Below, in pieces: positions 1 through 43,337 of a stretch of 43,337 nucleotides of DNA. Source of the stretch: an uncultured Bacteroidales bacterium. Its GTDB lineage: Bacteria > Bacteroidota > Bacteroidia > Bacteroidales > Muribaculaceae. The notes beneath the pieces were generated by a model, which was given only the letters and a program-made list of their open reading frames with translations, was not told the DNA's origin and ran no database searches. Position 1 is the first letter of the stretch; each line of letters starts with the position of its first letter. The stretch is from assembly GCA_902782465.1 (NCBI GenBank), contig CACZNH010000019.1, forward strand, positions 1 through 43,337. Reading direction: 5' to 3'. A program made the position numbers and the translations under genes.

Positions 1-117
1 TTGTTGTTACCGGTCAGAGCGTGGGCATCCCGCCGCTTCCCGTTCCTGGAACAGAGCCCTAAGCGTCACCACGGCGATGGTCAGCGACGCGGGAAGGCGT
101 AGGTAACCGCCCCCTAA
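1..117 (+). other. possible 3' end of an upstream gene, unidentified
   Basis: No complete gene is visible. One frame stays open from position 3 to a TAA at 60-62 and could be the last 19 codons of a protein, but the peptide is not recognisable. After that stop, 63-90 can fold into an imperfect hairpin (GCGTC against GACGC). The terminator just downstream implies that some rightward transcript ends here, coding or not. Confidence 0.25.
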
Positions 118-156
118 GAGAGGTAATGTCAGCAATGATGTTGCCTCTCGTTTTTT
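118..156 (+). terminator. rho-independent terminator
   Basis: GAGAGGTAA at 118-126 pairs with TTGCCTCTC at 141-149 (one G-U pair) and is followed by G and six T residues. It should end a rightward transcript entering from before the window. Confidence 0.8.
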
Positions 157-196
157 ATAGACGCTATAGAGACTATAGAAGCTATAGATGCTATAG
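156..196. repeat. nonamer tandem array, CTATAG core
   Basis: CTATAG starts at 164, 173, 182 and 191, exactly every 9 bases, with a partial unit TATAG at 156-160. The three bases between cores vary. It lies directly after a terminator and before the next promoter. It is one of five 9-base-period arrays in the window. Confidence 0.8.
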
Positions 197-264
197 GGAG
201 GGTTGGGATGGAGTTGAGGGTGGGTGATTTTTTGTTAAAAAAGAAAATTTTCTTTAAAGGCTTG

Positions 265-292
265 TTTGCTCAAAAAAATAGTTATAATTTTG
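265..292 (+). promoter_or_regulatory. Bacteroidetes-type promoter
   Basis: TTTG at 265-268, a 16-base spacer and TAATTTTG at 285-292 match the -33 and TAnnTTTG -7 elements. The predicted transcription start lies only a few bases before the ATG at 307, so the mRNA leader is very short. Confidence 0.65.
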
Positions 293-306
293 TAGATTGA
301 AATAAA

Positions 307-639
307 ATGATGAGGCGATTGTTGGTTATATTGGCGATGGTGCTCACGCTGGGGCTGCAGAATGTGGCTCTTGCTGAGGTGCAATGGCGTGAAACCAACC
401 GTGAGGCTCAAGGCAAGATTTGGAATGACCCTCGCACGAGCGATGGTATTGAAATCTATGGCAGCAACGGCACGATAACTATCGTGACCCCTAAACGCAT
501 TGTGGTGCGGGTCTATACGATTCTGGGGCAGATGGTGTCGCAAGCGACGTTGCAGCCAGGCACTTCAGAGTTGCGGTTGGGCACACGTGGCATCTATCTT
601 GTGAGAATCGGGAACATCACCCAAAAGGTGGCCATTTGA
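307..639 (+). CDS. small secreted protein made almost wholly of a T9SS sorting-type domain
   Basis: A 110-residue protein with a signal peptide at residues 1-23 (Leu/Val-rich core, cleavage near Ala-Leu-Ala-Glu). From about residue 48 to the end it matches the layout of the Por-secretion C-terminal sorting domain: short beta strands, then LGQMVSQATLQPG, then GIYLVRIGNITQKVAI. This domain normally directs cargo through the type IX secretion system, or is found as a similar beta-sandwich on Bacteroidales surface proteins. Only about 25 residues remain as cargo, which is unusual. ilvE follows after 73 bp without a clear promoter of its own, so read-through is possible. The family assignment is by eye and the function is unknown. 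Confidence 0.75.
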   Translation: MMRRLLVILAMVLTLGLQNVALAEVQWRETNREAQGKIWNDPRTSDGIEIYGSNGTITIVTPKRIVVRVYTILGQMVSQATLQPGTSELRLGTRGIYLVRIGNITQKVAI

Positions 640-712
640 CCCACACGACTTACCCTTATCGATGAGAACAATGACTAAAACCATTTAATAACCTTAACTA
701 AACATTAGTAAT

Positions 713-1741
713 ATGACTAATTTAGAAAACATTGATTGGGCACATCTGCCTTTTGGTTACATGAAAACCGACTACAACGTGCGTTGCACGTACAAGGACG
801 GCAAGTGGGGTGAAATCGAAGTCACCCAGGACGAAACCGTTACCCTGCACATGGCTGCCAGCTGTCTGCACTATGGTCAGGAGATTTTTGAGGGTCTGAA
901 GGCTTTCCGTGGTCAGGATGGCAAGATTCGTCTGTTCCGTCCCGATGAGAACGCCAAGCGCTTGCAGAACAGTGCTCTTGGTATCAAGATGCAGCCGCTT
1001 CCCGAGGATATCTTCCTGGAAATGTGCAAGAAGGTCGTTAAGCTCAACGAGCGTTTCATCCCGCCTTATGGCAGTGGCAGCTCGCTCTATCTGCGTCCCG
1101 TAGAAATCGGTATCTCGCCCCGCGTTGGTGTGAGCCCCGCCGATGAATATATGGTCATCATCTTCGTTACCCCTGTTGGCCCGTACTTCAAGGAGGGCTT
1201 CCAGTGCACCAGGGTGGCCGTTTACCGCGAGTATGACCGTGCTGCTCCCTGCGGCACCGGCCGTTGGAAAGTGGGTGGCAACTATGCCGCCGGTATGGGT
1301 GCTACCGCCCGTGCCAAGGAGGCTGGCTACAGCGCCGCTCTGTTCCTGGATCCCAAGGAGAAGAAGTATCTTGACGAATGCGGTCCCGCCAACTTCTTTA
1401 TCGTGAAGGGTGACAAATACATTACCCCGAAGTCTGACTCCATCCTGCCGTCAATCACCAATATGAGCCTCCAGCAGATTGCCCGCGACCTGGGTATGGA
1501 AGTTGAGGCCCGTCCCATTCCCCTCGAGGAACTTGCCGAGGCCGATGAGGCTGCTGAGTGCGGCACCGCTGCCGTTACGGCTCCCATCAGCGAGGTAGTT
1601 GATATGGACAATGACGTGCACTATGTTATCCGCAAGGATGGCACTGTAGGTCCCAAGGTAACTGCTCTGTATAACCGCCTGCGTGCTATCCAGATGGGTG
1701 ACTATCCCGATGAGCACAACTGGGTAGTCTTTGTGGACTAA
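713..1741 (+). CDS. ilvE: branched-chain amino acid aminotransferase
   Basis: A fold-type IV PLP enzyme of 342 residues, the usual length of the larger bacterial and eukaryotic-type BCAT group. It transfers the amino group between glutamate and the 2-oxo acids of leucine, isoleucine and valine in the cytoplasm. Visible family motifs are GQEIFEGLKAFRG near residues 55-67, YLRPVEIG near 126-133 and GRWKVGGNYAAGM, in which Lys186 should form the Schiff base. The TAA shares its last base with the ATG of the HD-domain gene, so the two are translationally coupled. Confidence 0.95.
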   Translation: MTNLENIDWAHLPFGYMKTDYNVRCTYKDGKWGEIEVTQDETVTLHMAASCLHYGQEIFEGLKAFRGQDGKIRLFRPDENAKRLQNSALGIKMQPLPEDIFLEMCKKVVKLNERFIPPYGSGSSLYLRPVEIGISPRVGVSPADEYMVIIFVTPVGPYFKEGFQCTRVAVYREYDRAAPCGTGRWKVGGNYAAGMGATARAKEAGYSAALFLDPKEKKYLDECGPANFFIVKGDKYITPKSDSILPSITNMSLQQIARDLGMEVEARPIPLEELAEADEAAECGTAAVTAPISEVVDMDNDVHYVIRKDGTVGPKVTALYNRLRAIQMGDYPDEHNWVVFVD

Positions 1742-2310
1742 TGCTGGATTGCCTATCCATTATTGAACGATACTACACACCCGGTAACGACGATTACCGG
1801 GTGTTGGTTTCTCATAGCCGCCAGGTCGCTGACCTGGCTGTCGCGCTGAGCCAGCGCCTGATTGACAAGGGCGTTCCCATCGACATTGAGTTTGTTGAGG
1901 AGGCTGCGATGCTGCACGACATCGGCATGTGCCGCACCGACGCGCCTGGCATCCACTGTCACGGCACGGAGCCCTACATCCTGCATGGCATCATCGGTCG
2001 CCAGATGCTTGAAGGCATGGGGCTGTTCCGCCATGCCCGCGTGTGTGAGCGTCACACGGGCACCGGCTTGACCGCTGCCGAGATTGTTGACGAAGGACTG
2101 CCCATTGTGCCGCCGCGCGACCTGCTGCCCGAGAGCCTTGAGGAGAAGGTCGTGTGCTATGCCGACAAGTTCTTCTCAAAGAGCCGACCCGAAGAGGGCG
2201 CCAAGACGCTTGAACGTGCCCGCAAGTCGCTAGCCAAGTTCGGTGGCGATACGCTGGCAAGATTTGACGAAATGACCGCCCTGTTTGGTGACCCGGCAGA
2301 GCTGGGTTGA
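1741..2310 (+). CDS. HD-domain metal-dependent phosphohydrolase
   Basis: A 189-residue HD-superfamily protein. Metal ligands can be read as His25 (VSHSRQV), His59-Asp60 in MLHDIGMCRTD, His104 in ERHTG and Asp142 in CYADKF. This is the HDIG/YedJ-like single-domain layout, whose members hydrolyse small phosphorylated nucleotides, though the substrate is unknown. Its ATG overlaps the ilvE stop by one base. The odd part is the pairing with ilvE, which gives no obvious metabolic link. Confidence 0.85.
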   Translation: MLDCLSIIERYYTPGNDDYRVLVSHSRQVADLAVALSQRLIDKGVPIDIEFVEEAAMLHDIGMCRTDAPGIHCHGTEPYILHGIIGRQMLEGMGLFRHARVCERHTGTGLTAAEIVDEGLPIVPPRDLLPESLEEKVVCYADKFFSKSRPEEGAKTLERARKSLAKFGGDTLARFDEMTALFGDPAELG

Positions 2311-2319
2311 AGCCTGATG

Positions 2320-2338
2320 TGCGAGCTGGCAGCTCGCA
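2320..2338. repeat. extragenic palindrome
   Basis: TGCGAGCTG and CAGCTCGCA are perfect 9-base arms around a single base, ten bases after the HD-gene stop. Similar short palindromes lie at 25955-25975 and 26258-26283. There is no T-run, so it is not an obvious terminator. Confidence 0.6.
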
Positions 2339-2395
2339 ATACATTGACAACACCTCGGCAACACGCCGGCTACTTCCTAACGGGATAGAAAACAG

Positions 2396-2430
2396 AACAC
2401 CGTCGCGACCTTGAGGGGTGCGGCGGTGTT
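2396..2430. terminator. bidirectional terminator between HD gene and rpsO
   Basis: AACACCGTCGC at 2396-2406 pairs with GCGGCGGTGTT at 2420-2430 (one G-U). It lies between convergent genes. The leftward side runs into CTGTTTTC, the rightward side into TCTTG. Confidence 0.7.
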
Positions 2431-2455
2431 TCTTGTAGGGTTTTCTGTTCGCTGA

Positions 2456-2719
2456 TTACTTGCGGATACCGAGTTCCTTCTTTGCGATGAGGGCGCGGTA
2501 ACGGTTGATGTCTTTGCGCATCAGGTAATCGAGCAATTTGCGACGCTTACCAACGAGCATCTTCAACGAACGCTGAGTCGTATGATCCTTCTTGTTGACC
2601 TTCAAGTGCTCGGTCAAGTGGGCAATACGGTATGAGAATAATGCTATCTGGGCCTCGGGAGAACCAGTATTACAATAAGTTTTTAAAAATATTTTCGTAA
2701 AAGCGGTGCAAAGATACAA
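2456..2719 (-). CDS. rpsO: 30S ribosomal protein S15, with abnormal N terminus
   Basis: From [19 protein letters not shown] onward the product is a normal S15, with the conserved [19 protein letters not shown] and [12 protein letters not shown] segments and the ending ELGIRK. S15 binds the central domain of 16S rRNA early in 30S assembly. The N terminus is wrong: there is no ATG, and the only upstream start is TTG at 2719, which overlaps the promoter -7 element. The first 16 or so codons are A/T-rich and poorly match helix 1 of the family, although a loose MYL...KIF...Y resemblance exists. Either about 18-20 codons have been deleted, in the strain or in the assembly, or initiation is unconventional. 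Confidence 0.85.
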
Positions 2720-2741
2720 CGATTTTTTGAGATAGCAGCAA
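2709..2741 (-). promoter_or_regulatory. promoter of rpsO
   Basis: Reading leftward, TTG at 2741-2739, a 22-base spacer and TATCTTTG at 2716-2709 match the Bacteroidetes consensus. The -7 element lies inside the only available reading frame for the S15 N terminus. Confidence 0.75.
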
Positions 2742-2766
2742 GAATGAGGAAATTTTTTATTGAAAA

Positions 2767-2835
2767 AACGGATGAAATGGAGATAACGGAATTAACGGAG
2801 GAGACGGATGTTACGGAGGAAACGGAACGAGCGGG
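2767..2835. repeat. nonamer tandem array, AACGGA core
   Basis: Eight units start at 2767, 2776, 2785, 2794, 2803, 2812, 2821 and 2830, exactly every 9 bases, with consensus AACGGA plus three variable bases. It fills the gap between the tatD stop and the rpsO promoter. A second array of the same core is at 16843-16887. Confidence 0.85.
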
Positions 2836-2836
2836 T

Positions 2837-3604
2837 TTACTGGATATTGAAGAGGGTGTTGACGTTGCGGTCGGTGGTGTCGCTGACCTGCTCGGGGGTC
2901 ACACCTAACGCGTTGGCTACGAATGCGTTGATGTGAGGGATATTAGCACTCTCGTTGCGCTTGCCTCGGTTGGGAACGGGGGCGAGATAAGGGGAGTCGG
3001 TCTCGAGCAGCAATCGGTCGAGCCCGATGACGGGTAACATCTGGGCGACGGTGCTTTTCTTGAAAGTGACAATGCCGTTGACGCCAAAGTAGAAGTCGCC
3101 GCGCTGGCGAATGCGCTCGACGTCGTAGGGGGTACCGGTGAAACTGTGGAAGACGCCTTGCGGGACGGGGCAGTCAAGGTTGTCGATAACGTCCAGGATG
3201 TCGTCCAAGCCGTCTCGGCAATGGATGATGAAGGGCAGGTCGCGGTCATGGCACCAGTGCAGCTGGATGTCGAGAGCATGGTGCTGCTGTTCTCGCCAGG
3301 TCTTGTCCCAATAGAGGTCGATGCCGATTTCGCCGATAGCGACGAGAGGATACTGGTCGAGCATGGGCCGCATCTTGTCAAGCACGTCGAGGTAGTCGTC
3401 ATGGACATCCTCGGGGTGCAGCCCCAGCGTCATGGAAATGTAGTCGGGGTATTGCCCATGCAGTGCTGCAAGTCGTGGGACACTCTCCAGGTTCTCGTTG
3501 GGCAGGATGATGTGTCGAACTCCTGCATCACGAGCACGGGCGACGACCGCATCACGGTCCTCGTCGAAGGCATCGCAATAGATATGGGAGTGGGAATCAA
3601 TCAT
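2837..3604 (-). CDS. tatD: TatD-family metal-dependent hydrolase/DNase
   Basis: A 255-residue TIM-barrel amidohydrolase-fold protein. The metal-binding HSH is at residues 5-7 (MIDSHSHIY); GEIGIDLYWD supplies a Glu, and His/Asp ligands are seen in FIIHCRDG, VFHSFTG and LLLETDSPYLAP. TatD enzymes are 3'-5' exonucleases or DNases; the cellular role here is inferred. It starts two bases after the polyprenyl synthase stop and is the last gene of the leftward operon starting near 5564. Confidence 0.93.
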   Translation of the reverse strand: MIDSHSHIYCDAFDEDRDAVVARARDAGVRHIILPNENLESVPRLAALHGQYPDYISMTLGLHPEDVHDDYLDVLDKMRPMLDQYPLVAIGEIGIDLYWDKTWREQQHHALDIQLHWCHDRDLPFIIHCRDGLDDILDVIDNLDCPVPQGVFHSFTGTPYDVERIRQRGDFYFGVNGIVTFKKSTVAQMLPVIGLDRLLLETDSPYLAPVPNRGKRNESANIPHINAFVANALGVTPEQVSDTTDRNVNTLFNIQ

Positions 3605-3606
3605 TT

Positions 3607-4572
3607 TTAATAGTTGCGGCCAGCGAGACGGTTGGAAAGAGCGATAAAGGCTTGCTTGTCGTCATCGCTCATTTTGACCTGGCTGAAGGCGTTGACAGCG
3701 AGGTCGTTGTAGCTGGTAATCGCTTGTTCGGCAAGTTCTCTGACGCCGAGGCGCTCATACAGGGCTGTAACACCAGCCACCTTGTTGTCGCGGGTGGCAT
3801 ACGGGTCGTTGAGCCAGTGGCGCAACTCGTCGGCATCGTCGCCTTGTGCCAGCTGCATGGCGTTGATGAGCAGGAAGGTTTTCTTGCCCTGCATGATGTC
3901 ACCGCCGATTTCCTTGCCGAAGGTTTTGGGGTCTCCCCACACGTCGAGGACATCATCGCGCAGCTGGAACGCTAGTCCCATGTTGACGCCTGCCTGATAG
4001 AGCAGTTCGGCATCCTGTTCATCGACGTCGGCTATGAGTGCTCCGGTCTTGAGCGCGCATCCTAACAGCACCGATGTCTTAAGTCTAATCATATTGATGT
4101 ATTCCTCGACAGTAACATCGTTGCGCAGCTCGAAGTCCATGTCCCACTGCTGTCCCTCATAGATTTCGATGGCTGTTTTGTTGAACAGGTCCATCACCTG
4201 CCAGTTGGCCGTGCGGGCGATATACTGTGTGGCGATGGTGAGCATGGTATCGCCGCTCAGGATGGCGGTGTTGTCGTTCCAACGGCGGTGCACGGTTGGC
4301 TTGCCGCGTCGCACGTCGGCATTGTCCATGACATCGTCGTGCAAGAGGGTGAAGTTGTGGAACATTTCCAGTCCCACTGCTGCGTCAATAGCCTCATTGA
4401 TGTCGCCTCCCATGGCATCGCATGCCATCAGCGTGAGTACGGGACGGACACGTTTACCACCCAATGCCATGTGGTAGCTGATGGGCTCATAGAGCTGGCT
4501 GGGTTGTGAAGGGTAGGGAATGCCGGCAATTGCCTTGTTGATGGTGTCGAGATATTCTTGGAAAAATTTCAT
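3607..4572 (-). CDS. all-trans polyprenyl diphosphate synthase
   Basis: A 321-residue trans-isoprenyl diphosphate synthase. It condenses isopentenyl diphosphate onto allylic diphosphates to make quinone or lipid-carrier precursors. The first Asp-rich motif DDVMD is at residues 79-83, followed by NADVRRGKPTVH, and the second, DDVLD, is at 206-210. Phe sits five residues before the first motif, a position that influences chain length, but the product length cannot be read safely. Two lipoprotein genes lie upstream and tatD downstream in the same operon. Confidence 0.92.
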   Translation of the reverse strand: MKFFQEYLDTINKAIAGIPYPSQPSQLYEPISYHMALGGKRVRPVLTLMACDAMGGDINEAIDAAVGLEMFHNFTLLHDDVMDNADVRRGKPTVHRRWNDNTAILSGDTMLTIATQYIARTANWQVMDLFNKTAIEIYEGQQWDMDFELRNDVTVEEYINMIRLKTSVLLGCALKTGALIADVDEQDAELLYQAGVNMGLAFQLRDDVLDVWGDPKTFGKEIGGDIMQGKKTFLLINAMQLAQGDDADELRHWLNDPYATRDNKVAGVTALYERLGVRELAEQAITSYNDLAVNAFSQVKMSDDDKQAFIALSNRLAGRNY

Positions 4573-4599
4573 ATCGTTTCAGGTAGAGTTAATCGTTGG

Positions 4600-5259
4600 T
4601 TATTTGTTTTTCTTGAGAGCGGTGCGATAGGCGTCCTCAAAGGTTTTGAAATCGGCGGGGATGTACATCTTACGCAGCAGTTTGATGCGTGCGTTGATGT
4701 CGTTGGTGTCGGCATCGGGCTGGTTGGCATCGTTGGCGAGGGCTGCGCCCAGCGCTGCGGGTCTTGAGGACTGGACATAGACATTCATCTGTTCTTGCAG
4801 CGAGTAGCCGTTAACGATGGCCTGCATCGTGCTGTCGAACACCTGGGCATGACGCTCATAGCCCACGGTGTTGCAGAGCCAGTGAATGAGCGAGAGATAG
4901 TCGGCGGCCGAGTCGGTGTCGAACTCACGTTTCTTGAGCAGCTCAATCATGGGAGGAACCTTGAGTTGCGCGAGCTCACGGGGTGATAGGACGATGACGT
5001 GTGCCGCCTGGGTGAGCGAGTCGCGGCCATCATCGAGCAGCACGCTGGCAAAGGCCCGATTGGCCGCTTTGGCTTCCCAAGGCCATCGCAGGCTGTCGCT
5101 GCGTAGGGCATTGAAGTGCGCTACCGCTTGGCGCATAGCTGCGGTGTCGCCCCATGCAGCAAGGAATTCCCGTCCCGCCGCCTCGCCTCGTCTGCTGGCA
5201 CTGTCACAGGCTGTCAGCATCACGATGAGGGCAATCAATATCAATGGCAGTCGTTTCAT
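4600..5259 (-). CDS. lipoprotein of unknown function
   Basis: A 219-residue protein with a lipoprotein signal (hydrophobic residues 5-16, lipobox LTAC with Cys18). The rest is soluble, largely helical and rich in Ala and Asp, with no family recognised. Its ATG overlaps the stop of the 102-residue lipoprotein gene before it (ATGA at 5256-5259). It ends 27 bp before the polyprenyl synthase, so the four genes probably share one transcript. Function unknown; it should sit in the membrane facing the periplasm. Confidence 0.8.
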   Translation of the reverse strand: MKRLPLILIALIVMLTACDSASRRGEAAGREFLAAWGDTAAMRQAVAHFNALRSDSLRWPWEAKAANRAFASVLLDDGRDSLTQAAHVIVLSPRELAQLKVPPMIELLKKREFDTDSAADYLSLIHWLCNTVGYERHAQVFDSTMQAIVNGYSLQEQMNVYVQSSRPAALGAALANDANQPDADTNDINARIKLLRKMYIPADFKTFEDAYRTALKKNK

Positions 5260-5564
5260 TTCTTGTCTTCAGGGAAAATCGAGTTGTACAACGGGCGGTC
5301 CTTTTCCTTGAGGTAGGAGCGGAACGCTTCGTCAAATGCGCGCACCGCTGCCGAGTCGCGCTTGAGGGCATAGACGCTCTGCTTGGCCTTGGCATCCATC
5401 ACCGCGCGCTCCATCGACATGGTGTCGGTGTGGTCTACCGCCACCAGTGCTGCCGCCGCCCTCATGCCGCTGTCGCGTGCCTCGGCGTCGAGGAGAGACT
5501 TCTTCTCGGCACAACTGCCTAGCATCAAGGTAATCGCTGCTGCGATATATAGGAGATATCTCAT
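5256..5564 (-). CDS. small lipoprotein of unknown function
   Basis: A 102-residue protein with signal residues 1-17 and lipobox LGSC (Cys18). The mature part is short, charged and probably helical. It is the first gene of the leftward operon and overlaps the next lipoprotein gene by four bases, which suggests the two act together. No homologue is recognised. Confidence 0.75.
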   Translation of the reverse strand: MRYLLYIAAAITLMLGSCAEKKSLLDAEARDSGMRAAAALVAVDHTDTMSMERAVMDAKAKQSVYALKRDSAAVRAFDEAFRSYLKEKDRPLYNSIFPEDKK

Positions 5565-5589
5565 AGTGCTCTATCGGTTATTTGTGGCG

Positions 5590-5597
5590 CAAACTTA
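5590..5597 (-). promoter_or_regulatory. -7 element of the lipoprotein-tatD operon
   Basis: Leftward TAAGTTTG fits TAnnTTTG and lies 26 bp before the first ATG of the operon. No convincing -33 element is seen. Confidence 0.5.
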
Positions 5598-5621
5598 CAA
5601 AAAAAGTCTCAATCATCTGCA

Positions 5622-5648
5622 TTGTTTGAGTGCAAATGTGTATCTTTG
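5622..5648 (+). promoter_or_regulatory. promoter of cmk
   Basis: TATCTTTG at 5641-5648 is a strong -7 element, with TTG at 5622-5624 sixteen bases upstream. It stands back to back with the leftward lipoprotein promoter. Confidence 0.7.
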
Positions 5649-5685
5649 TGGGCAGATAGTCAAAACCATTTGAATTCAATAACTA

Positions 5686-6381
5686 ATGAAAAAGATTACG
5701 ATAGCCATTGACGGTCATTCGTCAACTGGCAAGAGCACGATGGCCAAGGCATTGGCCAAGCGCATCGGCTATGCCTATGTGGACACGGGTGCGATGTACC
5801 GTGCGGTGACGCTGTTTGCCCTGCGCAACAAGCTCATCAAGGGCGACAAGGTGGATGAAAAGGCGCTCAAGGAGCACCTGAAGCATGGTGACATCACCAT
5901 TACCTTCCGCCCGACCAAGGAGGGCAAGAGCGTGACGGTGCTCAACGGCCGCAACGTGGAGCGCTACATTCGCTCAATGCGCGTGAGCAACGTGGTGAGC
6001 ATCATCGCTGCCATCGGTTTTGTGCGCAAGGCGATGGTCAAGCAGCAGCAAGCCATGGGTAAGGACAAGGGCCTTGTCATGGACGGCCGCGATATCGGTA
6101 CGGTGGTGTTCCCGGATGCCGAGATGAAGGTTTTCGCCACAGCCAGCGCCGAGGTGCGTGCCCAGCGCCGCTTTGACGAGTTGCGCGCCAAGGGCGACAC
6201 CACTACAACCTTTGACGAGGTGCTTGCCAACGTTACAGAGCGTGACCGCATCGACAGCACGCGCAAGGAGAGTCCCCTGCGCCAGGCCGATGATGCCATG
6301 GTGCTCGACAACTCGCACATGACCATCGAGGAACAGAACGAGTGGCTGTACCAGCTTTACCTCGAAAGGGCAAACCGTTAG
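5686..6381 (+). CDS. cmk: cytidylate kinase
   Basis: A 231-residue NMP kinase that phosphorylates CMP and dCMP using ATP in the cytoplasm. The P-loop is GHSSTGKST at residues 10-18. Family motifs include [13 protein letters not shown] near 30-42 and [19 protein letters not shown] near 131-149, and the C-terminal [19 protein letters not shown]. Length is normal. The stop TAG lies inside a degenerate heptamer repeat (GTTAGGA GTTAAAA), a pattern shared with other genes in this window. Confidence 0.95.
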
Positions 6382-6397
6382 GAGTTAAAAGTTCCTG
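6377..6397. repeat. degenerate heptamer array at the cmk stop
   Basis: GTTAGGA, GTTAAAA and GTTCCTG follow each other with period 7. The cmk TAG stop is part of the first unit. It is short and imperfect, so support comes mainly from its similarity to the arrays at 23574 and 34512. Confidence 0.45.
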
Positions 6398-6429
6398 CTA
6401 ACGTCTAGAGTCTATAATCTGAAGTTACA

Positions 6430-7323
6430 GTGGCGATTATCGAGATCGATAAGGGTTCAGGGTTCTGCTTTGGGGTGACGACTGCCATTCGCAAGGCCGA
6501 AGAGGAACTTGACAATTCAGGTCACCTCTACTGCCTGGGCGACATCGTGCACAATACTGCCGAGGTTGAGCGCCTTGCCAATCGCGGTCTGGAAACCATC
6601 ACGCATGAACAGCTGGAACAGCTGCATGACGTGAAGGTGCTGCTGCGTGCCCATGGTGAGCCCCCCGAGACCTACGAGACGGCACACCGCAACCGCATCG
6701 AAATTATCGACGCCACTTGTCCCGTGGTCCTCAAGCTGCAGCAGCGCATCAACACCACTTATCATGCCGCTGATGACGGCAAGCCCGCACCGCAGATTGT
6801 CATTTATGGCAAGCGCGGCCATGCCGAGGTGTTGGGACTTGTGGGGCAGACGCAGGGTCGCGCCACTGTCATCGAGAACATCGGTGAGCTCGATAAAATT
6901 GATTATAGCCGAGACATTTACCTCTACTCACAGACCACCAAGAGTGTGCAGGAGTTTGGATGCATCGTCGAGGAAATCAAGCGCCGGGTGGGCGAGGGGG
7001 TGACCTTCCGCAGCTTTGACACCATTTGCCGCTCGGTCGCCAACCGCATCCCGCAGATTCGCGAGTTTGCTGCCCAACATGAGCTGATTCTGTTTGTCAG
7101 CGGAGCCAAGAGCAGCAATGGCCGCATCCTGTTTGCCGAGTGTCTGGACGCTAACGCTGACTCACACCTCATCAGTGGAGAGGGCGATATCGACCCCTCG
7201 TGGCTCGTGGGCAAGGAACGCATCGGCATCTGTGGCGCCACATCCACTCCGCGATGGCTGATGCAGCGCGTGAGCGATGCTGTCCAGGAACTGATAGAAT
7301 CAAAACAAACAGCCGCAAACTGA
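6430..7323 (+). CDS. ispH: 4-hydroxy-3-methylbut-2-enyl diphosphate reductase
   Basis: The final enzyme of the MEP isoprenoid pathway, an Fe-S reductase making IPP and DMAPP. The protein has 297 residues and starts with GTG. The three iron-sulfur cysteines are Cys13 (GFCFGV), Cys97 (DATCPVV) and Cys200 (DTICRSV). Other signatures are RAHGEP, GKRGHAEVLGLVGQ, SQTT and KSSNGR. The GTG start is supported by the conserved start of the family just before GSGFCFGV; no ATG lies in frame nearby. Confidence 0.95.
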   Translation: MAIIEIDKGSGFCFGVTTAIRKAEEELDNSGHLYCLGDIVHNTAEVERLANRGLETITHEQLEQLHDVKVLLRAHGEPPETYETAHRNRIEIIDATCPVVLKLQQRINTTYHAADDGKPAPQIVIYGKRGHAEVLGLVGQTQGRATVIENIGELDKIDYSRDIYLYSQTTKSVQEFGCIVEEIKRRVGEGVTFRSFDTICRSVANRIPQIREFAAQHELILFVSGAKSSNGRILFAECLDANADSHLISGEGDIDPSWLVGKERIGICGATSTPRWLMQRVSDAVQELIESKQTAAN

Positions 7324-7349
7324 TAAAGGCTGACCGTAAATAATCATAT

Positions 7350-8627
7350 ATGACCAAAAGAAACCTCATCATTGTCATCATCCTGCTTTCAGTCATCGAC
7401 CTGGTGGCGGCAGGCTGGTATATGTCACGCCGCATCGAAACGGGCGATAAGGGTGAAAGCCTCTTTGGCGGACGTGATTCCACCGAAGTGATAACCGAAG
7501 CCGATACCGTTGTCAGCACTTCTGAGCCCGATGTGTTTGACAAATTGCAGCACAACACTTACTACTATATTGCCAACTCGCCATCGGTGAGCGGTGACAA
7601 GAGTTCCAGCTATACAAGCATAAAGCATGTTAAAGTGAAGTGGCCGCTTAAGGTCAATGGCAATGATGCCTTGGAATCGTTGAACAAGGCATTGATTAGC
7701 AGGGCATTCGGCAACAGCCAATCCCAGATGAAGGATGGCCGTTATGTCTATCTGAACACGCCTTCCTTCAACAAGCCGATGGGTGATGACTATCACTCGT
7801 TGACTAAGGCACCCGTAATCGTGCCTGTCTATGGTAACGTGAGCCAGGTGCTCGTCTATCCCTATATGACCTCTAACCGCTTGCTGGTAATGGAGATAGA
7901 CAAAGTAGAGTATAACGGTCATGCGACGATAGAGGATGCCTACTTCATCCATTATGACCGCGCCAGCCATCGCGTCCTCTCACGCATCGATATCCTGAGC
8001 GCAGACATTTCCAATGAGAACAAGCTGTTGAAGCTTATCAACAAGAAGATTGACAACCTGAACAGCGGCCGTGGTGACAGCAACCGCCTGCAGCACGCCC
8101 TGAACGTGCCCGCTGAGCTGTGTTGCGGCAAGAACGGCATCATTTTCCAGTTCAGGCAAGGTTCTATATCCTCAGGACCTGTCGAGGTGCAAGTGAATTA
8201 TGACGACATGAAGCCGTTCCTGACAAACAGTTTCGCTCAACTGTTGGAGAATAATGATGACTATCAGGTGTTTAAGGATGATATCAAGCCTGAGCCCGTC
8301 AATCCTTCACGGCAGCAGTCTGCAGCAGCCTCATTAAGCGCCCCTGTGCCTGAGAAGAAACAAAGTGCCACCGGCAGCTCCTATGGAAAGGGCTACCAAA
8401 AGAAGAGCGGTAAATACAACGGCAACTACTACAAGAAAAGCCGCTATCACCGTAACGGCTATTACAAGAAAAGCCGTAACAACGGTTACAGCAACGGCAG
8501 CAATGGTGGCCAACAGCAATCAGTTAAGCAAGGATATAAAACTCGGAAACATTATAGCGGGGCAAAACGCAAAGCTGGACGTTACGGTCACTCTGGGAAG
8601 CGGCGTTGGAGCCATCGCCGACGCTGA
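7350..8627 (+). CDS. membrane-anchored DUF3298-like protein with basic repetitive tail
   Basis: A 425-residue protein with an N-terminal transmembrane anchor (residues 5-25). The central part ends with a segment like DUF3298, the RsiV-type extracytoplasmic domain: GIIFQFRQGSISSGPVEVQVNYDDMKPFL near residues 266-294. After about residue 315 comes a low-complexity tail rich in Lys, Tyr, Gly, Asn and Arg, with repeats such as YYKKSR. The last 34 codons overlap, antisense, the end of the metallo-beta-lactamase gene. Function unknown; the anchor and domain suggest a cell-envelope role. Confidence 0.75.
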   Translation: MTKRNLIIVIILLSVIDLVAAGWYMSRRIETGDKGESLFGGRDSTEVITEADTVVSTSEPDVFDKLQHNTYYYIANSPSVSGDKSSSYTSIKHVKVKWPLKVNGNDALESLNKALISRAFGNSQSQMKDGRYVYLNTPSFNKPMGDDYHSLTKAPVIVPVYGNVSQVLVYPYMTSNRLLVMEIDKVEYNGHATIEDAYFIHYDRASHRVLSRIDILSADISNENKLLKLINKKIDNLNSGRGDSNRLQHALNVPAELCCGKNGIIFQFRQGSISSGPVEVQVNYDDMKPFLTNSFAQLLENNDDYQVFKDDIKPEPVNPSRQQSAAASLSAPVPEKKQSATGSSYGKGYQKKSGKYNGNYYKKSRYHRNGYYKKSRNNGYSNGSNGGQQQSVKQGYKTRKHYSGAKRKAGRYGHSGKRRWSHRRR

Positions 8628-9549
8628 GCCCGCGAGCCTCCAGAGCCTGACGCATGGTGTCTAGGGCAATCGCCTCGGTGTTGTTGTCCTTGCTCAGGTG
8701 GCACATGAACACGTATTGCATGTCGTCGTGATAGTTATCGGCGACAAACTGTGCAGCCACTTTATTGTCCAGGTGCCCCTGCTCGCCTCTCACGCGGTCC
8801 TTGAGCATTTGGGGGTAATGCCCCTCGGTGAGCATCTTTAAATCATAATTGCACTCAATCATCAGATGATTGGCGCGGCTCATGTAGTGGGCGGCGCGCT
8901 CGGTGATGATACCCATGTCGGTGGCGACGACAAATCGCTCGCCCTCATATTCAATGCTGAATCCCACACTTTTCACGTCATGGCTCGTCTCAAAGGCCGT
9001 AATCTCCATATCCAGCACGCGGAAGGGTATTTCCTTGAAAATGGGTACATGGTGGTCGCGGATGCGGCCGGAGATGCGGCATCGCTGTAACATCTGGGCC
9101 ATGACGCCCATCGTGCAGAAGACGCTGCAATGGCAGCGACTCACGGCAGCATACAGGCAGCGCATGTGGTCCTGGTGGGCATGGGTGAGCAGCACACCCT
9201 TGATCATGTCGGGTGTGATGCCGTTGTGTTCCAGGGCGGTAAACGCCTGATCAAGCGTGGGGACGTCCTGTCGCTCAGGGTTCTTTTTCTTGCGGTGGTA
9301 TTTCACAGGCTCCCTGATGCCGGCATCGATGAGAATGCCGCCACGCGGAGTGCCCAGATAGGCGCAGTTGCCACTGCTGCCGCTGCCGAAACTGATGAAG
9401 CACAATCCCTTGCCGATATCGGTGCGTTTCACAGTAGCAGTCTCCTGTTGCTGTATGGCGGCATCAGGCGTGTCGTTGCCGTCCACGTCGAAGGCAATTT
9501 TCAGCGGTTTCCCGTCATTGGTGTATCCCTTGTATTTGTGACCTGCCAT
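8524..9549 (-). CDS. metallo-beta-lactamase-fold hydrolase, YycJ/WalJ-like
   Basis: A 341-residue MBL-fold protein. The zinc-binding THAHQDH is at residues 122-128, with later ligands in ETSHDVKSVG, VATDMG and MCHLSKDN. The SFGSGSSGNCAYL opening after residue 52 is typical of the YycJ/WalJ branch. It has an extra N-terminal segment of about 48 mostly polar residues compared with that family. It follows the methyltransferase gene by 15 bp on the same strand. The C-terminal LPRYNVSEFYIL end looks genuine, so the 104-bp overlap with the convergent gene is probably real. Confidence 0.88.
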   Translation of the reverse strand: MAGHKYKGYTNDGKPLKIAFDVDGNDTPDAAIQQQETATVKRTDIGKGLCFISFGSGSSGNCAYLGTPRGGILIDAGIREPVKYHRKKKNPERQDVPTLDQAFTALEHNGITPDMIKGVLLTHAHQDHMRCLYAAVSRCHCSVFCTMGVMAQMLQRCRISGRIRDHHVPIFKEIPFRVLDMEITAFETSHDVKSVGFSIEYEGERFVVATDMGIITERAAHYMSRANHLMIECNYDLKMLTEGHYPQMLKDRVRGEQGHLDNKVAAQFVADNYHDDMQYVFMCHLSKDNNTEAIALDTMRQALEARGLSVGDGSNAASQSDRNVQLCVLPRYNVSEFYILA

Positions 9550-9564
9550 AATACCTTGCTAGAA

Positions 9565-10284
9565 TTAATTGAACAACAGGAAGATAGTGGGAATCTTGTG
9601 GTAATCATATTGTGCCTGACGCCACTGCCCGATGGTGCGGGTCACGATGCTCTGGTTCTCACCGGTGATGTCACTGGCCACGCACAGGCGCATAGACGTC
9701 GGCAGATGGCTTGCCAGGTCGGCGATCAGCTGGTTGTTGCGGTAGGGCGCCTCGATGAAAATCTGGGTCTGGTGCTCGCGCTCGATGCGACGCGTCATTT
9801 CCTTGAGCCGTGCCTGTCGAGCATGGCTGTCAACCGGCAAATAACCCTCAAAGGCAAAACTCTGCCCGTTGAACCCCGAAGCCATCAGACTCATCAGGAT
9901 GCTCGACGGACCCACCAGCGGGAACACCTTGTAGCCGCGTCGTTGCGCAATGGCCACCAGGTCGGCTCCCGGGTCGGCGACAGCAGGACAGCCGGCATCG
10001 CTGATGACGCCCACTGCCTCGCCCTGACCGATGGGCGCCAGCAGCGCCTCCAGGGCTGCCGTGTCCTTGAGGTCGGTGTGCTCGTTGAGCTCGTTCATCG
10101 TCAGGCTGTCGATGTCGATGTCACGGTCGCATTTCTTGAGGAAACGTCTTGCCGAGCGCAGGCTCTCGACGACAAAATGCCTGATGCCGCGCACAATCTC
10201 GATATTGTGTGCGGGCAACACCCTGTCCAGAGCCACATCGCTCAACTGGGTGGGTATCAGGTATAAGCCAGCCTCCAGTGCCAT
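9565..10284 (-). CDS. SAM-dependent methyltransferase, tetrapyrrole methylase (RsmI-like) family
   Basis: A 239-residue member of the tetrapyrrole (corrin/porphyrin) methylase superfamily, of the short Bacteroidetes type related to the 16S rRNA ribose methyltransferase RsmI. Motifs: MALEAGLYLIPTQLSD at the start, IRHFVVESLRSARRFLK, GVISDAGCPAVADPG and FPLVGPSSILMSLMASGFNG. The reading frame is open 33 bases further upstream, but the ATG at 10284 matches the family start and the promoter -7 element lies just beyond it. It is first in a two-gene transcript with the MBL protein. Confidence 0.88.
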   Translation of the reverse strand: MALEAGLYLIPTQLSDVALDRVLPAHNIEIVRGIRHFVVESLRSARRFLKKCDRDIDIDSLTMNELNEHTDLKDTAALEALLAPIGQGEAVGVISDAGCPAVADPGADLVAIAQRRGYKVFPLVGPSSILMSLMASGFNGQSFAFEGYLPVDSHARQARLKEMTRRIEREHQTQIFIEAPYRNNQLIADLASHLPTSMRLCVASDITGENQSIVTRTIGQWRQAQYDYHKIPTIFLLFN

Positions 10285-10544
10285 TAGAATATGCTGTCTG
10301 TTGCAGACAACTTGCAAAGGTACATAAAAGTTTTAACTTCTATCTTTGAAGTTTTAAGTAAAATTACTCTTATCGGTAACTTTTTTATTCCAAGCAACAA
10401 AAAAGAATCAGCACTACTCTCACGAGCCATGCTGACAATCATGTTTAACCCTAAAAAACCTCCAAAAATTATGAGTTGCCTATAAGACTACAATTACTGT
10501 GCCAAGTTTAATGGCGAATTCGCTTTGAAATCTAAAAAAAACTA
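10285..10544. other. intergenic region without a supported gene
   Basis: A/T-rich spacer. It holds the methyltransferase promoter, an isolated rightward TATCTTTG at 10341-10348 with no convincing gene after it, and an 18-codon ATG frame at 10429-10485 that is too short to support. Nothing else recognisable. Confidence 0.5.
10315..10322 (-). promoter_or_regulatory. -7 element of the methyltransferase gene
   Basis: Leftward TACCTTTG followed by CA fits TAnnTTTG and lies about 30 bases before the chosen ATG. It argues against the longer reading frame. Confidence 0.65.
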
Positions 10545-10576
10545 AATCCACCACAATGCAATTGTTGTGGTGGATT
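10545..10576 (-). terminator. terminator of the upxY-gmd-fcl operon
   Basis: A perfect 12-bp stem (AATCCACCACAA at 10545-10556, TTGTGGTGGATT at 10565-10576) with an 8-base loop. Leftward it is followed by TTAGTTTTTTTT. It lies 24 bp after the fcl stop. Confidence 0.85.
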
Positions 10577-10599
10577 GGTTTGATGTGGTTTAATGTGGT

Positions 10600-11670
10600 C
10601 TAATTATTTAGATACCAGTGGTATAGGGTGGGGACTCCGTCCTCGAGTTCCATGGTGTGGTGCCAGCCCAGGGTGTGCAGTTTGCTCACGTCGGTGAGTT
10701 TGCGCAGGGTGCCGTCGGGCTTGGTGGCGTCCCACTCGATGGTGCCGCGGTAACCCACGGCGGCTTTGACCATCTCGGCGAGCTGGCGGATGGTGACCTC
10801 CTTGCCGCTGCCGATGTTGATGTGGCAGTTGCGCACTTCGTCACCGTCACCGCGCACGTCCTTAAAGTCAATGTGCTCCAGACAATAGACACTGGCGTCG
10901 GCCATGTCCTCGCTCCACAGGAACTCGCGGATGGGTGCTCCGGAGCCCCACAGGCGCAGTCTGTCAGGCAGGATGCCGTATTTCTCGAGTGTGGCGATGA
11001 TCTGCTCCTCGACGGCGTTGCCGTTGACGTGTTCGACGGGTCGGCGCATCAGGTCGGTGCGGATGCCGTCCATATTGCCCTCGTTGAGCATTTTTGCCAG
11101 GTGCATTTTCCTGATCATGGCGGGCATGACGTGGCTGGTCTCAAGGTCGAAGTTGTCGCGCGGGCCGTACAGGTTGGTGGGCATCACGGCGATGAAGTTG
11201 GTGCCGTACTGCAGGTTAAAGCTCTCGCACATCTTCAGGCCGGCGATTTTGGCGATGGCGTAGGGCTCGTTGGTGTATTCCAGGGGTGAAGTGAGCAGTG
11301 CGTTCTCGCCGATGGGCTGGGGTGCCTCGCGGGGATAGATGCAGGTGCTGCCCAGAAAGAGGAGTTTCTTCACGCCGTGACGCCAGCTCTCGCCGATGAC
11401 GTTCTGCTGGATGGCGAGGTTCTGGAAGATGAAGTCGGCGCGGTATTTCAGGTTGGCCATGATGCCGCCTACGTGGGCTGCCGCGAGCACGACATATTCG
11501 GGCCTTTCCTCGTCAAAGAAGCGCTTTACCGCCGCGGCATCCATCAGGTCGAGTTCCTGGTGTGTGCGTCCGATGAGGTTGGTGTAGCCCTTGCGCTGCA
11601 GGCTGTTCCAGATGGCGCTGCCCACGAGTCCGCGGTGGCCGGCGACGTATATTTTGGAGTCTTTGTTCAT
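10600..11670 (-). CDS. fcl: GDP-L-fucose synthase
   Basis: A 356-residue short-chain dehydrogenase that epimerises and reduces GDP-4-keto-6-deoxymannose to GDP-L-fucose with NADPH. The cofactor loop is GHRGLVG at residues 11-17, and the catalytic pair is Tyr137/Lys141 in YAIAK. LGSTCIYPREAPQPI and PTNLYGPRDNF are family signatures. It is the last gene of the operon after gmd, from which it is separated by an 82-bp gap containing a 14-bp inverted repeat. Confidence 0.95.
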   Translation of the reverse strand: MNKDSKIYVAGHRGLVGSAIWNSLQRKGYTNLIGRTHQELDLMDAAAVKRFFDEERPEYVVLAAAHVGGIMANLKYRADFIFQNLAIQQNVIGESWRHGVKKLLFLGSTCIYPREAPQPIGENALLTSPLEYTNEPYAIAKIAGLKMCESFNLQYGTNFIAVMPTNLYGPRDNFDLETSHVMPAMIRKMHLAKMLNEGNMDGIRTDLMRRPVEHVNGNAVEEQIIATLEKYGILPDRLRLWGSGAPIREFLWSEDMADASVYCLEHIDFKDVRGDGDEVRNCHINIGSGKEVTIRQLAEMVKAAVGYRGTIEWDATKPDGTLRKLTDVSKLHTLGWHHTMELEDGVPTLYHWYLNN

Positions 11671-11682
11671 GACTTTTATCTT

Positions 11683-11751
11683 AAACTACGAATTACGCGA
11701 ATTTAACTAATTATCTTATGACTAATTAATTATTTATGTAATTCGTGGTTT
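11683..11751. repeat. inverted repeat between gmd and fcl
   Basis: AAACTACGAATTAC at 11683-11696 and GTAATTCGTGGTTT at 11738-11751 match as an inverted repeat at 13 of 14 bases, around a 41-base A/T-rich spacer. In the operon mRNA this would form a long stem between the two coding regions, possibly for processing or stability. The CACGAATTAC unit resembles a dispersed Bacteroidetes intergenic motif that I recall but cannot verify here. Confidence 0.6.
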
Positions 11752-11752
11752 T

Positions 11753-12835
11753 TTATTTCAGATGGTAGATTTTTTTGATGTGCTGCAGGTCGTATTCCAT
11801 CATGATGCGCACCAGGTCCTGGAAAGAGGTCTTGTGCGGGTTCCAGCCGAGTTTCTCCTTTGCCTTGGTGGGATTGCCGAGCAGCTGGTCCACCTCGGCG
11901 GGGCGGAAATATTTGGGGTCAACCTCGACCAGCACCTTGCCGGTAGCACGGTCAATACCTTTTTCGTTGATGCCCTCGCCTTGCCACTCCAGCTCGATAC
12001 CGGCATAGTGGAAAGCCAGGGTGCAGAACTCGCGCACCGAGTGATACTCACCAGTAGCGATGACAAAATCGTCGGGTTCGTCCTGTTGCAGGATGAGCCA
12101 CATGCACTCCACATAATCGCGGGCATATCCCCAGTCACGCAGGGCGTTGAGGTTGCCCAGGTAGAGCTTGTCCTGCAGGCCGTGGACGATGCGTGCTGCA
12201 GCGACGGTGATTTTGCGAGTCACGAAGGTCTCGCCTCGGCGCTCACTCTCGTGGTTGAACAGGATGCCGTTGGCGCAGAACATGCCGTAGCTCTCGCGGT
12301 AGTTCTTCATGATCCAGAACGAGTATAGCTTGGCGCAACCGTAGGGGCTACGGGGATAGAAGGGTGTAGTCTCGCTCTGGGGGACTTCCTGCACCTTGCC
12401 GTAGAGCTCGCTGGTGCTGGCCTGGTAGATGCGGGTTACCTTCTCGCGTCCGGCAATGCGCACCGCCTCGATGAGGCGCAGTGTGCCCACGGCATCAGTC
12501 TCGGCGGTGTACTCAGGCACGTCGAACGATACCTTCACGTGGCTCTGGGCCGCCAGGTTGTAGATTTCGTCGGGCTTGGTCTTCTCGATGATGCGGATGA
12601 GCGAACTGCTGTCGGTCATGTCACCATAGTGCAGGTTGATGAGTCGGCGCTGCTTCATGTCGCGCACCCACTCGTCGAGGTACAGGTGTTCGATGCGGCC
12701 CGTGTTGAAACTGCTGCTGCGGCGCAGGATGCCGTGCACCTCATAGCCCTTATCCAGCAGGAATTCTGCCAGATAGGAGCCGTCTTGGCCCGTGATGCCC
12801 GTGATGAGGGCGACTTTCTGGTTGTTATCGTTCAT
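11753..12835 (-). CDS. gmd: GDP-mannose 4,6-dehydratase
   Basis: A 360-residue extended SDR enzyme, the first committed step from GDP-mannose to GDP-fucose. [19 protein letters not shown] at residues 9-27 is the NAD(P) loop. [19 protein letters not shown] and the YGCAK active-site motif are clear, as is [15 protein letters not shown]. It lies between upxY and fcl. The leader immediately before its ATG is a heptamer array. Confidence 0.96.
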
Positions 12836-12837
12836 TG

Positions 12838-12872
12838 TCCTAAGTTTTAAGTTGTTAGTTTTAAGTTTTAAG
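12838..12872. repeat. heptamer array, TTTTAAG unit
   Basis: Five units of 7 bases (TCCTAAG, TTTTAAG, TTGTTAG, TTTTAAG, TTTTAAG) lie directly upstream of the gmd start codon. The array at 12900 runs in the opposite sense. Confidence 0.8.
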
Positions 12873-12899
12873 TAATAATACTATAGCCTCATGGCTCAT

Positions 12900-12920
12900 A
12901 CCTAAAGCCTAACTCCTAAC
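12900..12920. repeat. heptamer array after the upxY stop
   Basis: Three 7-base units (ACCTAAA, GCCTAAC, TCCTAAC) adjoin the upxY stop codon. Read leftward they are GTTAGGA-like, the same family as the arrays at 23574 and 34512. They are inverted relative to the array at 12838. Confidence 0.65.
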
Positions 12921-13463
12921 TTATAATGCGTTGTCTAATCGTTTCTCGTCGGGTTCGGTGATTTTTTCAATCATCGAGGGGTGGACATAGGTGGTAGCGA
13001 CAGCCACAACGCCCTGTACATTGATGAGCACGCGGCGATCGCCCTTGACGCGCACAAAGACGCCCTCGGCGCCCGCAAAATCACCGCCGATGATGCGAAC
13101 GCGTTCCCCCTTGGCAAAATCGCCCGGCTCAGGATTGAGGTAGATGAGTTTCTCGTCATAGGTTCCGGCGACCTTGATAAAGCTCTCCATCTCGTGTGAG
13201 GGGACGATGATGGGTTTGCGGGTCTCGCGGTTCATGATGTAGCGGATGGGCAGGTCGGTAGTCCTCTTGTATTCTGTCATCTCACTAGGCGTGAGGTAGA
13301 TAAAGATGAGGTTGTGGACGCTGGGCACCAGTCGCTTGACCATCTGGCCGTGCCGTTCCTCGCGTCGGTACTGCATGGGCACAAAGCAGGTGATGCCACG
13401 GGCATCGAGGTCTTCCTTGACCTTGAGCTCGCGGTTGTAGGTCACGCGGATGGCGTACCACAC
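12921..13463 (-). CDS. UpxY-family transcription antiterminator (NusG-like)
   Basis: About 180 residues with an NGN domain (WYAIRVTYNRELKVKEDL at the start, CFVPMQYRREERHG, LIFIYLTPSEMTEY) and a KOW-type tail (PEPGDFAKGERVRIIGGDFAGAEGVFVRVKG). UpxY proteins load on RNA polymerase in the leader of capsule or exopolysaccharide operons and let it read through. The frame extends 32 codons further upstream, but that stretch contains the TACCTTTG promoter element, so I place the start at the GTG at 13463, which gives the usual family N terminus. Here it is followed only by gmd and fcl, not by a full capsule locus. Confidence 0.88.
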   Translation of the reverse strand: MWYAIRVTYNRELKVKEDLDARGITCFVPMQYRREERHGQMVKRLVPSVHNLIFIYLTPSEMTEYKRTTDLPIRYIMNRETRKPIIVPSHEMESFIKVAGTYDEKLIYLNPEPGDFAKGERVRIIGGDFAGAEGVFVRVKGDRRVLINVQGVVAVATTYVHPSMIEKITEPDEKRLDNAL

Positions 13464-13510
13464 CTTTTCTTCACGTCCCTTTTTTATGATTGTCCTTACT
13501 TCCACAAGTG

Positions 13511-13518
13511 CAAAGGTA
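13511..13518 (-). promoter_or_regulatory. -7 element of the upxY-gmd-fcl operon
   Basis: Leftward TACCTTTG followed by CA. It lies inside the open frame upstream of upxY, about 50 bases before the proposed GTG start. Confidence 0.65.
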
Positions 13519-13588
13519 GTCTTTTTTTTGAAATCAAGTACCATTCTGCCGATTTGCACGTTAATAATAAAACGAATGACCGATTCTT

Positions 13589-14140
13589 ATGGCAAAGGAA
13601 ATCAAGAAATGGATAACTCTCGAGAGCCGCTACGTCATCCAGCGGCCGTGGCTCACCGCGCGTGTCGATAAGGTGCAACTGCCTGACGGGCGCATCAACC
13701 CCGAGCACTATGTGCTGGAATATCCCGAGTGGGTCAACATCATCGCCATTACTCGTGAGGGCGAGTTCGTGATGGTGCGGCAGTACCGCCATGCGATGGA
13801 TATCGTGCTGGACGAGTTGTGTGCCGGTGTGGTTGAGGAAGGCGAGACGCCCATTGATGCTGCACGGCGTGAACTGCTCGAGGAAACGGGCTACGGCGGC
13901 GGCGAGTGGCGCGAAATCATGACCGTGGGGCAGAACCCCAGCATCTGCGACAACATCACCCACTGTTTCCTGGCCGAGGGAGTGGAGCGCATTGACGAAC
14001 AACACCTCGATGCCAGCGAGGACATCGAAGTGTTGCTGATGTCAAGAGACGAAATCGAGGTGATGCTGCGCGAGAACCGCCAGCTGCAGGCCCTCATGGC
14101 CGCCCCCTTGTGGCGCTACCTTGCCGAGAATCCCAGATAA
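13589..14140 (+). CDS. NUDIX hydrolase, ADP-ribose pyrophosphatase-like
   Basis: A 183-residue protein with a complete Nudix box at residues 80-102 (GVVEEGETPIDAARRELLEE, then TGY), which binds metal and cleaves nucleoside diphosphates linked to another group. Length and the N-terminal beta-strand part resemble ADP-ribose or sugar-nucleotide pyrophosphatases (NudF/NUDT5 type), but the substrate is not determined. It is divergent from upxY. No strong promoter element of its own is seen. Confidence 0.9.
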   Translation: MAKEIKKWITLESRYVIQRPWLTARVDKVQLPDGRINPEHYVLEYPEWVNIIAITREGEFVMVRQYRHAMDIVLDELCAGVVEEGETPIDAARRELLEETGYGGGEWREIMTVGQNPSICDNITHCFLAEGVERIDEQHLDASEDIEVLLMSRDEIEVMLRENRQLQALMAAPLWRYLAENPR

Positions 14141-14176
14141 TTCAAGATTCCAAAGAGACTGCTTTGGAATCTTGAA
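14141..14176. terminator. strong hairpin after the NUDIX gene
   Basis: A perfect 15-bp inverted repeat (14141-14155 against 14162-14176) with a 6-base loop starts right after the stop codon, between convergent genes. No T-run follows on either side, so termination is inferred from position and stem strength. Confidence 0.65.
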
Positions 14177-14218
14177 GATTAGAGATTAGAGATTAGTGAT
14201 TAGTGATTAGAGATTAGT
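14177..14218. repeat. heptamer array, GATTAGA unit
   Basis: Six exact 7-base units (GATTAGA or GATTAGT) follow the hairpin after the NUDIX gene. They lie in a convergent gap together with further irregular ATACAC-type repetition to about 14275. Confidence 0.85.
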
Positions 14219-14277
14219 GATGGTTGCTATACACTATACACGCGGACGATAGCCCGCAAATACACCATACACCTATA

Positions 14278-15123
14278 TTACCTTATCACTTTGGTGAACA
14301 CGGGAGCTTTCCCTTTCTCGACAAGCACATAGACCTTTATCTCGCTTGCGGGCGGCATGTCGGGCTTGTCCTCACGGGGCATGTCCTTGGCGGTGAATAA
14401 GTATTCGGTGCCATCATCTTGAAGAGTGCGTGATGCAACTGATACAGCCTTGGCGTTTAGCATCGGGTAGCCGTCAACAGCGGCATTGAAGATAGCCTCC
14501 TCATCGGCATTGACGGGATGCTGCTCGGGAAATTCTGCGGGCATGAAAAACCCACCCTTGATGAAACCTAAGGACTTCAAGAATACGTCAACCTCTTTGG
14601 GCACAGCATCCATTCTTGCAGCACGAACACCGTAACCGGGAAGAATAATCGCAACATTGGGCTGTTTCTCGGCCAAATCCTTAAAACTCGATTCCAGTCC
14701 ACCGCTGCCAAAGGTGCAGAAGGGAACGATCACCTTGCCGCTCAGGTCCACCTTGTCCAGGAAGGCGGCCATAGGAGGCGCATAAGTGCCGAACCAAATG
14801 GGATAGCCAATGAAAATCGTATCATACTTGGCAATGTCCTTGGTCAAGGGCTTAATCTCGGGAAGGATGCCCTGCTCGCGCTCTTTCATGCAGCGCTCAA
14901 TCGTAGCTTGGAACGCGGTGTCATAGGGCTCTACAAGAGTGATCTCCTCCATGTCGGCATTGAGGCACGTGGCAATTTCCTGAGCTACCGTCTTGGTGTT
15001 CGACGTCAGCGAATAATAGAGTACGAGCACATTGGAAGCCTCTTTCGCCTCTTTCTTGGGGCTGCAGGAGATGCCAAGCATCATGGCGAGAGCAAAACAA
15101 AATATCATCTTAAAAATTTTCAT
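14278..15123 (-). CDS. lipoprotein flavodoxin-domain protein
   Basis: A 281-residue protein with a lipoprotein signal (lipobox GISC, Cys20) followed by a flavodoxin fold: LVLYYSLTSNTKTVAQEI is the phosphate-binding loop, FIGYPIWFGTYAPPM and FCTFGSGGLESSF are FMN-contact loops. About 90 C-terminal residues form an extra unassigned domain. Flavodoxins are usually cytoplasmic, so a lipid-anchored one suggests electron transfer at the membrane or in the periplasm. A lipoprotein relative lies at 40183. It is the last of a leftward gene run starting at 17900. Confidence 0.85.
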   Translation of the reverse strand: MKIFKMIFCFALAMMLGISCSPKKEAKEASNVLVLYYSLTSNTKTVAQEIATCLNADMEEITLVEPYDTAFQATIERCMKEREQGILPEIKPLTKDIAKYDTIFIGYPIWFGTYAPPMAAFLDKVDLSGKVIVPFCTFGSGGLESSFKDLAEKQPNVAIILPGYGVRAARMDAVPKEVDVFLKSLGFIKGGFFMPAEFPEQHPVNADEEAIFNAAVDGYPMLNAKAVSVASRTLQDDGTEYLFTAKDMPREDKPDMPPASEIKVYVLVEKGKAPVFTKVIR

Positions 15124-15174
15124 ACTGTCAAGATTTAAAAAGGTTATTATTCATTCTACCAAATGTAGTGATTA

Positions 15175-16098
15175 TCATTGTTGTTCTGGACTTGTCCAAA
15201 ACTTCGGTGCATCGGTGGTGATGACCTCATCAGAATCTCTTCGGGACGGAGTGAAGCCTTCGGGTACGATATTGATGTAGCGTCCCGATTCAAAAGTCTT
15301 ATCAGCACAGTCTTCCTGGAAGAAATGGAGTGTCTCCCAGCTTGAGAACCAATAAGTGTTCTTCGCCATGTATCTATAGTAGTAATCATGCTTGATGTTA
15401 GCATCCTTAAAGGCAGGATACATCACCATCTGCTCACCCGCAGCATATTTCTCACGCATTTCTAAGAGGTTGAGCGGCGTGCCGCTCTTGTCGGTACAGT
15501 AATGTCCGTCCATGTCGGCATCGATGTAGGCCCACTTACTGAGTTCAGGGAGCCACACCTCGTTCACCACATGACAGTCATTGTCGTCCTTGTCCTGTGG
15601 CAAGCAAGTCACATAACGAGCAGTCAAGCCTGCAGCCTGCATCAGCTCATAGTTGAGGATGGCATGCATGCGGCAGTTGAAGGCGGGACTCACGTCCTTG
15701 GTAAATTTCCACAGGTCTATCGCGTTAGGATGTTCAGGATTCTCATCGGGGTTATCGTGGGGGATGTTGCTGGCAACAAATTTGGAAATGGCAACTGCTT
15801 TTTCCCACGTTGTGGCATCAGAGCTATAGAGGGTATCTAATTTGAAGTATTCCCGAATTTCCTGAGCACGCGCCGAATCCCGTACAACACTAAAGTGATA
15901 TTGAACGGAATCGGGCTTGAACGACGACTGCTTCAGCAGTTCTACACGTTCGGCGAACTGGCCTTCTCTGTTGACCATCTGAATGTCAATATCATAACCA
16001 TGCGAATCAAGGTACCATAACCTGCCCACAACCAACATGCCAATAAGGGCAAAGATGCCTACAATAACATATAAAAGGTATTTCAAGAATTTCATCAT
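15175..16098 (-). CDS. membrane-anchored transglutaminase-like protein
   Basis: A 307-residue protein with an N-terminal transmembrane segment (residues 6-27) and a transglutaminase/papain-like core. The likely catalytic Cys is in SPAFNCRMHAILNYE, the His in DCHVVNEVW and the Asp in WAYIDADMDG. Such bacterial domains act as peptidases, amidases or transferases outside the membrane; the substrate is unknown. It lies 18 bp from radC and 51 bp from the lipoprotein flavodoxin, so co-transcription is likely. Confidence 0.82.
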   Translation of the reverse strand: MMKFLKYLLYVIVGIFALIGMLVVGRLWYLDSHGYDIDIQMVNREGQFAERVELLKQSSFKPDSVQYHFSVVRDSARAQEIREYFKLDTLYSSDATTWEKAVAISKFVASNIPHDNPDENPEHPNAIDLWKFTKDVSPAFNCRMHAILNYELMQAAGLTARYVTCLPQDKDDNDCHVVNEVWLPELSKWAYIDADMDGHYCTDKSGTPLNLLEMREKYAAGEQMVMYPAFKDANIKHDYYYRYMAKNTYWFSSWETLHFFQEDCADKTFESGRYINIVPEGFTPSRRDSDEVITTDAPKFWTSPEQQ

Positions 16099-16116
16099 AT
16101 AATAATTACAATTGAA

Positions 16117-16842
16117 TTACAACAAACGGCCGTGATCGGCGTAGCTGTAGTAGCGGCCGCCGCGGCACACGATGATGTGGTCCACCAGCTGGATGTCCAT
16201 GACCTTGCAGGCCTGGTGGACGCGCTCGGTCAAGCGGTCGTCCTGCGTGCTGGGGTTGGGGTTGTCGCTGGGATGGTTGTGCGCCAGGATGATGCCCGAT
16301 GACAGGCGCTCGATGGCGGGACGCAGAATCATCTTGATATCGGCAACGGTCATCGCTGTGCCGCCGCTGCTGATGCGCACACACTCCTCGACCTGCTTGG
16401 CATGGTTGAGCAGGACGACCATGATTTCCTCGTGGTCGAGGTCGTTCATGCGCGAGCGCAGGTATTTGTAGGCATCGCCGCTGCTCCCGATTTTAAAGCG
16501 GTCGTCAAATTCCTCCCGCTGGTAGCGGCGCGCCAGTTCCAGTGCTGCAAGGATTTCGATGGCCTTGACCTCGCCGATGCCGTGATAGTTCTTCACCAGG
16601 TTGTTGATGCCCTTGCGGGCGATTTCGTAGAGTTTGTCGTTGTTGTCGCGCAGGATGCGCTGGCACAGGTCGACGACCGACTCGCCCGGCGTGCCCACCC
16701 TGAGCAGGATGGCCAGCAGCTCGGCAGTCGATAGGCTATCGAAGCCGTGCTTTTTGGCCTTCTCACGCGGGCGGTCTTCCTCGGGGACAGTCCCCTTGAT
16801 GCTGCGCGTCCCCACCAACTTGCTATTTTCTTTTTCCTCCAT
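16117..16842 (-). CDS. radC: RadC/UPF0758 family JAB-domain protein
   Basis: A 241-residue protein with an N-terminal helix-hairpin-helix region (GINNLVKNYHGIGEVKAIEIL, residues 78-98) and a C-terminal JAB/MPN metalloprotease-like domain. Zinc ligands are His188 and His190 with Asp201 in AHNHPSDNPNPSTQDD. The historic DNA-repair name is doubtful; the molecular role is not established. A nonamer repeat array begins one base before the ATG. Confidence 0.93.
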   Translation of the reverse strand: MEEKENSKLVGTRSIKGTVPEEDRPREKAKKHGFDSLSTAELLAILLRVGTPGESVVDLCQRILRDNNDKLYEIARKGINNLVKNYHGIGEVKAIEILAALELARRYQREEFDDRFKIGSSGDAYKYLRSRMNDLDHEEIMVVLLNHAKQVEECVRISSGGTAMTVADIKMILRPAIERLSSGIILAHNHPSDNPNPSTQDDRLTERVHQACKVMDIQLVDHIIVCRGGRYYSYADHGRLL

Positions 16843-16887
16843 CGTGGATGAAACGGATATAACGGGAATTACGGATGCTACGGAATA
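16843..16887. repeat. nonamer tandem array, AACGGA core
   Basis: Units start at 16843, 16852, 16861, 16870 and 16879, every 9 bases, with the same AACGGA-like core as the array at 2767-2835. It forms the leader directly upstream of the radC start codon. Confidence 0.8.
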
Positions 16888-16904
16888 ATGCTAACTCTCA
16901 ACCT

Positions 16905-17900
16905 CTATTTGCCTTTGCGCATGGCCACCTCCTGGTTGATGTCACGACCGTGCTTCAACAGGATTTTCCACACGTAGGCCTTAATGAATCCCCAGCCGTA
17001 ACTGCACAGCTGGGTGAAACTCGTGGCCACGGCGAGGGTGGCGATTTTCAGGCTGCGTGTCTCGATAAGGGCGGCCACCCACAGCATCGCCGCATAAAGC
17101 AGGATGGGCAGGATGAACCACCACTTCCACAGCGAGAGCAAGAGCAGCAACACGCAGCCGATAAGGAACACAGCTGGCAGGCAGTGCACAGCCTTGAGGC
17201 TGTCGGGGTAGAGCAGCTTGAGCGTGATGCGCGACATACCGAAGACGTAGGTCTGGCGGGCGAACTTGCTGAGGCTGGTGCGGCGCTTGTGATAGACAAA
17301 TGCAGAACGGATGAGGCGGATGTCGAAGCCCGCCTGTCGCACTCGTGTGCTCATGTCGATGTCCTCGCTGAACATCTCGCGGAAGCCGCCCACCTTGTTA
17401 TATACCTCGCGTGAGTAGCCCATATTGAACGAGCGGGGCACGAATTTCTCCATCTGCACCTTGCCGCCACGGATTCCGCCCGTGGTCAGGAACGAGGTCA
17501 TCGAGAAGGAAATCGCCTTCTGCACATCGGTGAAGTCGTCGCTTGCCGCATCGGGACCGCCAAAGCACGGCACGTAGTTGTTGGCCAACTCGTCGCCCAG
17601 CGTCTTGAAGTAGTCGGGCGGGATGACGCAGTCGCTGTCAAAGAAGACAAAATATTGGCCCGTGGCATGCTCCAGGCCGAAGTTGCGGGCGATGGAGCGT
17701 CCCTCGTTGGCTTTATAGAAATAGCGCAGGTCCAGCTCGCTGCTGTAACGCAGGGCGATGTCCTCACACGGGTCGGTCGAGCCGTCCTCGACCAGTATAA
17801 TCTCAAAATCCTTGTCGGTCTGCAGGGTGAGGCTCCTCAACAGGTCCTCCACCTCGTCACGCCGGTTATATACCGGCACAATCACTGAAAAATAAGGCAT
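16905..17900 (-). CDS. family 2 glycosyltransferase, membrane-bound
   Basis: A 331-residue GT2 enzyme. MPYFSVIVPVYNRRDEV opens the GT-A fold, EIILVEDGSTD binds the nucleotide sugar, FFDSDCVIPP holds the DxD metal site and FREMFSEDIDMSTRVRQAGFD supplies the ED acceptor motif. Two to three C-terminal transmembrane helices (HCLPAVFLIGCVLLLLLSL and the following ones) anchor it. The sugar and acceptor are unknown; surface polysaccharide is likely. An open frame extends 17 codons upstream but contains the promoter, so the ATG at 17900 is preferred. Confidence 0.9.
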   Translation of the reverse strand: MPYFSVIVPVYNRRDEVEDLLRSLTLQTDKDFEIILVEDGSTDPCEDIALRYSSELDLRYFYKANEGRSIARNFGLEHATGQYFVFFDSDCVIPPDYFKTLGDELANNYVPCFGGPDAASDDFTDVQKAISFSMTSFLTTGGIRGGKVQMEKFVPRSFNMGYSREVYNKVGGFREMFSEDIDMSTRVRQAGFDIRLIRSAFVYHKRRTSLSKFARQTYVFGMSRITLKLLYPDSLKAVHCLPAVFLIGCVLLLLLSLWKWWFILPILLYAAMLWVAALIETRSLKIATLAVATSFTQLCSYGWGFIKAYVWKILLKHGRDINQEVAMRKGK

Positions 17901-17928
17901 CTCAATTCCAGAGTTAAGTTTCTTTTCG

Positions 17929-17936
17929 CAAAAGTA
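17929..17936 (-). promoter_or_regulatory. -7 element of the glycosyltransferase-radC gene run
   Basis: Leftward TACTTTTG, with CG following, fits TAnnTTTG. It lies 29 bp before the chosen ATG and inside the longer frame. Confidence 0.6.
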
Positions 17937-18005
17937 CAAATTTGCTACCACATAACATCTTCTTCTTGATAAAAAACGGCTTGTGATGAAAAAAAAAGGT
18001 CACTA

Positions 18006-18037
18006 TTTGCTAGCTTTCGAGAACATGACTATCTTTG
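18006..18037 (+). promoter_or_regulatory. promoter of the acyltransferase gene
   Basis: TTTG at 18006-18009, a 20-base spacer and TATCTTTG at 18030-18037: one of the best consensus matches in the window. Confidence 0.8.
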
Positions 18038-18063
18038 CATCGTTGATTGTGTGGCTCTATTCG

Positions 18064-18096
18064 ATGCAACACATGGCATTAAAAAAGGGTAATTGA
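18064..18096 (+). CDS. possible 10-residue upstream peptide
   Basis: After the promoter the first ATG opens an 11-codon frame (MQHMALKKGN, stop TGA at 18094-18096), ending three bases before the TTG start of the acyltransferase. It could couple ribosomes to the weak TTG start. It may equally be chance. Confidence 0.3.
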   Translation: MQHMALKKGN

Positions 18097-18099
18097 GAC

Positions 18100-19176
18100 T
18101 TGGTAAGATTTGACAAGGAAATAACGAGGATAGTAAAGGGTTTTGCCCTTATCTTCATGATGCTATTGCATTGCTACAACAAAACCAATTATGACGTAGC
18201 ATTGGATTATAGCTATTTCCCATTCTACGGCATTAACTACTCCTTCAAGATTTGTGTCGCCATGTTCACGTTCATGGTGGGATATGGATATGCCTTCTCC
18301 AGAACCAAGGATTTGAAGTATGGCCTGCAGCACACCAAGCGGCTGATTATCCCTTACTGGACCATATTGTTCCTGTTCTCGTTGCCGTTCTGTTTAGATG
18401 CTGTTCTTGAGAATGGCCTGAAAATCTTTATCTACAATCTCTTCGGCATCACTGATACCCGATGGGACACGGTGGTGTACCTCAAATTCGGGTGGTTTGT
18501 GTATTTCTATATCTACGCGATGGTCGTTATGCCCTTCGTCTCACGGTTTATAGATAAACGCCCTGTCCTGAACTCCATCATCGCCATCATTGCTTTTTTG
18601 GGCCTGGGTTATGTTGTTCATTCCATACCGCAGTTATTGGCATTAACAGGTATCGTTGTTTCTCCTATAGGCAAAACCACTCTGCCGTTATCCTTCTTTT
18701 ATTGTCTGATTATGACACCCACGGTGATTTTGGGCTATCTGTTTGCGCATCAAGGCTATTATGAGAAGATTAACATTGGCCGTCTGCCCAAATTCCTTGT
18801 TTGCTTGATTTGTGTGTCAATCATAGTCTTGATAATCGCCAAATTGCGTCCTTTCACGCTGAGGTTCTATAATCCCTTCAATCTTGATTTCTTTTATGCG
18901 CCGATTATGATTGGTGCGATTGCTGTCCTGTTCAACACATACAAATGGCCGTATCTCAGGACAGTTTTCTCCAAGATAGGCGAGCTCAGCATGTATATGT
19001 GGTTCCTCCACGGCCTGTTTTACACCGAAGGCGTCAGAAGGTTCTATCAGCCTGCAATCACCATTTTCAATGACGTGAATCTGGTGGTCATTTGGACAAT
19101 CACGCTAACCTTCTTTGCCGCGTGGTTGTTGAAAACCATCGTTGACGCGGTATTGAAACGGCTGTCAGTCAACTGA
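18100..19176 (+). CDS. acyltransferase family 3 membrane protein
   Basis: A 358-residue integral membrane protein with about ten hydrophobic helices. It resembles the acyltransferase-3 (OafA/NodX) family that O-acylates surface sugars: the first helix carries the expected His in IVKGFALIFMMLLHCYNKTNY, and RLIIPYWTILFLF follows the second helix. The start is TTG at 18100; no ATG lies before the first helix, and the frame from TTG gives the family-like N terminus. Proximity to the divergent GT2 gene fits a role in surface glycan decoration, which is inference. Confidence 0.82.
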   Translation: MVRFDKEITRIVKGFALIFMMLLHCYNKTNYDVALDYSYFPFYGINYSFKICVAMFTFMVGYGYAFSRTKDLKYGLQHTKRLIIPYWTILFLFSLPFCLDAVLENGLKIFIYNLFGITDTRWDTVVYLKFGWFVYFYIYAMVVMPFVSRFIDKRPVLNSIIAIIAFLGLGYVVHSIPQLLALTGIVVSPIGKTTLPLSFFYCLIMTPTVILGYLFAHQGYYEKINIGRLPKFLVCLICVSIIVLIIAKLRPFTLRFYNPFNLDFFYAPIMIGAIAVLFNTYKWPYLRTVFSKIGELSMYMWFLHGLFYTEGVRRFYQPAITIFNDVNLVVIWTITLTFFAAWLLKTIVDAVLKRLSVN

Positions 19177-19201
19177 TTTAAAATCGGCTATTTGCGCTTA
19201 T

Positions 19202-20572
19202 TCAATGGTTTGTTTGTGTCGTCTCGGGCTCTTGTCGGGAGAGTTTGAAGCGTTGCATGATGATGACGGCGACGAGGAATGAAGCTAAGTCGCTGGCGGG
19301 CAGTGATGCCCAAACGCCGTCGAGTCCCCACATAGCCGAGAAGAGTAACAACATCGGTAACAGGAAAATCAGTTGGCGCGAGAGCGACATGAAGATGCTG
19401 ATGCGCACCTTGCCGATGGTCTGGAAGAAGTTGGTGATGACCGCCTGATAGCCGATGACGGGGAAGACGAGCATGTTGATGCGGATGCCGCGTACGGCAA
19501 TGTCGATTAGGTTTTGATCATCACTGAACATGTGCACGCAGGCTTTCGGGAAAACCTCGCCGATAATCCAGCCGACCGTCATGGCGATGACCGAGGCGGT
19601 GACGGTGAGCTTCAGTACATGCTTGACGCGGTCCATATTGCGGGCACCGTAATTGTAGCCGGCGATGGGCTGGAATCCCTGGCAGATGCCGATGATGACC
19701 ATGAAGAAGACGAAGCCCAAGCGGTTGGCGATGCTGTAGGCTCCCACGGCAAGGTCCCCGCCATATTTCATCAGGGCGTTATTCATGAAGATGGCGACCA
19801 CGCAACCTGTGATCTGCATGGCAAACGGCGAGATGCCGATGCTCACGATGTCCTTGACGATGACCCGGGCCGGCTTGAGGAAACGCCACTCCAAGTGAAG
19901 CAGTTCGCGCTGACGGCTGAATTGCCACAGCTGCCAGCTTAGGACAATGACTTGTGCTAGAATAGTAGCGATTGCCGCGCCCTTGATGCCCATGTGCAGG
20001 GGCCAGATGAAGATGGGGTCGAGGATGGTGTTCAACACCACTGTGACAATGGTGGCTATCATGGCCGCTCGTGGCTTGCTGGCTGAGCGCAAAGCGGCAT
20101 TCAGTCCCAGGTAGAGGTGGGTCACCACATTACCTGCCGACAGGATGAACATGTACTCCCGTGCATGGGGCAGCGTCTGCTCGCTGGCACCGAAGAACGT
20201 CAGAATCTCGTCCAGGAAAATGATCGACACGATACCCACCAGCAGACCCGTGATGATGTTCAGGGCGACCATGTTGCCCAGCACATTGTTGGCCTTGTCA
20301 TACTGGCGCTGTCCCAGACGCAGCGACATCAGGGTGGAGCCGCCGATGCCGACAGCCGCGCCAAATGCGGCGCCGATGTTCATCAGCGGGAAAGATATGC
20401 CCAGTGCAGCCAGCGCCATCGAACCCACGCCGTGGCCGATGAAGATGCTGTCCACCATGTTATATAGCGACGATGCCGTCATCGCTATCACTCCGGGTAG
20501 TGCATATTGCCACAGCAGCTTGCCAATGGGCTGCGTGCCGAGAGCTAATGTCGCTTCTTTGTTATCTTTCAT
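19202..20572 (-). CDS. MATE-family multidrug efflux transporter
   Basis: A 456-residue exporter with twelve predicted helices in two related halves. LLWQYALPGVIAMTASSLYNMVDSIFIGHGVG is the typical start; AAVGIGGSTLMSLRLGQ and GFQPIAGYNYGARN are MATE signatures. Members exchange Na+ or H+ for cationic drugs or metabolites across the inner membrane; the substrate is unknown. It is a single gene with a nonamer repeat in its leader. Confidence 0.93.
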   Translation of the reverse strand: MKDNKEATLALGTQPIGKLLWQYALPGVIAMTASSLYNMVDSIFIGHGVGSMALAALGISFPLMNIGAAFGAAVGIGGSTLMSLRLGQRQYDKANNVLGNMVALNIITGLLVGIVSIIFLDEILTFFGASEQTLPHAREYMFILSAGNVVTHLYLGLNAALRSASKPRAAMIATIVTVVLNTILDPIFIWPLHMGIKGAAIATILAQVIVLSWQLWQFSRQRELLHLEWRFLKPARVIVKDIVSIGISPFAMQITGCVVAIFMNNALMKYGGDLAVGAYSIANRLGFVFFMVIIGICQGFQPIAGYNYGARNMDRVKHVLKLTVTASVIAMTVGWIIGEVFPKACVHMFSDDQNLIDIAVRGIRINMLVFPVIGYQAVITNFFQTIGKVRISIFMSLSRQLIFLLPMLLLFSAMWGLDGVWASLPASDLASFLVAVIIMQRFKLSRQEPETTQTNH

Positions 20573-20578
20573 TTAATT

Positions 20579-20614
20579 CTAGATGATCTAGAATCTCTAG
20601 TTATTCTAGAGTTA
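20579..20614. repeat. nonamer tandem array, CTAGA core
   Basis: CTAG starts at 20579, 20588, 20597 and 20606, exactly every 9 bases. It lies a few bases upstream of the MATE start codon. Confidence 0.75.
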
Positions 20615-20628
20615 AGTTCGTTTATCTT

Positions 20629-22194
20629 CTATTCTTCGATGCCGAAGCACTGCTTGATGGCATGACGGATGGCGGTAGCGTTCTCGCTGTTGCCCTTGAG
20701 GATGTTCAGGATGCCGCGGATGTAGTCGTCCTTGCTCTTGTAACCGCACAATGTGGCGACATCGCTCTCACCAATCATCTGTTTCTGGTTATAGACTTTG
20801 AGGATGCTCTCGTAGTCATTGTTGTCCTCATAGACGTGGAACTCCCGACACAGCTGGTCATACAGGCCTCGAGGGTTGATTTCGCTCACCAGCTCCACCA
20901 TGTGGTTTTCAAGGGCATTGATGCTGGTGAACTTCATGTCGATGCGCATCTCCACGTCGCGTTTCACGCGGTGGCGCACATGCATGAGCGCCTGTTGCTT
21001 GAGCTCCTTGGTAAACATGATGATGACACGCTTTTTCACCTTGGGAAATACGATGTCCGGGTTGCGGTGCTTGTGGCGGGCAACGGCACGGATGACGCCC
21101 TCAAGCATGAGGATGTTTTCCACCTCGGCTACTTCGGGCACGAGGATGTTTTTCCTGCGCAGGTATTCCACCTCCTGGTCGCTGCGGCGGTCGCGGTCCA
21201 CAATGCCGCGGCTCTCCAACTGGTGGAAATTCTGCAGGTCGCCAAACGAGCGCACCGTCTCGATGACCTTGTTGCAGCTGCCCAACGGCTTGACGGTATA
21301 TTCCGGGAAGATGAGCGGATAGAGCCTGCTGTCGATGCTGTGTTTGTCGTCACCCTCGATAAAGAGGACAGGCTTGCGGCTGCCCAGCAGGTCAAGCAAT
21401 GCCGTGTCCAGTTCACGGCTTGAACTCATCACCTCATAGTCCCACGCCATCGCCTCGGGGTCAAACTCCTTGACCCACACACACTGATTGTCGATGCGCG
21501 AGCTGGCGAATTCCACATCATGGGTGTTGTAGATGAAGGTGCAGTCGGGGCGCATCTGCTCCAGCACATTCCACAGCGTGCGCATGATGCTGCTGTGGAT
21601 AAACGTCTCGGGATCATCGACCAGGATGGCGGCATCGGGCATGGCATAGAGCACCGCCCCGATGTAGTAAAGCACTGACTTCTCGCCGTCACTCAGCCTC
21701 AACAACGGATACTTGTCCTCATAGCCCTCGCTGGTGAACATCAGTTTGCCGTTCTCGCGCAGCACCTTGTTCTTGGGGAACACCTCCTGCCACTTCTTGA
21801 CGGTGATGTCGAGCTTGGTCTTGGGGAATTCCATCTGCTCATCCATCAGCTTGTGGGCCTTGAAGTTCATCAGTTCGCGGAACTCGTCGTTGAGCATGAT
21901 GTAGAAGAGCTTGTCAAACTCGGTCTCGGCGATATTCTTGACTTGAGGGTTGGCGGCATTCATGCGGTTAAACAGGTCGTCGATAGAGCCCGGCATCACT
22001 TCAGCATTGGGCTGGGACGGGAAGAGTGCCTTTAGCGCCGAGATGCGGTAAGCCTTGTCACCCAGTTCTTTGACCAGCGCCGAGCAAAAGCGGCTTTTGC
22101 CAGCACCGTTGGCGCCTATGATGGTAATCTGTTTGGACTCAATCAGCACTTCGGGCTGATGGCCGTCCATCCTTTTGGGTAATCTGATGTCCAT
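20629..22194 (-). CDS. AAA/ABC-type ATPase fused to DUF4435 (TOPRIM-like), PARIS-like
   Basis: A 521-residue two-domain protein. Residues 1-240 form an ABC-like AAA ATPase: Walker A GANGAGKS at 27-34, signature LRLSDGEKS at 165-173, Walker B ILVDDPE at 190-196 and a THD switch at 224-226. From about 265 comes a DUF4435/TOPRIM-like domain with FIEGDD (Glu280), VDRDR (Asp333, Asp335) and EVAEVEN (355-361). In PARIS phage defence, AriA (ATPase) and AriB (DUF4435 nuclease) have these domains and are sometimes fused. A housekeeping overcoming-lysogeny-defect-like role is the alternative. The longer upstream frame (to 22317) is not family-like, so ATG 22194 is used. It is a single gene among core neighbours. 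Confidence 0.8.
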   Translation of the reverse strand: MDIRLPKRMDGHQPEVLIESKQITIIGANGAGKSRFCSALVKELGDKAYRISALKALFPSQPNAEVMPGSIDDLFNRMNAANPQVKNIAETEFDKLFYIMLNDEFRELMNFKAHKLMDEQMEFPKTKLDITVKKWQEVFPKNKVLRENGKLMFTSEGYEDKYPLLRLSDGEKSVLYYIGAVLYAMPDAAILVDDPETFIHSSIMRTLWNVLEQMRPDCTFIYNTHDVEFASSRIDNQCVWVKEFDPEAMAWDYEVMSSSRELDTALLDLLGSRKPVLFIEGDDKHSIDSRLYPLIFPEYTVKPLGSCNKVIETVRSFGDLQNFHQLESRGIVDRDRRSDQEVEYLRRKNILVPEVAEVENILMLEGVIRAVARHKHRNPDIVFPKVKKRVIIMFTKELKQQALMHVRHRVKRDVEMRIDMKFTSINALENHMVELVSEINPRGLYDQLCREFHVYEDNNDYESILKVYNQKQMIGESDVATLCGYKSKDDYIRGILNILKGNSENATAIRHAIKQCFGIEE

Positions 22195-22324
22195 ATTGTC
22201 AATCGTTTTGTTCCAATCGGGTAAAATTAGACATTTTTTCCCATAGCACCAACGTTTTTGCCCCCAAAGTGCCGAAAAGAGCATTTTTTCACGTCTTTTG
22301 CCATATCCCAAAAGCATTTTACAC

Positions 22325-22332
22325 TACCTTTG
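22325..22332 (+). promoter_or_regulatory. -7 element of the permease gene
   Basis: TACCTTTG followed by CC. TTTG at 22297-22300 may be the -33 element with a long 24-base spacer. The ATG at 22341 would be almost leaderless. Confidence 0.6.
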
Positions 22333-22340
22333 CCTTCGTT

Positions 22341-23587
22341 ATGATGGAATATGTGAATGCTTTTGTGTCGATGTTGAACGGCATGTCGCCGTATCTGTTG
22401 TTGGGTTTCCTGATAGCGGGGGTGCTGCATGCTTTTGTGCCGTCAGCAATCTATAGCCGCTATCTGGCGGGAACGGGGCTGCGGTCGGTGGTTACTGCGG
22501 CGGCTTTCGGCATCCCGTTGCCGCTGTGTTCGTGCGGTGTGCTGCCCACGGCGGTAGCATTGCGCCGCAGTGGGGCCTCGCGTGCCGCCTCGACATCATT
22601 CCTCATCGCCACACCTCAGACGGGTGTCGATAGCATTGCAGCGACCTATTCGATGATGGGTCTGCCCTTTGCCATCCTGCGGCCTGTGGCGGCGCTGGTG
22701 ACGTCGTTGATAGGCGGATTGGCCGTCGGCCATTGGGAGCGCAAGGGCGCACTCGGCGATGTGCAGGAGGATGCCAACTATGAGTTCAGCGAGTTGCCCA
22801 AGGGCTTCTGGAACAAGGTGCTGGAAACGCTGAAGTACGGCTTTTTCGACATGATGCAAAGCATCGGGCGCTGGTTGCTGTTGGGCTTGGTCATCGCCAC
22901 GCTCATCACCGTGCTGTTGCCCGACAACTTCTTCTCGACCTACGCCCGCTGGCCGCTGTTGAATATGTTCATCATTGTGCTGGTGGCTGTGCCGATGTAT
23001 GTCTGCGCCACGGGGTCCATCCCGATTGCTGCCGCGTTGATGCTCAAGGGAATGTCTCCCGGCTGTGCCCTGGTGTTGCTGATGGCGGGTCCTGCTGCCA
23101 ATGTGGCGTCGATGTTTGTCGTCAACAATGCCTTCGGTCGAAAGGCTACTATCGTCTATCTGCTTTCCATCATTGGCGGGGCAATGGGCTTTGGCATCAT
23201 TGTGGATTACTGGCCAGGGCTGCGCGAGGTGTTTGTCAATGCTTTGCCCTGCCATGTCATGCAGCATCACATGGATGTCTCATGGTTCAATACTGCCTGC
23301 AGCATCTTCCTGCTTGGCATGATTGTAGTGGCCTTGAACGCGAAATACTGGAAATCTTATCAAATCAAACGTCATAAAACCAATACAATGAAGGAATTTA
23401 AAGTAAAGGGCATGATGTGCCCCCACTGCAAGGCCAATGTGGAAAAAGGCCTTTCCGCCCTGCCCGGTGTGGAAAAAGTAACTGTTGACCTTGCCAAGGG
23501 TACCGCCCTCGTCGAAGGCTTCGTCCCCGACCAGCTCATCATCGACTGCATCGAGGACCTGGGCTACGAAGTAGTTAGGAGTTAGGA
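22341..23587 (+). CDS. metal efflux permease (DUF318, SO_0444 family) fused to HMA domain
   Basis: A 414-residue protein. Residues 1-335 are a polytopic permease of the PF03773 group, with the metal-binding GIPLPLCSCGVLPTAVALRRSGAS (Cys63, Cys65) and TSFLIATPQTGVDS; relatives export Cu or Zn. A linker then leads to a 65-residue heavy-metal-associated domain with GMMCPHC (Cys360, Cys363). The HMA part has its own internal ATG at 23388, so it may also be made separately. Frames upstream of 22341 contain the promoter. The last codons (Val-Val-Arg-Ser-stop) are encoded by heptamer repeats; the final bases here include the TAG stop. Confidence 0.87.
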
Positions 23588-23605
23588 GTTAGAAGTTAGG
23601 AGTTA
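23574..23605. repeat. heptamer array, GTTAGGA unit (left flank)
   Basis: Four full units (GTTAGGA, GTTAGGA, GTTAGAA, GTTAGGA) plus GTTA. The first units encode the permease C terminus and stop; the last A is the A of the next gene's ATG. The inverted counterpart lies at 23965-23985. Confidence 0.9.
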
Positions 23606-23910
23606 TGTCAGATAGTGTTATTCGTGAAAAAAGTAAGCTATTTGCCATTCGCATAGTGAGGTTGTATCGTCATTTGTGTGATGAAAAGAAAGAATGGATT
23701 CTTTCAAAGCAAATGTTGCGTAGTGGTACAAGCATTGGAGCCAATGTGGTTGAAGCACAAGCTGCTGTAAGCAAAAAAGACTTTCTTGCCAAAATGTATA
23801 TTTCCTTTAAGGAGTGCTGCGAAACAGAGCACTGGCTTGAGCTGCTTCACGAAACTGGTTATCTTGCCGATGCTGAATTTGAGTCAATCAATCAAGACAA
23901 CATCACTTAA
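23605..23910 (+). CDS. four-helix-bundle protein (23S rRNA intervening-sequence protein family)
   Basis: A 101-residue protein of the S23/IVP family: IREKSKLFAIRIVRLYRHL, WILSKQMLRSGTSIGANVVEA, KDFLAKMYISFKECCETEHW and LELLHETGYL are hallmark segments. The family is encoded inside 23S rRNA intervening sequences and as free-standing genes; molecular function is unclear, with RNA or nucleic-acid binding suggested. It is shorter than usual: a TAA at 23908 is followed in frame by 20 codons (beginning KKMLSSITFTT) that look like the missing last helix. Heptamer arrays in opposite orientation flank it on both sides. Confidence 0.85.
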   Translation: MSDSVIREKSKLFAIRIVRLYRHLCDEKKEWILSKQMLRSGTSIGANVVEAQAAVSKKDFLAKMYISFKECCETEHWLELLHETGYLADAEFESINQDNIT

Positions 23911-23964
23911 AAGAAAATGCTCAGTAGCATCACCTTCACAACTTCTAATAATCTAAAAAAAGAC

Positions 23965-23985
23965 AACTCCTAACTCCTAACTCCT
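23965..23985. repeat. heptamer array, AACTCCT unit (right flank, inverted)
   Basis: Three exact AACTCCT units, the reverse complement of the GTTAGGA-type units at 23574-23605. Read leftward they also supply the last codons and stop of ubiE. Confidence 0.85.
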
Positions 23986-24737
23986 AAATAGATGGTGCAG
24001 ACGCCTAGGGTGAGGCGCTTGCAGGTGGCGTCGTGCAGGCCGGCGTTACGCATCAGCTGCAGCATGTCGTCGCCTTGCGGGACGGCGGCGATGCTCTCGG
24101 GCAGGTAGCGGTAGGCGCTCTTCTCGCCGCTCTTTTTGGAGCCTATCCAGGGGATGATGTGCAGGGTATAGAGGTCGTAGAACCAGCGGATGATGGGATT
24201 GGTGGGCGTGGAGAGTTCCAGCACACATAATATGCCGCCGGGACGCAGCACACGCGCCATCTCGCTGTAGCCCTGCTGCAGGTGCTCGAAGTTGCGCACA
24301 CCGAAAGCCACCGTCACCGCGTCAAACGACGCGTCTTCCATCTCCAGCGCCATGCAGTCGCCTTGCTCAAAAGAGATTGCGTTTTCCAACTGTTTTTCCT
24401 TGACCTTGCGGCGTGCCTCGTCGAGCATCCCCTGCGAGAGGTCGATGCCCGTGATGTGCTGCGGATGGAGTGATTTGTACAGCTGGATGGCAAAATCGCC
24501 CGTGCCGGTTGCCACGTCGAGGATGCGGGTAGGGGAGAGGCGCCTGAGCCGCTTGACCGCGAGCCGCCGCCACCAAATGTCGATGCCCAGCGTCATCGCG
24601 CGGTTCATGAAGTCGTAGGCCGGTGCGATGGCGTCAAACATTTGCCTGACCTGCTCGGTTTTGGCCGTCGCCTGGTCGCCGTAGGGCGTCACCTGCTCGA
24701 CCCTGTTGCTGCTATTACTATTATTGTCTCTCCTCAC
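23970..24737 (-). CDS. ubiE: demethylmenaquinone/ubiquinone methyltransferase
   Basis: A class I SAM methyltransferase making menaquinone (C-methylation of demethylmenaquinone). Motifs: VRQMFDAIAPAYDFMNRAMT at the start, ILDVATGTGDFAIQLY (SAM loop), GIDLSQGMLDEAR, DAVTVAFGVRNFEHLQQGYSE and LELSTPTNP. The start is uncertain; a GTG at 24737 overlapping the phoH stop gives about 255 residues, somewhat longer than usual, and later GTG codons are possible. The C terminus LGVRS-stop is encoded by the heptamer array rather than the usual Lys-rich family ending. Confidence 0.9.
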   Translation of the reverse strand: MRRDNNSNSSNRVEQVTPYGDQATAKTEQVRQMFDAIAPAYDFMNRAMTLGIDIWWRRLAVKRLRRLSPTRILDVATGTGDFAIQLYKSLHPQHITGIDLSQGMLDEARRKVKEKQLENAISFEQGDCMALEMEDASFDAVTVAFGVRNFEHLQQGYSEMARVLRPGGILCVLELSTPTNPIIRWFYDLYTLHIIPWIGSKKSGEKSAYRYLPESIAAVPQGDDMLQLMRNAGLHDATCKRLTLGVCTIYLGVRS

Positions 24738-25710
24738 TCCTCGTTCCTCGCTCCTCTTTTTTGAAAAGACTGTCTTCCTCGTGGAAGCGCTCGTAGGCCT
24801 CAACGATGCGCTGCACCAGCTGGTGTCGCACGATGTCCTTTTTTTCAAATTCCACCTTGCCGATGCCACGCACACCGTCGAGCACGCGCAGGGCGTGAAT
24901 CAGGCCCGAGGTGGTGCTGCGCGGCAGGTCAATCTGGGTGGTGTCGCCCGTGACAATCATCTTGGAGCCCATGCCCAGGCGGGTCAGGAACATCTTGATT
25001 TGGTGCGTTGTAGTGTTCTGTGCCTCGTCGAGCACGATGATGGCGTCGTTCAGGGTGCGGCCGCGCATGAAGGCCAGCGGCGCAATCTGGATGACGTTGT
25101 TCTCCATGTACTCCTTGAGTTTGGCCTGCGGTATCATGTCCTCGAGGGCGTCATAGAGCGGCTGCAGGTAGGGGTCGATTTTGTCCTTCATGTCACCGGG
25201 CAGGAAACCCAGTTTCTCGCCGGCCTCCACTGCGGGGCGCGACAGGATGATTTTGCGGGCTTCGCGGTTCTTTAACGCACGCACTGCAAGAGCCACAGCC
25301 AGATAGGTCTTACCGGTTCCCGCAGGTCCCAGCGCAAAGGTCAGGTCGTTCTCGGCAAAGGTCTGCACCAGCAGTTGCTGGTTGGGCGTACGGCCGCTGA
25401 TGGGCTTGCCGTTCACGCCATAGACGATGACGTCGTCCATCTTCAACTGCTTGGGCGGTGCGCCCTTGATGGTGTCGATGATGACATCCTCGGGCAGCGT
25501 GTTGTAGGTCGCGCAGTAGTCGGCGAGGGCATGGATTTTCTCCTCGAACTGGGCCGTCTCGCTGTCGTCGCCGATGACCGTAATGACACTGCCCCTCGCT
25601 GCCATGCGCAGTTTCGGGAACAGGTTGCGGATGAGTTGTATGTTGCTGTTATTCACCCCGTAGAAGGTCACGGGGTCCACGTTGTCAATAATAATGTGCC
25701 GTTCAATCAT
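24721..25710 (-). CDS. phoH: PhoH-like ATPase
   Basis: A 329-residue PhoH-family protein. The P-loop GPAGTGKTYLA lies near residues 130-140, RPAVEAGEKLGFLPGD and IVLDEAQNTTTHQIKMFLTRLG (Walker B) follow, and MIVTGDTTQIDLPR is the sensor region. PhoH proteins are P-loop NTPases associated with RNA metabolism and are often next to ybeY; here ubiE follows. The last residues (KKEERGTRSEERQ) are encoded by a heptamer array, suggesting that the repeat has grown into or replaced the normal 3' end. Confidence 0.94.
   Translation of the reverse strand: MIERHIIIDNVDPVTFYGVNNSNIQLIRNLFPKLRMAARGSVITVIGDDSETAQFEEKIHALADYCATYNTLPEDVIIDTIKGAPPKQLKMDDVIVYGVNGKPISGRTPNQQLLVQTFAENDLTFALGPAGTGKTYLAVALAVRALKNREARKIILSRPAVEAGEKLGFLPGDMKDKIDPYLQPLYDALEDMIPQAKLKEYMENNVIQIAPLAFMRGRTLNDAIIVLDEAQNTTTHQIKMFLTRLGMGSKMIVTGDTTQIDLPRSTTSGLIHALRVLDGVRGIGKVEFEKKDIVRHQLVQRIVEAYERFHEEDSLFKKEERGTRSEERQ
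24731..24758. repeat. heptamer array, TCCTCAC-type unit
   Basis: Four 7-base units (TCCTCAC, TCCTCGT, TCCTCGC, TCCTCTT) at the phoH 3' end and the ubiE start. Both reading frames use it as coding sequence. Confidence 0.7.
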
Positions 25711-25821
25711 TCAGTCCAGTGTTTTATCAGGCAAGTCGTTAAAGATTGAAGCTAGCTAAATGGCTGTAGCCAAATATTTTGCTATATCCAGAAACTAATT
25801 ACCTAACTCTTTTTTGTATCA

Positions 25822-25853
25822 CAAAGATAGACCAAATTCACTTCCCCTGCAAA
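25822..25853 (-). promoter_or_regulatory. promoter of phoH-ubiE
   Basis: Leftward TTTG at 25853-25850, a 20-base spacer and TATCTTTG at 25829-25822. The leader to the phoH ATG is about 105 bases. Confidence 0.8.
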
Positions 25854-25918
25854 TATTTGGAAAATTATTTCATAGATGCGGCTGTGAAATGATTAGAGGG
25901 GGGAGTGTTAATGAATTG

Positions 25919-26269
25919 TTAATCTGATTGGGTACATAGCTGGGGATGAGGTGGTTGCAAGCCGTTGGTTTGCAATGGCTTGACTGGGGATTCTTTGACG
26001 GCGGCAGTGCCGCCGCCCACGGGACAGTTGCTGCTGTTCACTCGACTGGAGGGACGGTCGGTGAGAGCGTAGCTGTTGGGTACTTGGGTGAGTTCATTGT
26101 CTTGGGTGAACTGTGCTGCTTGCCAGGCATCGTCGGTGCCCTGGCAGTTGCTTTGACGGTAGTGATTGATTTCCATGGTGTTTTTCTTGGTTTTATGGTT
26201 GATAATAAAAGGGACGGCGATGGTATCGCCGTTTACTTGAACAACAGGGTCGCTGGTGGTACAAGCCAA
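25919..26269 (-). CDS. hypothetical small protein, doubtful
   Basis: An open frame of 116 codons from a TTG; the first ATG inside it (at 26176) would give about 85 residues. The product is polar, rich in Gln, Ser, Thr, Asn and Pro, with no signal peptide, membrane segment or known motif. Support comes only from a well-formed promoter just upstream (26301-26331). The transcript could instead be a non-coding RNA. Palindromes lie at both ends. Confidence 0.35.
   Translation of the reverse strand: MACTTSDPVVQVNGDTIAVPFIINHKTKKNTMEINHYRQSNCQGTDDAWQAAQFTQDNELTQVPNSYALTDRPSSRVNSSNCPVGGGTAAVKESPVKPLQTNGLQPPHPQLCTQSD
25955..25975. repeat. extragenic palindrome
   Basis: TTGCAAGCC and GGTTTGCAA pair (one G-U) around GTT. 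It is related in sequence to the palindrome at 26258-26283, which shares the CAAGCC/GGCTTG core. Confidence 0.5.
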
Positions 26270-26283
26270 AGGCTTGCATTACC
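26258..26283. repeat. extragenic palindrome
   Basis: CAAGCC-AAA-GGCTTG at 26262-26276 with outer GGTA and TACC arms. It lies between the 26301 promoter and the doubtful ORF, so it would sit in the 5' leader. Confidence 0.55.
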
Positions 26284-26300
26284 TCGACCAGCTGGTGGTG

Positions 26301-26331
26301 CAAAGATAGTGAATTATTGGTCGTTTGTCAA
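26301..26331 (-). promoter_or_regulatory. promoter of an unassigned leftward transcript
   Basis: Leftward TTG at 26331-26329, a 20-base spacer and TATCTTTG at 26308-26301, followed by CA. It is a good match, with no recognised gene downstream. Confidence 0.65.
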
Positions 26332-26378
26332 GGGGTGTGGTGAAAAAAGTGTACCCGCGAGTGGGGCGTGTTTTTACT

Positions 26379-26423
26379 GAAAAAACAACGGGCGGCCGCG
26401 GTAGGTGTTGCGGCAGCCCGTTG
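26379..26423 (-). terminator. terminator of the M13 peptidase gene
   Basis: CAACGGGC at 26386-26393 pairs with GCCCGTTG at 26416-26423, with further internal CCGC/GCGG pairing. Leftward it runs directly into TTTTTTCAG. It lies 22 bp after the peptidase stop. Confidence 0.88.
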
Positions 26424-26444
26424 TGGTGGGATGTGGGTAATCTA

Positions 26445-28469
26445 TTACCAGATGATGGCGCGGTCGGCGGGGTCGAGCCACATTTTGTCGCCGGGCTGGA
26501 TGCCGAAGGCGTCAAAGAAGGTGTCGATGTTCCTCAAGGTGGCGTTCACGCGGTAGCGGCCGATGGAGTGGGGGTCACTCTTGGTCTGCTGGAAGATGGC
26601 CTCCTCGGTCATGTTATCGGCCCAGATGCGTCCATAGCTCAGGTAGAAGCGCTGAGTGGGAGTGAAGCCGTCAATCTCCTTGCCGTCGCGGAACTGCTGT
26701 GTGGTGCGGAAGGCATCGTAGGCGATGCGCAGACCGCCCTGGTCGGCGATGTTCTCGCCCAGGGTGAGGTGACCGTTGGCATGCTGGTCCTTAACAACCA
26801 CAATTTCGTCGAATTGTGCGGCGAGTTTCTCGGCGGCTGCCTTAAACTGCTCGCTGTCCTCCTCGGTCCACCAGTCGGTCATGTTGCCGTACTGGTCGAA
26901 CATACGGCCCTGGTCGTCGAAGCCGTGGGTCATCTCGTGGCCAATCACTACGCCGATGGCACCGAAGTTGGTGGCATCGTCGGCCTCCACATCAAAGAAG
27001 GGAGGTTGCAGGATGGCTGCGGGGAAGCAAATCTCGTTGGTGGTGGGGTTGTAGTAGGCGTTGACGGTCTGAGGAGTCATGCCCCATTCGTCCTTATCCA
27101 CGGGCTTGCCCATCTTGTCGAGGTTGCGGCGGGTCTCATAGAGGCTGGCAGCCTTGATGTTGTCATACATGCTCAGCTTGGGATCCACCTTGAGGCCGCT
27201 GTAGTCGCGCCACTTGTCGGGATAACCGATCTTGACGGTGAAGGCGTTGAGCTTGACAAGGGCGTTGATCTTGGTCTGCTCGCTCATCCAGGTCAGTCCT
27301 GCGATGTGGGCGGCGAGGGACTTGCGCAGCTCGTTAATGAGCTTCATCATCTTCTCCTTGCTGCCGTGGGCAAAGTACTTGTTCACGTAAATCTCACCGA
27401 CAGCCTCGCCCAGCAGTCCGTTGGGCAGACCCAGGGCACGTTTCCAGCGGGGCTTGCGCTCCTTCTGTCCGCTTAGGGTGCGGCCATAGAAGTCAAATGC
27501 GGCCTCGCCGAAGTCGTCACTCAGGTAGTTGGCAGAGCCGCGGATGAGCAGACCGGCCATGTAGTCGCGCATCTGCTGCTCGCTGAGCTTGGTCATCAGG
27601 TCGTTGGCAACAGCCATCACCTTGGGTTGGGTCAGGATAACCCATTCCACGGTGGGGGTGCCCATCAGCTTGAAGTACTCCTTCCAGTTGATGGCGGGGT
27701 AGTCGGCCTGCAGCTGGTCGAGGGTGCGGATGTTGTACAGCTTGGTATAGTCGCGTGCCTCGGCGCGGTCCATCTTGGCCTGGGCAAACTTGTACTCGAT
27801 ATCATAGATGGTCTTGCAGGCGCGGTTAGCCTCCTTCTTGCTGTAACCGGCGAGCGTGAACATCTTCACCAGGTAGTCCTTGTAGGCCTGCTGGATTTTC
27901 TTGCTGTCGGCATCGGTGTTCAGGTAGTAGTCCCTGTCGGGCAGGCCGCTGGTACCGGCTTCGAGCCACATCACGTTCATGTCACTGTTCTTGAGGTCGG
28001 TCTCCACGCCGATGCCGAAGAACGGGTTGCTCAGCGTCAGGTGCTGGTCGGCGATGAAGCGGGTCAGGTCAGCCTTCTTGAAGGCTTTCACCTTTGCCAG
28101 GTCAGCCATCAGGGGCTGCGCTCCCTCGCGGTTCAGGCGGTCGCTGTCCATAGCCATCTTGTAGAGGTCGGCAACTTTCTGGTCCACGGTGCCGAACTTG
28201 TGGTCGGTCTTGCCCAGTTCCAGGAACATGTCGCGCAGGCGGTTCTCGTTCTCCTCGGCGAGGACGTTAAACACACCGTAGCTGGCATACTCGGGGTGCT
28301 TGCTCAGCGGGTTGGCCTTCATCCATCCACCGCCGGCATACTCATAGAAATCGTCACCCGGCTTCACGCTCAGGTCCATGTCGGCACGGTTTACGCCGTG
28401 CGTCACTTGTGCCTGTACGCCAGGCACTGCAGCCATCATTATGGCCATAGCTAATAACATCTTTTTCAT
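26445..28469 (-). CDS. M13-family zinc endopeptidase (PepO/neprilysin-like), secreted
   Basis: About 674 residues, the usual M13 length, with a signal peptide (MKKMLLAMAIMMAAVPGVQAQ). The zinc site is VIGHEMTHGFDDQG with the third ligand in LGENIADQGG; NAYYNPTTNEICFPAAIL and the ending MWLDPADRAIIW are also family features. It cleaves peptides in the periplasm or at the surface. The frame is open 24 codons further upstream, but that stretch contains the promoter, so the ATG at 28469 is used. A copy of its promoter and first codons occurs at 34714-34797. Confidence 0.95.
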   Translation of the reverse strand: MKKMLLAMAIMMAAVPGVQAQVTHGVNRADMDLSVKPGDDFYEYAGGGWMKANPLSKHPEYASYGVFNVLAEENENRLRDMFLELGKTDHKFGTVDQKVADLYKMAMDSDRLNREGAQPLMADLAKVKAFKKADLTRFIADQHLTLSNPFFGIGVETDLKNSDMNVMWLEAGTSGLPDRDYYLNTDADSKKIQQAYKDYLVKMFTLAGYSKKEANRACKTIYDIEYKFAQAKMDRAEARDYTKLYNIRTLDQLQADYPAINWKEYFKLMGTPTVEWVILTQPKVMAVANDLMTKLSEQQMRDYMAGLLIRGSANYLSDDFGEAAFDFYGRTLSGQKERKPRWKRALGLPNGLLGEAVGEIYVNKYFAHGSKEKMMKLINELRKSLAAHIAGLTWMSEQTKINALVKLNAFTVKIGYPDKWRDYSGLKVDPKLSMYDNIKAASLYETRRNLDKMGKPVDKDEWGMTPQTVNAYYNPTTNEICFPAAILQPPFFDVEADDATNFGAIGVVIGHEMTHGFDDQGRMFDQYGNMTDWWTEEDSEQFKAAAEKLAAQFDEIVVVKDQHANGHLTLGENIADQGGLRIAYDAFRTTQQFRDGKEIDGFTPTQRFYLSYGRIWADNMTEEAIFQQTKSDPHSIGRYRVNATLRNIDTFFDAFGIQPGDKMWLDPADRAIIW

Positions 28470-28513
28470 TATAAATAAACTATAGTTTAGGTTATATGTC
28501 AATTTCCAAACCG

Positions 28514-28521
28514 CAAAAGTA
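28514..28521 (-). promoter_or_regulatory. -7 element of the M13 peptidase gene
   Basis: Leftward TACTTTTG, followed by CGG, 45 bp before the ATG. The same element and surroundings occur at 34781-34788. Confidence 0.65.
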
Positions 28522-28582
28522 ACAAAAAATCCGTAAATCATGGTTTATCTTAAAAGAAAAACCACGATACAAATAGAAAAGG

Positions 28583-28652
28583 CTTTAGGTTTTAGGCTTT
28601 AGGTTTTAGGCGTTAGGCTTTAGGTGTTAGGCTTTAGGCGTTAGGTGTTAGG
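28583..28652. repeat. heptamer array, CTTTAGG unit
   Basis: Ten contiguous 7-base units, all ending TTAGG with variable first two bases (CT, TT, CG, TG). It lies between the aldo/keto reductase 3' end and the M13 promoter. It is one of the two longest arrays in the window. Confidence 0.9.
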
Positions 28653-28674
28653 GATGCGGATGCCGCCTAAAACG

Positions 28675-30036
28675 TTATCGCCTTCTGAGGGTCTCGACGA
28701 TGCGGGCCATCTGGTTGGGGATGCGGATTTGCTGGGGACACTTCGACAGGCAGGTCTCGCAGTCGGTGCACTGGGTGGCCCAAGTGGAGGCGTCGGGCAG
28801 GGCCTTGCGCAATCCCTCGGCAAACTGGTCCTTGCGTGCCATATAGTCAGCTGCCTGCTTTTCGGGCAGCGGGAGTATCTTCTGGGCAACGGCCTCGTTG
28901 TAGTAGGCGAAGTTGCCGGGGATGTCAACACCGTAGGGGCAGGGCATGCAGTACTCGCAGGCAGTGCACGGGATGACGGGGAAACCGGCCATGACGTCGG
29001 CTATCTCTTCGAGGACCTTGTTTTCGGCCTCGGTGCACGGCTCCAGGGGCGAGAAGGTGCGCACGTTCTCTTTCAGGTGGCTCATCTGGTTCATTCCGCT
29101 CAGGGTGGTGAGGATATTGGGATGCGAGCCCACCCAGCGGAATGCCCATGATGCCGGGGTGTCGTCGGGGCGCATAGCGGTGAGTCGCTGATTGAGTTCG
29201 TCGTCAAGGCTTGCCAGGGCGCCGCCACGCAGCGGCTCCATCACCACCGTCTGCACACCGGTCTTCTCCATCTTGCTGTAGAGGTACTCGGCATCGGCAT
29301 CCTGCCTCCAGCCCGACTTGTTGAGCGAGGCATGGCGCCAATCGAGGTAGTTCATCTGAATCTGTGCAAAGTCCCAGTGGTACTCATCCTGATGGTCGAG
29401 CAGGAAGTCAAAAACGCTCACGTCGCCGTGATAGGAGAATCCCAAGTGGCGTATGCGCCCCGCCTCGCGCTCCCTCAACAGGAACTCTAGCATGCCGTTG
29501 TCCAGGAATCGGGCCTTGAGGGCATCCAGGCCACCGCCGCCCACGCTGTGTAGCAGGTAGTAGTCGATGTAATCCACCTGAAGTCTGCTGAATGAGTTCT
29601 CGTACATCTTGCGCCCCTCATCAAATGCCCACAGTTTTTCATTCTGCGTTGACATCTTGGTGGCCACGAAATACTTGTCACGCGGGTATCGGCTCAGGGC
29701 TGTGCCCGTCATGGTCTCGCTGCGACCACCCTTGTACATGGGAGCGGTGTCGAAGTAGTTCACGCCGTGGGCGATGGCATAGTCCACGAGCCTGTTCACC
29801 TCGTCCTGCTCATCGGGCAAGCGCATCATGCCGAAGCCCAACAGCGAGACCTTGTCGCCCGAGCCGTGCTTGACACGATAGGTCATCTGATTAGGTACAT
29901 TACCGCTATCGACGGTTTGCGGTCTGGTGGTTTCTCCCGCAAGCACTCCCAGCGGATTGGTGGCCACTACTGCAGCGCCCAGTCCCAGCTTGTGCAGGAA
30001 CTGTCGGCGGTTCATATCTGATTTCTTGTTGCCCAT
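28675..30036 (-). CDS. aldo/keto reductase with Tat-type signal and C-terminal ferredoxin motifs
   Basis: A 453-residue protein. The start has a twin-arginine-type signal (NRRQFLHKLGLGAAVVA). Residues 50-340 are an aldo/keto reductase barrel, with GVNYFDTAPMYKGGRSE supplying the Asp and Tyr, FVATKMS the Lys and YYLLHSVGG the His. The C terminus carries CTACEYCMPCPYG and CTDCETCLSKCP, two 4Fe-4S-type cysteine clusters. An exported or membrane-side redox role is inferred; the substrate is unknown. Start at 30036 or at the ATG seven codons later (MNRRQ). Confidence 0.9.
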   Translation of the reverse strand: MGNKKSDMNRRQFLHKLGLGAAVVATNPLGVLAGETTRPQTVDSGNVPNQMTYRVKHGSGDKVSLLGFGMMRLPDEQDEVNRLVDYAIAHGVNYFDTAPMYKGGRSETMTGTALSRYPRDKYFVATKMSTQNEKLWAFDEGRKMYENSFSRLQVDYIDYYLLHSVGGGGLDALKARFLDNGMLEFLLREREAGRIRHLGFSYHGDVSVFDFLLDHQDEYHWDFAQIQMNYLDWRHASLNKSGWRQDADAEYLYSKMEKTGVQTVVMEPLRGGALASLDDELNQRLTAMRPDDTPASWAFRWVGSHPNILTTLSGMNQMSHLKENVRTFSPLEPCTEAENKVLEEIADVMAGFPVIPCTACEYCMPCPYGVDIPGNFAYYNEAVAQKILPLPEKQAADYMARKDQFAEGLRKALPDASTWATQCTDCETCLSKCPQQIRIPNQMARIVETLRRR

Positions 30037-30043
30037 AATATAG

Positions 30044-30085
30044 TTTTTAGTTTTTAGTCCTTAGTCCTTAGTTTTTAGTTTTTAG
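30044..30085. repeat. heptamer array, TTTTTAG unit
   Basis: Six exact 7-base units (TTTTTAG twice, TCCTTAG twice, TTTTTAG twice) directly upstream of the reductase start codon. Confidence 0.88.
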
Positions 30086-30124
30086 CATCATGCACGGGGC
30101 TGAAAGCGCTTGATTTCTAAATTG

Positions 30125-30132
30125 CAAAAATA
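30125..30132 (-). promoter_or_regulatory. -7 element of the aldo/keto reductase gene
   Basis: Leftward TATTTTTG followed by CA. The heptamer array lies between it and the start codon, so the array would be transcribed. Confidence 0.55.
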
Positions 30133-30208
30133 CACAATTAAATCTAATTATTTCACGTCATACTGAGGAATTTTTGCAAAACACCCAAAACCAATCAAAA
30201 ATAATTAC

Positions 30209-30216
30209 TACCTTTG
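30209..30216 (+). promoter_or_regulatory. -7 element of the DUF3857 gene pair
   Basis: TACCTTTG followed by CC, 28 bp before the ATG at 30244. No good -33 element is visible at the expected distance. Confidence 0.6.
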
Positions 30217-30243
30217 CCTTTAATTATTAAAATCTGAACTCAC

Positions 30244-32235
30244 ATGAAAACATTTAGACTGACATTTTTAGTGCTGATGCTGTGCCTGGCAGCCGTGTCT
30301 TGGGCACAGACGCTGGAGCCCAATCTGAAGTGGGGCAAGCCCACCGACGCAGAGTTGAAAATGACAACTTATAACCCCGACCCGGAGGCCGAGGCTGTGG
30401 TGCTGTGCAGCCAGACCGAATTTCGCTATGACTTGTCCTCGGGTTCGTTCAAGGTGAGAATGCTCACCAAAGAACGCATCAAGATCCTGAAGGAAGAAGG
30501 CAAATCCAAAGCCAATGGTGGCATATCATATATGTATAACGGGCACCGTTTGGGCGAGTGCGAAGAATTGGTTAAACTCAAAGCGATGGCCTATAATCTG
30601 GTTGACGGGAAACTGGTCAAGACCAAAATGGAGGGTGACATGGTCAACCATGAGAATGTGACCAAAACGATACGATTGACCAAATACACGGTCCCGCAGG
30701 TCACCGTGGGCACCGTCATCGAGGTGGAATATGAGATTTACAGCGACTTTGTTGGCGAGATTGACGACTGGCAGGCGCAGTGCGACATTCCGGTCATGTA
30801 CACGTCATTTGATGTGACTGTGCCCGAGTATTTTTCCTTCAGTGTCGATGAGCGCGGCTCCTATCCGCTCGAAAAGAAGATTGAGGACATCAACATGACT
30901 ATGTCTGCGGGGGCAAGTGAAGGCATGCTGCAGTGTAGCGGCAGGCATTATCTGTTTGTGGGCCGCAATTTGCCGGCACTGCGCAAGAAGAATCTGCTCT
31001 TTGCTCCTGAATCCTATGGTCAGCGAGTGTCGATGGAGTTGCGTGCGTTCCAGATACCAGGACGTATGACCAAATATTATTCTACCGACTGGAACGACGT
31101 GGACAAACTGCTGCTGAAAGCCGAAGACTTCGGCGGGCGGATGGGTAAAAACCCGCTCAAGGCCGAGATGCAGCAGGCCGGTGTGGCTGATATTGCCGAC
31201 CCTCAGGAGCGTACCATGGCCATCTACCGTCTGCTCAAGGAGCGTGTCAAGTGGAATGAGAAATACTCCATCGATGCCGAAGATGCCGGCAAGGTGCTCA
31301 AGGAACGCTCGGGCAGCAATGCCAGCATCAACTTCATGCTGATTAACATGCTCAGGGATGCCGGCCTCGAAGCATATCCCGCATTATTGCGGTCACGTGA
31401 CCGGGGATTCTTGACGGTCACCCGTGCGACCATCAAAGAGTTCAACACGTTTGTTGTAGCGGTAAAGACGGGTGACACCTATTCCTACTTGGACGGCTCG
31501 ATAGAGGACGGTTGGCTTGATGTCCTGCCCGCCCATCTGCTGGTGGACCGCGCTCGTGTCATCGGCAAGGACAAGGTTGCCGAATGGGTTGACTTGACGC
31601 GACTGTCGGCAGCCAAGACACGAAGTGTGGTCACGGCCGACCTTCAGCCCGACGGCACCCTGCAGGCCGACGTGCAGTCGAAGTTGACGGGCTCAGCAGC
31701 AGCCTACCTTCGGAAAGAATTTCGCACGGCTACCGACAGCGCCACTTATGTGTCAGAGCAGGCTCAGGAGTTGAACTGTGAAATCGAGTCGCTAACACTT
31801 ACCAACCATCACGGCATGGGGCCGGAGGTGGAGCGCAAGATGCACTTGACCAGGCAGTGCGGCATGGCGGGCGACATGATTTACCTCAACCCGTGGGTGC
31901 TGAATGTGTTGGACGAGAATCCGTTGACCGAGGAAGAGCGCACGTTGCCGGTTGAGTTCCCGCAAATCTCAACCGAGAACCTTACCACGGTTGTGACTAT
32001 CCCCGAGGGATATGAAGTAGAGGAGCTGCCCCAGCCCTTGGTCATCAAGAGCGACGATGGCACACTGAGTTGTCTCCTTGCTTCGAATGTTGAAGGCAAG
32101 AAGATTTCGTCGAGGTGCCAGATTCAGGTCGGTAAGCTTTTCTTCGCTCCCAATGAGTATCACTTTGTGAAAAGCTTCCTGGACGAGGTGTACAAGCGCC
32201 TGCAGGATGTCATCGTCATCAAGAAAGTGTCATGA
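30244..32235 (+). CDS. secreted DUF3857 protein with degenerate transglutaminase-like domain
   Basis: A 663-residue exported protein (signal peptide residues 1-21, ending WAQ). Its order is an N-terminal beta-rich DUF3857 region, a transglutaminase-like core and a C-terminal beta domain. In the core, where the paralogue downstream has GDCKGL, this protein reads GSNASINFMLINMLRDAG, so the catalytic Cys is missing and it is probably non-catalytic. The family is common in Bacteroidetes and of unknown role. The stop overlaps the start of the next gene (ATGA at 32232-32235). Confidence 0.88.
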   Translation: MKTFRLTFLVLMLCLAAVSWAQTLEPNLKWGKPTDAELKMTTYNPDPEAEAVVLCSQTEFRYDLSSGSFKVRMLTKERIKILKEEGKSKANGGISYMYNGHRLGECEELVKLKAMAYNLVDGKLVKTKMEGDMVNHENVTKTIRLTKYTVPQVTVGTVIEVEYEIYSDFVGEIDDWQAQCDIPVMYTSFDVTVPEYFSFSVDERGSYPLEKKIEDINMTMSAGASEGMLQCSGRHYLFVGRNLPALRKKNLLFAPESYGQRVSMELRAFQIPGRMTKYYSTDWNDVDKLLLKAEDFGGRMGKNPLKAEMQQAGVADIADPQERTMAIYRLLKERVKWNEKYSIDAEDAGKVLKERSGSNASINFMLINMLRDAGLEAYPALLRSRDRGFLTVTRATIKEFNTFVVAVKTGDTYSYLDGSIEDGWLDVLPAHLLVDRARVIGKDKVAEWVDLTRLSAAKTRSVVTADLQPDGTLQADVQSKLTGSAAAYLRKEFRTATDSATYVSEQAQELNCEIESLTLTNHHGMGPEVERKMHLTRQCGMAGDMIYLNPWVLNVLDENPLTEEERTLPVEFPQISTENLTTVVTIPEGYEVEELPQPLVIKSDDGTLSCLLASNVEGKKISSRCQIQVGKLFFAPNEYHFVKSFLDEVYKRLQDVIVIKKVS

Positions 32236-34088
32236 GACCACGGATTTTCATACTCTTGTTGTTGGCTTGTGCGATGCCTGCCTGGGCGCAGACGGTCGAT
32301 GCGGTCGTGTCGCAGTCAAGCACCGAGGTTGACTGCCGCGACATGCGCAATACCCGCATCAGCGAGCATCGCGTCTATCAGTTGCTCCATGAGCGGGCCA
32401 GCGACATGGCGCAGTTTGAGATAGGGTGCAACAAGTGGCAGAAGCTGACCGACTTTAATGGCCAGGTGACCGATGCCACCGGCAAGGTAATCCGCAAGTT
32501 CAAGAAAGGCGAACTCAAGCGCAGTGACCTGAGCAGCAGTTTTGCCGATGACCTGTATACGTTAAGGCTCGACTATACACCGCCCAGCTATCCCATTACG
32601 ATAGAATTCAACTGGGTCACCGAGGGTAACAACGGCAATTTCGGATTCCCGACCTTTGCGCCCGTTGAAGCCTTCAATGCCAGGGTGGAGCACGCCAGTT
32701 ATGTGCTCACGGCACCGGCCGAGATGGCCTGCCGCTACCTGTGCCTCAATACTGATGCCCAGGTGACGCAGAGCACTTTGAGCGATGGCCGCATCCGCTA
32801 TGAGGCGCACATGGATAACGTACCTGCCATCGACGACGAGCCCTATCTGCCATCGGTTCGTGAAATCCTGCCGCACATCATGTGGGCGCCAGGCAAGTTT
32901 GAGTTCCATGGCGTTGGCGGCGACATGTCCACGTGGCAGGGGCTCGGGACCTGGAACCAGTCGTTGCGCCAGGGACGTCAGGAACTGTCGCCCGAATTCA
33001 AGGCGCAGCTGCATGCCATGACCGATACCTGCTCCAGCGACCGCAGCAAGGTGGATGTCATCTACCGCTACCTGGCTCAGACCACGCGTTATGTGAGTAT
33101 CCAGCTGGGCATCGGCGGTTGGCAACCTTTCCCCGCGAGCGAGGTGTGCCGCACCGGATTTGGCGACTGCAAGGGCTTGTCCAATTACATGTGCGCCATG
33201 CTGCAGGAGGTGGGCCTACCTGCTAACTATGTGGTCATCGCCAACAACCGGCGTCACCTCACCACCGACTTCCCGTCCAATCAGTTTAATCACGCCATTA
33301 CCCAGGTGCCGCTGCCCGGCGACACCCTGTGGCTCGAGTGCACCGCTTCGGCCTTTGTGCCGCTGGGCTATGTGCATGAAGGCATTGCCGGCAACGATGC
33401 CCTGTTGATTCACGACGGTGGCGGCCACTTGGTGAAATTGCCCCGCTACACTCCCGAGCAGAATGCGTCTTACAATCGGGCACACGTCACGTTGCAGGCC
33501 GATGGCAGCGCTACGGTCGATGTCAACCTGCGCTATGAGTGCCGGCAGTATGAGGACATGCTGCCGCTGGTGTCCCGCACCGAGCAACAGCGCCGGGATG
33601 ATATGCTCAAGCGCATCAACATGCAGACCGTCACGCTTGGCGATTTCACCTTCGCCGAGCACAAGCAGAGCTATGCCGTGCCGCACATCGATGTCTCCAT
33701 GCAGCTCAAGGCACGCAAGCTGGCGGGCATCACAGGTTCGCGCATGTTTGTCCCTGTGGGCATCTTCCGCAATGTGACCGTGCCGCGGGCTCTGCAACAG
33801 CGAGTACAACCCGTCAACATCGATTATGGCTATGTCGATGTTGATACGCTGGTTCTCACCGTCCCCGAGGGCTATGAGATTGAGGCCGTGCCCCAGCCGG
33901 TCCACGAGGAGACCCCCCTGGGCGAATTGTCACAGACTTATGAGGTCAATGACGGCACCGTTACTGTTGTCACTCGCCACCTGATGCGTGACGGCAGCTA
34001 TCCTGCCTCAGAATACGCCACCTTGCGCGGTCTCAAAACGGCCGTCAAGCGGGCCTGTGACCAACGCATCGTCCTGCGCCGCAAGTGA
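32232..34088 (+). CDS. secreted DUF3857/transglutaminase-like protein
   Basis: A 618-residue paralogue of the upstream gene with its own signal peptide (residues 1-20, ending WAQ). The papain-like triad can be read: Cys in FGDCKGLSNYMCAMLQEVG, His in NQFNHAITQVPLPG and the acidic position in LWLECTAS. It may therefore be active, unlike its neighbour. Four-base overlap implies coupled translation and perhaps a complex of an active and an inactive partner outside the inner membrane. Substrate unknown. Confidence 0.88.
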   Translation: MRPRIFILLLLACAMPAWAQTVDAVVSQSSTEVDCRDMRNTRISEHRVYQLLHERASDMAQFEIGCNKWQKLTDFNGQVTDATGKVIRKFKKGELKRSDLSSSFADDLYTLRLDYTPPSYPITIEFNWVTEGNNGNFGFPTFAPVEAFNARVEHASYVLTAPAEMACRYLCLNTDAQVTQSTLSDGRIRYEAHMDNVPAIDDEPYLPSVREILPHIMWAPGKFEFHGVGGDMSTWQGLGTWNQSLRQGRQELSPEFKAQLHAMTDTCSSDRSKVDVIYRYLAQTTRYVSIQLGIGGWQPFPASEVCRTGFGDCKGLSNYMCAMLQEVGLPANYVVIANNRRHLTTDFPSNQFNHAITQVPLPGDTLWLECTASAFVPLGYVHEGIAGNDALLIHDGGGHLVKLPRYTPEQNASYNRAHVTLQADGSATVDVNLRYECRQYEDMLPLVSRTEQQRRDDMLKRINMQTVTLGDFTFAEHKQSYAVPHIDVSMQLKARKLAGITGSRMFVPVGIFRNVTVPRALQQRVQPVNIDYGYVDVDTLVLTVPEGYEIEAVPQPVHEETPLGELSQTYEVNDGTVTVVTRHLMRDGSYPASEYATLRGLKTAVKRACDQRIVLRRK

Positions 34089-34116
34089 AAACTGACAACT
34101 GAAAACTGAAAACAGA
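34089..34116. repeat. heptamer array, AAACTGA unit
   Basis: Four 7-base units begin the base after the DUF3857 stop and end two bases before the WbuC start codon. The unit matches, in the same sense relative to the downstream gene, the array upstream of the reductase at 40072. Confidence 0.85.
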
Positions 34117-34118
34117 AT

Positions 34119-34523
34119 ATGAAGATAATAGATGATAAACTGGTGGATGCGCTGGCCGTGCAGGCCAAGCAGTCGCCCAGACTGAGGATGAATTACAATT
34201 TCCATCAAAGCCTTGAGGACAAGTGCCATCGTTTCCTCAATGCCCTGGAACCGGGCACTCAGGTGCCTGTGCATCATCATCCCACCAAGGACGAGACCTT
34301 TGTCATCCTGAAGGGTAGGGTGAAGGTGTTGATTTACAACGATGAGGGCGAGGTTGTCGAGTCCTGCATCCTGAGTCACGAGGACGGCGTGTACGGAGCC
34401 GACATCCCCAAGAACGTGTGGCACCGCCTTGAGTGCCTGGAGCCATGCGTGCTGCTGGAATGCAAAGAGGGTCCATTCGTCGAGCACGAGGTGGATGGCA
34501 TCCTGGAAATAGTTAGAAGTTAG
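34119..34523 (+). CDS. WbuC-family cupin metalloprotein
   Basis: A 134-residue single-domain cupin. The metal-binding first motif is VPVHHHPTKDETFVILKGRV (residues 49-68), and the second is DIPKNVWHRLECLEP. WbuC proteins occur beside O-antigen genes, and their reaction is not established; here no such locus is adjacent. The last residues Ile-Val-Arg-Ser-stop come from a heptamer array, as in the permease gene. Confidence 0.85.
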   Translation: MKIIDDKLVDALAVQAKQSPRLRMNYNFHQSLEDKCHRFLNALEPGTQVPVHHHPTKDETFVILKGRVKVLIYNDEGEVVESCILSHEDGVYGADIPKNVWHRLECLEPCVLLECKEGPFVEHEVDGILEIVRS

Positions 34524-34546
34524 GAGTTAGAAGTTAGGGGTTAGAA
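34512..34546. repeat. heptamer array, GTTAGAA unit
   Basis: Five exact 7-base units (GTTAGAA, GTTAGGA, GTTAGAA, GTTAGGG, GTTAGAA). The WbuC stop TAG lies within the second unit. Confidence 0.9.
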
Positions 34547-34607
34547 GTTTGGGCCTCGCCTTGGTGTGGCCGCAGCCTCATTAGGGGCGGCAGAATGATA
34601 GGCAGGC

Positions 34608-34736
34608 CTATAGCTTTCTAAGCGGAAACTGAATAAGCGCAGTATTAGGGAAATATGAAGAAAGGGACGTAACCGAGGCCATGGAGATATGGAACGAGGT
34701 GGTGCGTGATGGCATTGCTAATAACATTTTTTTCAT
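34608..34736 (-). pseudogene. duplicated start of the M13 peptidase gene running into unrelated sequence
   Basis: Leftward from the element at 34781 there is a promoter, ATG and first seven codons (MKKMLLA) nearly identical to the M13 peptidase gene at 28469. After MKKMLLAM the frame continues 34 codons through the antisense of the acetyltransferase remnant to a TAG at 34608. The 42-codon chimera has no sensible product and is probably a recombination scar, although it may be transcribed. Confidence 0.65.
34641..34719 (+). pseudogene. remnant of a GNAT-family acetyltransferase
   Basis: Rightward translation from 34651 gives KYEERDVTEAMEIWNEVVRD then GIA, which matches the N-terminal part of GNAT acetyltransferases of the phosphinothricin-acetyltransferase-like type. 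Just before it, AGT ATT AGG is followed by one extra G that shifts the frame. After GIA the similarity ends at the joint with the M13-like copy. No complete gene remains. Confidence 0.6.
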
Positions 34737-34780
34737 TATAAATATTAACTGTTTAGGTTATATGATTGGGTTGAGACCGC

Positions 34781-34788
34781 AAAAGTAA
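34781..34788 (-). promoter_or_regulatory. -7 element in the duplicated M13 leader
   Basis: Leftward TACTTTTG followed by CGG, the same as at 28521-28514, in a region of about 80 bp that matches the M13 leader with small gaps. Confidence 0.5.
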
Positions 34789-34792
34789 CACA

Positions 34793-34830
34793 AAATATTC
34801 CACAACACCTCGATGCTGCGGAATATTTTC
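34793..34830 (+). terminator. probable terminator
   Basis: AAAATATTCC at 34793-34802 pairs with GGAATATTTT at 34821-34830, and CCTTTTTC follows on the plus strand. It lies between the end of the scar region and the convergent cupin gene. Confidence 0.6.
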
Positions 34831-34872
34831 CTTTTTCGTTTGAATATGAGCGCCAAGTGCCTGGATGCGGTC

Positions 34873-35874
34873 CTATTTTACGGCATCGTACACCTCGTCG
34901 GTGACAGGCTCCAGCCACTCGTTGGAGGCGCCTTCCTGCACGTCCTTGTGATAGGTCAGGTGCTGGAACCAGCTGTCGCTGGCCGCACCGTGCCAGTGCT
35001 TGGCCTCGGCAGGGATGGCGATGACGGCGCCGGGAGTCATCTCGACGGCAGGCTTGCCCCATTCCTGATACCAGCCGCGTCCGGCGGCGCAGATGAGCAC
35101 CTGCACCTGCTTGTGGTGCACATGCCAGTTGTTGCGGCAGCGGGGCTCGAAGGTGACGTTGAACAGGCCACCGCCCATGTCGGCCAGGTAGCTGTTGCCG
35201 ATGAAGAATTCCCCGTAGGGGTTGAGCTCACCCTTGGGCCACTGGCTGCGCAGGGTGTAGCCCTGCTCGTTGAGCCATGCACACAGCTCGTCCACCAGCT
35301 GCTGGCTGTTGCCCATGTTCACGGCGCCCTGCTTGTGTGCCGCCAGCTGCGGTGCCACGCCCTCAAAGCCGCTCAGTGCAGCCACGGTCACGATTTCGCG
35401 GTCGGCGGCGTTGAGCTGGTCACCGGCAAAGATGTCGCCAAACAGATGGGCCTTCAGGTAATAGTCGTCCTGGGGGCAGAAGGTGTAGTCGAAGGGGCGT
35501 CCCGACAGCTGCGTCTGGTTCTTCTTGCCCAGCTCGAATGCCTTGCGGGCATCGTCCCACTCGGCGGGACGTGTCCAGGGCTTACCTTCCTGCCAAGCAG
35601 GATTGCGGTTTTCCAGGACCTTGCCCAGCACGTCCAGCGCGTTGAGCGAGCGCGGGAATCCCGTGTAGGCATAGAGTTGTGAGAAAGCCTCTTTCAGTTC
35701 GTTGACGGTCACACCGTTGTCGAGTGCCTGTCGCACCGCCGGTTCCAACCTTACCAAGTCGCCCTGTGCCATCAGGCAGGCACAAGCCGCCAAACCCTGC
35801 TGACGTTCGGTCAGCGTCTGTCCGTTTACTGTTGCCATAGCCAATAATGCTAAAAATAATGCTACGATTCTCAT
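34873..35874 (-). CDS. carboxymuconolactone decarboxylase-cupin fusion, secreted
   Basis: A 333-residue protein with a signal peptide (residues 1-18). Two carboxymuconolactone decarboxylase-like (AhpD-fold) helical units follow: VRQALDNGVTVNELKEAFSQLYAYTGFPRSLNAL, then AADREIVTVAALSGFEGVAPQLAAHKQGAVNMG. The C-terminal cupin has WHVHHKQVQVLICAAGRGWY and IPAEAKHWHGAA metal motifs. Related fusions occur in Bacteroidetes with flavodoxin and hydrolase genes. Its ATG overlaps the hydrolase stop by four bases; it is last in the AraC-divergent operon. Confidence 0.88.
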   Translation of the reverse strand: MRIVALFLALLAMATVNGQTLTERQQGLAACACLMAQGDLVRLEPAVRQALDNGVTVNELKEAFSQLYAYTGFPRSLNALDVLGKVLENRNPAWQEGKPWTRPAEWDDARKAFELGKKNQTQLSGRPFDYTFCPQDDYYLKAHLFGDIFAGDQLNAADREIVTVAALSGFEGVAPQLAAHKQGAVNMGNSQQLVDELCAWLNEQGYTLRSQWPKGELNPYGEFFIGNSYLADMGGGLFNVTFEPRCRNNWHVHHKQVQVLICAAGRGWYQEWGKPAVEMTPGAVIAIPAEAKHWHGAASDSWFQHLTYHKDVQEGASNEWLEPVTDEVYDAVK

Positions 35875-36962
35875 TTCAGATTATCCTTGAAGAATTGTTC
35901 CATCTTGTCGTAGGGAATCCTGCCGTTCAGGTCGTCATACAGGTCGGTGTGCACCGCCCCGGGGATGATGAGCAGTTCCTTGTTGCCCACGGTCTTGCTC
36001 ACGCCCTCGACCTTCACGCCCGTCATCTTCTCGAACGCGTATTCGCTGAAGTAGCGCGAATGGGCCTTCTCGCCGTGGATGAGCAGCACGGGGTTCTCAA
36101 TCTCGTGGGCCCACGCCAGCAGCGGCTGGTTCATGAACGACTGGCAACCGGTCACGTTCCATCCGTCGGTCGAGTTGCCGCTGCGCTCGTGGTAGCCGCG
36201 CTTGGTCTTGTAGTAGTCATAGTAGTCCTTGACAAAGAAGGGAGCGTCCTCGGGCAGCGGGTCAACGACGCCACCGGCACGCTTGTAGGTGCCAGCCTTG
36301 TAGTCCTCGGTGCGCTGGGTGGCGATGGCGCGGCGCTTGTCCATGCGCTGCTCCTTGGTGTCCTCGCTCTTGAAGTAGCCCTCCACGTTCACCTTGCTCA
36401 TGTCATACATCGTCGCGGCGACGGTGGCCTTGATGCGCGGGTCGAGGGCAGCGGCATTGACTGCCATACCACCGAAGCCGCAGATGCCGATGATGCCGAT
36501 GCGCTCAGGGTCCACATTGTCCTGCACGCTCAGGAAATCGACGGCAGCAAGGAAGTCCTCGGTATTGATGTCGGGCGAAGCCATGCGGCGCGGTTCGCCA
36601 CCGCTCTCACCGGTGAATGAGGGGTCAAAGGCGATGGTCAGGAAGCCACGCTCGGCCATGTGCTGGGCATACAGTCCGCTCGACTGCTCCTTCACGGCGC
36701 CAAACGGTCCGCTCACGGCGATGGCGGCCAGCTTGCCCGTAGCGCCCTTGGGGGTGTACATGTCGGCAGCCAGTTCGATGCCGTAGCGGTTCTTGAAGGT
36801 GACCTTCTTGTGGTCCACCTTGTCACTCTTGGGGAACGTCTTGTCCCACTCCTGTGTCAGTTGCAATGTCGTATTCATGTCTTGTTCGTTTTTTTCACTC
36901 TGTTGTGTGCAGGCGGCGAGCATCAAGCTCAACATCACTGTGGCAAATATCAGTTTCTTCAT
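35871..36962 (-). CDS. alpha/beta hydrolase, lipoprotein, dienelactone-hydrolase/YcjY-like
   Basis: A 363-residue alpha/beta-hydrolase-fold protein with a lipoprotein signal (LMLAAC, Cys18). The nucleophile elbow reads IGIIGICGFGGMAVNAAALD, which has Cys rather than Ser at the centre, as in dienelactone hydrolases and the YcjY group. VLLIHGEKAHSRYFSE probably gives the acid and PGAVHTDLYDD the His. The substrate is unknown. It lies six bases after the flavodoxin-like gene and overlaps the next one. Confidence 0.88.
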   Translation of the reverse strand: MKKLIFATVMLSLMLAACTQQSEKNEQDMNTTLQLTQEWDKTFPKSDKVDHKKVTFKNRYGIELAADMYTPKGATGKLAAIAVSGPFGAVKEQSSGLYAQHMAERGFLTIAFDPSFTGESGGEPRRMASPDINTEDFLAAVDFLSVQDNVDPERIGIIGICGFGGMAVNAAALDPRIKATVAATMYDMSKVNVEGYFKSEDTKEQRMDKRRAIATQRTEDYKAGTYKRAGGVVDPLPEDAPFFVKDYYDYYKTKRGYHERSGNSTDGWNVTGCQSFMNQPLLAWAHEIENPVLLIHGEKAHSRYFSEYAFEKMTGVKVEGVSKTVGNKELLIIPGAVHTDLYDDLNGRIPYDKMEQFFKDNLK

Positions 36963-36967
36963 CGTGA

Positions 36968-37507
36968 TTATATGTTGTTACCTAATTCGTAAGCCTCTTG
37001 CAGCTTGGGATTGCCTTCAATGTCGCGGGCACCGTTCACCCCACCGCAGAAGAGTGTGCCGGCCAGGCGGCTCTTGGGATAGCAGTCAATCCATCCCGTC
37101 AGGCCAGCCTCGGCGCGCTTGGGAACCTGCTCCTCGTCCTCGGCGGCAGTGGTCATCAGATAGATGTCGCGGAACTGATAGTCCAGCGGATACATCGCGT
37201 TCATGCGGTCGATGAGGGTCTTCATCTGTCCGCTCATCTCGTAATAGTAGATGGGTGTTGCCCAAGCCACGACATCGGCCTTGAGCACCTTGTCCATGAT
37301 GCCGTTCACGTCGTCGTTGATGACGCATCGGCCCAGCTGCTGGCAGGCCAGGCAACCCTTGCAGAACTGGATGTCCTTGCCCACGAGGGAAATCTTCTCC
37401 ACCTCGTGTCCGGCAGCCTGGGCTCCCTCAACAAACTTATCGGCGAGCAGGTCGCTGTTTGAGCCATGGCGCAGGCTCGTTGAGATGACAATCACATTCT
37501 TCATCAT
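36968..37507 (-). CDS. NADPH-dependent FMN reductase/flavodoxin-like protein
   Basis: A 179-residue flavoprotein of the IsiW/iron-sulfur-flavoprotein-like branch. ISTSLRHGSNSDLLADKF is the phosphate-binding loop, CKGCLACQQLGRC is a Cys-rich segment and VAWATPIYYYEMSGQMKTLIDR contacts FMN. It is cytoplasmic, having no signal peptide. It is the second gene of the operon after the hexapeptide acetyltransferase. Confidence 0.9.
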   Translation of the reverse strand: MMKNVIVISTSLRHGSNSDLLADKFVEGAQAAGHEVEKISLVGKDIQFCKGCLACQQLGRCVINDDVNGIMDKVLKADVVAWATPIYYYEMSGQMKTLIDRMNAMYPLDYQFRDIYLMTTAAEDEEQVPKRAEAGLTGWIDCYPKSRLAGTLFCGGVNGARDIEGNPKLQEAYELGNNI

Positions 37508-37542
37508 ATTTCCTTATTTTTTGTTTTGTTTGTTTTGTTTGT

Positions 37543-38109
37543 TTAGTCTATGCGCTTGATAAATTTGGCAGGGACGCCGCCAACGATGGTGTTGGGCGCG
37601 ACATCTTTGGTCACGACAGCTCCGGCAGCGACGATGGCACCGTCACCGATGGTGACGCCGGGCAGCACCGTGGCATTGGCACCAATCCACACGTTCTTGC
37701 CGATGTGGATGGGCGCGTAGGTCATGCCGGCACGTTCCTTGGGGTCCATCATGTGGTTGAGCGTCGCCAGCACCACGTTGTGGCCGATGAGTGCCCCCTC
37801 GTCGATGGTGATGCCGCCCTGGTCCTGGAACTTGCAGCCCATGTTGATGAACACGCGTTCGCCCACCACGGTATTCTTGCCGCAGTCGGTGTGGAACGGC
37901 GGGAACATCCCGACGCTATGGGGCACCTCACGTCCCCATAGCTGCTCGAGCAGGTCGTGCAGCGCTTCGGGCGTGTGGTACTTGCCGTTGATTTCGGCCG
38001 TGATTTGCAGGGCCTCCTGCGACAGCTTGTGGAACATCATGTGCACCTCCGAGCCGCCCTCGATGGGCTGCCCCGATGCCATGTAGTCCCTGAATTCCTG
38101 TATTGTCAT
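37543..38109 (-). CDS. hexapeptide-repeat O-acetyltransferase, maltose/galactoside type
   Basis: A 188-residue left-handed beta-helix acetyltransferase of the Maa/LacA/NodL type using acetyl-CoA. [21 protein letters not shown] and the run [25 protein letters not shown] are hexapeptide repeats; [12 protein letters not shown] holds the catalytic His. The frame is open to 38217, but the first 36 residues do not fit and include the leader, so the ATG at 38109 is used. It is the first gene of an operon divergent from an AraC regulator. Confidence 0.9.
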
Positions 38110-38159
38110 GAAATCACTATTATTGCGATGGTTGAGATGAATGCATCTTGAATGCAGTG

Positions 38160-38182
38160 CAAAATTAGTCAATCTATTTGAC
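38160..38182 (-). promoter_or_regulatory. promoter region of the hexapeptide transferase operon, with inverted repeat
   Basis: Leftward TAATTTTG at 38167-38160 is the -7 element. Immediately upstream is GTCAA-N5-TTGAC at 38168-38182, a candidate operator for the divergent AraC protein. Confidence 0.5.
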
Positions 38183-38259
38183 AACGCTGTTACACATATT
38201 AGCTGACAATCTACCAATTTAGCCGAAAAATGATGCTGTCGTCAGTTTTTGATACCATT

Positions 38260-38292
38260 TTTGTCTTATTTTTCGGTTTTTTTGTATTTTTG
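38260..38292 (+). promoter_or_regulatory. promoter of the first araC-type gene
   Basis: TTTG at 38260-38263, 21-base spacer, TATTTTTG at 38285-38292 followed by CA. It supports the ATG at 38318. Confidence 0.7.
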
Positions 38293-38317
38293 CAGGGTTA
38301 GTTCACGAATAATCACG

Positions 38318-39217
38318 ATGGCGATGAAGAATATCCTGAAAGTTGACAACCCCAACGATTATGCCCGCTTTGTGGATGCCCCCGAGCTGCATCCGCTGGT
38401 GAGCGTCATCCACTACGATGAGTTGGCACCTTTTCGCCACAGCCTGAACAACTACGGCGTCTATGGGCTCTTCATCCAGCGCCAGTTCCCCAAGTCGCTC
38501 TCTTACGGCATGAAAACCATGCAGGTGACCGATGCCTCGATTATCGCTGTCGCGCCGGGGCAGCTGGGTGGACTGGAGGACAACGGCGAGCGCATCTCGT
38601 TGAGCGGGTGGGTGGTCCTGTGGTCGCCCGAGCTGCTGCATGGTTCTGAGCTGGAACACCACATGGACCGCTATCAGTTTTTCTCTTATTTCTTCACCGA
38701 TTCACTGCGCATGGAGCCTGCCGAATGGCTCAGCATCACGCGGCTGGTCGAGCAGATGCGGCAGGAACTGACCGAGCACGACGACTCGCCCATGCTGCGC
38801 AGTATCCTGATGGGTTACCTGCGCCTGCTGCTGGAATACTGCAACCGCATCTACCAGCGTCAGCTCTCGCAGGAGGATTTAGCGGGCAACGACCTGTTGA
38901 AGCGGTTTCACGGCCTGCTGCAGCGGTACTTCAGCGAGGGACGCCAGCTGTCGCAGGGTCTGCCCACCGTGGCCTATTGCGCCTCGGAGTTGGCCTACTC
39001 GCCGCGCTACTTTGGCGACGTCGTCCGCAAGGCCACGGGCGGCACCGCCATCGGCTATATCCACACCTACGTCATCAACCAGGCCAAGAGCCTGCTCATG
39101 CACGGCCACAACATCAGCGAGACCTCCCACCTGCTGGGCTTTGACTACCCCCACCACTTCACCCGCCTGTTCAAGAAGGTGACAGGCCTCACCCCCAGCG
39201 AGTACCTCGGTAAATAA
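38318..39217 (+). CDS. AraC-family transcriptional regulator
   Basis: About 299 residues: an N-terminal cupin-like sensor part and a C-terminal double helix-turn-helix, seen in AYCASELAYSPRYFGDVVRKATGG and ISETSHLLGFDYPHHFTRLFKKVTGLTPSEY. The open frame extends to 38249 but holds the promoter. It stands divergent from the acetyltransferase, FMN reductase, hydrolase and CMD-cupin operon and is the likely regulator of it; the inducer is unknown. Confidence 0.9.
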   Translation: MAMKNILKVDNPNDYARFVDAPELHPLVSVIHYDELAPFRHSLNNYGVYGLFIQRQFPKSLSYGMKTMQVTDASIIAVAPGQLGGLEDNGERISLSGWVVLWSPELLHGSELEHHMDRYQFFSYFFTDSLRMEPAEWLSITRLVEQMRQELTEHDDSPMLRSILMGYLRLLLEYCNRIYQRQLSQEDLAGNDLLKRFHGLLQRYFSEGRQLSQGLPTVAYCASELAYSPRYFGDVVRKATGGTAIGYIHTYVINQAKSLLMHGHNISETSHLLGFDYPHHFTRLFKKVTGLTPSEYLGK

Positions 39218-39226
39218 GGCTTTCCC

Positions 39227-40072
39227 TTATCCGTAGTTCTCAATCAGGTATTTCACGAACTGCGGGTCGCCGAAGCTGATGGTGCCCGTGTCGTGCTGGT
39301 TGAGTGTGGCAATCTGTGCCATGTCGTCGTCGGTCAGCGTGAAGTCAAAGATGGCGAAATTCTGTGCCATGCGCTCCTTGTGGCTCGACTTGGGGATGGC
39401 GACGATGCCGCGTTGCGTGAGCCAGCGCAGGGCCACCTGAGCCGCGTTCTTGCCGTATTTTGCGCCAATGGTTGCCAGCGTCTCGCTCTTGACGATGCCG
39501 TCAACACCCTGTCCGCCGAGGGGGCCCCATGCCATCATGCGTGTGCCGAACTCAGCATGCGTCGGCTCGATGCCCGTCTGCTGAATCATCGCGTTGCACT
39601 GCAGCTGGTTGACCATCGGCTTCACGTCCACATAATGGGCGAAGTCAAAGAAACGGCCTGCCTGGAAGTTGCTCACGCCGATGGCGCGCACCTTGCCGTC
39701 GCGGTAGGCCCGTTCCATGGCCCGCCATGAGCCGAACACGTCGCCGTAGGCCTGATGGATGAGCAGCAGGTCGATGTAGTCGGTCTGCAGTTTGCGCAGG
39801 CTCTCGTCGATGCTGCGTGCGGCCTTTTCCTCACCCGCATTGCTGATCCACACTTTGGTCACGAGAAACAGGTCCTCGCGCTTGATGCCGCTCTTGCGCC
39901 AGGCATTGCCCACGCCTTCCTCGTTCTGATAGGCCTGTGCCGTGTCAATCAGGCGATAGCCCACGCTCAGCGCATCCGTCACGCATCGTTCACACTCGTC
40001 AGGGCTTACCAGAAACACGCCGTAGCCCAGGGTCGGCATCTCAACGCCGTTATTCAGTTTGATGGATTTCAT
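39227..40072 (-). CDS. aldo/keto reductase, 2,5-diketogluconate-reductase type
   Basis: A 281-residue NADPH-dependent reductase. The catalytic tetrad can be read as Asp and Tyr in YRLIDTAQAYQNEEGVG, Lys in FLVTKVWIS and His in LLLIHQAYG; GVSNFQAGRF and IVAIPKSSHKERMAQN (cofactor) follow. It reduces small aldehydes and ketones; the true substrate is unknown. It ends nine bases after the convergent araC-type gene. A long heptamer array lies in its leader. Confidence 0.92.
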   Translation of the reverse strand: MKSIKLNNGVEMPTLGYGVFLVSPDECERCVTDALSVGYRLIDTAQAYQNEEGVGNAWRKSGIKREDLFLVTKVWISNAGEEKAARSIDESLRKLQTDYIDLLLIHQAYGDVFGSWRAMERAYRDGKVRAIGVSNFQAGRFFDFAHYVDVKPMVNQLQCNAMIQQTGIEPTHAEFGTRMMAWGPLGGQGVDGIVKSETLATIGAKYGKNAAQVALRWLTQRGIVAIPKSSHKERMAQNFAIFDFTLTDDDMAQIATLNQHDTGTISFGDPQFVKYLIENYG

Positions 40073-40073
40073 T

Positions 40074-40143
40074 TGTTCAGTTGTCAGTTGTCAGTTTTCA
40101 GTTGTCAGTTGTCAGTTTTCAGTTTTCAGTTGTCAGTTTTCAG
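40074..40143. repeat. heptamer array, TTNTCAG unit
   Basis: Ten 7-base units, TTGTCAG or TTTTCAG after a first TGTTCAG, directly upstream of the reductase start codon. Read leftward the unit is CTGAAAA or CTGACAA, the same as at 34089-34116. Confidence 0.92.
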
Positions 40144-40182
40144 TTCGATAGCTAAAGCCTTCAGGCATTTAACTGTTCACTA

Positions 40183-40782
40183 TTAGAGGTTTTTGAGCCA
40201 TTTCTCGACCTTGGATTTGCCGGTGCGCACCTCGTGGCCGTAGATGCTGAAACCCTTTTGGACCTTGGCGCCGGGGAAGGCGGCTTTCACGTCCTCGACA
40301 CAGCTGGCCAGGCCGCTGCCCTCGTGGGTGGTGAAGGGGATGACCGTCTTGCCCTCAAGGTCGGCTGCGTGGTTCTTGAAGAAGGTGAACATCACCTGGG
40401 GATAGGTGCCCCACCACACGGGACCGCCGATGAAGACGGTGTCGTATTGGCTCAGGTCCACGTCGCCCTCGTACTCGGGCAGCTCGCCGTTGTCGGCCTC
40501 TTGCTGTGCCAGCTTGATGAGCGGGGTATAGGCCATGCCGTCGTACTTGTGCGTCACAATCTCAAACTGGTCGGCGCCGATGATTTCGCTGATGTAGTCG
40601 GCGACAATCTTGGTGTTGCCCACCTCGATGTTTCCTACCGAGTAGTTGTCTCCCGCATGCGAGAAGAACACTACCAATGCTTTACCTGTCGTTTCCATAT
40701 CTTTTTTTTGTTTTGTTTGGCCGCTGCATGCCGTCGGGATGAGCAATGCCAATACGATTGAAATAATGTTTTTGATATTCAT
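40183..40782 (-). CDS. lipoprotein flavodoxin
   Basis: About 199 residues: lipoprotein signal with lipobox PTAC (Cys near residue 19), then a flavodoxin fold. ALVVFFSHAGDNYSVGNIEVGNTK contains the phosphate loop, VFIGGPVWWGTYPQVM and FTTHEGSGLASCVEDVK the FMN loops. As with the protein at 14278, the lipid anchor on a flavodoxin is unexpected. It is co-directional with the reductase 110 bp downstream and divergent from the second AraC regulator. Start at 40782 or 40785 (adjacent ATGs). Confidence 0.88.
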   Translation of the reverse strand: MNIKNIISIVLALLIPTACSGQTKQKKDMETTGKALVVFFSHAGDNYSVGNIEVGNTKIVADYISEIIGADQFEIVTHKYDGMAYTPLIKLAQQEADNGELPEYEGDVDLSQYDTVFIGGPVWWGTYPQVMFTFFKNHAADLEGKTVIPFTTHEGSGLASCVEDVKAAFPGAKVQKGFSIYGHEVRTGKSKVEKWLKNL

Positions 40783-40824
40783 CATTTATTTTGACCTAAA
40801 ATCCTTTCTGTCTTATAAACGATG

Positions 40825-40832
40825 CAAAATTA
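40825..40832 (-). promoter_or_regulatory. -7 element of the lipoprotein flavodoxin gene
   Basis: Leftward TAATTTTG followed by CATCG fits TAnnTTTG. It lies 40 bp before the ATG. Confidence 0.5.
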
Positions 40833-40859
40833 CTGCCCATTTTTGGGATGGTGGTTTCA

Positions 40860-40887
40860 CAAAAAGCACTACAATTTTCACTTTTTG
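40860..40887. promoter_or_regulatory. candidate operator, inverted repeat
   Basis: CAAAAAG at 40860-40866 and CTTTTTG at 40881-40887 are inverted copies with a 14-base spacer, between the divergent flavodoxin and araC-type promoters. Confidence 0.35.
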
Positions 40888-40920
40888 CACAAATCGTTAG
40901 TTTGGTTCAAAAATAGGATG

Positions 40921-40928
40921 TATTTTTG
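40921..40928 (+). promoter_or_regulatory. -7 element of the second araC-type gene
   Basis: TATTTTTG followed by CC, with TTTG at 40901-40904 sixteen bases upstream. It shows that the longer frame from 40822 cannot be translated from this transcript. Confidence 0.6.
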
Positions 40929-40944
40929 CCAAAAATTCAGTGAT

Positions 40945-41769
40945 ATGAAGGCTGATTTCCAATATTCCGACGATTTCTACGGGATGAACGCCCCGCAGTT
41001 GAGCCACACCTGCATGCACCTGCTGTGCCTGGCGGGTGAGGGCAGCTTTGTGTTCAACGAGCGGTGTTATCACATCGTGAAAAACGACCTGGTGGTTATC
41101 CCCATGCCCCACAGAATCAAGAACCTGGCTGCACCACCCGAGATGCAGGTCGAGTGGTTTGCCGCCGGCTACAAGTTCCTGCAGAACCTGTTGCCCGCTA
41201 ACAACTACAGCATCGGCGGCAGCATCTCGCTGAACCAGGATCCCGTCATTTCGCTCACCGATGAACAGGCCCGGCACCTGCTGGAGGATTTTCACCGCTT
41301 GCGGGAACGTATGGAGGACCGAAACCAGCAGTTCTACCACCAGCTGATGGGCAGCCTGTGCCTGACGATGATGTACGACATCTTTGAGGCCCATGCCCAG
41401 CGCGAAGCCACCGACACGCATACCGACCGCACCGCCTACATCGTCAAGCAGCTGATGGCCCTGCTCGCTACGGGCATCAGCCGCACCGAGCGCGACGTGA
41501 GCTACTATGCCGAATGCCTGAACGTGTCGCCCAAGTACCTGTCGGCGACCATCAAGCGTGTGACAGGACACAGCGTCACCTCCTACATCGACCGTCACAC
41601 CGTGCCCATCCTCAAGGAACTGCTCAACGACGACCGCCTGTCGCTCACCCAGATTGCCGAGCGGATGAATTTCGCCTCGTTGTCCTACTTCAGCCGCTAC
41701 TGCACCAAGCACCTGGGCCAGTCACCCAGCGCCTATCGCCAGAGCCTGCAGCCACAACAAGGAGGATAG
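40945..41769 (+). CDS. AraC-family transcriptional regulator
   Basis: A 274-residue regulator from the ATG at 40945 (MKADFQYSDD). The N terminus is an AraC-ligand-binding cupin (HLLCLAGEGSFVFNERCYHI, VVIPMPHRIKNL); the C terminus is a double helix-turn-helix (YYAECLNVSPKYLSATIKRVTG and LTQIAERMNFASLSYFSRYCTKHLGQSPSAYR). It is divergent from the lipoprotein flavodoxin and reductase pair, its likely target. It could also act on the MBL gene downstream. Confidence 0.9.
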   Translation: MKADFQYSDDFYGMNAPQLSHTCMHLLCLAGEGSFVFNERCYHIVKNDLVVIPMPHRIKNLAAPPEMQVEWFAAGYKFLQNLLPANNYSIGGSISLNQDPVISLTDEQARHLLEDFHRLRERMEDRNQQFYHQLMGSLCLTMMYDIFEAHAQREATDTHTDRTAYIVKQLMALLATGISRTERDVSYYAECLNVSPKYLSATIKRVTGHSVTSYIDRHTVPILKELLNDDRLSLTQIAERMNFASLSYFSRYCTKHLGQSPSAYRQSLQPQQGG

Positions 41770-41857
41770 GAGAAAAACTATGGTTGAAGGCATGCCCGAA
41801 AATGACGGGGAAGGGAGGGGAAATTTTGTTTGAATTTTTTGCCTTATATATATAATA

Positions 41858-41893
41858 CAAACAAATCAAACAATTCAAATAATACAAATAATT
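41858..41893. repeat. nonamer tandem array, CAAATAATT unit
   Basis: Four exact 9-base units (CAAACAAAT, CAAACAATT, CAAATAATA, CAAATAATT), directly next to the inverted repeat at 41896. Confidence 0.8.
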
Positions 41894-41895
41894 GG

Positions 41896-41919
41896 TGTGT
41901 CATCTCAAGTTTTGACACA
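41896..41919. promoter_or_regulatory. candidate operator, inverted repeat
   Basis: TGTGTCA and TGACACA are perfect 7-base inverted copies separated by ten bases, about 130 bp upstream of the MBL promoter. A regulator-binding site is possible; a weak hairpin is the alternative. Confidence 0.4.
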
Positions 41920-42047
41920 ACAATATTATTTAAATATATCTCTACTCATCTTTTTCCGCTTAGTTTGTTTTTTTTGTTTTTTTTGAATTGTACACGCAAA
42001 ACAAAAAAAATCATGCCTCAAGGTTTTTAGGTCTGCAAGAGTTTTTG

Positions 42048-42055
42048 TACATTTG
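42048..42055 (+). promoter_or_regulatory. -7 element of the MBL gene
   Basis: TACATTTG followed by CC fits TAnnTTTG; the leader to the ATG is about 45 bases. No clear -33 element. Confidence 0.5.
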
Positions 42056-42105
42056 CCGATTGAAGACGTGTGAGTTTTTTACGTTAAATATATAATAGAG
42101 AAATT

Positions 42106-42852
42106 ATGATTATCAAAGCAATCCGCATGTTTGACGGCGGCTTCATGCATCAGCAGTTTGCCTTCGGCGGTGAGGGCAACGAGGGTACCGACGAACAAAT
42201 CATCTACCGCAGCAGTCTTCAGAATTTCCTCATCGACATGGGCGGCGAGGTGATACTTGTCGATACGGGCTTTCAGAACGATTATAAGGCGCCGGTCAAG
42301 AAACTTGGCGGGCCACTCTATATGGGCGAGAAAGTACACGACTTCATGGAGGCTTTTGCCGCGATGGGTTACAAGCCTGAGCAGGTGACTAAAATCCTCA
42401 TCACCCACAAGCACCCGGACCACACTGCGGCACTCCAGTATTTCCCCAACGCCAAAGTCTATATCTCACCGGAGGATGCCGACGCGATGAAACTGCCCGA
42501 GGGCGGCAACATCATCCGTGCCGAGTACAAGGAATCCTATAAGAACTTCCCCCGTGCCGAGCAGGTGGCTGAGGGCGTCTGGTTCATCGAGGCCAAAGGC
42601 CACACCAAGGGCAACAGCATCGTCATTGCTGAGCTGGATGGTCTCTATTACATGATGCACGGTGACGTGACTTATTGCGATGCTGCCCTGAAAGCCAACA
42701 AGCTCTCGATTATCTTCGAGGACGTGGCGGCGGCCCGTGAGACCCTCGACCGCGTGCGCCAGTTCATCCAGGACAATCCCACGGTTTATCTGTCCACCCA
42801 TTGCCCCGAGGGCTATGAAAACCTGGAACTGAAAAGGGTGATGCACATTTGA
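42106..42852 (+). CDS. MBL-fold hydrolase, N-acyl homoserine lactonase-like
   Basis: A 248-residue metallo-beta-lactamase-fold protein. The zinc motif is ITHKHPDH (residues 104-111), with further ligands in AKGHTKGN, MMHGDV and STHCPEG. The layout resembles AHL lactonases (AiiA type), but Bacteroidales are not known for AHL signalling, so another lactone or thioester substrate is likely. No signal peptide. It is a single gene followed by a strong terminator. Confidence 0.88.
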   Translation: MIIKAIRMFDGGFMHQQFAFGGEGNEGTDEQIIYRSSLQNFLIDMGGEVILVDTGFQNDYKAPVKKLGGPLYMGEKVHDFMEAFAAMGYKPEQVTKILITHKHPDHTAALQYFPNAKVYISPEDADAMKLPEGGNIIRAEYKESYKNFPRAEQVAEGVWFIEAKGHTKGNSIVIAELDGLYYMMHGDVTYCDAALKANKLSIIFEDVAAARETLDRVRQFIQDNPTVYLSTHCPEGYENLELKRVMHI

Positions 42853-42875
42853 TGTATCTTTCCTCACAGAACCGC

Positions 42876-42920
42876 GCCGAGCGATCCCCTCAACAAGGGA
42901 ACCGCCCGGCTTTTCTTTTT
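42876..42920 (+). terminator. terminator of the MBL gene
   Basis: GCCG...CCCCT and AGGG...CCCGGC form an imperfect G/C-rich stem around CAACA at 42876-42910, followed by TTTTCTTTTT. Confidence 0.8.
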
Positions 42921-42970
42921 GCCCGAGGTGACATCAAGAATTGTTCTCACAGTCACGTAGCTGTTTTATC

Positions 42971-43123
42971 TCATACTGATATTTTTTCTATTCGTTTGAT
43001 TTCACGCTCAATATCATCCATGGCCCATCTCAACTTTACCTCTTTCACCATGAATGGAAGGGATATGATTAAAATAACACCGTAAATGACACTCGTTGTC
43101 TTTAAAGCGGCAAACACAAACAA
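42971..43123 (-). CDS. small membrane protein or truncated gene fragment
   Basis: A 50-codon leftward frame from a TTG at 43123 to TGA at 42971. One hydrophobic helix (VIYGVILIISLPFMV) is followed by a charged helix (KEVKLRW, then DDIEREIKRIEKISV), which looks like a real single-pass protein end. Upstream the frame enters a G/C-rich palindrome and meets a TAG, so the original 5' end may have been cut off by the repeat. No family recognised; no promoter visible. Confidence 0.4.
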   Translation of the reverse strand: MFVFAALKTTSVIYGVILIISLPFMVKEVKLRWAMDDIEREIKRIEKISV

Positions 43124-43124
43124 T

Positions 43125-43185
43125 ATAGCCCCGTCGGGGCAGCACTAATTCCTTGAAATACAATCTGTCGCCCCGATGGGGCTAT
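43125..43185. repeat. REP-like double palindrome
   Basis: ATAGCCCCGTCGGGGC at 43125-43140 and GCCCCGATGGGGCTAT at 43170-43185 are inverted copies (15 of 16 bases), and each half is itself a small palindrome (GCCCC-N3-GGGGC). Two hairpins in opposite sense around a 29-base middle is the layout of a REP doublet. Confidence 0.8.
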
Positions 43186-43205
43186 GTTATTGGATGTTAT
43201 GTAAA

Positions 43206-43232
43206 CAGGGGTTACGCTTCGCTCCACCCCTG
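43206..43232. repeat. extragenic palindrome next to an IS end
   Basis: CAGGGGT and ACCCCTG are inverted copies around 13 bases that contain GCTTCGC. It lies twelve bases before the insertion sequence end. Confidence 0.55.
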
Positions 43233-43243
43233 CCTATATGAAG

Positions 43244-43337
43244 TGACCCCAAAAAGTTGGACGGGTTATTGATTAAGGAATAGAGTTCGGTATTGCACCG
43301 GGCTCTTTCCATTTAACCGTAATTTGATTCTTTTATT
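43244..43337 (-). mobile_element. end of an IS3-family insertion sequence (continues past window)
   Basis: TGACCCCAAAAAGTTGGAC at 43244-43262 is a TG-starting terminal sequence typical of IS3-group elements in Bacteroidetes. The transposase 3' end lies immediately inside it, in the expected orientation. The rest of the element is outside the window. Confidence 0.75.
43266..43337 (-). CDS. IS3-family transposase, C-terminal fragment
   Basis: Partial frame running in from the window edge and ending at TAA (43266-43268). It encodes NKRIKLRLNGKSPVQYRTLF then LNQ, which matches the conserved end of the integrase-core OrfB of IS3/IS150-type elements (YN..R....L...SPVQYR). It ends four bases inside the terminal sequence. 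Whether the complete element is intact cannot be seen. Confidence 0.8.
   Translation of the reverse strand, partial: NKRIKLRLNGKSPVQYRTLFLNQ

Follow-up and report, generated by a model that had tools for sequence, protein, structure and literature searches.

A probable small mobile element formed by an S23/IVP four-helix-bundle gene and its inverted heptamer arrays in Bacteroidales

Introduction

In RAYT/REP systems the gene carries inverted cognate repeats on both sides, many solo repeats lie elsewhere, and the repeat and protein subfamilies diverge together. The REP sequences and RAYT proteins, or REPtrons and REPINs, are the subject of PMC2817692 and PMC3116915. Another system with complementary ends around a small gene is the intervening sequence (IVS) of 23S rRNA; according to passages of PMC4990558, that of Coxiella, which holds an S23p ORF, is 428 nt long, and a Xanthomonas relative in the S23/IVP family is a toroidal homopentamer. 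The two solved structures of this family, 2gsc and 2rld, are without an assigned function.

Heptamer repeats are described on their own. Intergenic 7-nt arrays are made of GGGAATC in Xanthomonas and of GGGGA(C/T)T in Nostoc, and 70 cases in X. campestris are close convergent inverted pairs (passages of PMC4692102); a TAACTGA heptamer occurs in Beggiatoaceae, with arrays also in cyanobacteria and a few Bacteroidetes (passages of PMC4679880). The passages of these papers on heptamers name no carrier element, and the terms 'S23' in the former and 'four helix' or 'intervening' in the latter were absent from the text available. The literature titles and abstract openings searched, which mostly exclude subscription papers and so leave absence from print unproven, contain no link between an IVP gene and heptamer arrays. 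In the available parts of three further papers, PMC5524665 lists a four-helix-bundle protein between guanylate kinase and nicotinate-mononucleotide adenylyltransferase under phage regions, PMC8700078 places four-helix-bundle proteins among strain-unique genes, neither part naming repeats, and PMC10910872 has, in the key of a figure, a 23S rRNA IVP grouped with CRISPR-linked genes.

Here we describe an S23/IVP gene in the window, i.e. the whole 43,337-nt contig CACZNH010000019.1 of an uncultured Bacteroidales bacterium (Muribaculaceae), and compare it with loci of its genus, with more distant relatives and with the systems above.

Results

The S23/IVP locus of the window

The locus comprises the following features.

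22269-23585, + strand: ArsP-type permease (SO_0444 family Cu/Zn efflux) with a C-terminal HMA domain; stop codon inside the left arm
23573-23605, + strand: left (upstream) arm, AGTTAGG, 4.7 copies, 92% matches, TRF score 59
23605-23910, + strand: S23/IVP gene (four-helix-bundle, PF05635/TIGR02436), 101 aa, stop earlier than in relatives
23911-23925, + strand: stretch 3' of the IVP TAA, still matching the family profile; the match reaches 23925 with one TAA inside
23965-23987, + strand: right (downstream) arm, AACTCCT, 3.3 copies, 100% matches (TRF), reverse complement of the left unit
23970-24740, - strand: ubiE/menG methyltransferase, convergent to IVP; stop codon inside the right arm

The original prediction placed the gene between inverted heptamer arrays, proposed that the two flanks could pair in RNA as a stem enclosing it, and saw in them the stop codons of both neighbours. 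Each point stands. The AGTTAGG array at 23573-23605, whose last base is the A of the IVP start codon (23605), faces the AACTCCT array at 23965-23987; the arms pair around the gene in the predicted RNA fold of the element (-120.6 kcal/mol, z -4.3, 0/100 shuffles as good); and the permease stop lies in the left arm, that of ubiE in the right one. The flank score is that of the best local alignment when the 300 bp upstream of a gene are compared with the reverse-complemented 300 bp downstream of it; for the IVP gene of the window it was 20, against a 95th percentile of 11 among 660 other genes. In the permease ORF (22269-23585), the C-terminal heavy-metal-associated (CopZ-like) domain is in frame.

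The IVP ORF matched PF05635 with an E value of 1.1e-24 and also TIGR02436 (Pfam and NCBIfam profiles), and its AlphaFold model (AF2, pLDDT 93.7) is a four-helix bundle. The profile match over the curated cut-off, together with this fold, places the protein in the S23/IVP (PF05635) family. The model matches 2rld from Bacteroides thetaiotaomicron (54% identity) and 2gsc from Xanthomonas. Below these, among unrelated helical bundles, comes Avd (4dwl, TM 0.76; 8ub7, TM 0.73; 10-11% identity), a likeness that, because the Foldseek E values are 0.6-0.9, is backed solely by TM score and probability. As the family homology continues past the TAA at 23908-23910 up to 23925, the window protein lacks the C-terminal part of its final helix. 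L442 (G024) and L443 (G083) are further IVP copies with a premature stop or an interrupted frame, and IVP elements therefore seem to degenerate where they sit. Profile searches revealed no catalytic domain in the element, Pfam returning PF05635 only and NCBIfam TIGR02436 with two weak PRK12275 models; the same profiles gave no nuclease, recombinase or reverse-transcriptase domain.

The genome of the window (G000) has four IVP matches, three of them with inverted heptamer arms whose unit is different in each. The fourth gene, L003 (G000:C20:53137-53454), has inverted REP-like hairpin ends (GTGGAG..AAG) and no heptamer arrays, hinting that element ends can be exchanged.

Inverted arms at IVP genes in the genus and beyond

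The IVP search covered 61 of the 101 genus genomes, most being drafts in many contigs. From more than 150 loci listed, weaker and truncated matches were left out, giving 111 distinct places (113 loci, with L002/L039 and L003/L043 doubled), and 106 IVP genes were scored after removal of duplicates and short flanks. At a cut-off of 14, chosen after the scores were seen, inverted arms were found at 92/106 IVP genes and at 16/660 other genes of the same loci, a roughly 35-fold excess in keeping with the original prediction. Direct-orientation matches at this cut-off numbered 6/106 and 16/660, respectively. Lowering the cut-off to 12 gave inverted arms at 96/106 IVP against 23/660 other genes, and raising it to 20 gave 69/106 against 9/660. 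Clear arms were lacking at 14 of the 106 IVP genes at cut-off 14. Period 7 was the best for the upstream arm in 81 of the 92 armed elements, and G exceeded C in 79.

The 16 control genes with arms include, by eye, one RAYT-like gene, as well as one GxxExxY and two DUF559 genes; others lie less than 150 bp from an IVP gene, with a flank reaching into its arm, and a few are unexplained. Whole families were then scored, leaving out loci on truncated contigs (3 GxxExxY, 3 DUF559, 6 ParE and 7 Y1_Tnp). RAYT/Y1_Tnp genes, the positive control, had inverted flanks in 22/23 cases (direct, 7), and ParE toxin genes, the negative control, in 0/24 (direct, 0). GxxExxY genes reached 23/27 (direct, 6) and are a second single-gene family with inverted repeats on both sides, while DUF559 genes reached 8/16 (direct, 4), or 7/15 without L347, which is the same gene as GxxExxY locus L322. 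The inverted repeats at GxxExxY genes (L279, L281, L287 and L294 in the pyrG-yidC spacer; L300-L329) often have, by eye, a 9-nt period and are of CTAAGCCGC or ACGAATTA types; DUF559 genes L331-L345 often have inverted CCCCCTCT..AGAGGGGG hairpin flanks.

Outside the genus, the top 80 out of at least 590 stretches were taken, along with 14 of 30 plasmid records. Among their 95 matches 91 were scored and 61 were armed; L114 and L115 have the arms and scores of the genus loci L016 and L031, and their removal leaves inverted arms at 59/89 IVP genes, compared with 9/347 other genes in that set. Clear arms were lacking at 30/89 at cut-off 14. Twenty of these 30 arm-poor loci were searched for rRNA and gave no match, and an rRNA location was rejected for these. 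With L114 and L115 included, period 7 was the best in 50/61 upstream arms and G exceeded C in 56/61. By record titles, the IVP relatives in these 80 top stretches, out of at least 590, belong to Bacteroidota, Bacillota, Verrucomicrobia, Planctomycetes, Acidobacteria, Nitrospirae, Proteobacteria, SAR324, Campylobacter relatives, spirochaetes and candidate phyla. Further IVP loci came from plasmids of cyanobacteria and from a small number of other plasmids, and on plasmid records titled complete 12/14 loci have inverted arms. The named isolate genomes of Dyella (L192), Capnocytophaga felis (L171) and Thiohalocapsa (L139) have them as well. On cyanobacterial plasmids (L194, L195, L196, L202), IVP was seen between annotated beta/alpha ribonucleotide-reductase genes, cas6/cas4, and cas10/cmr3-family gene; IVP genes amid cas or ribonucleotide-reductase genes could mislead guilt-by-association searches.

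Arm units, protein subfamilies and solo arrays

Across the 92 armed genus elements, arm-unit similarity was correlated with IVP identity at sites without a common neighbour (Mantel r 0.377; maximum of 2000 shuffles, 0.115), the similarity climbing with identity only above about 60%. Units are unrelated between IVPs that share a genome and are less than 50% identical (66 pairs, mean 0.06), and resemble each other between IVPs of different genomes at 60% identity or more (444 pairs, mean 0.41, with shared sites counted). On these comparisons, the arm unit follows the IVP subfamily and not the host genome.

TRF reported further heptamer arrays elsewhere in the window. We defined a solo array as an IVP-less heptamer array more than 700 bp from any IVP gene (n=42). 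A unit of some genus IVP was matched by 39/42 of these, compared with 10/42 for shuffled units, and a unit of an IVP of their own genome by 18/42 (shuffle mean 4.3, maximum 13). Seven arrays of the window passed the filter, four matching own-genome IVP units and three matching units of relatives:

34511-34549, + strand: the window element's own unit, AGTTAGA/AGTTAGG
14176-14221, + strand: AGATTAG, unit of the same-genome IVP element L002
34082-34117, + strand: unit of the same-genome IVP element L001
40067-40145, + strand: TCAGTTG, unit of L001
12841-12873, + strand: TAAGTTT, unit of a relative's IVP element L010
28580-28652, + strand: TTAGGCT type, unit of a relative's IVP element L028
30041-30085, + strand: TAGTTTT, unit of a relative's IVP element L006

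The TRF arrays at 14227-14241, 15627-15641 and 24730-24756 are outside this set. The comparison with RAYT proteins and REP repeats, drawn from the window alone, is borne out on both sides, RAYT genes having the same flank signal (22/23) and the dispersed arrays bearing IVP units (39/42). The AGTTAGG pattern itself is present in 9/9 genomes with an IVP at least 74% identical to that of the window and in 24/92 genomes without; this co-presence was set aside as evidence, since the genomes share ancestry and several of them, such as the drafts G068 and G093, have many arrays and no match to the window's IVP.

Placement behind genes

In the genus, the upstream gene is co-directional in 87/91 IVP elements compared with 135/203 controls (P 8e-9), which agrees with the insertion at gene ends anticipated from the window. 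Outside the genus the count is 78/89, arm-poor loci and L114/L115 included. In the co-directional cases the arm starts at a median of 7 bp from the stop of the upstream gene. The corresponding counts are 25/27 for GxxExxY, 15/22 for RAYT and 13/21 for ParE genes. Considering this sense placement, the IVP element may live in sense RNA and perhaps act on it; the same placement would result if read-through transcription were under selection.

Occupied and empty sites

The permease adjoins ubiE (site 1) in 25/30 genomes examined, own included, and IVP is present between them in four of the 25, the window's own (G000), G017, G058 and G094, the G094 copy being in the opposite orientation. In the others the junction holds IVP-less AGTTAGG-type arrays (e.g. 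L218, L220, L225) or repeats of other kinds, or is almost without a spacer (L211, L212). G035 and G036 were not judged, because their ubiE is without an adjoining permease. In L214, L216, L217, L219, L226, L230 and L235, site 1 holds another kind of repeat, by eye with a 9-nt period and of TCTAGATAA type; the same kind is seen by eye at window 156-196, TATAGAAGC.

A second site of the same element subfamily lies empty in the window, gene names being given by reading of the proteins.

3605-3606, - strand: empty site 2, a 2-bp spacer between the polyprenyl synthase stop (3607-3609) and the tatD ATG (3604)

It was located because the flanks of same-subfamily elements in G032, G035, G036 and G043 align on either side of it. 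Thirty genomes, own included and G058 not among them, were read at this site. The IVP frame is intact in five (G032, G035, G036, G043, G094) and broken in G024, and the other 24/30 are without the element, with spacers of 4-5 nt counted with the stop codon (n=10), 8-37 nt (n=9) or 81-100 nt (n=5, among them G068 with an IVP-less array). Where the site is occupied, the spacer is 419-488 nt, the left arm runs from the stop codon and the right arm finishes 0-7 nt short of the ATG; all six copies are in the sense direction. An element is present at site 1 but not at site 2 in G000 and G017, at site 2 but not at site 1 in G032 and G043, and at both sites in G094. Occupied and empty alleles among relatives, a feature of mobile elements, are thus observed, and the empty sites looked for by the original prediction exist, one of them in the window itself. 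No target-site duplication was seen by eye at the tatD site, the sole site looked at, flanks elsewhere being too diverged.

A second subfamily occupies the position immediately upstream of yidC (eight genus elements, six of them with pyrG on the other side), and the pyrG-yidC spacers of L273, L280 and L291, at 37-53 bp, are nearly empty. To judge by coordinates, relatives in G023, G034, G040, G054 and G057 are placed immediately behind yidC. The distribution of subfamily A is partly vertical, with retention beside yidC. The median arm match upstream of yidC is 22.5 within and 15.5 between elements; a concerted drift of both arms was considered and is not relied on, as there are eight elements only.

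Discussion

A probable transposase-free mobile unit

Taken together, these data make it probable that the S23/IVP gene and its inverted heptamer arms form a small mobile element, REP/RAYT-like and resembling the rRNA IVS, in which IVP would be the cognate repeat-recognition protein. The proposed element would be made of an array, the gene and the complementary array, about 0.42-0.49 kb in all. It would insert immediately after a gene, in many cases at its stop codon, and in the sense direction; so placed, it could ride on the transcript of the upstream gene, where the arms would fold as a stem around the IVP reading frame. The unit probably travels as arms plus gene, as judged from the comparison of genomes. 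Sequence comparison shows that the arms belong to the IVP family and co-vary with its subfamilies, a subfamily being found at different sites with empty counterparts, and that most of the IVP-less heptamer arrays examined bear IVP-subfamily units. Because unit and protein co-vary, IVP would recognise its own heptamer array, most likely in the sense RNA stem. In the same way as RAYT for REP, it may promote the maintenance or spread of the element and of the solo arrays. The RNA stem may also be cut as in the rRNA IVS, a defining feature of which is excision from the transcript by RNase III. Cutting and joining would be borrowed from the cell, since no nuclease, recombinase or reverse-transcriptase domain was found in the element. 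Counting against a mobile element are the IVP genes with weak or no arms (14/106 and 30/89), the arrays of genomes that have no match to the window's IVP, the lack of a visible target-site duplication at the tatD site, the partly vertical distribution, the early stop of the window copy and the draft state of most genus genomes.

The absence of a catalytic domain (Pfam, NCBIfam) would suit a mover acting in trans, e.g. a Y1/RAYT transposase working on the hairpin ends, with IVP serving the element or the host otherwise, as an RNA chaperone or operon regulator. Y1_Tnp genes are present in 55/61 genomes, and inverted flanks also occur at GxxExxY and DUF559 genes, which we take to be nuclease-like. 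However, the RAYT ends in the genus are palindromes of another kind, the IVP-bearing genome G057 (91% complete) has no Y1_Tnp match, and the pure form of this explanation leaves the joint change of unit and IVP subfamily unaccounted for. We consider it less likely.

The arrays could also be hairpin gene-end repeats made by slippage, acting as terminators or mRNA stabilisers, with IVP merely tolerated between two of them. Consistent with this, IVP-less arrays start from the stop codon of ubiE in a number of relatives, stop codons are part of units such as TTAG/CTAA, and genomes that have no match to the window's IVP still retain arrays. That explanation is nevertheless improbable in view of arms that are inverted and not direct (92 vs 6 of 106), the rarity of such flank pairs at other genes (16/660), a unit that tracks the IVP subfamily and not the host genome, and the presence or absence of whole elements as a unit at the tatD site.

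Retro-mobility, in which the folded sense RNA and IVP as an Avd-like cofactor are copied by a reverse transcriptase in trans, would agree with Avd (8ub7, 4dwl) being among the nearest other folds and with the strong sense-strand placement behind genes. We give it little credence, because RVT_1 was matched neither in the genome of the window (94.8% complete) nor in G031 or G032, which have about 100 AGTTAGG pattern matches each; draft genomes may miss genes. As the own genome is without a match and only 23/61 genus genomes have one, a reverse transcriptase in trans was rejected as a general requirement. Finally, an artefact arising at repeats when short-read metagenomes are assembled or binned, suggested by the many-contig drafts that make up most of the genus set, is scarcely credible against the arms on 12/14 plasmid loci titled complete and in the Dyella, Capnocytophaga felis and Thiohalocapsa isolates, and against the recurrence of one site (tatD) in several genomes.

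If the IVP gene and its arms are a mobile element, a role can be proposed for the widespread S23/IVP family, together with an origin for the heptamer repeats known from separate reports on several phyla, and the orphan intervening sequences of 23S rRNA would gain a free-living relative. A long-open question becomes testable, namely how repeats spread without a transposase and whether the repeat is read as RNA or DNA. A broader view, which we put forward tentatively and regard as possible though short of probable, is that S23/IVP proteins are the specificity factors of transposase-free mobile elements in many phyla, acting on sense RNA and inserting behind stop codons. The rRNA IVS would then be members that landed in rRNA, the heptamer arrays seen in Xanthomonas, cyanobacteria, Beggiatoaceae and Bacteroidota would be their solo copies, and GxxExxY and some DUF559 genes would head parallel classes with other repeats.

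Comparison with known systems

Like a REPtron, the IVP gene has inverted cognate repeats, dispersed solo repeats and a repeat that diverges together with the protein subfamily, with a flank score like that of RAYT genes in the genus (22/23). Unlike it, IVP has no match to a Y1/HUH tyrosine transposase and no catalytic domain was found; the IVP ends are tandem heptamers, whereas REP sequences are palindromes, and IVP lies mostly in sense behind a co-directional gene (87/91, compared with 15/22 for RAYT). With the 23S rRNA IVS the element shares the protein family, complementary ends that enclose the S23p ORF, and a similar size (419-488 nt at the tatD site, 428 nt for Coxiella in the available part of PMC4990558). 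It differs from the rRNA IVS in that the IVP sites examined are between protein genes and not in rRNA helices, that of the window being between the permease and ubiE, and in that its ends are heptamer arrays with related solo arrays dispersed through the genome. The Dyella element (L192), with GGGAATA/GGGAATC arms, resembles the Xanthomonas GGGAATC repeats as given in passages of PMC4692102. The four-helix-bundle fold is shared with Avd of diversity-generating retroelements (TM 0.73-0.76), but, in contrast to these, which have a reverse transcriptase with template and variable repeat, the window genome (94.8% complete) has no reverse transcriptase match; unlike a DNA transposon or insertion sequence, the IVP element encodes no transposase (Pfam, NCBIfam). 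Because the IVP element lacks at least one tested defining feature of each of the IVS, REPtrons, diversity-generating retroelements and insertion sequences, we rate the element as a new kind; if the S23p-bearing rRNA IVS were counted as the same kind, the IVP element would be a much larger new variant of it.
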